Under the pieces are notes generated by a model, which had not been told where the DNA came from, made no database searches, and worked only from the letters and a program-made list of their open reading frames with translations. Of a stretch of 37,335 bases of DNA, positions 1 to 37,335 are shown one piece after another. Position 1 is the first letter of the stretch. Each line of letters begins with the position of its first letter. The position numbers were made by a program, and so were the translations under genes. The stretch comes from Bacillota bacterium (GTDB lineage Bacteria; Bacillota; DTU025): assembly GCA_028709305.1 (NCBI GenBank), contig JAQVXE010000012.1:1-37335 (forward strand), written 5' to 3'.

Positions 1-1140
1 TTGATTGTGATGAAAGGAAGCGTTGGCGTGGAGATCGGTGGAGACTTCTCATTTGCAGACATTAGGTTGGCCGAGAGCGAAACGTCATTTCAGAGCGCAC
101 TAGACAAACTTGGCCAGGAGCACCCTGTGAGCATGCTTGCTTCGGGACGAACCGCCTACCTCAATGCTTGGCTTAACTTGAAAAGAGGCGGTCGTTTGGT
201 GCGCAAGGTGCTGCTTCCATCTTATCTTTGCTATTCCATGCTAAGCCCTTTTCAGCGATTGGGAGTGAGGACAGAGCATTACCGGGTGCTGTCAGATCTG
301 TCCGTCGACATAGACGATCTGATGCAGAAGGCTTGCGCCGATAACGAAGGCACACTTGTGGTTGCCCTGAACTACTTCGGATTTCCTGAGTCGGAGGATC
401 TGCTCTATGCTCTTGCCGAGATCAGGCGAGGCGGCGGGTTGGTGCTTTATGACGCCACACACAGCGCACTTTGCGTGCGGCCGTGGCCAAGCATGACCCC
501 TGGGCCAGATATCTGCATGATGAGCCTTAGAAAGACCCTTCCTGTGGTGGATGGGGCGGTGCTCGTTTGGCTGGACGGGACTGAACCTGTGTTTGGTGGC
601 GGGAGGCCACAATTGGACGGGTTCTGTTCAGCAAGGGCGCTGGCGATGATGCTCAAGAGTGCGCATGTAGCGGACGGTTTTGGGATCAGGGAGGACTACT
701 CGCTCTTGTTTGACCAGGCTGAGGCGGCTCTCGACAACAGTTTCAGCCCGAACTGCGCGATGTCCCCTGTTTCAAGGTCCATATTGAAGAGGGTGGAGAT
801 TGAGGAGATCAGGCGGGTCCGAAGGAGGAACTACTCCAGGCTCGTCAGCGAGCTGGAGACATGTGCAGAAGTGCGCTCCGTCTTCCCGGGGCTCCCTGAA
901 AACGCTGTCCCCCTTGGGCTTCCTGTGATTGTGGAAGGTCGGGATTCGTTATGGAAGTGCCTCAAGTGCTGTGGAATACATGCCGATATCCACTGGACGT
1001 TGCCGCCTGAGATTTGTGAGGAGGAATATTCGGAGAGCGCGTGGCTCGCACGGCGTATCCTGACGCTTCCGTGCGACCAGAGATACTCGGAGGAGGACAT
1101 GGACAGAATGGCTCAGGCAATAAAGGGATGCTTCCGCTGA
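1..1140 (+). CDS. PLP-dependent aminotransferase-fold protein (DegT/DnrJ/EryC1/StrS-like)
   Basis: The 379-residue frame has the layout of fold-type I PLP enzymes of the sugar aminotransferase group. ASGRTAYLNAWL (about residues 47-58) resembles the cofactor phosphate-binding turn. LYDATHSAL supplies a candidate PLP-pyridine Asp (D151). SLRKTLPVVDGAVL supplies a candidate Schiff-base Lys (K178). The family usually moves an amino group onto a keto-sugar, but no substrate can be read here, and the gene stands alone rather than in a polysaccharide cluster. The frame opens with TTG at the first base of the window, so no ribosome site is visible and the true start may lie upstream; an in-frame ATG sits at base 10. 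Fold class is fairly sure, function is not. Confidence 0.7.
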   Translation: MIVMKGSVGVEIGGDFSFADIRLAESETSFQSALDKLGQEHPVSMLASGRTAYLNAWLNLKRGGRLVRKVLLPSYLCYSMLSPFQRLGVRTEHYRVLSDLSVDIDDLMQKACADNEGTLVVALNYFGFPESEDLLYALAEIRRGGGLVLYDATHSALCVRPWPSMTPGPDICMMSLRKTLPVVDGAVLVWLDGTEPVFGGGRPQLDGFCSARALAMMLKSAHVADGFGIREDYSLLFDQAEAALDNSFSPNCAMSPVSRSILKRVEIEEIRRVRRRNYSRLVSELETCAEVRSVFPGLPENAVPLGLPVIVEGRDSLWKCLKCCGIHADIHWTLPPEICEEEYSESAWLARRILTLPCDQRYSEEDMDRMAQAIKGCFR

Positions 1141-1203
1141 TTGCGTCCATGCCTCGTGCAGAACGTCGGCTGCCTCGGGAGTTCTGTGGGAACAGGCACA
1201 GGA

Positions 1204-2541
1204 CTAGGATCGGCTGATCTGATCTGCATGGTTTTCCCGGATCGGCGATGGATAGCGCTCCGGTTTCGTGCGAGGGCGGGCTAAGACCAGCGCCACGAGA
1301 AGGGACATTCCTTCTGTGAACATCAATGTTGCCCAGATGCCTGCGTCGCCAAATGCGTGCGGGAGCAGGGCGAGGCCGATCTTCACGAATACGAACCCCC
1401 TGAGGAAGCAGATGATATTGGCATATCTGGGCATATGCATGGATTGCATGTACATCTGGGTAGTCAGATTGACGCCCAGCAGGATATAGGCCAGATTCAG
1501 GTAGGTCAGTATTGTATAACTCAGATCGATGACATCTTCGGATGAGGCGAATATCATTATGAGCGGTCTTCCCGCAAACAGGCAGATGACGAAGAACAAT
1601 GCTGACATCACAAGCGAAGCCTTGATTCCATAGCGATACTGTTCTCGTGCCTTGCTGAACTTCCCGCGGCCGTAGTAGTAGCTGACCATCGGCTGAATCC
1701 CCTGCCCGATGCCGAAAAGGGCCATATAGGAGAGGTTGTTAATGTAGTTCACTATTCCGTAGGCGGTGACGCCAATCTCGCCGACCTGCCTTATCACAAC
1801 CAGATTGTGCAGGTACATCATTACTGAGTACGATACCTCAGTAAGGAAAGAAGGGAATCCTAAGGCGAATATCTCTGTGATGTCTTCCCGCTTGAATGAG
1901 GCCTTGCCTATTCTGAGGATTCCACGGCGCTGGGCAAAGTGCTTCATGCACGTGACTACAGTGACAATCTGGCCCAACCCTGAAGCTATTGCTGCGCCCC
2001 TCAACCCCATCTGAAGAGGGAACACGAAAACGTAGTCCAGCACGATATTGGTGATCGCTCCATACAGCATTGAACGCATCGAAAGCTTCGGGGATCCATC
2101 GTGGCGGATGAACGTGCTCAATGCGATTGCCAACAGAACAGGCACGGTGAAGAGCATGTAGTATCTCGTGTATTCTGCCGCAAATGGAATGAGTTCCCCT
2201 GTTGCCCCAAGTGAAATGGCTATTTCATCTGCGAACAGGGTGCCGAGAACACTGAATAGAACTCCCATGAGAAGGAGCATGCATACTGACTCACGGAAGA
2301 CATTGACTGCACGATGCTCGTCGCCTGCGCCTCTCGAGATCGATACGAGGTTTCCCCCGCCGATTGAGAAGATCATGCTCAATGCCACGAAGGCCATTGT
2401 GAGCGGCAAGACCAATGTAACGGCGGCTACAGCCGCTTCTCCGACTCCTCTGGCGATGAAGACTCCGTCTACAACTAGATATAGTGAAGTAACCAAACAT
2501 CCCATCACAGATGGGACAGTATAGCGCAAGAATTTGCTCAC
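1204..2541 (-). CDS. MATE family multidrug efflux transporter
   Basis: This is an integral membrane protein of about 445 residues with roughly twelve hydrophobic segments. The opening SKFLRYTVPSVMG and the following LYLVVDGVFIARGVG are typical of MATE exporters of the MepA/DinF group, which expel cationic drugs using a sodium or proton gradient. The frame is open to a TTG at 2598. I prefer the GTG at 2541 because it begins just before the family's first helix and GGGAGG lies at 2554-2559, although the 12-base spacing is long. It follows the MerR-type gene on the same strand with little or no gap, so the regulator probably controls it. Its 3' end converges on the aminotransferase gene. The drug substrate cannot be inferred. 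Confidence 0.88.
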   Translation of the reverse strand: MSKFLRYTVPSVMGCLVTSLYLVVDGVFIARGVGEAAVAAVTLVLPLTMAFVALSMIFSIGGGNLVSISRGAGDEHRAVNVFRESVCMLLLMGVLFSVLGTLFADEIAISLGATGELIPFAAEYTRYYMLFTVPVLLAIALSTFIRHDGSPKLSMRSMLYGAITNIVLDYVFVFPLQMGLRGAAIASGLGQIVTVVTCMKHFAQRRGILRIGKASFKREDITEIFALGFPSFLTEVSYSVMMYLHNLVVIRQVGEIGVTAYGIVNYINNLSYMALFGIGQGIQPMVSYYYGRGKFSKAREQYRYGIKASLVMSALFFVICLFAGRPLIMIFASSEDVIDLSYTILTYLNLAYILLGVNLTTQMYMQSMHMPRYANIICFLRGFVFVKIGLALLPHAFGDAGIWATLMFTEGMSLLVALVLARPRTKPERYPSPIRENHADQISRS

Positions 2542-2613
2542 GACTGAAAAAAGCCTCCCAATAAGGAAGCTTACAGTATATAGTAGGTATAGAGTCAAGT
2601 GGAGTTGGGAAGA

Positions 2614-3474
2614 TCAGGGGAGCGTGGCGGGCTTCTGCTGGTTTGGGCTACTAGCCCGAACTGATACCTCATTGAGAGCAATCCCGGTGCCATCTCCGCT
2701 CACATATGATGCAGCTACTGCATGGATCACTTCGCTTCTTGGCTGCAGCTTGCGCTCAGACATGAACTCCACTATTTTTCCGTAATGATTCGCGCCTTCC
2801 TCTATTGTGCCCTCGTACACAAGGGTGGCGTAGGATCCGGCAGGAAATCGCAAAATGCTGTTGCGGGCATACCCGGATTCGTCGTCCAGTTCGACTATGA
2901 CCTTTTCGAATTCGACTCTGCCTGAGGACGCGAATTGACTGTATGACACGAGCACTCCAGGCTCATACCTGAGGACGCTGCGGTCTCGCTCAATATCTAC
3001 GAGAATCTTCCTTATGCCGACGGCCAGGTTTGCGTCGGGCCTTTTGATGTAATCATATGCTATGACTTTCCGCTCCGGCTTGGTTTCGAGGAACGCTTCT
3101 TCCGGGGCATGTTTCACCAGGTTGCTCAGCCTTTCTTGGAAGGCGCCTACATCATGGCGCAGGGAGACGAGTTCGCTAATCTTGCCATCAATCGCCTCCT
3201 CTTGCTCTCGGAGGAGTTGGATTATGGCCCGAGGTGACAGGTCCTGGTTGACGATGCTTTGGATTTCGGCGAGGGAGAAACCAAGGGTTTTCAGGTATTT
3301 GATAAGCTTGATCTGAAGGAACTGCCCGTGAGAGTAGTATCTGTAGTTGCTTTCCTTATTGATGTGGGCAGGGCGAAGGAGGCCTAGCCTGTCGTAGTAT
3401 CTGAGGGTTTGTATCGACATGCCGAAAAGCCTGGAGATTTCCCCAATAGAATAGTAGGCTTCTATGAATATCAC
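2614..3474 (-). CDS. MerR family regulator with C-terminal effector-binding domain (BmrR/Mta type)
   Basis: Residues 7-75 form a MerR winged helix: YSIGEISRLFGMSIQTLRYYD, then the RYYS and LGFSLAEIQ segments. A coiled dimerisation helix follows (about 82-115). The C-terminal half (about 130-275) resembles the GyrI-like multidrug-binding domain, with FPAGSYATLVYEGTI near its ligand strand. Proteins of this class sit on promoters with suboptimal spacing and activate efflux genes when they bind lipophilic cations. The start is GTG; an AGGG sequence about ten bases upstream is a modest ribosome site. The gene is first in a two-gene unit with the MATE exporter and is preceded by a promoter with an inverted repeat. 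I infer it senses the exporter's substrates and regulates its own unit. Confidence 0.87.
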   Translation of the reverse strand: MIFIEAYYSIGEISRLFGMSIQTLRYYDRLGLLRPAHINKESNYRYYSHGQFLQIKLIKYLKTLGFSLAEIQSIVNQDLSPRAIIQLLREQEEAIDGKISELVSLRHDVGAFQERLSNLVKHAPEEAFLETKPERKVIAYDYIKRPDANLAVGIRKILVDIERDRSVLRYEPGVLVSYSQFASSGRVEFEKVIVELDDESGYARNSILRFPAGSYATLVYEGTIEEGANHYGKIVEFMSERKLQPRSEVIHAVAASYVSGDGTGIALNEVSVRASSPNQQKPATLP

Positions 3475-3510
3475 CCCGTGCTTACCCTGCGTTCTTCTGG
3501 CTACGCAGTC

Positions 3511-3539
3511 AGTCTACTCGCACGTAGAAACGTTGTCAA
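3511..3539 (-). promoter_or_regulatory. Promoter and probable MerR operator for the merR-MATE unit
   Basis: Read on the minus strand, TTGACA (3534-3539) and TAGACT (3511-3516) are separated by 17 bases. An inverted repeat TCTAC-N6-GTAGA (3513-3528) lies between them and runs into the -10, where MerR proteins normally bind. Many MerR promoters have a 19-base spacer, which is not seen here, so the mode of control may differ. Confidence 0.5.
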
Positions 3540-3741
3540 ATCCCTCTTCCGGTAGGCCAGGTGGAACGAGCAAGTGGCAGGTGGACGCCTGTTTAGGCGG
3601 CAGTGGCGACGGGGTAGGGGTCGGGGCAAGAAGTGGCTCCATTCTGATCGGCTTTGCGCATGTCAATGCATAACGGACAAGGCGCGCGGGAGTATACTCA
3701 TGAATTGGCAACTCCTCATAGGATGAAAGGTAGGTTGGGCT

Positions 3742-4398
3742 ATGGGTTGTGCACGGCGAAGCAAAGCTTTCCTCTTCATCATCGCAGCCTCTGTACTAAT
3801 TCTGAGTGTTGCGGGGTGTATTGAGCGGAAGTCCGCGCATGAGGAACTAATGAGTTATTTCCCAGGAGAAACGGGGTTTACGTGGGCGTACTCTGGGTTC
3901 GCAGAGTATGGACATAGGATGATTCTGGACAGCATCACCGAAGTGCGTTCCAAGGGAGATGTGGTGTACCAGATATCGGGCATGGTGGAAGACATGTCGG
4001 GTGGCGAGTCGGAAGAGGATTTCAGTTTTCAGATCCAGTACATCTTCGGTGATACTCAGGTCGTAGAGCGAATACTCCACAAAGGCATCGTCTTTCCCCA
4101 TAGGATCGACGGCCTTGTGATGCTTGAGGCGCCCATCAAGAAAGGCCAGGAGTGGTCCTTCACAGCAGAGGACGGAAGTCAGGTCGATGCTGTGATAACT
4201 GAGACCGGTGTCGACGACGAGGACAATTTGGCCTACTGCGAGGTGGCGTATACTACTCCCGATCCTGACATGCCTGACGGGCTATATCGCGAAAGCAGGA
4301 TTTTCAAGAAGGGCATCGGCGTAGTGTCGTTCGTCTCTACCATAATGCCCGAGGTTGAGTTCAGTTACAGCCTCACGTCTTTCAAGTCGCCAGAGTAG
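3742..4398 (+). CDS. Predicted lipoprotein of unknown function
   Basis: This is a 218-residue protein with a basic N-terminus, a hydrophobic signal segment and a lipobox ending LSVAGC (Cys26), so it should be lipid-anchored outside the cytoplasmic membrane. The mature part begins with a YFPGETGFTWAYSG stretch and continues as alternating beta-type segments rich in Asp/Glu. This recalls the small extracytoplasmic beta-sandwich lipoproteins common in Bacillota that begin with a 'YFPL..G..W.Y' motif, but I cannot name a family. The ATG at 3742 follows a purine-rich AGGTAGG. It stands alone between the divergent MerR unit and the convergent ferritin gene. Confidence 0.7.
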   Translation: MGCARRSKAFLFIIAASVLILSVAGCIERKSAHEELMSYFPGETGFTWAYSGFAEYGHRMILDSITEVRSKGDVVYQISGMVEDMSGGESEEDFSFQIQYIFGDTQVVERILHKGIVFPHRIDGLVMLEAPIKKGQEWSFTAEDGSQVDAVITETGVDDEDNLAYCEVAYTTPDPDMPDGLYRESRIFKKGIGVVSFVSTIMPEVEFSYSLTSFKSPE

Positions 4399-4479
4399 GA
4401 TCGACGCAACGAGCTTCGCACCATGTGTTGCTGGGTCCAATACTGATAACTGGTCTCTTCAATAGATTCAGTGAGCAGA

Positions 4480-4532
4480 AAGGCACAGCCTAAAGCGGAC
4501 GCCGGCCGCGTTCCGTGGTTAGGCTGTGCCTT
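4480..4532. terminator. Long stem-loop between the convergent lipoprotein and ferritin genes
   Basis: A perfect 14-base-pair stem joins AAGGCACAGCCTAA (4480-4493) to TTAGGCTGTGCCTT (4519-4532). A second inner stem can form from CGGACGC and GCGTTCCG. It lies between two gene ends, which suggests a bidirectional terminator. The minus direction continues into a modest T-rich stretch; the plus direction has none, so termination of the ferritin transcript is the better-supported role. Confidence 0.6.
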
Positions 4533-4548
4533 GTGTATGCTTGAATCC

Positions 4549-5070
4549 TTACTCGGTTTGTGCCAGGGGTCCGGGAACGACGAAGACCCTCTGGGCAAGC
4601 TCCGCATCGAGCATCAGCAGGGCGTGCACATCGCCGTCTATCAGCTCCAGCTTCTGAACTATGCCCTGAAAGCTCTCTTCTTCTTCCACCTGCTCGTTCA
4701 CAAACCACTGCAGGAAGCTGTTTGTTGCATGGTCTCTGTCGCCTATGGCGATGTCGACAAGCGTGTTAATTCTCGAAGTAACAAACTCCTCATGCGCCAG
4801 GGCTTTCTTGAATAGATCGAGCGGGCTTTTGAAATCCGCCTCAGGTTTCTCGATGAGGTCAAGGGTTATGCTTCCACCCTTGCGAATGATGAATTCGTAG
4901 AAGATCCGTGCATGTGCCCGTTCTTCTTCAGTCTGTACCTTGAAGAAGTTGGCGAAACCAGAAAGTCCTTTTTCATGGAAGTAGGCCTCCATGGCCATGT
5001 AGAGATAGGCTGAGTACAGTTCGTAGTTGTGCTGTTTGTTAAGCTCTGCAAGCATGTTATCGGTGAACAT
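4549..5070 (-). CDS. ftnA: Ferritin (non-haem, FtnA type)
   Basis: This 173-residue protein has the normal length of a bacterial ferritin, the 24-subunit cytosolic cage that oxidises Fe2+ and stores the mineral. All ferroxidase ligands are visible at standard spacing: E17, E50 and H53 (EEERAH), E94, Q127 and E130 (NEQVEEE), plus Y24. There is no haem-binding Met of the bacterioferritin type in the usual place, so I call ferritin. The ATG at 5070 has an excellent GGAGG seven bases upstream. It is transcribed alone from a promoter overlapped by a palindrome and ends at a strong stem-loop. An iron-type ABC importer lies 12 kb away, but no direct link is visible. Confidence 0.96.
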   Translation of the reverse strand: MFTDNMLAELNKQHNYELYSAYLYMAMEAYFHEKGLSGFANFFKVQTEEERAHARIFYEFIIRKGGSITLDLIEKPEADFKSPLDLFKKALAHEEFVTSRINTLVDIAIGDRDHATNSFLQWFVNEQVEEEESFQGIVQKLELIDGDVHALLMLDAELAQRVFVVPGPLAQTE

Positions 5071-5138
5071 GGTTATGCCTCCTCATGCAGTTATTGGCGG
5101 GCAGATAGTTGCCCGGAAAATTCTTGGATCCTAGATCT

Positions 5139-5169
5139 AAGTGTACACTTCCGGCGAGGGATAATTCAA
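5139..5169 (-). promoter_or_regulatory. ftnA promoter with overlapping perfect 12-bp palindrome
   Basis: On the minus strand TTGAAT (5164-5169) and TACACT (5140-5145) are 18 bases apart and about 70 bases upstream of the ftnA start. The -10 lies inside the perfect palindrome AAGTGTACACTT (5139-5150), so a dimeric repressor bound there would block the polymerase. The sequence does not match the Fur 19-mer or the PerR box that I know. Confidence 0.45.
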
Positions 5170-5330
5170 GCTGCGCCCAATCTTTGATATTTCTGGTGCC
5201 TGAACGTGCCGAGTCGCCTCCTTCATTGTTTATGGGTGCGAATAGTGAAGGATTCCATACTTAGTTGTAGAAACCATAAACTAGTTGCACACTTCATGAA
5301 GTATTCTGGAGAAGGACGGAGGACGGAATC

Positions 5331-5759
5331 ATGGCCACCAGTACATCCGTAACGATCGGCCCTATGCTGTGGGACAATTTCAACGGGGAGTCTGCCTTGT
5401 GGCATGAAAAGGCAAGGCGTTTTGCGTCTGACCTTCCTGACCGCAGCCTAGGACAGCGGATCTACAGCCTGCTTCGAGAGGCGTTCCAGGCCGACCAGGC
5501 CGACATGTACTTGCGGAGCCATGCTATTCTTGGCGCTGCAGAGGAACTGCTTTGCGAGGCCGGGGAGCTTGAATCCTTTATGCACGCTATGGCGGGCAAG
5601 GCGCGACCGGCTGATCCGGGAGATGACGCGCCGCTTCCCACTCCGGGGCCAAGGCCGACACCTCAGAGCTACGGGGGCGGGCCATGCGATGATGATGAGT
5701 TCTGTGAGCAATGCGCCACCGGCCTGTGCATGTACGCGATTTGCCAATCCTGCTCGTGA
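5331..5759 (+). CDS. Small protein with C-terminal cysteine cluster, first gene of the chaperone island
   Basis: This 142-residue protein is not one I recognise. Residues 1-90 look helical and soluble. A Pro/Asp-rich linker (about 91-115) leads to a C-terminal tail with six Cys in 21 residues: C-x5-C-x2-C-x4-C-x4-C-x2-C. This could bind a metal such as zinc or an iron-sulphur cluster, or form disulphides; no signal peptide or membrane segment is present. The ATG has GGAGG eight bases upstream. It precedes the GrpE-like gene by 47 bases on the same strand, so it probably belongs to the same transcript and may be a substrate or accessory of the Hsp70 pair. That role is inference from position. 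Confidence 0.6.
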   Translation: MATSTSVTIGPMLWDNFNGESALWHEKARRFASDLPDRSLGQRIYSLLREAFQADQADMYLRSHAILGAAEELLCEAGELESFMHAMAGKARPADPGDDAPLPTPGPRPTPQSYGGGPCDDDEFCEQCATGLCMYAICQSCS

Positions 5760-5806
5760 TAGCGGCCAACAGGTGAATTCAGGCCATTTGGGAAAGGGGA
5801 ATCGAA

Positions 5807-6364
5807 TTGGACGTTTCTGAGGAACTCGTAGGCGAAGATGAGGTTGGCTCTGCCGCATCCCAAACTCCGAGCATCCATGAGAAACTGGATGCTCTCATCT
5901 CCATGTTTGAAGAGAAGATCCAGTTTGATGAAGGTAAAGATAGAGCCTTCAACAAGCTCTATGGGGAGCTTGAGATGTTCAAGAACGATTTCGTAGAAAG
6001 GCGAATGAAGGAGGTCTATACCGACCTGCTTTTGCTCTACGACAACGTGAAGAGCTACATCATGCGGGATGACGTTCAAGCGCCTGGAAATGAAGTTGCC
6101 CGCAGATGTTTGGAATATGCCCTGGAAGAGGTGCTTGAAGTCCTCTACAGGCGCGGAATAGAACTTGTTTCACTCGAATCCGACACTTTTGACCCCAGGT
6201 GCCAGCGTGCGCTCTACGTTGAGGGTGCGAGCAGTTCCGAAGAGGACGGCAAAGTCGTTAGAGTGGTGAAGGACGGCTTTATCAAGGACGACAAGGTTCT
6301 TCGCCATCAGATGGTCGTAGTTGCCCGCTCAAGCGGGACTGGCGAAGAAGGGGTGGATGACTAG
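5807..6364 (+). CDS. GrpE-like nucleotide exchange factor for the adjacent Hsp70s
   Basis: The 185-residue protein has an acidic N-terminus, a helical middle (about 25-75) and a C-terminal beta region whose pattern fits GrpE. The segment FDPRCQRALYVE matches the GrpE 'FDP..H.A' signature, and VVRVVKDGFIKDDKVLRHQM matches the closing 'V....GY....+LR...V.V' strands. GrpE proteins release ADP from Hsp70 in the cytosol. The usual His after FDP is replaced by Gln and the long N-terminal helix is shorter than in housekeeping GrpE, so it is a divergent paralogue. The TTG start at 5807 has AGGGGA six bases upstream, and no later ATG would keep the domain. Its stop codon touches the ATG of the first hsp70. 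Confidence 0.75.
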   Translation: MDVSEELVGEDEVGSAASQTPSIHEKLDALISMFEEKIQFDEGKDRAFNKLYGELEMFKNDFVERRMKEVYTDLLLLYDNVKSYIMRDDVQAPGNEVARRCLEYALEEVLEVLYRRGIELVSLESDTFDPRCQRALYVEGASSSEEDGKVVRVVKDGFIKDDKVLRHQMVVVARSSGTGEEGVDD

Positions 6365-7900
6365 ATGGGCCGAGCGGTAGGAATTGACCTGGGAACTACT
6401 TTCTCGACTCTGGCGGTTCTGAACGAGTATGGAAAAGCGGAGATTGTGCCCAATGCAGAAGGCGAAAGGACAACGCCTTCTGTTGTGCATTTTTGCGACG
6501 ACAGTTCTGTTGTCGTCGGACGGGTGGCGAGGAATGCTGCCGTCACCGATCCATACAATGTTGTGGAATTCATCAAACGCCAGATGGGGAATGCAGACTA
6601 TGTTTTCCTCCACGGCGAGCGGGAATACGGGCCCGAAGATATTTCCTCTCTGGTCATCAAGAAACTAGTGCAGGACGCGGAAACCATCCTTGGAGAGTCC
6701 GTCACTGACGCAGTAATCACAGTTCCAGCCTACTTCGATGATGTTCGCAGGCAGGCAACGCTCAATGCCGCGAAAATCGCAGGCATTGATGTGCTGAGGA
6801 TAATAAATGAGCCTACTGCCGCAGCTCTAGCCTATGGGCTGGGCAACGACGTTTCAAACCAGAGGATAATCGTGTATGACCTCGGCGGGGGAACCTTCGA
6901 CGTCACGATCATGGACATATCAGGCGGCGAGATAAGAGTCATTGCCACCGATGGCGATCACATGCTGGGCGGGAACGACTTCGATGACCAGATAATGATC
7001 CTTGTGAACGAGGCTTTTAAGGAAGAGCATGGGGTTGACCTGCTGGACAACTTGGAGACCCAGATGGATTTGAGGCAAAAGGCGGAGACTGCCAAGAGGA
7101 CTCTGTCTACTGTTGGATCTGCCAAGATCACCGTGAGCGCCGCAGGCAAGCGTCTGGCATACGAGATAACCCGCGACAAATTTGAGAAAGTTACCGGGCA
7201 CCTTCTACAACGAACCCGGCTTTTGGTGGAATCTGTTCTGGCAAGTGCTGAAACCTCATGGAAAGACATAGATACCATACTTCTTGTGGGGGGATCCACA
7301 AGAATGCCCATGGTTCGAGCGATGCTGGAGTCGATGTCGGGCAAGGAGCCTGAGCAGGCCATTAATCCTGACGAGGCCATTGCGATTGGTGCTGCGATGC
7401 AGGCGGGAATCATCATGGCGCAACGCGGCGATAAGCGGATCCTCCAGACGGCTGAGGGGCGAAGGCTTGCAAAGACCAACGTGACAGATGTGACTTCCCA
7501 CTCCTTCGGCATCATCCTGGCAGACGTGATGACGCATGAGTTGTATAACCAGATAATGATAGCGAAGAACACTCCAATCCCGGCCAGGGTTGTGGACCGG
7601 TTCTATACCGTCTCTAATATGCAGGAAGCTGTGGATTTTGTAGTCCTTCAGGGTGAGGACAGGGATCCTGAAAATTGCGTGGCTATTGGCGAGACGAGAC
7701 TCGTTTTTGAGAGGCCCGTGCGGAAAGGCTACCCTGTGGAAGTGACCTATGAGTATGATGCCAACATGATGATACATGCGTATATGGAGGACACGAAGAC
7801 TGGAAGAAGCGCCGAACTGCACATATCGCAGAGGGGTAGGCTCACCGATTCTGAGGTGGCAGAAAAGAAGCGGCTTATGGACAGGATGAGAGTGGACTAG
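6365..7900 (+). CDS. Short Hsp70 (DnaK-like) chaperone lacking the helical lid, copy 1
   Basis: This is a 511-residue Hsp70; housekeeping DnaK is about 610-640. The nucleotide-binding domain (1 to about 368) is intact: GIDLGTTF, K71 in the position of DnaK K70, EPTAAALAYG, DLGGGTFDV (172-180) and LLVGGSTRMP. The interdomain linker reads TNVTDVTSHSFG, without the hydrophobic VLLL that couples the domains of DnaK. A beta substrate-binding domain follows (about 382-500) with the QGEDRDPENC loop, and the protein then ends, so the C-terminal lid is missing. The start directly abuts the grpE-like stop, a clear sign of translational coupling. It is about two thirds identical by eye to the second Hsp70 at 8612, so they are duplicates. 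Confidence 0.95.
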   Translation: MGRAVGIDLGTTFSTLAVLNEYGKAEIVPNAEGERTTPSVVHFCDDSSVVVGRVARNAAVTDPYNVVEFIKRQMGNADYVFLHGEREYGPEDISSLVIKKLVQDAETILGESVTDAVITVPAYFDDVRRQATLNAAKIAGIDVLRIINEPTAAALAYGLGNDVSNQRIIVYDLGGGTFDVTIMDISGGEIRVIATDGDHMLGGNDFDDQIMILVNEAFKEEHGVDLLDNLETQMDLRQKAETAKRTLSTVGSAKITVSAAGKRLAYEITRDKFEKVTGHLLQRTRLLVESVLASAETSWKDIDTILLVGGSTRMPMVRAMLESMSGKEPEQAINPDEAIAIGAAMQAGIIMAQRGDKRILQTAEGRRLAKTNVTDVTSHSFGIILADVMTHELYNQIMIAKNTPIPARVVDRFYTVSNMQEAVDFVVLQGEDRDPENCVAIGETRLVFERPVRKGYPVEVTYEYDANMMIHAYMEDTKTGRSAELHISQRGRLTDSEVAEKKRLMDRMRVD

Positions 7901-7921
7901 CCGCAAGTAGGAGAGCGCAAG

Positions 7922-8584
7922 ATGGCAACTGCAGAGATACATAAGGTTTGGAGCGATTTCGACGTATCAGTCGAAGGCAGAAAGGGACTTGTTATTCATT
8001 CTTCAATGACCGTGAGGGGATACTCTCCCGGCTCCGGCTCTGAGATGACCATTATCTATTGGTTCTACTATACCGACAATTCTCCTATATGCGGCGTAAT
8101 GCCTGATTACACTGATGCGGCAGGCAATGCGTGTGCCGCGGAGGATTTTACTCCTCCGTACAGGGACAGCACTTACGATGATTTCATAATCTTTGTGCCA
8201 TATGATGCATTTGGGCTCGAGGGCGTTGGATATTTCGAGGCCTACTGTACCCTGGGAATCTACCATGGGCGCAAGCTTGTAGCCAGGAAGAAAAGGGTGC
8301 TGGTGTTTTCATTGGCTAGCACAGGCGGCCCGAGCCAGTTTGAGGAGCGGCCGCGGGAGAAGCCCAACGCACTTCCTCCTCCGCCGAAGGAGCGCGAAAG
8401 GCATGAAGATGTATGGAGCCAACTGGGCATCCCCGCGTCCGCCGGCAAGAAGCATAAGGAGCGCATGCTGCTTGAACAGTTCAACACATATCGGGCCAGA
8501 ATTAACCATCCTGATCTCGAGAGAAGGCAGGAAGCCGAACGCATGTTAGCACTGATAGCCAGGGCCAGACAGGAGCTGCAGTAG
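7922..8584 (+). CDS. Unknown protein with a J-like C-terminal segment carrying HPD
   Basis: The 220-residue protein sits between the two hsp70 genes with gaps of 21 and 27 bases. Residues 1-130 are beta-rich and cytosolic in character, of no family I recognise. A Pro-rich charged linker (about 135-160) leads to residues 162-220, which read like a small J domain: DVWSQLGI resembles helix I (DYYEILGV), a basic helix II follows, then the exact tripeptide HPD (196-198), then a helix with EAERMLALIARARQEL. HPD is the tripeptide by which DnaJ stimulates Hsp70 ATPase. Similar short helical tails without HPD exist in other bacterial proteins, so the J assignment is an inference. The ATG follows GGAGAGCGCAAG. 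Confidence 0.6.
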   Translation: MATAEIHKVWSDFDVSVEGRKGLVIHSSMTVRGYSPGSGSEMTIIYWFYYTDNSPICGVMPDYTDAAGNACAAEDFTPPYRDSTYDDFIIFVPYDAFGLEGVGYFEAYCTLGIYHGRKLVARKKRVLVFSLASTGGPSQFEERPREKPNALPPPPKERERHEDVWSQLGIPASAGKKHKERMLLEQFNTYRARINHPDLERRQEAERMLALIARARQELQ

Positions 8585-8611
8585 GCTGTCGGTGTGGAGG
8601 TGTGACAGTAA

Positions 8612-10144
8612 GTGAAAGCCGTAGGCATAGATCTTGGGACCACTTTCTCGTGTCTTGCTATGCTCAACGATTATGGCAAACCCGAGCTAGTCCCCAACAG
8701 CGAAGGAGAGCGCATTACCCCTTCAGTAATTATGTTCGATTCCGAAAACCAGTTTACAGTTGGCACAATCGCAAAGAACAGCGCTGTGGCCGATCCTGAC
8801 AATGTAGTAGAGTTTGTGAAAAGGCAGATGGGGAGCGCCGACTACGTATTCATTCATGGAGACAAGGAATTTCGCCCCGAGGCCCTTTCGGCACTGATTA
8901 TCAAGAAGCTTGTGACAGATGCGCAGACTCTCCTGGGGACGGAGCTTCCCGCGGCGGTCATAACAGTCCCTGCCTACTTCGACGATGCCAGGAGGCAGGC
9001 AACGATGGACGCGGGCAAAATCGCAGGGCTCAACGTTCTCGCTATTGTGAATGAGCCGACTGCGGCCGCGCTCGCCTATGGGATGAGCAACCCTGATCTC
9101 AACAGGCGCATCATAGTCTACGACCTCGGAGGAGGGACTTTTGACGTTACAGTCCTGGAGATCGAAGAGGGGAAAATTCGGGTTGTGGCGACCGATGGCG
9201 ACCACATGCTGGGCGGCAAGGATTTCGACGACCGAATTATCATGCATTGTGCTGAAGAGTTCAGGAAGGAGCACGGAATAGACCTCCTCGACGACCCGGA
9301 GGCTCTGCAGGATCTGCGCCAAAGAGCTGAAGAGGCAAAGAAGGCATTGTCTATTCGCGAATCCGCGAAGATAGCAGTTAGTGCCCAGGGAGAACGGCAC
9401 ACGGTGGAGCTTTCCAGGGATGAGTTTGAGGAGATGACCGCGGATCTTCTGGGGAGATCTGAGCTTCTGCTTGATGCAGTCCTGCAGTCGGCGGAGTTGA
9501 CATGGAACGACATTGACCAGGTGCTCTTGGTTGGCGGGATGACCAGGATGCCTGCAGTGCAAAAACTTATTAGCAAGGCTTCAGGGAAGGAGCCTGCGGT
9601 CAACATCAATCCTGATGAGGCGATTGCACATGGGGCTGCGATCTATGCTGGGATAATACTGGCTGAACAGGGCGACCCGGATATCATCCTGACCGATGCC
9701 GGACGCAAGCTTCGCCACACAAAAATAGAGGATGTGACCAGCCACAGCTATGGCATTCTGCTCGTCGATTCCACTACCGGTGAGGATATCAACGAGATAA
9801 TGATCCCCAAGAACTCTCCTGTGCCGGCTGAACGGAAAGAGACCTATTATGTACACGAGGACGGGCAGCGCATTGTGGAGATGGTGGTGCTCCAGGGTGA
9901 GGACAGAGACCCTGCCAACTGCACCGAGATAGGCAAAGCAGTACTTGAACTTGACGGCCCTAAGCCGCGCAATTACCCGATAGAAGTCGTGTACAAGTAC
10001 GACCGGAATATGAGAATGGATGCTGTCATTTCAGATCCCGAGACAGGAGCTTCGAAATCGCTGCAAGTAACTGAGCAGGGAAGGCTGTCCAATGCGGAAG
10101 TTGAAGAGGAACGTGAAGCCATGAAGGATGCAGAGGTAAGCTGA
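8612..10144 (+). CDS. Short Hsp70 (DnaK-like) chaperone lacking the helical lid, copy 2
   Basis: The 510-residue protein is a paralogue of the Hsp70 at 6365, with the same domain plan. The ATPase domain has GIDLGTTF, FVKRQMG, EPTAAALAYG, DLGGGTFDV and LLVGGMTRMP; here Met replaces the Ser of the usual GGSTR. The linker is again polar (KIEDVTSHSYG) and the protein ends after the beta substrate-binding domain. The GTG start has GGAGG eleven bases upstream and leaves only the natural GIDLG start context. Its stop overlaps the ATG of the polyprenyl synthetase gene by one base. Two lidless Hsp70s in tandem suggest either a hetero-pair or distinct clients; neither is likely to be the housekeeping DnaK. 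Confidence 0.95.
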   Translation: MKAVGIDLGTTFSCLAMLNDYGKPELVPNSEGERITPSVIMFDSENQFTVGTIAKNSAVADPDNVVEFVKRQMGSADYVFIHGDKEFRPEALSALIIKKLVTDAQTLLGTELPAAVITVPAYFDDARRQATMDAGKIAGLNVLAIVNEPTAAALAYGMSNPDLNRRIIVYDLGGGTFDVTVLEIEEGKIRVVATDGDHMLGGKDFDDRIIMHCAEEFRKEHGIDLLDDPEALQDLRQRAEEAKKALSIRESAKIAVSAQGERHTVELSRDEFEEMTADLLGRSELLLDAVLQSAELTWNDIDQVLLVGGMTRMPAVQKLISKASGKEPAVNINPDEAIAHGAAIYAGIILAEQGDPDIILTDAGRKLRHTKIEDVTSHSYGILLVDSTTGEDINEIMIPKNSPVPAERKETYYVHEDGQRIVEMVVLQGEDRDPANCTEIGKAVLELDGPKPRNYPIEVVYKYDRNMRMDAVISDPETGASKSLQVTEQGRLSNAEVEEEREAMKDAEVS

Positions 10145-11169
10145 TGGATACCCGCGTACTCTATGAGGAGCAGCTCTTTCCCGTTGCGCACAAGATTGGG
10201 ACAGTTTTGCTAGAAAGTGTTGATATAGATCCGGAATTCCAAGAGATGTATCGATCTGCAGTAGGCGGCGGAATGAGGTTTCGCCCGTGCTTGATGTACA
10301 TTGCGTTTGCGATGTGCGGTGGAGAGGCTGAAGAGGTCATGATTCCGTCAGCTGTAGCCGTGGAGCTGCTTCACAAGGCTTCTTTGCTCCATGACGACCT
10401 TGTCGACGGTGATGCTCTCAGGCGCGGGACGCCGTCGTTTTGCCATATTCATGGATCCGAGAAAGCCGTTATCATGGGCGATCTCCTTGTAGCCAGGGCT
10501 TACCTGGCCATGGGCGGCCTGGAAGGGCTTGTTCCGGGCGAGACTGCTAAGGAGGCGAGGAAGCGGTTTGTTGCTGCACATCGCGACATGTGCCGCGGAG
10601 AGCTGCTTGAACTGATGCCAGTCGCTGGGGCTCTGACTATTGATCATGCAGTGCGAGTATTGCAGGGCAAGACTGCAGCCCTCATGGAACAGTCGTTGGC
10701 GATAGGCGCGGTGCTTGGAGGAGGCAGCGCACTCCAGGTTGAGGCGCTTGGCGAGTATGGAAGGTGCCTCGGGTTCATCTTCCAGACCGTAAACGACATG
10801 AACAATCTCACGGGGTTTGATTCAACCGTGAAGGGCTCCTCACTAGGCGATCTTGCTCGGCGGAGAGTCGGGTTTCCCATGGTTGGTTTGGCGATGTATC
10901 TCGGCGAGGAACGCCTGGCTGCACTTGCTGATCAGGCGCGCTCGGGCAGAGATGGGGCAGCAAAGGCCCAGGTCGAGCTGGAGAAGCTTATGAAGGAAGG
11001 GCCTGTGCGGGACTGGCTCGATGGTATCTTGGAAGATCTGGGCGACCGGGCTCTGCGAGCCCTGTCGGTTTTTCCATCAAGCTTCGAAAAGCATGCTCTT
11101 GAGTCTGTTGGGAGAGAGATGTTTGAATCGTGGTTTTGGGAGCCGGATAAACGTGACGAAGAAGTATAG
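10144..11169 (+). CDS. trans-Polyprenyl diphosphate synthase homologue with altered second Asp-rich motif
   Basis: The 341-residue protein matches the polyprenyl synthetase family that condenses isopentenyl diphosphate with an allylic diphosphate. The substrate-entry GGGMRFRP (41-48) and the first Asp-rich motif HDDLVDGDALRRGTPS (DDLVD 84-88, RRG) are intact, as is GKTAAL (K176). The second motif, normally FQ..DD..D, reads FQTVNDMNN (213-221), so two of its three Asp are Asn, and the later GK..T/YP segment is also divergent. Catalytic magnesium binding is therefore doubtful; it may be a partner subunit or a modified enzyme. It overlaps the second hsp70 by one base and the next gene by 17 bases. 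That fixes it in the chaperone operon, an unusual place for this family. Confidence 0.82.
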   Translation: MDTRVLYEEQLFPVAHKIGTVLLESVDIDPEFQEMYRSAVGGGMRFRPCLMYIAFAMCGGEAEEVMIPSAVAVELLHKASLLHDDLVDGDALRRGTPSFCHIHGSEKAVIMGDLLVARAYLAMGGLEGLVPGETAKEARKRFVAAHRDMCRGELLELMPVAGALTIDHAVRVLQGKTAALMEQSLAIGAVLGGGSALQVEALGEYGRCLGFIFQTVNDMNNLTGFDSTVKGSSLGDLARRRVGFPMVGLAMYLGEERLAALADQARSGRDGAAKAQVELEKLMKEGPVRDWLDGILEDLGDRALRALSVFPSSFEKHALESVGREMFESWFWEPDKRDEEV

Positions 11170-11821
11170 CGCGAGGCCGCTGACGGAAGCAGCTGTAGCG
11201 CTGGCCCTGGGCGGTATAGCGTGGTGGCTTTTCTCGCCCATGCCAGGTATTGGGCCGTATTTCAAGTACATGAGCGCAAGCCTGATCGCCGTAATTGGTA
11301 CCAGGCACGGGACTCGCTGGTCATGGGTGACCGCTGGTGCTCTCAATGCGTTGGTGGGTCTGACATTTGGTCTGGGTGAGCTGGTGAACTGTTTGTTCTT
11401 GGTGACGCCCATCGCTTTGATGTTGCCGGCGCGCCAGCGGTCAGACCGGGATATCCAGGCCAAGGAAGGCGAGGCTAACACCACCAGCAGGACGCATGGA
11501 GCCAGTGGCGCTAAGTGGTGGACGATGCTTCTTCTGACCTATGCAGTAGTCTATCCGGCGCGCCTGTGGGTAATGGGGATGCTGATGGGCGTAGAGATAT
11601 CGGACGTCATAAGCTCTATGGCATCAGCTAGCTACCATGTGTTTGAGAAATTTTGGACCTTTGCGCACATACCGGCCGATGTTGCTGTCGCAGGGGCTGT
11701 AAAGTGGATGTGGATCATTCTTCCCCTTGCTGGCGTGGGCTATGGCACTATGCTGTATTTGGTGAACCGCCCTGCCTATCGCGGCGGTTTGATGATTCTC
11801 AAACGGACCCGTCTCGGTTGA
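11153..11821 (+). CDS. Multi-pass membrane protein (possible ECF S-component-like fold)
   Basis: This protein of about 222 residues has five or six hydrophobic segments separated by a hydrophilic loop (about 100-120). The pattern LTEAAVALALGG, then GTRWSWVTAGALNALVGLTFG, recalls the substrate-binding subunits of energy-coupling factor transporters and the related DUF2232 proteins, but no signature is decisive. The frame is open from 11021, but I choose the GTG at 11153, ten bases after a GGGAG, because it removes a long overlap and starts just before the first membrane helix. It overlaps the polyprenyl synthetase end by 17 bases, so it is translationally coupled. A membrane partner for a prenyl-lipid or its carrier is a reasonable guess. 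Its 3' end overlaps the convergent gene at 11799. Confidence 0.65.
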   Translation: MTKKYSARPLTEAAVALALGGIAWWLFSPMPGIGPYFKYMSASLIAVIGTRHGTRWSWVTAGALNALVGLTFGLGELVNCLFLVTPIALMLPARQRSDRDIQAKEGEANTTSRTHGASGAKWWTMLLLTYAVVYPARLWVMGMLMGVEISDVISSMASASYHVFEKFWTFAHIPADVAVAGAVKWMWIILPLAGVGYGTMLYLVNRPAYRGGLMILKRTRLG

Positions 11822-12272
11822 CTGCGCTCAGTTGAGGGAAGGACAAGATGTCGAGGTCGATTTCATCCACGGCTACAGTGGCATGCCCCTCGAAAAACTG
11901 GACGCCGCCTATGTTGATTGAAGTGATGGCGCCTTTGGCCAGTGCAGGAATGTCGAGGCTTACGATTCCTCTGCCCAAGTAGGATAGGCCATCGGGGAGA
12001 CTCGACGTCACGTTCGACATGAAGAGGTCGACCAGGCCTGTCATGAGCGGGGTAGAGATTTGCAGGCATACAGTTGGGCCAGCTGCTTGAACCACGGAAA
12101 CGTGGAGCGAGGGGTACAGGGGGAATGGCATAAGCAGGGACAAGTCGATGACGAGTTCGTCAGGTTCGAAGCGAGCGCCTCGCAGCCTGACATTCTGGGG
12201 CATCTTAATGCATTTGAGGGCGGCCTCAAGCTCGTCGCTTTCAAAGGTTAACCTTAGGGATTCGATTTTCAT
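11799..12272 (-). CDS. Hypothetical beta-rich protein, partner of the DUF5685 gene
   Basis: This 157-residue protein is not one I recognise. It consists mostly of alternating hydrophobic strands (KIESLRLTF, ELVIDLSLLMP, LHVSVVQ, GIVSLDIPAL) with no signal peptide or membrane helix. Such a pattern suits a lipid-binding or scaffold-like half barrel, but that is only a guess. The ATG at 12272 overlaps the stop of the upstream DUF5685 gene in an ATGA arrangement, so the two are co-translated. The 3' end overlaps the membrane protein gene on the other strand by 23 bases, an unusually tight convergent junction. Confidence 0.65.
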   Translation of the reverse strand: MKIESLRLTFESDELEAALKCIKMPQNVRLRGARFEPDELVIDLSLLMPFPLYPSLHVSVVQAAGPTVCLQISTPLMTGLVDLFMSNVTSSLPDGLSYLGRGIVSLDIPALAKGAITSINIGGVQFFEGHATVAVDEIDLDILSFPQLSAVNRDGSV

Positions 12273-13249
12273 CCGATATCAGCCACCTTACTATGGTTTG
12301 ATATGGGCGCCGTCCGTGATTCTAGGAACCCAGATGCGCGGAGCGGGAGCGATGTCAGAAGAATGCTTTCGATAATGGGACGATAGCGGACGAGCTCCAG
12401 GTCTTCCAAAGCATAGGCCATCTCCGCCTGGCATCTGTCTATCAGGTATTGCAGTCCCTCCGAGGCTCTGCTTGTGAGGGACAGAGTGCCCCGGGCAACC
12501 ATGGAGCACGTTGTCAAGGCGTTGAAGCGTCCCTTGGAAAGGTCGCTTTCCAGGTCCTCAAGGCAGTCTGCGGCGTAGATTATCTTTCCTGCAGCATTGC
12601 CGATCCTGCGAAGCGGCTCAGCATTGTGGCTAAGTCCCGAGAGCTCAGCCGTATATTCAAGGACTCTGCCAAGCCCAAGGCCGGTTGGCGCTGCGAGCTC
12701 GTCAAAGGAGATGCTTGGAGGATCCTCGGTGGCCATGGATTCCAGTTCTTCTTGGCGTTCTTGAATACAGCTCAGCGAAGACATGTCGAACGAGTTATCG
12801 GCAAGGATCTTCCCGGCGACGGCGAAAGTGCGTCTGCCCAAAAACTGGGCGGGCTTTGCCCAACGGGCACCGTCTGTGAGCGCATCCTGACTTTTTAAGT
12901 CTACCATGGCAACTGTGAAAGCAGAACCTATTTTCATAAAGAGCTGATCGTCATCTATAACGTAGTATTTCCTGTAGGAACCCAAAGGGCAGAGGACCTT
13001 TGCAAAAGCGGGAACATGTGGCCATTGCGCAGACATCAGGAGAACCAAGAGCGTTGAGTCGAAATTGGCCAGGGCCCGCCAGATCAGCCCATACTGGCGT
13101 GAGAGAGCGAAGCAAAGCCCGCAGTAATGCGCTTTGTAACAGCAGCTTCCCCTGATCGTCAGGCTTGAGAATGCTCTATTGCTCTGTTGAGATGTGATCT
13201 CCCCACCGGCTGGGTTTCGCCGGCTGTGGGGTTTGGTATATCCGAACAT
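12269..13249 (-). CDS. DUF5685 family protein
   Basis: This protein of about 326 residues opens MFGYTKP and then carries CCYKAHYCGLC followed by a NFDSTLLVLL segment, the recognisable start of DUF5685 proteins of Bacillota. Near residues 225-236 is an acidic run YAADCLEDLESDLSKGRFN, spaced like the D-x3-D-D-x3-D motif of squalene/phytoene-type isoprenoid synthases; this resemblance is mine and untested. The Cys cluster could bind a metal. The ATG at 13249 has GGGAGG eight bases upstream, which beats the longer frame to 13282. Between the start and the Cys cluster there is an unusual Arg/Ser/Gln-rich segment. It forms a two-gene unit with the hypothetical gene downstream and faces the chaperone island. 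Confidence 0.8.
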   Translation of the reverse strand: MFGYTKPHSRRNPAGGEITSQQSNRAFSSLTIRGSCCYKAHYCGLCFALSRQYGLIWRALANFDSTLLVLLMSAQWPHVPAFAKVLCPLGSYRKYYVIDDDQLFMKIGSAFTVAMVDLKSQDALTDGARWAKPAQFLGRRTFAVAGKILADNSFDMSSLSCIQERQEELESMATEDPPSISFDELAAPTGLGLGRVLEYTAELSGLSHNAEPLRRIGNAAGKIIYAADCLEDLESDLSKGRFNALTTCSMVARGTLSLTSRASEGLQYLIDRCQAEMAYALEDLELVRYRPIIESILLTSLPLRASGFLESRTAPISNHSKVADIG

Positions 13250-13571
13250 CAGCTGCGCCTCCCGTTGTTTCGGAGGTATCAATCAGTTCTAAGCGCCTGT
13301 TCTTCTCTTTGCGGGCTGCGATATCCTGCATGAACACTGAACTTAGGAAGGCGATTGCGGTAGCCATGCGGACTGTCGCATGGGCAACACGTGGCACTGG
13401 TTGGGAGAACTCATGCTGCGTGAGATGCGAATGAATATGAAGGGAGGAAGATGCAGACGCCTATTACATGACTGGGGTGGATTCGGTGAGATGCGGCCGA
13501 CCCGAACAGCTGATGCTGTAGAGCGTTGGCCAATACCTAAGTGTCATCTTATATTTGGGAGGAGTCGGCAA
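13250..13571. other. Divergent intergenic region without a convincing gene
   Basis: These 322 bases separate the divergent DUF5685 and nitroreductase genes. The frame from 13380 that runs into the nitroreductase has no family similarity in its first 64 residues and I treat it as untranslated. A weak promoter can be drawn before the nitroreductase: TTGGCC and TATATT 18 bases apart near 13523-13553. No repeat or RNA structure stood out. Confidence 0.4.
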
Positions 13572-14081
13572 GTGGATGCCATGGAAGCCATATTGACCCG
13601 ACGCAGCATTCGTAAGTACACTTCCGAGCCTGTTACAGATGATGAGTTGAAACAATTGCTTACGGCAGCCATGAATGCCCCGTCAGCTGGCAACCAGAGA
13701 CCGTGGGAGTTCATAGTGATTAGGGACAGAGAGACATTGAACAGGATTCCAGGGATACATATGTATGCGCAGATGCTCAAACAAGCGCAGGCAGCCATAG
13801 TCGTGTGCGGCGACATGACTAAGCAGAAATATGATGGGTTTTGGATCCAGGACTGCTCAGCGGCCACGCAGAACATATTGCTGTCAGCCACAGCAATGGG
13901 ATTGGGTGCAGTCTGGCTCGGAGTTTATCCAGTTGTGGAGAGGGTGGAGGACCTCAGGAAGATGCTTGACATTCCCGGGCACGTGGTCCCACTCTCGATC
14001 GTGTCGTTGGGACGCCCCGGAGAGGAGAGGGAGGCGTCTGATAGGTACGACAAATCCAGAATACACATGGAGAAATGGTAG
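13572..14081 (+). CDS. Nitroreductase family FMN oxidoreductase
   Basis: The protein of about 169 residues has the order of motifs of small FMN-dependent nitroreductases. RRSIRKYTSEPV near the N-terminus binds the flavin phosphate, APSAGNQRPWEFIVI follows, NILLSATAMGLGAVWLG lies in the dimer core, and the C-terminal SLGRPGE closes the FMN site. Such enzymes reduce nitro-compounds, quinones or flavins with NAD(P)H in the cytosol; the physiological substrate cannot be told. The GTG at 13572 lies nine bases after GGAGG; the ATG at 13581 is the alternative. It appears to be a single-gene unit. Confidence 0.92.
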   Translation: MDAMEAILTRRSIRKYTSEPVTDDELKQLLTAAMNAPSAGNQRPWEFIVIRDRETLNRIPGIHMYAQMLKQAQAAIVVCGDMTKQKYDGFWIQDCSAATQNILLSATAMGLGAVWLGVYPVVERVEDLRKMLDIPGHVVPLSIVSLGRPGEEREASDRYDKSRIHMEKW

Positions 14082-14096
14082 CAGGGGCGCGTAATA

Positions 14097-14181
14097 GCCA
14101 TAGATTGGTGAGTATGCGCTAATCGGCATCGTGACGCCGGTGGGGACTAGCTTCCCTGCCGGCGCATTACATTGCTATGGC
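14097..14181. terminator. Structured inverted-repeat element between convergent nitroreductase and ykvA-like genes
   Basis: An outer inverted repeat GCCATAG (14097-14103) and CTATGGC (14175-14181) encloses a strong inner hairpin: GCCGG and GGGGA (14136-14146) pair with TTCCC and CCGGC (14152-14163). It lies just after the nitroreductase and abuts one copy of the dispersed 29-base repeat. No T-run follows, so it may end transcription weakly or be part of a mobile element. Confidence 0.45.
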
Positions 14182-14185
14182 GCCA

Positions 14186-14214
14186 CCCATACGTGCTGTC
14201 CAAGTTTGTGGTTG
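14186..14214 (-). repeat. Dispersed 29-nt intergenic repeat, copy 1
   Basis: Read on the minus strand, the unit begins CAACC and ends GGACAGCACGTATGGG. It matches copy 3 (21438-21466) at 25 of 29 bases and shares the preceding CCAC with it. It lies immediately downstream of the ykvA-like gene and points away from it. Confidence 0.6.
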
Positions 14215-14229
14215 GTGGGGCAAGTTGCC

Positions 14230-14616
14230 TTATCGGCTTCGCCTTTGAACGATATTGAGGATGATGGCGGCCAATACCAGTATCCATATGGTGACCACAA
14301 TTCCCCCGGCAATCCAACTGGTTGGCTTGTCTCCGTCCATCATGGATTGGGCCTTTGCGCGCAGATCATTAATGGTGTCTTCAGGGATGAGCTTCATTGT
14401 CACGTAGATTCCGACTGGAATGAGAAGGAGATCGTCCAGTTGCCCGAGGACGGGGATGAAATCGGGGATCAAGTCTATGGGGGAGAGGGCGTAGCCTACG
14501 GTTATTGCGGCCAATGTCTTGGCGTACCAGGGGACTCGCTTGTCCCCCAGCCCCAGAAACAGGGCGTATACATCAACAAGCATCTTCGCTGCCTTCTCAC
14601 TCATGTTCTCAACCAT
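14230..14616 (-). CDS. YkvA/DUF1232 family membrane protein
   Basis: This small protein of 128 residues carries YALSPIDLIPDFIPVLGQLDD (about 42-62), the diagnostic core of DUF1232, whose SPIDLIPD signature is nearly perfect. An N-terminal helix precedes it and a C-terminal membrane helix (WIAGGIVVTIWILVLAAIILN) ends before a basic tail. The family's biochemical role is unknown; members are small membrane proteins in bacteria and chloroplasts. The ATG has AGAGGTG seven bases upstream. The gene is transcribed alone and is bracketed by two inverted copies of the 29-base dispersed repeat, which may be the mark of a small mobile cassette. Confidence 0.88.
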   Translation of the reverse strand: MVENMSEKAAKMLVDVYALFLGLGDKRVPWYAKTLAAITVGYALSPIDLIPDFIPVLGQLDDLLLIPVGIYVTMKLIPEDTINDLRAKAQSMMDGDKPTSWIAGGIVVTIWILVLAAIILNIVQRRSR

Positions 14617-14770
14617 CCTACTTCACCTCTGTCGATAGGTCGATCGGTTTTGGCATGATTCCTGGCATGCCTGATTATGGACATTGGGGCCGAGCAGGTT
14701 CATAATGCCTTATTTGAAGCGACCTTGTCCAATTGGGATAGGTCGGGAGAAGGGGACACGCTCGTGGCGC

Positions 14771-14799
14771 CAACCATATGGTGGGACAGCGCGTATGGG
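14771..14799 (+). repeat. Dispersed 29-nt intergenic repeat, copy 2
   Basis: The unit begins CAACC and contains GGGACAGC and CGTATGGG. It agrees with copy 3 at 24 of 29 positions. It is inverted relative to copy 1 (14186-14214), so the two bracket the ykvA-like gene with about 560 bases between them. Confidence 0.55.
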
Positions 14800-15061
14800 C
14801 AGCGCATCCCACGCACTGCCGGGAGTATGCAAGCGGCCCCGTCCTACTCCAAAGTTACACCCGATCTTCGGCACCCTTGAACATTCAAGGTTTCGGATTT
14901 ACGGATCGTAGTTTTCGCTTGAAGAGCGGACGTAAACCGATGGGGACCTGCCCTCGAAAGCGACCCACCAGTGGGTCACCCCGATCCGCTGAGATTGATT
15001 TTGACGTGTACCGCGACCTTGACCGCCTGGTAAAGATTGAGGATCGCATAATGGCGCACAT

Positions 15062-15301
15062 CTATTCCGAAAGGTCCATGAATTTTGCTAGAGTATCCGC
15101 TTGAGACAGGACCGCAAGCTGATTCATGAGCGTCTTGCGCCGAACCGAAGATACCTGGTAGCGTAGGCGTTGTCGATAGGTCTTGTTTCGCCCCATCGAG
15201 ATCATCTCCCCGTCTCTGCTCCCCAAAGGACATAAGGTCCGGTGCCTAGGCCGTCCCGCCTCCCGGTAGCTCTCCACAATCTGCAGGTACAGAATCCCCT
15301 G
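15062..15301 (-). pseudogene. Transposase N-terminal remnant (IS1634/IS4-like)
   Basis: On the minus strand the frame reads YLQIVESYREAGRPRHRTL and then LGS. This is the typical beginning of IS1634-type transposases, where 'Y.Q.VE.YRE.GK.RQR.L..LG' recurs. Only about 80 codons remain before a stop, an in-frame stop lies just upstream of the motif, and the continuing homology cannot be followed. No DDE residues, terminal repeats or target duplication were found. I take it as an old, inactivated insertion. Confidence 0.5.
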
Positions 15302-15491
15302 TCAGAGCTCTCTGTGATCTCTATCCGAATGTTGGCACCCCCTTTGTAGAAATAGCGCAATGCTTCCATGAGCCTTTTGGTCAATCCAATTAGTCCATAT
15401 CCGCGACTCTCGCTCCCTGTTTGAGGGGTCAGGAGGCATTTGCGCCTGTTAACGGCTGAGGCGCGGTCCCCGATAATCTGCGTGCAGACGT

Positions 15492-16319
15492 CTAGAATGG
15501 CCAGAATTTGTCGACAAGGCTAATCACGATCTCAAAAGCGATCAGAATAATCACAAGCCACTCGAGCCGGGTGCCGCGCTTGGCGTGGTACAGGTCGGCA
15601 AAGACTCTAGTGATGTCAAGAAGGGTCTCGGTTTTGTGCGTTACCTTCTCATACCTGTCCGGAAGTTCAAACAGATGCTCCAGTTCAAGATAGAGTTCCT
15701 GCGCTTCCTGGATCCTCCAAACGACATCCGGTCGGTCGAGAATCATGATGTACGATATGGAGCTGTAGCGATAGCTGAGGATTCGCCCTGAAATTCTGGC
15801 GAGTTGTTCATCGCTCAGGGCCATTTTGCCCTTCTTGAGCTGATTGATAATTACTTCCACGTCATCAAAGAGCTTGCCCATCTCGTCTTCGATCCGTTCC
15901 AGAGCAACTGATTTGGCCAGTATGACGGCTATGAGCTCCAGGTAGTAGGGTTGGAGGGTTGGGGCCATCAATTCGTCGTAGGTCACCGACACCTCATTGC
16001 CGCCGATGGTCAGCTGATAGTCATCGGCATACTTCGTGGCCCCGAAGCCTGGCATGTTCGGATCAAGCGTCGCCAGATAAGAGAGTGTGTCCGTGATTTC
16101 GTTGCTGGCGAAGTTGACGAACACAAGGGCCCCAAAGGAGAAGATGAACACGGCTCTATCGGTGGGGTTAGACAGAAGTCCATCCAGGTGATGCTCGGTT
16201 AGTGCCAATGTGTCCTCCCATGAGAGCTTGCGCTTTATGCCAAAGTAGGCAGCTATGCCCGAAAGATTGATTTCGCGACAGACTGCAAATGCCTGAAACC
16301 TAACCTGATCCATGTCCAT
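15492..16319 (-). CDS. RMD1/YAE-type (DUF155) membrane protein
   Basis: The 275-residue protein fits the RMD1/DUF155 family. Residues 54-70 read DRAVFIFSFGALVFVNF, the family's 'FxFGxxVFxN' motif. The middle is helical and charged, including a LERIEDEMGKLFDDVE stretch. The C-terminus has RLEWLVIILIAFEIVISL, the usual single membrane anchor after an Arg/Glu pair. In yeast the family affects mitochondrial translation and meiotic division; in bacteria its role is not established. The ATG at 16319 lacks a strong ribosome site; an ATG two codons later is an alternative. It seems to be transcribed alone, facing away from the ABC importer. Confidence 0.85.
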   Translation of the reverse strand: MDMDQVRFQAFAVCREINLSGIAAYFGIKRKLSWEDTLALTEHHLDGLLSNPTDRAVFIFSFGALVFVNFASNEITDTLSYLATLDPNMPGFGATKYADDYQLTIGGNEVSVTYDELMAPTLQPYYLELIAVILAKSVALERIEDEMGKLFDDVEVIINQLKKGKMALSDEQLARISGRILSYRYSSISYIMILDRPDVVWRIQEAQELYLELEHLFELPDRYEKVTHKTETLLDITRVFADLYHAKRGTRLEWLVIILIAFEIVISLVDKFWPF

Positions 16320-16835
16320 CGCCCCACAGTCTTTTTGCCATATTATATCACCATCCGTGTCAGAATTATGTTGTGTCTAGGCGGTCCAGGCATAGGGAAT
16401 GTTTTTCGCCGTCAGAGCAATTGGCAGAGACATAGTCACGCGCTTCCGCGTTGTCGTCTGTCTGACCCATAAGCCGAAGGGGCTTCTTTGTGACCAGCCT
16501 TTACTTGGATTGAGGTCGGAAGATGCAGGATGCATATATGTAACAAGTGAAAAGAGTAGAAGGAGAATGGCAATAGAGATAGAATATCTCATTCGAGATG
16601 TCAAGCCAGTGTGGCATGGAGATATGGAGAGGGCCACTCGAGAAGCGTCTTTGCTTCATGCGCGTGCCCTCATTTACTTTCACGTCCTCTTTCAACGGAG
16701 GCGATGCACCGTCGGCTAGATGCCGATTGCCAATCGATTAAGCACTTGCTTCTATTGCGACACTGCACTTGTAGAGCTTTGGCAAACACCGGTATCTATT
16801 CGCTGGGTAGACCAATAATGTAAGGAGGCAATCTG
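16320..16835. other. Intergenic region upstream of the iron-type ABC importer, no clear gene
   Basis: These 516 bases lie between divergent genes. A plus-strand frame from 16399 to 16719 has no family resemblance. The 50-codon frame from an ATG at 16567 has a purine run too close to the start to be a good ribosome site. A perfect inverted repeat GAGATA-N3-TATCTC (16576-16590) is present and could be an operator. I did not find a Fur-type box or a convincing promoter. Confidence 0.4.
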
Positions 16836-17963
16836 ATGAAAAGGCTTCTAGTGCTAGTCCTGGCCGTAGTCATGCTGGCATCAGCGACACTTACGGCCGC
16901 CCCGCCAAGGATTGAGGCTGAGCTGAACCTGATTACCCCAGTTGCCAGTTTCGTGAGTGTAGCCGCGCTCGATGCTTTCAAGCCTTGGGCCAAGGCGAAG
17001 TATGGTGTCGATGTGAAAACCAACTACACCAGTAAAGGCACTCAACTTGCGGTAGGCATGATTCGAGAGTGGGGCTCTAACCCCCAAGCAGACGTGGTTT
17101 GGGGTGGGGAGACTGTGCTCTACGACTTGCTTGCTGCTGACGGCTTCCTGATCAAGCACGAGGCTTCACAGGAGCTGCTTGACCGGATACCTGCTACGAT
17201 GGGTACGCCCAGGCCAATGCCACTTAAAGATCCCAAGGGTTACTGGACCGGTACTGCCTTGGAGCCGTACGGCATTGTGTACAATGAGGGTCTGGTAACA
17301 AAGAGATTGCGTACGACTCCGCCTACAACGTGGGAAGACCTCTTGAGCAATCCGAAATTCAAGGGGCAGATAGCCCAATGCACTCCTGACAACTCCAGCT
17401 CCAACCATGCCAGCTATGAGGTTATTCTTCAGAAGTATGGCTGGGAGAGGGGCTGGGATTGGCTTTCCAAGCTAGCTGCCTATACCGGACAATTCGTTGC
17501 CAAGTCAGGCGACGTTCCGGGCGTTGTAGCCAAGGGCGAATACGCCCTGGGTTTTGCAGTTCCAAGCTACATGGCGTTTGAGAACTACCTCCACGGAGCC
17601 GACATTAGGTTCATAGCTCCACCAGGGGCGTATGTTACGCCCGAGCCGATTGGCGTCATCAAGAACTGCAAGAATCCCAATACCGCAAAGGCTTTCATTG
17701 AGTTCCTGCTTACAGATGAAGGTCAGAGGCTCTTTATCGACCGTGGCCTATTCCCGATAGTGCCTGATCTGAAAGTGGCTGGGCCGGCTGGCTCAACCGC
17801 TGAGAAGGCAGTCACATTCTACGGCGGCAGGAGAAGCTACTTCGATGGCGTCGTAGAGAACACCTATGACAATGCACTCTCGGCCAGCAGGGAAAGTGAA
17901 GTCAACAGGTACTTCAGAGAGAACATCTTCTCGAAACTTGACCAGTTGAAGACAAAGTATTAG
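16836..17963 (+). CDS. ABC transporter substrate-binding protein, iron(III)-type (AfuA/FbpA-like)
   Basis: The 375-residue protein starts with a type I signal peptide (MKRLLVLVLAVVMLASATLTA) and is a family 1 solute-binding protein. It shows the ADVVWGG segment, WTGTALEPYGIVYNEGLV, TPPTTWEDLLSNPKFKGQI, and the C-terminal TAKAFIEFLLTDEGQ typical of the iron(III), 2-aminoethylphosphonate and thiamine binders. Iron(III) is the commonest annotation for this subgroup, but I cannot prove the ligand. There is no lipobox, which is unusual for a binding protein of a single-membrane Bacillota, while other proteins in the window do have one. AAGGAGG lies seven bases upstream of the ATG. It is the first gene of the importer operon. 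Confidence 0.9.
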   Translation: MKRLLVLVLAVVMLASATLTAAPPRIEAELNLITPVASFVSVAALDAFKPWAKAKYGVDVKTNYTSKGTQLAVGMIREWGSNPQADVVWGGETVLYDLLAADGFLIKHEASQELLDRIPATMGTPRPMPLKDPKGYWTGTALEPYGIVYNEGLVTKRLRTTPPTTWEDLLSNPKFKGQIAQCTPDNSSSNHASYEVILQKYGWERGWDWLSKLAAYTGQFVAKSGDVPGVVAKGEYALGFAVPSYMAFENYLHGADIRFIAPPGAYVTPEPIGVIKNCKNPNTAKAFIEFLLTDEGQRLFIDRGLFPIVPDLKVAGPAGSTAEKAVTFYGGRRSYFDGVVENTYDNALSASRESEVNRYFRENIFSKLDQLKTKY

Positions 17964-17987
17964 TAGGTCCAAAGAGAATGACTCCCA

Positions 17988-18020
17988 GGCCTACGGGCGA
18001 GGTTGCCTCGCCCGTAGGCC
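17988..18020 (+). other. Perfect 15-bp stem-loop between binding-protein and ATPase genes
   Basis: GGCCTACGGGCGAGG (17988-18002) is followed by a three-base loop and its exact complement (18006-18020). No T-run follows. Hairpins in this position in ABC importer operons usually stabilise the binding-protein mRNA or partly end transcription, so that binding protein outnumbers ATPase. That role is inferred by analogy. Confidence 0.7.
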
Positions 18021-18049
18021 CAGTTAGGTATTGCCTTGAGGTGAAGTGA

Positions 18050-19117
18050 ATGAATATTAAGCTCATCGGAGTCACAAAGAGATTCAAGACGGTTGAGGTC
18101 TTGAGCAATGTGGATCTGCATGTACGCGACGGAGAGCTCTTCACGTTGCTGGGGCCTTCGGGTTGCGGCAAAACTACTACTTTGCGCCTCATTGCTGGGT
18201 TTTACGTCCCGGATGAGGGCAAGATCATGTTCGGTGAGCGTGAGGTGCAACACATCCCCACATTCAAGCGAAACATCGGGATGGTCTTTCAGAACTATGC
18301 CCTTTGGCCTCACATGACAGTCCACAGGAATGTAGCTTACGGGCTTCAATTCAAGAAGGAACCCAAGGCTGAGTGGCCCAGGATAGTAAATGAAGCCCTT
18401 GCCAAGGTTGGCTTGGTGGGCTATGAAGACCGTTACCCAGGCCAGCTGTCAGGAGGCCAACAGCAACGAGTGGCTCTCGCCAGGGCACTCGCACTCAACC
18501 CTGACGTGCTGCTTCTCGACGAACCCTTGTCTAATTTGGATGCCAAGATTAGGGGATCGGTTCGCGCCGAAATTAGAAAACTCCAACAGGCATTGGGTAT
18601 CACTACGGTCTACGTGACCCATGATCAAGAGGAGGCGCTGACGCTTTCTGACAGGATCGGCATAATGCGTGAGGGTCAGCTGGTTCAGATAGGCTCTCCC
18701 CACGACCTTTACGAGAGGCCGGCTACGCGCTTCGTGGCTGACTTCATCGGCTCCAACAACTTGGTGGCAGGCAAAGTCAAGGCTACAGGCGATGACATAC
18801 TGGTCGAAACAGAGCTTGGGCTCTTCAGAGGGTACACCCACTCCGAGATGAGGCCGGGAGACAAGTGCACCATAGCTTTCAGGCCTGAGAACGTAGAGGT
18901 TGGTACCGAGCAGCCCTCTGCTGAAGAGAACTGGATAGAGGGCAAGATCAGCTTCGCCAGCTACATGGGGAGCACTCTGCGCTACGAGATGGATCATCCG
19001 GCAGGTTTCGTGCTCAAGGCCGACATCAAAAATCCCCTGCACCATGAGGAATTGGGTTGGGGTAGTGATGTTTACTTCTGTTTCCCAAAATCTGCAGCTC
19101 TCGTCATAGCGGATTAG
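18050..19117 (+). CDS. ABC transporter ATP-binding protein, iron(III)/polyamine type
   Basis: The 355-residue ATPase has all core motifs: Walker A GPSGCGKTTT, Q-loop VFQNYALWPH, signature LSGGQQQR, Walker B VLLLDEP with the D-loop SNLDA, and the switch His in VTHDQEEA. A C-terminal TOBE-type domain (about 245-350) is usual in the FbpC/PotA group. It energises the neighbouring permease at the cytoplasmic face. The ATG at 18050 follows GAGGTG and lies downstream of the intercistronic hairpin. The next gene starts 39 bases after its stop. Confidence 0.95.
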   Translation: MNIKLIGVTKRFKTVEVLSNVDLHVRDGELFTLLGPSGCGKTTTLRLIAGFYVPDEGKIMFGEREVQHIPTFKRNIGMVFQNYALWPHMTVHRNVAYGLQFKKEPKAEWPRIVNEALAKVGLVGYEDRYPGQLSGGQQQRVALARALALNPDVLLLDEPLSNLDAKIRGSVRAEIRKLQQALGITTVYVTHDQEEALTLSDRIGIMREGQLVQIGSPHDLYERPATRFVADFIGSNNLVAGKVKATGDDILVETELGLFRGYTHSEMRPGDKCTIAFRPENVEVGTEQPSAEENWIEGKISFASYMGSTLRYEMDHPAGFVLKADIKNPLHHEELGWGSDVYFCFPKSAALVIAD

Positions 19118-19156
19118 CATGCTCACCCCGACCATGGACAGGCAGGTGATTTAATC

Positions 19157-21226
19157 GTGTCTTCAGGAATGAGCGTTGTGGGTCTGAAAAGGAAGCTCAG
19201 AGACTCCAAACTGTGGATCTTGCCCATCTACCTTTTTTTGATCATATTCGTCATCTTCCCCTTGGTGAGGCTTTTCATTGACTCATTCACAACTGCAGAC
19301 ATACAGCTTTCGGCATTGAACGAGGTAGCGCTCACCACTGATCTGCTTGAGGAGAAGGTAAATGCAGGTGAAATGGGGGAGGCGTTAGCAGCCGCCCATG
19401 ACATTGCGCTTCAGTTGAATAGATCCATAGACGTAGTTGGACAGATGATCGATGCACTGGGCAGGGCCACGTTCTCTCAACACGAGCTCATAGCCGAGTG
19501 GCAGGAAGCCCAGGACAAGGTGGCTCAGGAAGCGGCCGCTATGGCCGAACTTCAGGAAGACCCAGTAGCCGCCCTGGCACAAGCGCGCAAGTCAAAGGCG
19601 CTGGTGCATGAGATAGTCCGCCTGCCGCGGCGGGCATTTTCGGTAGATTTCTTCCTGGATGTATTCAGAGATAGGCTGTACATGAAGGCGCTGGGCAATT
19701 CTCTTCTGCTAGGGCTTGCCACAGTCGCCACAACGTCAGTGATCGGATTTGCCGTGGCCTATCTGCTTGTCAGATATGATTTCCCCGGAAGGAAAGCCTA
19801 CAATTTCCTTACCACGATTCCCATAGTGATGCCTCCTCTAGTGGGCGTTTTGGGATTCATCTTCATATTGGGCAGGGGCGGCACAGTCAATGAGCTGTTC
19901 TATCAGTTGGCGGATGCCCTGGAGAAATCCTGGCCGGCCGTGTCGAATTGGCTCTACGACCGCCTGCCGTTTAACTTCATCTACGGCTGGCACGGGCTTT
20001 TGCTGGTGGAAACATGCCACCTATTCCCGCTTATCACACTCAATGTTGTGGACTCACTCAGCAAGATAGATGCATCTTTGGAGGAAGCTGCTGAAAGCGT
20101 CGGATCAGTTGGTTTCAAGCGTCTGTTCGATGTTACCATCCCCCTGACTATACCGGGATTTGTTACAGGGGCGCTATTGGTATTCATCGGAGCTTTTGCG
20201 GATTTCGCAGCCCCCATGGTTGTAGGCTTGACTAACTTCATTGCTCCCCTGGCCTACATGGACATCCAGCAGTTCACTGACAGGCATCTGTTCAAGATGG
20301 GCATTACGGTGGGCGCTGTCATGGTCCTGATTTCCGTAGGTTTGCTGTTGATAGCCAAGAGATACATATCTCTCAAGGACTACACTACGCTCTCATACAA
20401 AGCAGTCGAGAGGAAGCCGCTTAAGGGCGCGAAACAGGCATGGGCCCATGTGTTCCTGATCTTGCTGCTGATCATCAGCTATACTCCGTATCTAGGCGTT
20501 GGGCTTGCGTCATTCGCCCGGAGTTGGTCAATGTCACCGCTTCCTACCTCTTGGACGCTGGCGCACTATGAGAAGATTCTGCTCTATGCGCCCGGGTATA
20601 TCATCAACACGTTCCAATTCTGTATACTGGCTGTTCTCATGTGCATACTGATAGGCCTGCCAGTAGCATGGGTTATGGCCAGAACAGATCTGCGCAGCCG
20701 CGGAGCGCTGGACATTCTGACTACACTCGTTTTAGCCTTGCCCGGAACTGCATTGGGCATAGCCTATATTAGGGCCTTCAACATGCCGATACTCTTTAGC
20801 ACGCCCCTGGCGAATATCTGGATCATAATCCCCATTGTACTGGCTGTCAGAAGGTTGCCATATACTGTCCGCTCGTCATACGGCTCTCTCCTGGTGGTGC
20901 ACCGTTCTATGGAGGAGGCAGCCCAGTCTGTGGGGGCGGGAGGGCTCAAGACATTCAAGGATGTGACCTTCCCGCTGATCTGGAAGGGAGTGCTGGCAGG
21001 TGCGCTTTTCTCCTTCATGACATCAATTCAGGAGAGTGCGGCCACACTGCTTCTAGCCATACCTGGTTGGGAGACTATGACCGTGGGCATATTCACTTTC
21101 TATACAGGAGGAACTCACGGAGACGCCGCCGCGTTGGGATTCATCTTGATTGTGGTAGGCGTGATCACATTGTTCGTAATGGATAGGCTGACCAGCGCCA
21201 CCACATCGGGTGGCTTGTTCGGCTAG
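19157..21226 (+). CDS. ABC transporter permease, fused double domain, with an extra periplasmic coiled segment
   Basis: The 689-residue protein contains two binding-protein-dependent permease domains in one chain, as in FbpB/AfuB-type iron importers. Each half has an EAA loop: EEAAESVGSVGFKRLFDVTIPL in the first, matched in the second by EEAAQSVGAGGLKTFKDVTF. About twelve membrane helices are expected. Between the first helix (18-42) and the core lies an extra stretch of about 110 residues (48-158), rich in Ala, Glu and Gln, that should form an extracytoplasmic coiled coil; ordinary FbpB proteins have only a short loop there. The GTG start has AGGTGA seven bases upstream. It ends the importer operon. 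Confidence 0.92.
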   Translation: MSSGMSVVGLKRKLRDSKLWILPIYLFLIIFVIFPLVRLFIDSFTTADIQLSALNEVALTTDLLEEKVNAGEMGEALAAAHDIALQLNRSIDVVGQMIDALGRATFSQHELIAEWQEAQDKVAQEAAAMAELQEDPVAALAQARKSKALVHEIVRLPRRAFSVDFFLDVFRDRLYMKALGNSLLLGLATVATTSVIGFAVAYLLVRYDFPGRKAYNFLTTIPIVMPPLVGVLGFIFILGRGGTVNELFYQLADALEKSWPAVSNWLYDRLPFNFIYGWHGLLLVETCHLFPLITLNVVDSLSKIDASLEEAAESVGSVGFKRLFDVTIPLTIPGFVTGALLVFIGAFADFAAPMVVGLTNFIAPLAYMDIQQFTDRHLFKMGITVGAVMVLISVGLLLIAKRYISLKDYTTLSYKAVERKPLKGAKQAWAHVFLILLLIISYTPYLGVGLASFARSWSMSPLPTSWTLAHYEKILLYAPGYIINTFQFCILAVLMCILIGLPVAWVMARTDLRSRGALDILTTLVLALPGTALGIAYIRAFNMPILFSTPLANIWIIIPIVLAVRRLPYTVRSSYGSLLVVHRSMEEAAQSVGAGGLKTFKDVTFPLIWKGVLAGALFSFMTSIQESAATLLLAIPGWETMTVGIFTFYTGGTHGDAAALGFILIVVGVITLFVMDRLTSATTSGGLFG

Positions 21227-21535
21227 GAGAAGAGTGGCAAAAGGGTAACTGGGCGATTAGGACGAAACAGACAGGAGGGCAAGTGGGCCTGGCAGGTCCA
21301 TGCCCGCACTCTGTCTGATAGCTGGATGGACCGGACAGGGTAACGGCGATTGCTCTGGGGGCTCTGGGGTATGGTGTTATGTAGCCGGCTGCCCCTCGCT
21401 GGTTCTCTGGGGTCATCGGAGTGCAAGCAAAACCCACCAACCGCATATTGGGACAGCACGTATGGGTCTCTGAAGGAAAGGGACGAAGTACTGTTGAAGA
21501 GTAGTGCAACGAGTTCTTTCGGAGCGTGGTTGTGA
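21227..21535. other. Intergenic region with inverted repeats and a dispersed repeat copy
   Basis: The 309 bases hold no gene. They can fold around GGTCCAT (from about 21295) with ATGGACC (about 21327), and around GTGGGC with GCCCGCAC. Copy 3 of the 29-base repeat lies at 21438-21466. No T-rich terminator follows the ABC operon, and no clear promoter precedes the cyclase gene. Confidence 0.45.
21438..21466 (+). repeat. Dispersed 29-nt intergenic repeat, copy 3
   Basis: The unit begins CAACC and ends GGGACAGCACGTATGGG, with CCCAC before it, as in copy 1. It matches copy 1 at 25 and copy 2 at 24 of 29 bases. It stands alone about 100 bases upstream of the cyclase gene. Confidence 0.6.
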
Positions 21536-23332
21536 TTGAAGATGCGTACGCTGCAGGCCTTCACGATCCTCGCCGTTATTGCAGTTGCGGCTGCAGGGTT
21601 GCTGTTGCCCGTTGACATGGCTGTGAGGACTCGGCTTTCTTCGTCTTTTCCGCCGGCACCCGACTCGCGCGTAGTCACTGTGGAGGTTGATGACCGCGCT
21701 TTAGCTGCTTTCGGAAGATGGCCGTGGCCGAGGTCTCTCCTTGCCCAACTTGTGGGGAGAGTAGCTGAGGCAGGCCCTGCAGCTATTGGAGTGGACATTA
21801 TTCTGTCTGAACCGGATCCTAACGGGGCCGGTGATGCTCTTCTTGCGCAAATTATGGGCGAGTATGGGCGAGTGGTTCTTCCGATGCACGTTGAGTCATA
21901 CTCGCTTCCGCCTGAAGCGCAGCTATATGCCTCTTCAAGCCTTCCAGTCTACCCGGTTTCGGTTCTTGCGGACGGGGCTGCAGGAATCGGCCATGTCATC
22001 GTGGTTCCCGACTCGGATGCCGTTGTCCGCAGGGTTCCTATGGTTATTGGAACGCCTCAGGGTCTGTTTCGTGCATTCTCCTCTGAGGTAGTTCGTGTAG
22101 GTCTTGGCATTCCGGATCAGGAGGCGGGAATAGTCTTCCGCGGTGACCTGGACTCGACTTCGAGCGTAGCTCCTGCATTTCCTTTCCCATCCGCGGCGAG
22201 GCGCATGTCCGCAGTTGATCTTCTTGCAGATGACCGGCAAGGATTCTCCGTCGATCAGGAATTGAGCGGGAAATTCGTGCTCATCGGTGTGACAGCCAAG
22301 GGGATTGGCGACAGGCATCAGACTCCGGTCTCGGCAAGGATTGGTGCGATGCCAGGCCTGTTGATACATGCAGCTGCGGTCGATGCGATGCTTTCCGGAG
22401 TTGCGATTCGTTCGGTCTCGCCGGGCACCGCTTTTGTGGCGATTGCCCTCACGGGGATAGTGCTCTCTGTAGCAAATGGGGCAATGAGGCGTCGGGAACC
22501 ACATATCGTAGCTTTTGTCGCTATGCACTTCTGTGCGGCTTGGGCGGCTGTAGCGATCTCGGTGATCCTTTACGTGGATTATGCCATTTGGATAGGGCCT
22601 AGTCCATTCGTGCTTCTGTCTATTGGATTGCTAGGAGCTGAGCTTTACGCTTCGGGTGCCCGCGGCCGGAAGTTCAAGGCAGCGCTCAGCCGGTATGTGG
22701 GGATGGACTCTCCAGAGCAGGCGAAGATGGAGGTTGCTGCGGGCACTCAGAAGATGGCTGTGATGTTTGTGGATCTTAGGGGTTGGAGCGCTGCATCTCA
22801 CGGCCTAGATCCGGTTCGTGCTGCGGATATGGTAAATGAGTACCTATCGGCGTTTGCTGATGCCGTGATTGAATGCGGAGGGACCATCGAGGGTTTTCCG
22901 GGAGATGCGGTCTTTGCCGTCTTTGAAGGACGTGGGTGTGAGGACATAGCGCGTGCAGTGTTGGCTGCTACTCGCGTCCGTGATATTGCCAGGAGAATAG
23001 CACAGGAGAAAAACGGTGGACAGGTGGGCTCAGATTCTCTGCGCGGGATTGGTGTAGGCATTGCCTATGGGGATGTTGCAAGAGCTGAGCTTGGCGGGCG
23101 TCGGCGTGCTGAGTTTACAGTCGTCGGTGCCACTGTGAACACTGCGAAAGCTCTTGAGGACGCGGCAGCTGAAGGGCAGATACTCGTGGGGATTCCAGCC
23201 GATTGCGCGGAGGAGGAGATATTGGCCGCGGCGGGATCAGAGGAGCTTGGTCAAACTACTCGTTACAGGCCTTGGCAGGGTACTGTGGCCAAGGTTCAGT
23301 CTGGCAGTGTCGGAGTGTTCGAGGTTTTGTGA
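21536..23332 (+). CDS. CHASE2-domain class III nucleotide cyclase with altered active site
   Basis: The 598-residue protein has an N-terminal membrane helix, an extracytoplasmic CHASE2 domain (about 40-290, including AAIGVDIILSEPD), three further membrane helices (about 297-370) and a cytoplasmic class III cyclase domain (about 405-550). The two metal Asp are present: D413 in FVDLRGW and D457 in FPGDAVF. The Lys expected four residues before the second Asp is Gly453. In VGATVNTAKALE the Asn (535) is kept, but the transition-state Arg four residues later is Ala539, with Lys538 beside it. It may be weak, shifted in mechanism, or inactive. The start is a TTG at 21536 or the ATG at 21542. It precedes FecR and CRP-type genes on the same strand. 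Confidence 0.85.
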   Translation: MKMRTLQAFTILAVIAVAAAGLLLPVDMAVRTRLSSSFPPAPDSRVVTVEVDDRALAAFGRWPWPRSLLAQLVGRVAEAGPAAIGVDIILSEPDPNGAGDALLAQIMGEYGRVVLPMHVESYSLPPEAQLYASSSLPVYPVSVLADGAAGIGHVIVVPDSDAVVRRVPMVIGTPQGLFRAFSSEVVRVGLGIPDQEAGIVFRGDLDSTSSVAPAFPFPSAARRMSAVDLLADDRQGFSVDQELSGKFVLIGVTAKGIGDRHQTPVSARIGAMPGLLIHAAAVDAMLSGVAIRSVSPGTAFVAIALTGIVLSVANGAMRRREPHIVAFVAMHFCAAWAAVAISVILYVDYAIWIGPSPFVLLSIGLLGAELYASGARGRKFKAALSRYVGMDSPEQAKMEVAAGTQKMAVMFVDLRGWSAASHGLDPVRAADMVNEYLSAFADAVIECGGTIEGFPGDAVFAVFEGRGCEDIARAVLAATRVRDIARRIAQEKNGGQVGSDSLRGIGVGIAYGDVARAELGGRRRAEFTVVGATVNTAKALEDAAAEGQILVGIPADCAEEEILAAAGSEELGQTTRYRPWQGTVAKVQSGSVGVFEVL

Positions 23333-23370
23333 GATAGATCACTGAGTTTGCTGATGGACAACGATATTCT
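23328..23370 (+). promoter_or_regulatory. Candidate CRP-type site and class II promoter upstream of the fecR-crp genes
   Basis: TGTGA-N6-TCACT (23328-23343) matches nine of ten bases of the CRP consensus and overlaps the cyclase stop codon. A TATTCT (23365-23370) would place transcription start near 23377, putting the site centre at about -41.5, the class II activator position. The -35 is poor, as expected for an activator-dependent promoter. The geometry is my inference; the sequence match is direct. Confidence 0.45.
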
Positions 23371-23436
23371 GTAAAAGGGGAATTTTACTCTTCATAGACG
23401 ACCAGAGCTCAAATGGCCATTGGGGGTGATTGCCAA

Positions 23437-24333
23437 ATGAGTATCAGAGCAGAAGCTGTCCCTAAGTTGGCACGCAGGACATTGGCATTGTTTGTGTTTT
23501 TCTTGTTAGCGGTCATAACGGGCATGGGCCGAGGCAGTGCAGGGTCAGAAGATAGTGGACGTGGATATGCTTGCCTGGTCGAGAAGGTGTCAGGTGTTGT
23601 ATGGTGGAGGCAGCCGCGTTCTTCCGGCGACACCACATGTAGGCGGCTCGAGGCCGGGATGATGCTGCGGCCGGGATGCCGGATCAAGACGGGGAAAACC
23701 AGTCGGGCACTCCTGACTCTTGTGGATGGTACAACTGTGTCGATTGGGCACGATACCTATCTGATAATAGGGCCTGCTGGCCTTGAAAGCGTAGAGTCAA
23801 CCTCTGCTGACTTGGCCGTTCCCCAGTTAAGGATGCTTATTGGGCGAATATGGCTTGAGGTGACGAAAAGGTTTCAATTGGGCTGGGGGTTTGAAGTGGA
23901 GACGCCTTCGTCCACCGTTGCGGTGAGGGGAACTGCTTTCGACGTTGAAGTGGACGAAGAAGGAACCACCTATGTTTGGGTAGATTCCGGCGAGGTCGTT
24001 GTGGAGAATGAAGGTGGCTCTCTAGTGGTTGAACCGGGCAAGTCCGGGAAGGCGAAGAAGGGATTGCCTCCTGAGGCGGCTGAACCTGCCCGGGAAAGGC
24101 AGACCCAACGGCCGGAATGGGCTGGGCAGCCTGGAAAGCCCCCTCATGCTGGGCAACCCGGCGGACCGAACGGGCCGCACCCAAATGACGATTGGCCACC
24201 GGGAAAGGGTGTGGGCAACAAGAAACCGGGCCAGATGCCACCTGGACTGAAGAAGAAGGAAGAGAACAAGCCGAAAGAGCCAGATGGGGGAGGTGGCAGC
24301 AGTAGTCGATGGAAAGAACCAGAAAAGGTTTGA
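23437..24333 (+). CDS. Secreted FecR-domain protein with Pro/Gly/Lys-rich tail
   Basis: The protein of about 298 residues has an N-terminal signal or membrane helix (LALFVFFLLAVITGM) and a FecR domain (about 45-215). The domain shows LEAGMMLRPGCRIKTGKTSRALLTLVDGT-like spacing and PSSTVAVRGTAFDVEV, which is the hallmark of the family. The final 80 residues are disordered, rich in Pro, Gly and Lys. FecR domains outside TonB systems occur in secreted or membrane-tethered proteins of unclear function. I start at the ATG at 23437, seven bases after GGGTGA, rather than at 23413. The 3' end overlaps the CRP-type gene, and a CRP-like site lies upstream. Confidence 0.82.
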   Translation: MSIRAEAVPKLARRTLALFVFFLLAVITGMGRGSAGSEDSGRGYACLVEKVSGVVWWRQPRSSGDTTCRRLEAGMMLRPGCRIKTGKTSRALLTLVDGTTVSIGHDTYLIIGPAGLESVESTSADLAVPQLRMLIGRIWLEVTKRFQLGWGFEVETPSSTVAVRGTAFDVEVDEEGTTYVWVDSGEVVVENEGGSLVVEPGKSGKAKKGLPPEAAEPARERQTQRPEWAGQPGKPPHAGQPGGPNGPHPNDDWPPGKGVGNKKPGQMPPGLKKKEENKPKEPDGGGGSSSRWKEPEKV

Positions 24334-25003
24334 GACAGCCGATGATCAGATAGCTCAGGCACTGCAAAGTTGCGCCCTATTTGAGGGTATGGGCCCTGAG
24401 GCGATGAATACGCTTGTTCGGGGAGCCTCCCTTAGAGATGTACCAAAGGGCGGCATTCTCTTTCTCCAGGACGATGAAAGCTATGAGGTGTACGTTGTTG
24501 TATCAGGAAGAATCAGGCTTTACCGGATGTCTCCGGACGGGGCGGAAAAAACCCTTGCCGTGCACGGAGACTACGAAGTCTTTGGCGATCTGGCGGCCAT
24601 AGATGGATTGGCTAGGTCAGCTGTTGCTGAATCCATGACTGATTCAGCGGTTGTCGAGATTCAGCGCGATGCGTTCATTACGTGTCTCCAGGGAAGCTGG
24701 GATCTGTCGGAAAGGTTCATGAAGAAGCTTGCTCGAATGTTGCGAGAGACGGACGAGAGTCTGGATCTTTTAGCATTTGCAAGCGCCAAAGCTCGGGTTT
24801 CGTCAACTTTGGCAAGAAACAGTGACCAGTGCGGGCGTGTGATGGGTCTTACGCATCGCGATATTGCTGCTATGGCTTCAACTTCCAGAGAGACGGTTAG
24901 CCGGGTCATTGGAGACTTGGTAGATTCCGGACTGGTGGCTGTGGATGATGAAGGCTATTCCATTATCGACATGGAAGGGCTCATGGAGCTGAGCAGTTTG
25001 TGA
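24284..25003 (+). CDS. CRP/FNR family transcription regulator
   Basis: The 239-residue protein has a cyclic-nucleotide-binding beta roll (about 28-130), a long dimer helix (about 138-165) and a winged helix. The phosphate-binding cassette reads FGDLAAIDGLARSA: G101, D102 in place of the usual Glu, and R111-S112. So it could bind a cyclic nucleotide. The recognition helix TSRETVSRVIG gives R202, E203 and R207, the same RExxxR set by which E. coli CRP reads TGTGA. No FNR-type cysteine cluster is evident. The ATG at 24284 overlaps the fecR gene by 50 bases and has a weak GAG upstream; the exact start is uncertain. CRP-like sites occur upstream of fecR and of the divergent gene at 25912. Confidence 0.9.
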   Translation: MGEVAAVVDGKNQKRFETADDQIAQALQSCALFEGMGPEAMNTLVRGASLRDVPKGGILFLQDDESYEVYVVVSGRIRLYRMSPDGAEKTLAVHGDYEVFGDLAAIDGLARSAVAESMTDSAVVEIQRDAFITCLQGSWDLSERFMKKLARMLRETDESLDLLAFASAKARVSSTLARNSDQCGRVMGLTHRDIAAMASTSRETVSRVIGDLVDSGLVAVDDEGYSIIDMEGLMELSSL

Positions 25004-25228
25004 TGAAAAAAAGGGCAGTAGAGGAGGAGCCTATTCATACTGTGTCTTTTTGAGCGGGTGTGCCAGGAGATTAGGGTCACAACTGCACTTGCATGAGCGC
25101 AATGGTCTGAAGGCATCACGCGGTTTAGCGCATATGGTCTGGCACTTGCAGCGATGTAAGCAGTTGAATCAGGTCTGTATTAGTTGTTCCTCTTCCTGCC
25201 CAAGATAGATATCTAGCTTAGTCCGGCA

Positions 25229-25912
25229 CTACTTGTTCCCTTTGCCCTTCCCCTTTCCCTTTCCGGGATTATCGGGCTTGTCTTTCTTCGGTTTCTTTGC
25301 ATCTGAGTCTTTGTCGGGCTTTCCCCCTGTATGCTCAGGGTCATGCCCATAAGCATTGCCACGGGGCCCCTTGCCTTCTAGCGCCTCTTCAACCTCTTTG
25401 CCGTTGCCCTTCCATAGCAGGCCTTTCTTGCCCATCACAGCCGACACGGCTTGTCCCAGATTTTCTGCTTCCGTGTCAACTGACTTGGCAATCTCTCCCC
25501 AACCCATTCCGCCGGCGGCCATTGCCAGCACATCTTCGAAAGGAACGGTGGAGTCGGCGGCTATTACTGAGCATATGACCAAATCTCCAAGGCCCCAGCC
25601 CTCATCGAAATGGGCCTGAAGTTGCTCAACTGTGATCTCCAGCTCAGGGAAGGCAGCCACGATACGCGCGAAGAATTCAGTCTTGTCCGCCCCAATCTCC
25701 GGATCTTCCGGATCTTCTGGGTCTTCTGGGTCTTCTGGGTCCCCTGGTGGATCCTCTGGTGGATCAGCCGGCGGATCCTCTGGCGGATCTTCTGGTGGTT
25801 CGTCCGGAGGGTCCTCTTGGGTGATTTCCAGTGCCAGGCACGGTGCTGCGGCTGATAGGCTGATGGCGATGACCAGCGCTAACGCCAGCATGTGAATCCA
25901 TTTCCTATGCAA
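25229..25912 (-). CDS. Secreted protein with Pro/Asp/Glu repeat and WGEIA helical domain
   Basis: The protein of about 227 residues begins with a signal peptide (HMLALALVIAISLSAAAPCLA). A low-complexity acidic run of DPP/EDP units comes next (about 40 residues). A helical domain containing two related half-motifs follows: EGWGLGDLVICSVIA and GMGWGEIAKSV. The tail is a Lys/Gly-rich KGKGKGKGNK. Domains with repeated W-G-x-I/L motifs occur in secreted Bacillota proteins, but I know no function. The TTG start at 25912 has AGGAGG nine bases upstream and suits the signal peptide; the longer frame to 25942 does not. It is divergent from the TPR gene at 26271, and a perfect CRP-type site lies about 87 bases upstream. 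Confidence 0.75.
   Translation of the reverse strand: MHRKWIHMLALALVIAISLSAAAPCLALEITQEDPPDEPPEDPPEDPPADPPEDPPGDPEDPEDPEDPEDPEIGADKTEFFARIVAAFPELEITVEQLQAHFDEGWGLGDLVICSVIAADSTVPFEDVLAMAAGGMGWGEIAKSVDTEAENLGQAVSAVMGKKGLLWKGNGKEVEEALEGKGPRGNAYGHDPEHTGGKPDKDSDAKKPKKDKPDNPGKGKGKGKGNK
25697..25816. repeat. Tandem codon repeat encoding the Pro/Asp/Glu run
   Basis: Nine- and twelve-base units related to GGATCTTCTGGT and GGGTCTTCT repeat across 120 bases inside the gene. Units of the two lengths form separate blocks, so the number of DPP and EDP units is probably prone to change by slippage. Confidence 0.7.
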
Positions 25913-26270
25913 GATGTCACACCTCCTGAGACTTTGGCGCATTGAGCGTCAACTACACTTGCTTCTGGTGAAAGTCTATCAAATGCTTGCTTGAAGCTAT
26001 GTGATGCTGGTCACATCGACAGGAAGGTTTGGCAGGATGCTGAAGTCACCAACATATGCTCATACGGAGGGAAGACGCTGAACCCTTGCTCAATTGGGCG
26101 ATGCAGAGATTCAACAGCTTGCTCCGGCGCTTTGTTTCGCGCCGGCTTGGACATGTTAATGGTCACACAGGCCTCCCATTGTCGTGGAGGACACGTGGCG
26201 GGGATTGCCAGAACTCATAGGATAATGTTAAACATCCAGCTTGCTCTGGTGAGGATAGGAGGCGAATTGG
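25913..26270. other. Divergent control region of the WGEIA-protein and TPR genes
   Basis: These 358 bases hold the perfect CRP-type site at 25999-26016 and no gene I can support. On the minus strand TTGATA (25977-25982) and TGTAGT (25952-25957) form a weak promoter with a 19-base spacer. If it is used, the site centre would lie near -61.5, the class I position. A plus-strand frame from 25991 to 26350 overlaps the TPR gene and has no family features. Confidence 0.45.
25999..26016. promoter_or_regulatory. Perfect CRP-type operator ATGTGA-N6-TCACAT
   Basis: ATGTGA (25999-26004) and TCACAT (26011-26016) form an exact dyad around six bases and match the E. coli CRP consensus at every defined position. 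The CRP/FNR gene one kilobase away has the matching RExxxR recognition helix. The site lies between divergent genes and could control either or both. Confidence 0.65.
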
Positions 26271-28157
26271 GTGAAGGGCCCAGAAGATGCAGACAGAATT
26301 TGCGAAGAGGCAAGGAGGTTGATGGAGGAGGGTTATTTCAAGGAGGCTGAGGATCTGTTTAGCGGAGCTTTTGGAATTGCCCCCAAGCCCGCTTCCCTCA
26401 ACAACTGGGCGGTTTGCAGGTTCTACCAGGGCGACCCTGAGGGGACGCTTCAAATTCTCAAGCCCAACCTGGCAAGCAGTGGCCTTGCGCCGTTCGCGTG
26501 GGCTCTTGCTGCCCGGGCATACGCCGTGCTAGGCCGGAATGATGAAGCGCTGAAGCATCTTAATAGGGCAATTGCAGATTTCGAAGAGGGGCTGAAAAGG
26601 CTTGGTCCCCTAGACCGTGGCGAAACGAAAACGTGGCGGGAGTACACTGTGATACTGAAGCAAGCTGCTGGGGAGATAGGTAAGGCCCGGCTGGTTATCG
26701 ACCTGTACCGTCGCCACGAACCTCATCACGTGACAGTGGGAGACAGATACCTTGCGGGAGTGGCAGCCTTCAACCTTGGCTGCATGGATCAGGCGATATC
26801 GCTCTGGTCGGAACTTCCCCGGCTTGAGTTCGAGGTCATAGATAGGTACATAGATGTGGCCTGCAATATTGAAGCGGGCGTACTTCCGAAGTTTCAGCTT
26901 GAGTACTCCTTCCCCAGCCGCGAGCAGCTGGGGAATATTGAGAGCGCGGAAGATGTGGCTGAGATGACGCGCATCGGTTCGGTGCGAATGATCTTTCTCT
27001 CTAGCCTCCTGGATTCGGACGCCGCACCCTTGGATTTTGACGATGCCCTAGGCCAACTCGACATCGTGATGGAGGGGGATGCGGAATGGGGGATTCAACT
27101 GGCAGAGAGTCTTCTTGCCCATCCGGGAGCCGGCAGGGAGCTCAGGGCGGCTGCCGCCGCTGTGTTGACGCAAGCCGGCATCTACTCGCCTGGGGAACCA
27201 ATAAACATTGTGGATGAAGATGGAACTGAGAGTCAGATAATCGTCGAGTCCCATAAGATATCGTTGGAGGCTACACTCCACTCAGCAGGTGCCCTGTTCA
27301 GAGCCTCGAAGCTCATCTATGAGAAGGAGTATGACAAGGCACTCGCTACGCTCTTTGCTGTTTTGGAAGGGGATGAGGTGGACTACAGGATATATCTTGC
27401 GATAGCCACGGCGCAGATGGGCAAGGGCAATCTGGATGAAGCTACGGATATCTTGATGATGCTAGAGACCATAGTCCCCGGACACCCGCTTATCCTGCTG
27501 AAGCTGGCAGAAGCATGCTTGCAGCGAGGGGAGGCGGACGAGGCTTCGGGTTTCCTTGACCGAATAGACGCAACGAAGGAAGGACCGGCGCTGAAGGGAG
27601 CGGTCGACGCAATGAGACACAGGATAGAGCTGGATCGATTCCGACCGGGCGAGCTCGGAAGGGAGTATGCCGAGCTGCTGCGTGCCAGACAAGAGAAGAA
27701 GATGATGTCGGTCAACGCAAAGCTGTCGCAGGTCCTGAGGAACATACCAGTCCAATGGCTCAATGGAGCTTGCATTGCCCATGGCATTGGGCCAAGGAAG
27801 TATTCCAGACGCAAGGAACGGGCAGAAGAACTGGAACGGTTGCTCATTGACACGACCGCACCACACAGAGCGTTTGCCCATCTCAGTGGGGATGAGCTGG
27901 ATCTTCTGAGGTTTCTGATGGGAATGGGCGGGTGGGCCAGGCTGTCAGAGGTAGTCCGAGAATTCGGATCCATGGAAGGGGATGGGTGTTGGTGGAACGA
28001 GAATCCCCCCAGGTCAACGCTGGGAAAGCTTGTGCGTAGGGCTTTTGCGGCGATTGGCTTGTCGAAAGTAGACGGGGAGCTGACTGAGGTGGTTGCCGTA
28101 CCCTTGGACCTTAGGCCCATGGCTGCCGAATACGTGAATCGAGCGAAGCTCGAGTAG
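26271..28157 (+). CDS. Large TPR-repeat protein of unknown function
   Basis: The 628-residue protein is built of TPR-like helical pairs at the N-terminus (about 1-120: EEGYFKEAEDLFSGAFGIAP, ALAARAYAVLGRNDEALKHLNRAI) and again at about 335-440 (YDKALATLFAVLEGDEV, GNLDEATDILMMLE). A different helical domain follows (about 475-628), including LSGDELDLLRFLMGMGGW. No signal peptide or membrane helix is seen, so it is probably a cytosolic scaffold or regulator. The GTG start has AGGAGG eight bases upstream. It is related in plan to the second TPR protein at 30644, with the cysE-cysK operon between them. I do not recognise the C-terminal domain. Confidence 0.8.
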   Translation: MKGPEDADRICEEARRLMEEGYFKEAEDLFSGAFGIAPKPASLNNWAVCRFYQGDPEGTLQILKPNLASSGLAPFAWALAARAYAVLGRNDEALKHLNRAIADFEEGLKRLGPLDRGETKTWREYTVILKQAAGEIGKARLVIDLYRRHEPHHVTVGDRYLAGVAAFNLGCMDQAISLWSELPRLEFEVIDRYIDVACNIEAGVLPKFQLEYSFPSREQLGNIESAEDVAEMTRIGSVRMIFLSSLLDSDAAPLDFDDALGQLDIVMEGDAEWGIQLAESLLAHPGAGRELRAAAAAVLTQAGIYSPGEPINIVDEDGTESQIIVESHKISLEATLHSAGALFRASKLIYEKEYDKALATLFAVLEGDEVDYRIYLAIATAQMGKGNLDEATDILMMLETIVPGHPLILLKLAEACLQRGEADEASGFLDRIDATKEGPALKGAVDAMRHRIELDRFRPGELGREYAELLRARQEKKMMSVNAKLSQVLRNIPVQWLNGACIAHGIGPRKYSRRKERAEELERLLIDTTAPHRAFAHLSGDELDLLRFLMGMGGWARLSEVVREFGSMEGDGCWWNENPPRSTLGKLVRRAFAAIGLSKVDGELTEVVAVPLDLRPMAAEYVNRAKLE

Positions 28158-28290
28158 CTTAGCCTAGGATGGCCTTTCCCATCTGGGAAGTGGGGGTTTC
28201 CTCGCGCAAGGCTCGCGGCCTGAGCAGGTGTTTCACACGGTTGCTGCGTGGGGGGCCCGCAGGCACAGAATGTTCAGGCTTTTTGCCGTC

Positions 28291-28319
28291 TTGACAGGGC
28301 ACTCGGGACGACATATGCT
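28291..28319 (+). promoter_or_regulatory. Housekeeping promoter of the cysE-cysK operon
   Basis: A consensus TTGACA (28291-28296) and TATGCT (28314-28319) are exactly 17 bases apart. Transcription should start near 28326, giving a leader of about 420 bases that contains the T-box. Confidence 0.75.
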
Positions 28320-28329
28320 TTACTTCAAA

Positions 28330-28661
28330 CAGCAAAGATGCAAGCGGCTATGAGAGGGAGGTAGGAAGCGGACTGCCCGGAGAGAGGGAACGCCACCGGG
28401 TGCAAGCGTTCCTGGGCAAGTGCTTCTGAAGTGCGCCCTTGAGCCTGGGGCCGAAATCGTCTGCCGGCGGCGGGTGGGAGTAGGTTGCCACGGGTGCGCC
28501 CGTTAGCGCGTGTTTCTCATTTAGGCCAGGGATATGTCTGGCCGGGTGGGGAATGTGAGCCACAGTTGGCCCAATATGTGCCTGTGGGCATTGGCCATCT
28601 GTGAGCAGAGTGGAACCACGGTCAAGTGCGCCGTCTCTGTAAGGAGGCGGCTTTTGTGTTT
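28330..28661 (+). promoter_or_regulatory. T-box riboswitch (tRNA-Cys) controlling cysE-cysK
   Basis: The leader has the ordered marks of a T-box. There is a stem I with a GA-rich base (ATGAGAGG near 28350), the distal loop pair GAGAGAGGGAA and GGGTGCAAGC (about 28379-28407), and the GAA-containing specifier loop (28428-28434). Stem II/III sequence follows, then the T-box TGGAACCACG (28611-28620). ACGG of the T-box can pair with CCGT (28631-28634) to form the antiterminator, which competes with the terminator just below. UGC, a Cys codon, lies at 28432-28434 followed by a purine. It is one base after GAA, so GUG immediately after GAA is the alternative reading. Uncharged tRNA-Cys is expected to stabilise antitermination and turn on cysteine synthesis. 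Confidence 0.9.
28630..28661 (+). terminator. T-box intrinsic terminator
   Basis: GCCGTCTC (28630-28637) pairs with GAGGCGGC (28644-28651) with one G-U pair and a six-base loop. It is followed by TTTTGTGTTT. The 5' arm shares CCGT with the antiterminator, so the two structures exclude each other. Confidence 0.88.
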
Positions 28662-28744
28662 AATAGGCCTAATCTTCCCAAGGCCGGCCTTGCATGAAGG
28701 TTGCTGCTTTGCTCATTACGGCCTAACCAAGGAGTTGTATAAAG

Positions 28745-29479
28745 ATGTTGAGCGATATCAGTTCATACATTGATGCTGCGATGTCACGCGATCCGGCAGC
28801 TAGGAACAGGCTTGAAGTCCTGCTACTCTATCCAGGGATTCATGCTTTGATATGGCACAAGTTGAGCCACTGGCTATATTCAAACAGAGCCTTTGGGCTA
28901 GCCAGGCTAGTCTCGCAAACGGCTCGCCTTTTCACCGGCATTGAGATCCATCCCGGAGCGACAATAGGCAGGGGCGTTTTCATAGACCATGGCATGGGAG
29001 TGGTAGTCGGAGAGACTGCTGAGGTGGCAGATGACGTTACGATCTACCAGGGCGTTACTCTGGGCGGAACAGGCAAGGAGACGGGGAAGCGCCATCCTAC
29101 TCTGGAAGAAGGGGTCATTGTTTCCGCAGGAGCCATAGTGCTTGGCTCAATAACTGTGGGGCGGGACTCGAAGATCGGCGCCGGCGCAGTCGTCATTCAC
29201 AACGTTCCCCCGGATTCGACAGTTGTGGGTGTTCCCGGGCGGGTGGTTGCACGCAGGGGCGTGAGGGTCCGCGAGGTAGATCTGGATCACGGCGATCTTC
29301 CGGATCCAATTGGCCGGGCACTCGACATCATGACTCTCAGGGTGGAGAGGTTGGAGGCAGAGGTAGAGGCGTTGCGCAGAACCCACGGTTGCGGGCAGGC
29401 CTTGGAATACGGAGGGGCTTCATGCGAGTCGCTGCCTGAATCGGAAGAGGAGGGACAGGCAATTGAGTATTGCATCTGA
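28745..29479 (+). CDS. cysE: Serine O-acetyltransferase
   Basis: The 244-residue enzyme makes O-acetylserine from serine and acetyl-CoA, the first step of cysteine synthesis, in the cytosol. The N-terminal helical part is short, as in Bacillota CysE. The left-handed beta helix has hexapeptide repeats from IEIHPGATIGRGVFIDH onward, with the catalytic His in FIDHGMGVVVGET and the QGVTLGGTGK loop. The chain ends in ...YCI: a C-terminal Ile is the residue that inserts into the CysK active site in the cysteine synthase complex. An unusual acidic, Cys-containing extension precedes it. The ATG has AGGAG ten bases upstream, and the gene lies under the T-box. It overlaps cysK by 17 bases. Confidence 0.96.
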   Translation: MLSDISSYIDAAMSRDPAARNRLEVLLLYPGIHALIWHKLSHWLYSNRAFGLARLVSQTARLFTGIEIHPGATIGRGVFIDHGMGVVVGETAEVADDVTIYQGVTLGGTGKETGKRHPTLEEGVIVSAGAIVLGSITVGRDSKIGAGAVVIHNVPPDSTVVGVPGRVVARRGVRVREVDLDHGDLPDPIGRALDIMTLRVERLEAEVEALRRTHGCGQALEYGGASCESLPESEEEGQAIEYCI

Positions 29480-30380
29480 TGTGACTGGATTGATCGGTCA
29501 CACGCCCTTGGTGCGGCTGAATCGCTTCGGCGGTGGCGGGCGGGGCGAGATCCTCGCCAAGGTGGAATCGGTCAATCCCGGAGGCAGTGTGAAGGACAGG
29601 GCTGCGCTTTATATGATAGATGCTGCGGAGCGCGCAGGCGTCCTGGTGCCGGGAGGCACAATAATCGAGCCGACGTCTGGCAACACAGGAGTGGGGCTTG
29701 CCATGATAGCGGCAGCCAGAGGTTACAGGATAATCCTTGTCATGCCTGACTCCATGAGCATTGAAAGGCAGGAGCTCCTTGCTGCCTACGGGGCGGAGCT
29801 AGTTCTGACTCCGGGCTCACGTGGCATGGTCGGAGCGGTTGCCATGGCGCACGAACTGGCGGCCGAACACTCCAACTGGTTTATGCCGCTGCAGTTTGAG
29901 AATCCCGAGAACTGCCGTGCTCATGAGGAGACTACGGCCCGCGAGATACTGGAGGATGCTAGAGGCCGGCTGGACGCATTCGTCGCCGGAATTGGCACCG
30001 GAGGGACTATTACAGGAGTAGGAAGGACTCTGAAGCGGCGGATTCCATCGGTCCTCGTAGTTGGTGTTGAGCCGAAGGAGTCGGCGGTGATATCAGGCGG
30101 TGAGCCCGGTCTCCATGGGATACAGGGCATTGGAGCAGGTTTTGTCCCCAGCGTGCTCGACATGTCGATACTTGACGAGGTAATCTCGGTTAGCTCTGAG
30201 GATGCCTACAGTGCGACTCGGGCGCTTGCGGCTTGCGAAGGGCTGCTGGTGGGCATATCCTCCGGAGCTGCAGCCGTGGCCGCACTTGAGGTAGCGCGCC
30301 GGCTGGGCGAGGCTGGCCGCGTTGTCGTTCTCTTCCCCGACACCGGCGAGCGGTACCTGAGTGTTCCCGGACTGTGGTGA
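29463..30380 (+). CDS. cysK: Cysteine synthase A (O-acetylserine sulfhydrylase)
   Basis: The 305-residue PLP enzyme converts O-acetylserine and sulphide to cysteine. NPGGSVKDRAA holds the Schiff-base Lys (K44), TSGNTG (71-76) binds the substrate carboxylate, GTGGTITG binds the PLP phosphate and GISSGAA lies near the PLP nitrogen. Length matches the family. The TTG at 29463 has GGAGGG eight bases upstream and overlaps cysE by 17 bases, so the pair is translationally coupled and shares the T-box control. The conserved substrate loop and the partner's C-terminal Ile suggest the complex can form. No terminator with a T-run was found after it. Confidence 0.96.
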   Translation: MSIASDVTGLIGHTPLVRLNRFGGGGRGEILAKVESVNPGGSVKDRAALYMIDAAERAGVLVPGGTIIEPTSGNTGVGLAMIAAARGYRIILVMPDSMSIERQELLAAYGAELVLTPGSRGMVGAVAMAHELAAEHSNWFMPLQFENPENCRAHEETTAREILEDARGRLDAFVAGIGTGGTITGVGRTLKRRIPSVLVVGVEPKESAVISGGEPGLHGIQGIGAGFVPSVLDMSILDEVISVSSEDAYSATRALAACEGLLVGISSGAAAVAALEVARRLGEAGRVVVLFPDTGERYLSVPGLW

Positions 30381-30468
30381 ATTGGACGAGAACGGGTTGG
30401 GCGCATTAAGCAAGACGCTTCAATTACCTGCGTAAATGAGACATGGATGAAATCGTTGGAGGAATTCA

Positions 30469-30651
30469 ATGCCTCTCAATCGCCAATTGAAGGAGAATCA
30501 TGTTCTGCGGGGAAATCTAGATAGACCCAATTTCGATGCTCGGTTGTGGGGACGAACAGGCCCGGTGTCCGAGGCGAATTATGCTGCCTGTCCTTCTTGG
30601 AAATGGGGGGCAGCAGCGGACAGCGGCCGAGGAGGAGACAACAGTGAATAG
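30469..30651 (+). CDS. Possible small protein of 60 residues upstream of the second TPR gene
   Basis: An ATG with an ideal GGAGG six bases upstream opens a 60-residue frame that ends inside the start of the TPR gene (8-base overlap). The product is basic at its start, Gly/Ala/Ser-rich at its end, and of no known family. It could be a real small protein or a leader whose translation couples to the TPR gene. The evidence is only the ribosome site and the overlap; codon use was not tested. Confidence 0.35.
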   Translation: MPLNRQLKENHVLRGNLDRPNFDARLWGRTGPVSEANYAACPSWKWGAAADSGRGGDNSE

Positions 30652-32197
30652 GCGCTCGAATGATGATGATGGCAGTGCCCTGAAGAAGGGCTTTGATGCT
30701 ATCGCCCGGCAGAGCTGGTTTGAAGCAGAAGACGTATTTGCAGACTTCGTCGATTCCGATGATGCTGGCGTTGGAGCATGGCTGGGCTGGGCCATTGTCC
30801 AGCAGAATCTAGGGTTCAGGGACGAAGCCGCATCTGCAGTCAGGCAGGCGCTAGCCGCCCTTGCCGATGATGAGCTGGAGATACAGGTGTTGGGAGAGTT
30901 GTATGCCAGCATAGGCTTGGAGCAGGATGCGCTTCCCTTCCTGCTCAGAGCGGCTGACAGTGCGTGTGGCGACCTGAATGAGCTGGAACGCATTGCCGGC
31001 TTGATGTTGAAGATCGGCTATGTGAGATGGGGCGTCGATATCGCTGAGCGTGTGTTGGGGGCCGACCCTGACAGGCCCGAAGCATGGCTCATCTTAGGCC
31101 TGAGTTCATTCATCGATTCCGACTGGGATGAGGCCATAAAAGCTTTCGAGGAATGCATCATGAGAGAGCCTGACCATGCCATGGCACATCTCTCCCTGGG
31201 CACGGTGAAGCTGGAACAGAATCTCCCGGAGCAGGCTCTAGAGCATTTTGATTTTGTGATATCGTTACCCAGAGAAGACGAGGAGGACACGAGGTACGCC
31301 TGTTCAGCCATGATCAGGAGGGCCAAGGCCTTGCTCTCCATAGGCCGCAGGGAAGAAGCTATGGATGCTATTACTACAGCTTCCGGGATGGCGGGAGATA
31401 GTCCCACTGCGCTGTTTGATATAGGCTTCTTCTTGTTGGATGACCTCAAGTCTGCCGATGAGGCCCTGCCTTTTCTTCAGAGAGCTGCAACACTCGACCC
31501 ATATGACCCGTTCAAGCAGGCTACCCTTGCCCATGCGCAGCTGGAAGTGGAGAAGGGAAGCTCCGTTCAGGAGCGATGCCGCCATGACGATGAGGATACA
31601 CATTCTGAAAGCGCCTCGTCAAATGCGGATGACCTGTACCAGCTGCGTATAGAGCTTGCCGGAATCAGGCCACCCATATGGCGCCGGGTGCTTGTGCCTG
31701 CAAGTTTCACCCTTGGGCAGTTGCATTGGGTCATACAGACGGTTTTCGGATGGCACGATGCTCACATGCACGATTTCAAGGTCAGGGGAACCAGGTACTC
31801 GCGTGTGGCGGATCTGGAAGGCGTTGGGCTCAGTGGCATGTGTGACGAGGCCAAGATCTCTCTGGAGTCGGTAGTTGCCGATTGTGGCGGGGAGTTCACT
31901 TACACATATGATTTTGGAGACATGTGGGTCCACAGAATCACAATTGAAAAGGGATTGAAGCGCGTCCCCGGCCAGCGGTACCCGACATGCCTTGCCGGAC
32001 GGCGGGCCAGTCCGCCTGAGGACATAGGAGGAGTCTTTGGCTACACTGACTTGCTGGATGCCATATGTCATCATGATGAAGATCGGGTGAGGGAATACTT
32101 CGGTCGGAGGGCAGAGGACTATGATCCTGAGCGTTTCGACATCGAGCAAGCAGACGCTCTCCTGAAAGAGTTAGCCCAAGGGTGGGCCAACCACTGA
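30644..32197 (+). CDS. TPR protein fused to a pRiA4b ORF-3-like domain
   Basis: The protein of about 517 residues has TPR-type helical repeats in its first 300 residues (QSWFEAEDVFADFVDSDD, DRPEAWLILGLSSFIDSDW, DEALPFLQRAATLDPYDP). A charged linker follows, then a C-terminal domain (about 335-510) reading YQLRIELAGIRPPIWRRVLVPA. That domain continues with FGWHDAHMHDFKV and YTYDFGDMWVHRITIE. These are the signature of the plasmid pRiA4b ORF-3 family, also called the IS1096 passenger family, whose function is unknown. The frame is open from 30536, but the GTG at 30644 has GGAGG eight bases upstream and starts just before the first TPR. It lies downstream of cysK in the same direction. Confidence 0.85.
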   Translation: MNRRSNDDDGSALKKGFDAIARQSWFEAEDVFADFVDSDDAGVGAWLGWAIVQQNLGFRDEAASAVRQALAALADDELEIQVLGELYASIGLEQDALPFLLRAADSACGDLNELERIAGLMLKIGYVRWGVDIAERVLGADPDRPEAWLILGLSSFIDSDWDEAIKAFEECIMREPDHAMAHLSLGTVKLEQNLPEQALEHFDFVISLPREDEEDTRYACSAMIRRAKALLSIGRREEAMDAITTASGMAGDSPTALFDIGFFLLDDLKSADEALPFLQRAATLDPYDPFKQATLAHAQLEVEKGSSVQERCRHDDEDTHSESASSNADDLYQLRIELAGIRPPIWRRVLVPASFTLGQLHWVIQTVFGWHDAHMHDFKVRGTRYSRVADLEGVGLSGMCDEAKISLESVVADCGGEFTYTYDFGDMWVHRITIEKGLKRVPGQRYPTCLAGRRASPPEDIGGVFGYTDLLDAICHHDEDRVREYFGRRAEDYDPERFDIEQADALLKELAQGWANH

Positions 32198-32266
32198 TGA
32201 GATGACTCAAGTTTGCGCATACTGGAGGATGCGTTGACAGAAAGCGCAATCTACGTATGTTGCAGG

Positions 32267-32287
32267 GGCGCATGGCGCATGGCGCAT
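32267..32287 (+). repeat. Three tandem GGCGCAT units
   Basis: The seven-base unit GGCGCAT repeats exactly three times and is followed by GGC, 20 bases upstream of the SplB-like start. It is probably a slippage product; no regulatory meaning is evident. Confidence 0.6.
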
Positions 32288-32306
32288 GGCTATGCGGGGA
32301 GATCTT

Positions 32307-33398
32307 ATGCCATCGTTTCTTCCGAATCAGGTCCTAATTTCCCGAGAAGCCCTCAGGTATTCGCTAGGGGCGAAGCTGGCAGATTCCTTCAGGGAACGGG
32401 CGATACCGGTGAGCTTATATGAACATCGCATTCCAACCGTGCCGCTCCCGTCCTTCCGAGAGCGGTACCTGCGTTCCAAGCGAACGCTTGTCATCGCGGT
32501 CAGGCAGAGGCGCGAGTTTCAGACATGCAAGCCTTCTGCCAACTACCAGCTTCCCCTCGTCTCTGGATGCCCTGGGATGTGCCAGTATTGCTACCTTAAT
32601 ACCAACTTGGGCCGGACTCCATACGTCCGCGTCTATGTGAATGTAGATGAGATCTTGGATCAAGCTAGAGGGTATGTGCAGGCTCGAACACCCCAGAATA
32701 CCGTCTTCGAAGGGGCAGCTACGTCGGATCCTGTTGCGGTGGAGGCATGGACAGGATCGTTGGCCAGAGCCATCGGGCGCTTTGCCCAGCTCGAGGGAGC
32801 GCGATTCAGGTTTGCCACGAAATACGTGGATGTAGATGGATTCCTCGATCTCGATCACAGAGGGAAGACGGAGATAAGATTCAGCATCAACTGCCATCCG
32901 GTGATCGAAGAATACGAGCGGGGCACGCCTTCACTTTCACACCGCCTCACCGCAGCTGCCAAGGTGGCCGCGGCCCGATATCCGCTGGGGTTTCTCATAG
33001 CCCCGGTCTTTGTTTATGAAGGCTGGCAAACCGACTATGATGCACTCCTAAGGAGCCTGCGCAAGGCTTTGCAAGATGGTGATGTGCCGCTGATGTTTGA
33101 GGTAATATCTCACCGGTTCACATCGAGAGCCAAGGGTGTGATTGAAGAGGTGTATCCTGGCACGTCACTGCCCATGGATGAGAAGGAGCGGAGGTTCAAG
33201 TACGGACAGTTCGGTTATGGGAAGTACGTATATCCTATAGAGACTATGGAAGAGATGACGAACTTTTTTCGCGAACGAATCGGAGCGTACTTTCCTGAGG
33301 CCAGGATTTTGTATATCATCCAGGAACCTAGCCCGGTGTATGCCGCCGTTTGCACGTGGAAGTGCAGCCAGGTATCAAACGGGCCAGGGGCTGCCTGA
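32307..33398 (+). CDS. Spore photoproduct lyase-like radical SAM protein lacking the catalytic Cys
   Basis: The 363-residue protein follows spore photoproduct lyase along its length. The CxxxCxxC cluster motif is C88, C92, C95 in SGCPGMCQYCYLNTN, and the flanking Tyr94 and Tyr96 correspond to the hydrogen-relay Tyr97 and Tyr99 of B. subtilis SplB. The enzyme reverses the thymine dimer of UV-damaged spores. With the same three-residue offset, B. subtilis Cys141, the hydrogen donor, falls on Ala138 in FEGAATSDP, where SplB has AACTSD. Either this is an SPL with another donor or a related enzyme with a different task. The ATG at 32307 has GGGGA six bases upstream. No sigma-G promoter was recognised. 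Confidence 0.85.
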   Translation: MPSFLPNQVLISREALRYSLGAKLADSFRERAIPVSLYEHRIPTVPLPSFRERYLRSKRTLVIAVRQRREFQTCKPSANYQLPLVSGCPGMCQYCYLNTNLGRTPYVRVYVNVDEILDQARGYVQARTPQNTVFEGAATSDPVAVEAWTGSLARAIGRFAQLEGARFRFATKYVDVDGFLDLDHRGKTEIRFSINCHPVIEEYERGTPSLSHRLTAAAKVAAARYPLGFLIAPVFVYEGWQTDYDALLRSLRKALQDGDVPLMFEVISHRFTSRAKGVIEEVYPGTSLPMDEKERRFKYGQFGYGKYVYPIETMEEMTNFFRERIGAYFPEARILYIIQEPSPVYAAVCTWKCSQVSNGPGAA

Positions 33399-33416
33399 TT
33401 CAGGCGCTCCCCGGCC
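33382..33416. terminator. Stem-loop across the end of the SplB-like gene
   Basis: GGCC, GGGG and GCCTG (33382-33397) pair in order with CAGGC, CCCC and GGCC (33401-33416) around a three-base loop, with small internal mismatches. The stop codon of the gene lies in it. It sits between convergent genes but no T-run follows on either strand, so efficiency is uncertain. Confidence 0.5.
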
Positions 33417-33452
33417 TCAACTTATCGCAGATCCCATTGCCCGCAGGAATTA

Positions 33453-34430
33453 TCAGTTCTCGGGAGAGGTTAGAAGAACGATTCTCCCTTCCTCATCGAA
33501 TCTTCCGCCTGTTATGGTTATTCCGTCCTCATTCCATATCTCTTCCAGTTCGAGCTCTTCATCTTCACTCACAACGAGGCCGCATACTTCGGCAGGCATG
33601 TAGCCCTCTGCTGTGACGCGAAGACTGTACTCGCCTGGCATGACGGCTCTGATCTTGAACTTGCCTGGTTCTGCCGGCTCGTCATCATCATCGTCTATCT
33701 CTTCCCAAGTGGCCAATGTTGTGCGAATGATGATGCCAGCCCCGTCAAGCAACTCGCAAGTGACACGTCTGTCGATGATCGGTTGTCCGTCTTCGGCAAT
33801 TACCTCGCCTTCTATCTCTCCGACTTCATGCTTGTCCACTGCTTCAATCTCCTCCGGATCGAGCACGTAACCATCGCCGAATTCGTTAGCCTGTAACACC
33901 TTAGCAAGGTCGAAATCTACTAGGATTTCGGTTATCCTGTTGTCGTAGACCTCGAAGGCATATTCGATCTCAATGGCCTGTTCGTCGTCGCCGATCCAGC
34001 TGTCGTCATCATCAGGCCCATCATCGGAGTCTTCAAGCTCCCCTACTACAAGAGGAAACCTGGATCCATCTAGAAACGCAACATAGCCCTCTGCATCAAG
34101 CAACAAGCGGATTTCTTCGTAAACACCGACTGGGACCGATGTGCTCATCACAAACTCGTTAATCCTAAGGTCAAGCAGGTTCACTCTGACGGGATCAGGA
34201 TATTCCTCTATCAGGACCCAGCTCCCGGAATCGAAAGGCTTCACAAAGACGCGACTGATTCCAACGTTTACATCTTCACACGTATCGACGGGAGCGTCTG
34301 CAAGGCAGATGGCAAGGTTGTGCTTGGGCGTTGGTCGCAAGCCGCCGATAAAGCTGCATCCTGGAAGCGATGACATGCAGCCGCAGACAATCGCAAGTAG
34401 CAACATAGTAGCAATCGAATGTTTCTTCAA
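33453..34430 (-). CDS. DUF4382 lipoprotein with carboxypeptidase-regulatory-like domain
   Basis: The protein of about 325 residues has a signal peptide and possible lipid-attachment Cys residues in VCGC and LPGC, so it is probably a cell-surface lipoprotein. Residues about 35-190 match DUF4382: LADAPVDTCEDVNVGISRV, then VRVNLLDLR and VPVGVYEEIRLLLD. The domain contains a very acidic segment (DSDDGPDDDDSW). The C-terminal part (about 200-300) is a beta-sandwich of the carboxypeptidase-regulatory type (IEGEVIAEDGQPIIDRRVTC, PGEYSLRVTAEGYMP), interrupted by another Asp/Glu run. I prefer the TTG at 34430, eight bases after GGAGG, to the one at 34445. It faces the winged-helix gene divergently and is convergent with the SplB-like gene. 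Confidence 0.85.
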   Translation of the reverse strand: MKKHSIATMLLLAIVCGCMSSLPGCSFIGGLRPTPKHNLAICLADAPVDTCEDVNVGISRVFVKPFDSGSWVLIEEYPDPVRVNLLDLRINEFVMSTSVPVGVYEEIRLLLDAEGYVAFLDGSRFPLVVGELEDSDDGPDDDDSWIGDDEQAIEIEYAFEVYDNRITEILVDFDLAKVLQANEFGDGYVLDPEEIEAVDKHEVGEIEGEVIAEDGQPIIDRRVTCELLDGAGIIIRTTLATWEEIDDDDDEPAEPGKFKIRAVMPGEYSLRVTAEGYMPAEVCGLVVSEDEELELEEIWNEDGITITGGRFDEEGRIVLLTSPEN

Positions 34431-34644
34431 TCTGAAGGCCTCCAAAATTGTTATGATGTTTGCTTAAGGAAGAGGGTTTTGTCCGACGTGCAGACACCTT
34501 AAATAAAAATATATTCGGCGGAATAGATGCATTATCCTTCCATTATCTCTACGTGGAGGGATGAAGACCGTCGATTTTCCGCAGATCAGCCCCTGTGCCG
34601 GCAGGTAGCCCGGGTCATGATGCAGAACTTGTCCGGAGGGATTG

Positions 34645-35796
34645 ATGAGCATGAAAGATAGGATCACAGCCTCTGCTGCTCAAGTTGATGCTTTTAGTCT
34701 TAGCAGGCATAACCTGTCGGTTCGGGCAGGCCTTGCTGAGCTGGTACATGTTGCATCGCGCATGTGCGGGGCGCAGGCCCAGGTGATGTCGGCTGCCGAG
34801 ATGTCGCTTGGGGCCAGGCTTGAGGGCGCAACTATGTCCGATGTTCGGCGTTCGCTCTGGGAGGAGCGGACACTCGTCAAAACCTGGGCCATGCGAGGGA
34901 CATTGCACCTGCTGCCTGCCAAAGATTTGCTACTCTATGTCGTAGCGCTCGGACGCTATTTGAAAGAGGGCGTAGTTCGCTGGCTCAATCGGCGGGGCCT
35001 GGATTTTCGCTCCGTGTCTGTGCTGAGCGATGCAATTGTTGAGGCCCTCGACAGGGAGCCCTTAACCCGCAAGGAGCTTGGGGCAAGCGTCGGGAGGACT
35101 CTGGGCTCAGATACTTCCCAGTGGATAGAGCATAGCTGGGGCGGGGTGGTGAAATGTGCTGTCTTGGAGGGCCGGGTGTGCTTTGGGCCCAGTAAAGGCA
35201 ATGAAACCACCTTTGTTCGAGTCGATAGGTGGCTGGGGGAATGCGCATCGGCTGGAGCTAACCCTGACAAGACTTCTCAAGATGAAGCTTGCGCAGAGCT
35301 TCTCCGCCGCTACCTGCGGGCGTATGGCCCGGCTGACCGGCGCGACTATTGCGCTTGGAGCGGACTGCGCGCCAGGGAGGCTGATATTGCGTGGAAGGCG
35401 CTCGAGGATGAGCTTGTAGCGGTAAGCGTGGATGGGGGAAGCTTGTGGCTGCTTTCTGGGGACGTTGCCGAGTTCATGAGAGCAGAGACTGGATCGAATG
35501 TTGTGCGCCTGCTTCCAAACTTCGATTCATACTTGCTGGCTCACAGAGACAAGACCCATCTCGTCTGTAAGGCTTACTACAAGGAGATATACCGAAGGGC
35601 CGGTTGGATTGCGCCGGTCATTCTCTATGAGGGCCGCGCCGTTGGCACCTGGTCGTACAGGCGGAAGGGCGGCCGAATCCAGGTGGAATTGGCGCCATTC
35701 GAACCGCTTTTGCCAGATGTACGGAGAATGGCAGAGGAAGAGGCCCACAATCTGGGCAGGTTTCTCAATATGGAATGCGATGTTCTCTGGAAATAA
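34645..35796 (+). CDS. Winged-helix DNA-binding protein of the YcaQ/AlkX type (HTH_42)
   Basis: The protein of about 383 residues matches the HTH_42 family, which includes the E. coli interstrand-crosslink glycosylase YcaQ and Streptomyces AlkZ. The QxQ motif is seen as GAQAQVMSA near residue 44. It is followed by TLVKTWAMRGTLHLLPAKDL and, near the C-terminus, LLPNFDSYLLAHRDK, GTWSYRRKGGRIQVELAPFEPL. These glycosylases unhook bulky lesions; whether this member does is unproved, since many family members are uncharacterised. The ATG at 34645 has GGAGG five bases upstream; a TTG at 34642 and an ATG at 34651 are alternatives. The acyltransferase gene begins 46 bases after its stop. Confidence 0.87.
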   Translation: MSMKDRITASAAQVDAFSLSRHNLSVRAGLAELVHVASRMCGAQAQVMSAAEMSLGARLEGATMSDVRRSLWEERTLVKTWAMRGTLHLLPAKDLLLYVVALGRYLKEGVVRWLNRRGLDFRSVSVLSDAIVEALDREPLTRKELGASVGRTLGSDTSQWIEHSWGGVVKCAVLEGRVCFGPSKGNETTFVRVDRWLGECASAGANPDKTSQDEACAELLRRYLRAYGPADRRDYCAWSGLRAREADIAWKALEDELVAVSVDGGSLWLLSGDVAEFMRAETGSNVVRLLPNFDSYLLAHRDKTHLVCKAYYKEIYRRAGWIAPVILYEGRAVGTWSYRRKGGRIQVELAPFEPLLPDVRRMAEEEAHNLGRFLNMECDVLWK

Positions 35797-35842
35797 GGAC
35801 AGTTGATGCGGTCATGTACAGCCAGGAGATGTGGAGTGTGTT

Positions 35843-36895
35843 GTGTTGAGGAAATCCAGGATCTATGAACTAGACGTATTTCGCGCCATCTGTACCATAA
35901 CTGTGCTTCTGGGGCATGTCACATCATACCCGGTTGGGTTCTTGAGCACAGATTCCAGGTTCTACAGCCTCTATCTCGGTGTCAATTCTTTCTGCCGGTT
36001 CGCAATTCAAGCTTTCCTCTTTCTCAGCGGTGCGGTGCTTGCACACAGCTATGCCCACCGGTGGCAGGGGCCCGAAAGTGCACTTGCCATGTGGCGCCGG
36101 CGGCTTCTGGACCCTGGGATTCCATACGTGGTCTGGTCCATCATCTACACGCTCCTTGCCATAAGGCGCGGAAGGCAGATAAGTGCCTGCACTTTCCTTC
36201 GCCTGCTGGCCACTGGGAAGGCCTGGGACCATCTCTACTTCATCGTGCTCATGTTCCAATTCTACTTGCTCTTCCCCCTGATGTTGAGGGCTCTGCAATC
36301 CTTAAGGCGCCAGCCTTGGCTGTGGCTCGGAATAGGGGCACTGATCCAAGCCGGATTTTGCATGTGGGACCAGCGGGTATTCGCCATACCAAACAGGGCA
36401 AGCTGGGCAGCGAGGTTTGGTTTCTACTTGTTTGCAGGGATGCTTGCGGGGCTGGACTTTGACATTCTTCAAGATTGGACGAGGAAGAACAAGTGGCCAA
36501 TCTCGGCAGCATGGGCTGTAAGCGCCGCCCTCAACTGCTCAGTCAGTGTAGCCATTCGCCTTGGGACGCCCCATGCCCTTTCAAACTATGGCGAACTGAT
36601 TGTGAACATATATGCGATTGCCAGCTGCCTCTTCTTCCTTGCAGTGTCGCAATGGGTGACGGCGGGTGATGGGCTCTCTATGCGCGCGGTTTTGAGCCTC
36701 AGCCATGCGTCATTCGGGATCTATCTTTCCCACCCCCTGGGACTTGCCATATGGAGGCGCCTGACGGCCACTGGAAATCCCGCCCTTTTTCATCTGTCGG
36801 TGTGGGCTGGGGGTGCGGCAGTCCTTGCCGCATCGTGGGCCGTGACCGCCATGCTCAAACGATCAAAGTGGGGCTGGATGCTTGTAGGGAAGTAG
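35843..36895 (+). CDS. Acyltransferase 3 family membrane protein
   Basis: The protein of about 350 residues has ten or so membrane helices and the layout of acyltransferase 3 enzymes. The opening RIYELDVFRAICTITVLLGH places the catalytic His at the end of the first helix, the next helices contain FLFLSGAVLAH, and FGIYLSHPLGLAIW lies near the C-terminus. These enzymes move acyl groups, usually acetyl or succinyl, onto sugars or lipids at the membrane. The substrate is unknown. The frame is open to a GTG at 35831, but the GTG at 35843 is six bases from GGAG and lies just before the conserved opening. Confidence 0.87.
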   Translation: MLRKSRIYELDVFRAICTITVLLGHVTSYPVGFLSTDSRFYSLYLGVNSFCRFAIQAFLFLSGAVLAHSYAHRWQGPESALAMWRRRLLDPGIPYVVWSIIYTLLAIRRGRQISACTFLRLLATGKAWDHLYFIVLMFQFYLLFPLMLRALQSLRRQPWLWLGIGALIQAGFCMWDQRVFAIPNRASWAARFGFYLFAGMLAGLDFDILQDWTRKNKWPISAAWAVSAALNCSVSVAIRLGTPHALSNYGELIVNIYAIASCLFFLAVSQWVTAGDGLSMRAVLSLSHASFGIYLSHPLGLAIWRRLTATGNPALFHLSVWAGGAAVLAASWAVTAMLKRSKWGWMLVGK

Positions 36896-36975
36896 AGGAC
36901 TCGGGGCACCTATCGGTTATAGGCAGGCCGGCAGAGCGACGGGCCTTCCTGTCCCGCGCAGGGGCTGGCGGGGTG

Positions 36976-37335
36976 TCATCTGGAGTCCGTGTGAAGTTTG
37001 TGCCCCTGACCTGTCAGCGAGAAGAGCTTGATGCATATGGAGAGCCATATCGCTCCCGCAATGGTGCCGGCAGCAGCCTCCGATGGCCACTGAAAGCCCA
37101 TGTAAACCCCGGAAAAGCAGATGAGGGTGACAAGTGTGGCGACTGCACCTCCAGCGGCCCACCGGCCAAACCTTGAATGGGCAAGGCTGACTACGATGTG
37201 AGCTGCCATCCCATAGAAGGGAAGCGCTACAGGAATTGACTGTGCCGTGAAGCTCTGAGAGAGGATTTCAGGCACTGCAAGCGCAAACTCCGGCCCAGGA
37301 AGGTTATAGGCCCAGCGCGTGAGGGCTGACAGGCC
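36976..37335 (-). CDS. PAP2-like membrane protein, C-terminal part, catalytic residues altered
   Basis: The minus-strand frame is open to the right edge, so the N-terminus is outside the window. The visible 119 residues hold three hydrophobic segments and the shape of the end of a PAP2 phosphatase: SGVYMGFQWPSEAAAGTIAG aligns with the family's 'SRVYLGVHWPSDVLAG'. The Arg is Gly, the nucleophilic His is Gln and the Asp is Glu. The central PSGH motif appears as PFYGMAAH. So it probably does not work as an ordinary phosphatase. The protein converges on the acyltransferase gene with an 80-base gap. The family call rests on spacing and the WPS/AG context. Confidence 0.65.
   Translation of the reverse strand, partial: GLSALTRWAYNLPGPEFALAVPEILSQSFTAQSIPVALPFYGMAAHIVVSLAHSRFGRWAAGGAVATLVTLICFSGVYMGFQWPSEAAAGTIAGAIWLSICIKLFSLTGQGHKLHTDSR

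Follow-up and report, generated by a model that had tools for sequence, protein, structure and literature searches.

Organization of the locus

The window analysed here, the whole stretch of 37,335 nucleotides, is one contig (C69) of a source genome (G000) of 2.38 Mb that is 97% complete. Within it lie three genes that the first-pass annotation had described as consecutive and as encoding a membrane cyclase, a FecR-domain protein and a CRP-type regulator. Pfam domains and reading of the open reading frames bear out this description, with the three genes adjoining in that order on the + strand. The first gene (21542..23332, +; the frame opens with a TTG at 21536 and has an ATG at 21542) encodes a membrane sensor that joins a CHASE2 domain (162.9 bits, E 1e-47, cut-off 26.3) to a class III nucleotidyl cyclase domain (Guanylate_cyc, 30 bits, E 5e-7, cut-off 21.9). 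Its solved relatives, by PDB matches, are Cya2, CyaB and CyaC, and it is the sole class III cyclase found in the source genome. The second gene (23413..24333, +) encodes the FecR-domain protein (PF04773, 53.3 bits against a cut-off of 24, E 4e-14), in which a hydrophobic, signal-like N-terminal stretch was judged by eye; its more likely start, from the sequence, is the ATG at 23437 behind GGGGGTG. The 3' end of this gene overlaps by 50 nt the 5' end of the third (24284..25003, +), whose product carries cNMP_binding (E 3e-18) and HTH_Crp_2 (E 1e-13) domains and has 4ev0 and the CRP of M. tuberculosis as its nearest solved relatives. Locus comparison shows the three-gene module to be kept in two families of the same class and in further families.

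Convergent to this operon lies a gene for a predicted secreted protein, PPED (25229..25912, −), whose likely start is the TTG at 25912 behind AGGAGG. Two candidate CRP operators accompany the four genes, each at the position given in the first-pass annotation. Operator 1, TGTGAGATAGATCACT (23328..23343, +), is a 9/10 match that overlaps the stop codon of the cyclase gene, and is followed by a predicted -10 element, TATTCT (23365..23370, +), with a predicted transcription start for fecR-crp near 23377. Operator 2 is a perfect dyad, ATGTGACCAGCATCACAT (ATGTGATGCTGGTCACAT in locus reading; 25999..26016, −), and its predicted -10 element, TAGACT (25973..25978, −), belongs to a PPED promoter with a predicted start near 25966. 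Both sites had been assigned to the borders of the regulator gene. This placement does not hold for the dyad at 25999, which is separated from the regulator by the PPED gene and is an element of the PPED promoter. The TPR gene at 26271-28157 was also considered as a target of this dyad and was rejected, as no -10 element lies at the required spacing on that side and the adjacency recurs only in G002.

Elsewhere in the window, a 689 aa ABC permease (19157-21226) contains two BPD_transp_1 stretches, as of two permeases fused, together with an additional helical-looking stretch near its N-terminus.

Promoter geometry and its conservation

In both window promoters, a TAnnnT hexamer lies exactly 21 nt past the 16-mer, which places the -10 element at -12 to -7 and the centre of the dyad at -41.5. 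In the class II arrangement of E. coli CRP, the dyad is likewise centred at -41.5, and both window promoters share this geometry relative to their predicted transcription starts. All 8 sites of the class that were first examined show TAnnnT at exactly this distance from the dyad. Both G003 and G008 have one site between the cyclase and fecR genes and a second upstream of PPED, neither with more than one mismatch; the PPED-upstream site is also kept in G002, G004 and G007. When 12 whole genomes of the class were searched with the composite pattern GTGAN6TCAC-N22-TANNNT, 9 of the 11 matches were the module's two promoters, against 3 matches in total for the control. For each promoter region, the composite arises in only 0 to 0.00015 of Markov shuffles.

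Furthermore, the arrangement extends beyond the class and to unlinked genes. In family f51, the PPED genes of G059, G097, G131, G186 and G210 lie on contigs other than that of the cyclase locus, and in the promoters of all five the dyad has at most one mismatch and TAnnnT follows at the 21-nt spacing. These five genomes also have a site between the cyclase and fecR genes, where the -10 element is CAnnnT in four of them and AAACTA in G059. The PPED promoter of G078, from a different family, carries AGTGAGTTCCGTCACA with TATCCT, and that of G036 an exact dyad with CATGAT. Across the collected promoters, the second base of the -10 element is A in 23/23 and the last is T in 22/23; the sites in this set were picked by their dyad and not by the -10 element, with the exception of G004, which entered through the composite pattern, and the genomes within families are closely related, so that the counts are not independent. 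The first-pass annotation had regarded absence of the sites from relatives that keep the genes as grounds for abandoning the proposal; instead, both the sites and their spacing recur in such relatives.

The PPED-upstream site was not found in G012, G023 or G234, nor the fecR-upstream site in G012, G049, G226, G183, G157, G207 or G036. The fecR site is also missing from G007, because a transposase-like frame lies before fecR (L067:48-1472, directly upstream of the gene); the matching cyclase of this genome lies on a separate contig with its frame broken, and an insertion has seemingly divided the operon. In G004 (L072:1900-2900), the CRP gene is truncated and merges into the tail of PPED while the PPED promoter is intact, which may reflect a deletion or an assembly fault.

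The PPED protein

PPED consists of a signal-like N-terminus, an acidic Pro/Asp/Glu-rich stretch of the PPEDPPED type, a helical domain and a Gly/Lys-rich tail. Against Pfam and NCBIfam the protein gave no passing match. Structure prediction gives a compact helical domain with a pLDDT of about 90, for which a fold search returned no solved match (best E 1.1). Homologues of the domain occur in 17/299 sampled genomes of the phylum; matches in G020, G082 and G218 cover the low-complexity stretch only and were dropped. A CHASE2-cyclase is present in 13 of the 17 PPED genomes as opposed to 24 of the 282 others, and in 7 of 8 families, counts that are not corrected for relatedness. The PPED relatives in f51 (L191, L192, L194, L196) seem to be longer and to contain two similar helical stretches, against one in the window PPED. 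PPED is perhaps an exported protein of the envelope or matrix.

A proposed local circuit

Together, the gene order, the promoter geometry and its conservation make it likely that the module forms a closed local circuit, in which the cyclase acts through a cyclic nucleotide and the CRP-type regulator on fecR-crp and PPED. The CHASE2 domain of the membrane cyclase would sense an extracellular signal, and the exported FecR-domain protein, which may modulate or anchor the sensor, would probably take part in this. The cytoplasmic cyclase domain would then produce a cyclic nucleotide that shifts the dimeric CRP-type regulator to its DNA-binding form. Bound to TGTGAN6TCACA at -41.5 of two promoters, a position that the sequence displays directly, the dimer would act as a class II activator and recruit RNA polymerase. 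One of the promoters, located where the cyclase gene ends, would drive fecR-crp, creating positive feedback, and the second would drive PPED, the putative output of the circuit, as a small secreted helical protein.

Catalytic site and receptor pocket

The proposal that cAMP is the messenger, as made in the first-pass annotation, was not supported as stated, since both the cyclase and the CRP pocket have lost canonical residues; on the residues, cAMP is an unproven candidate for the messenger of the circuit. An Asn-Arg pair normally serves the transition state in class III enzymes, and a Lys is usual in adenylyl cyclases (PMC4215837). Both metal-binding Asp residues and the transition-state Asn are present in every cyclase compared. 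In the window cyclase, however, the adenine Lys is replaced by Gly and the transition-state Arg by Ala, while the adenine-site Thr is kept. The canonical Lys/Arg combination of adenylyl cyclases is likewise lacking in G003 (Arg/Ala) and G008 (Lys/Ala), the Lys being lost in two of the three genera, and all three cyclases possess an invariant Lys one residue before the Arg-to-Ala position (NxAKALED). Among the compared relatives from other families, which are mostly canonical in both the cyclase and the CRP pocket, the Arg is departed from only in G207 (Leu) and G280 (Lys).

The receptor shows parallel changes. In the window CRP, R82, S83 and T127 are kept, but E72 has become Asp, R123 Met and S128 Asp. 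The R123 to Met change is found in 5/5 CRPs of the class and the E72 to Asp change in 4/5, with G008 as the exception, and neither occurs in the other 17 module CRPs.

These departures raise the possibility that the circuit exists as proposed but that in this class its messenger is not cAMP, the cyclase active site and the CRP pocket having shifted jointly to another cyclic nucleotide or another substrate. The variable adenine position (Gly, Arg or Lys), the replacement of Arg by Ala beside a new invariant Lys, and the confinement of the two receptor changes to the class are all in keeping with this explanation. The catalytic domain of the class cyclases is also better conserved than their CHASE2 sensor domain (62/57, 57/49 and 56/45 %). 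This speaks against decay and makes it probable, on sequence grounds, that the cyclase domain is functional. Nevertheless, residue changes by themselves do not prove a new ligand. R82, S83, T127 and the adenine-site Thr are kept, the cyclases lack the Glu that marks guanylyl cyclases, and only three class cyclases bear on the matter, one of which, that of G008, retains the Lys, its CRP retaining E72. We hold it possible, though less likely than not, that the pair switched second messenger or chemistry in one class, and the accompanying idea that promoters, operators and target were kept through such a switch is equally tentative.

It is less probable still, and on balance unlikely, that the cyclase domain is catalytically dead and the CRP nucleotide-independent, leaving the cyclase as a sensor, a scaffold or an idle protein. 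The loss of both Arg and Lys speaks for such an outcome, and catalysis by a cyclase that lacks the transition-state Arg is not assured. In addition, changes at position 72 were among those selected for activity of E. coli CRP in a cya-deleted strain (PMC6603298), and the PPED operator is kept in G004 despite the truncated CRP of that genome, itself maybe an assembly fault. Against this, the domain is well conserved, and neither the metal Asp pair nor the Asn varies. An atypical transition-state pair may moreover still be active, because the cyclase Ma1120 works with Ala in place of the Asn, and restoring the Asn lowered or abolished its activity (PMC4215837).

Recognition of the operators

The recognition helix of the regulator, SRETVSR, fits the RExxxR motif, as the first-pass annotation had recognised, and equivalents of R180, E181 and R185 are present. 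Work on HcpR links R180 to position three of the CRP-like motif (PMC1274295). In its domains, its RExxxR helix and the TGTGAN6TCACA at its own targets, where binding is predicted, the regulator is CRP-like. It is also the only protein found in G000 that matches the module CRP at E <=0.001 and the only one found there with a full-length HTH_Crp_2 domain.

These properties bear on whether the sites might be read by a different regulator of the CRP/FNR type, such as HcpR or an FNR-like protein, with the cyclase operon a mere bystander. HcpR does recognise the same type of sequence, wTGTGAnnnnnnTCACAw (PMC1274295), and in G049 a composite promoter precedes an hcp-like gene. However, the search of G000 yielded a single full-length CRP/FNR-type match, this regulator, and the crp operon is itself one of the targets. 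We thus regard a different reader as highly improbable, and the link between the module CRP and both sites as strongly supported.

The AT-rich genome G049 differs in having more sites and more CRP paralogues than the other genomes. Its composite promoters lie before the hcp-like gene and before another acidic secreted protein (L224, L226), which may point to a larger regulon or to multiple CRP-type readers. Apart from this genome, there are few composite matches beyond the module, and most of those inspected fall in coding sequence or lack a conserved target.

The mere presence of dyads is weak evidence, because genome counts sit near the chance level. Within the window, 3 matches with at most one mismatch were found as compared to 1.26 in shuffles, and 14/100 shuffles reach as many. 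Genome-wide, the scan for TGTGA-N6-TCACA that the first-pass annotation had recommended revealed no excess (3 exact matches, where about 2.3 would be expected by chance), the core GTGAN6TCAC gave 27 matches against 23 for its reversed control, and neither of the other two exact matches (C74, C164) has a -10 element at the required spacing. The earlier estimate that a window this size should hold 0.04 exact matches is correct as arithmetic (37335/4^10), but it is weak evidence in view of the shuffles and genome counts. A global CRP regulon was rejected on the same basis, the sites not being in excess over chance. That the dyads are chance resemblances to the E. coli consensus would suit these counts but is scarcely credible, since position, spacing and target are conserved across families, unlinked PPED genes included, and it is this conservation together with the promoter geometry that leads us to judge the dyads real.

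Significance and comparison with known systems

The module bears on whether Bacillota employ cyclic nucleotides, and for what. Adenylate cyclases have been reported absent in most Firmicutes, and cAMP was undetected in S. aureus (PMC5217690). The suggestion that control of this kind is rare in Bacillota agrees with that report, but is tempered by the presence of a CHASE2-cyclase in 37/299 sampled genomes of the phylum. The proposed circuit is compact and conserved, comprising a cyclase, a receptor and operators of its own along with one recurrent output, and could be rebuilt in a laboratory strain. It also provides a first lead on the unnamed PPED family of secreted proteins, and gives the FecR and CHASE2 partners a defined output at the level of transcription. 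Finally, the paired changes in the cyclase and the CRP could serve as a natural test of drift or ligand switching in a second-messenger pair.

Among known systems, the class II promoters of E. coli cAMP-CRP share with the module the TGTGAN6TCACA site at -41.5 with its -10 element, the RExxxR helix, and R82, S83 and T127. Unlike the global regulon of E. coli, that of the module is tiny and local, with two promoters found per genome; residues 72, 123 and 128 are altered, and the identity of the messenger is putative. Cya2, CyaB and CyaC have the same metal Asp pair and transition-state Asn, whereas in the window cyclase the adenine Lys and the transition-state Arg are replaced and a membrane CHASE2 sensor is present. 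HcpR and Crp2 share the operator consensus and R180 as a determinant of the motif; they regulate hcp and nitrogen-oxide genes, and an adjacent cyclase is not described in the available part of PMC1274295.

The BiofilmReg operon of Burkholderia encodes a COG4254 LysM-FecR protein, a CHASE2 histidine kinase and a response regulator (PMC5192318). There, as in the window, the gene for an extracytoplasmic CHASE2 sensor adjoins those for a transcription regulator and for a FecR-domain protein that is exported, but the output of BiofilmReg is phosphotransfer, while the module employs a cyclase and a CRP-type regulator. FecR genes also lie next to CHASE2 in several proteobacterial loci, and the CHASE2 sensor and FecR-domain protein are a recurring pair. 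A description of CHASE2, FecR and cyclase in one arrangement was not found in the open-access literature. The parts of the module are of known kinds, and what is new is their probable use in cyclic-nucleotide-CRP control with a closed local regulon.
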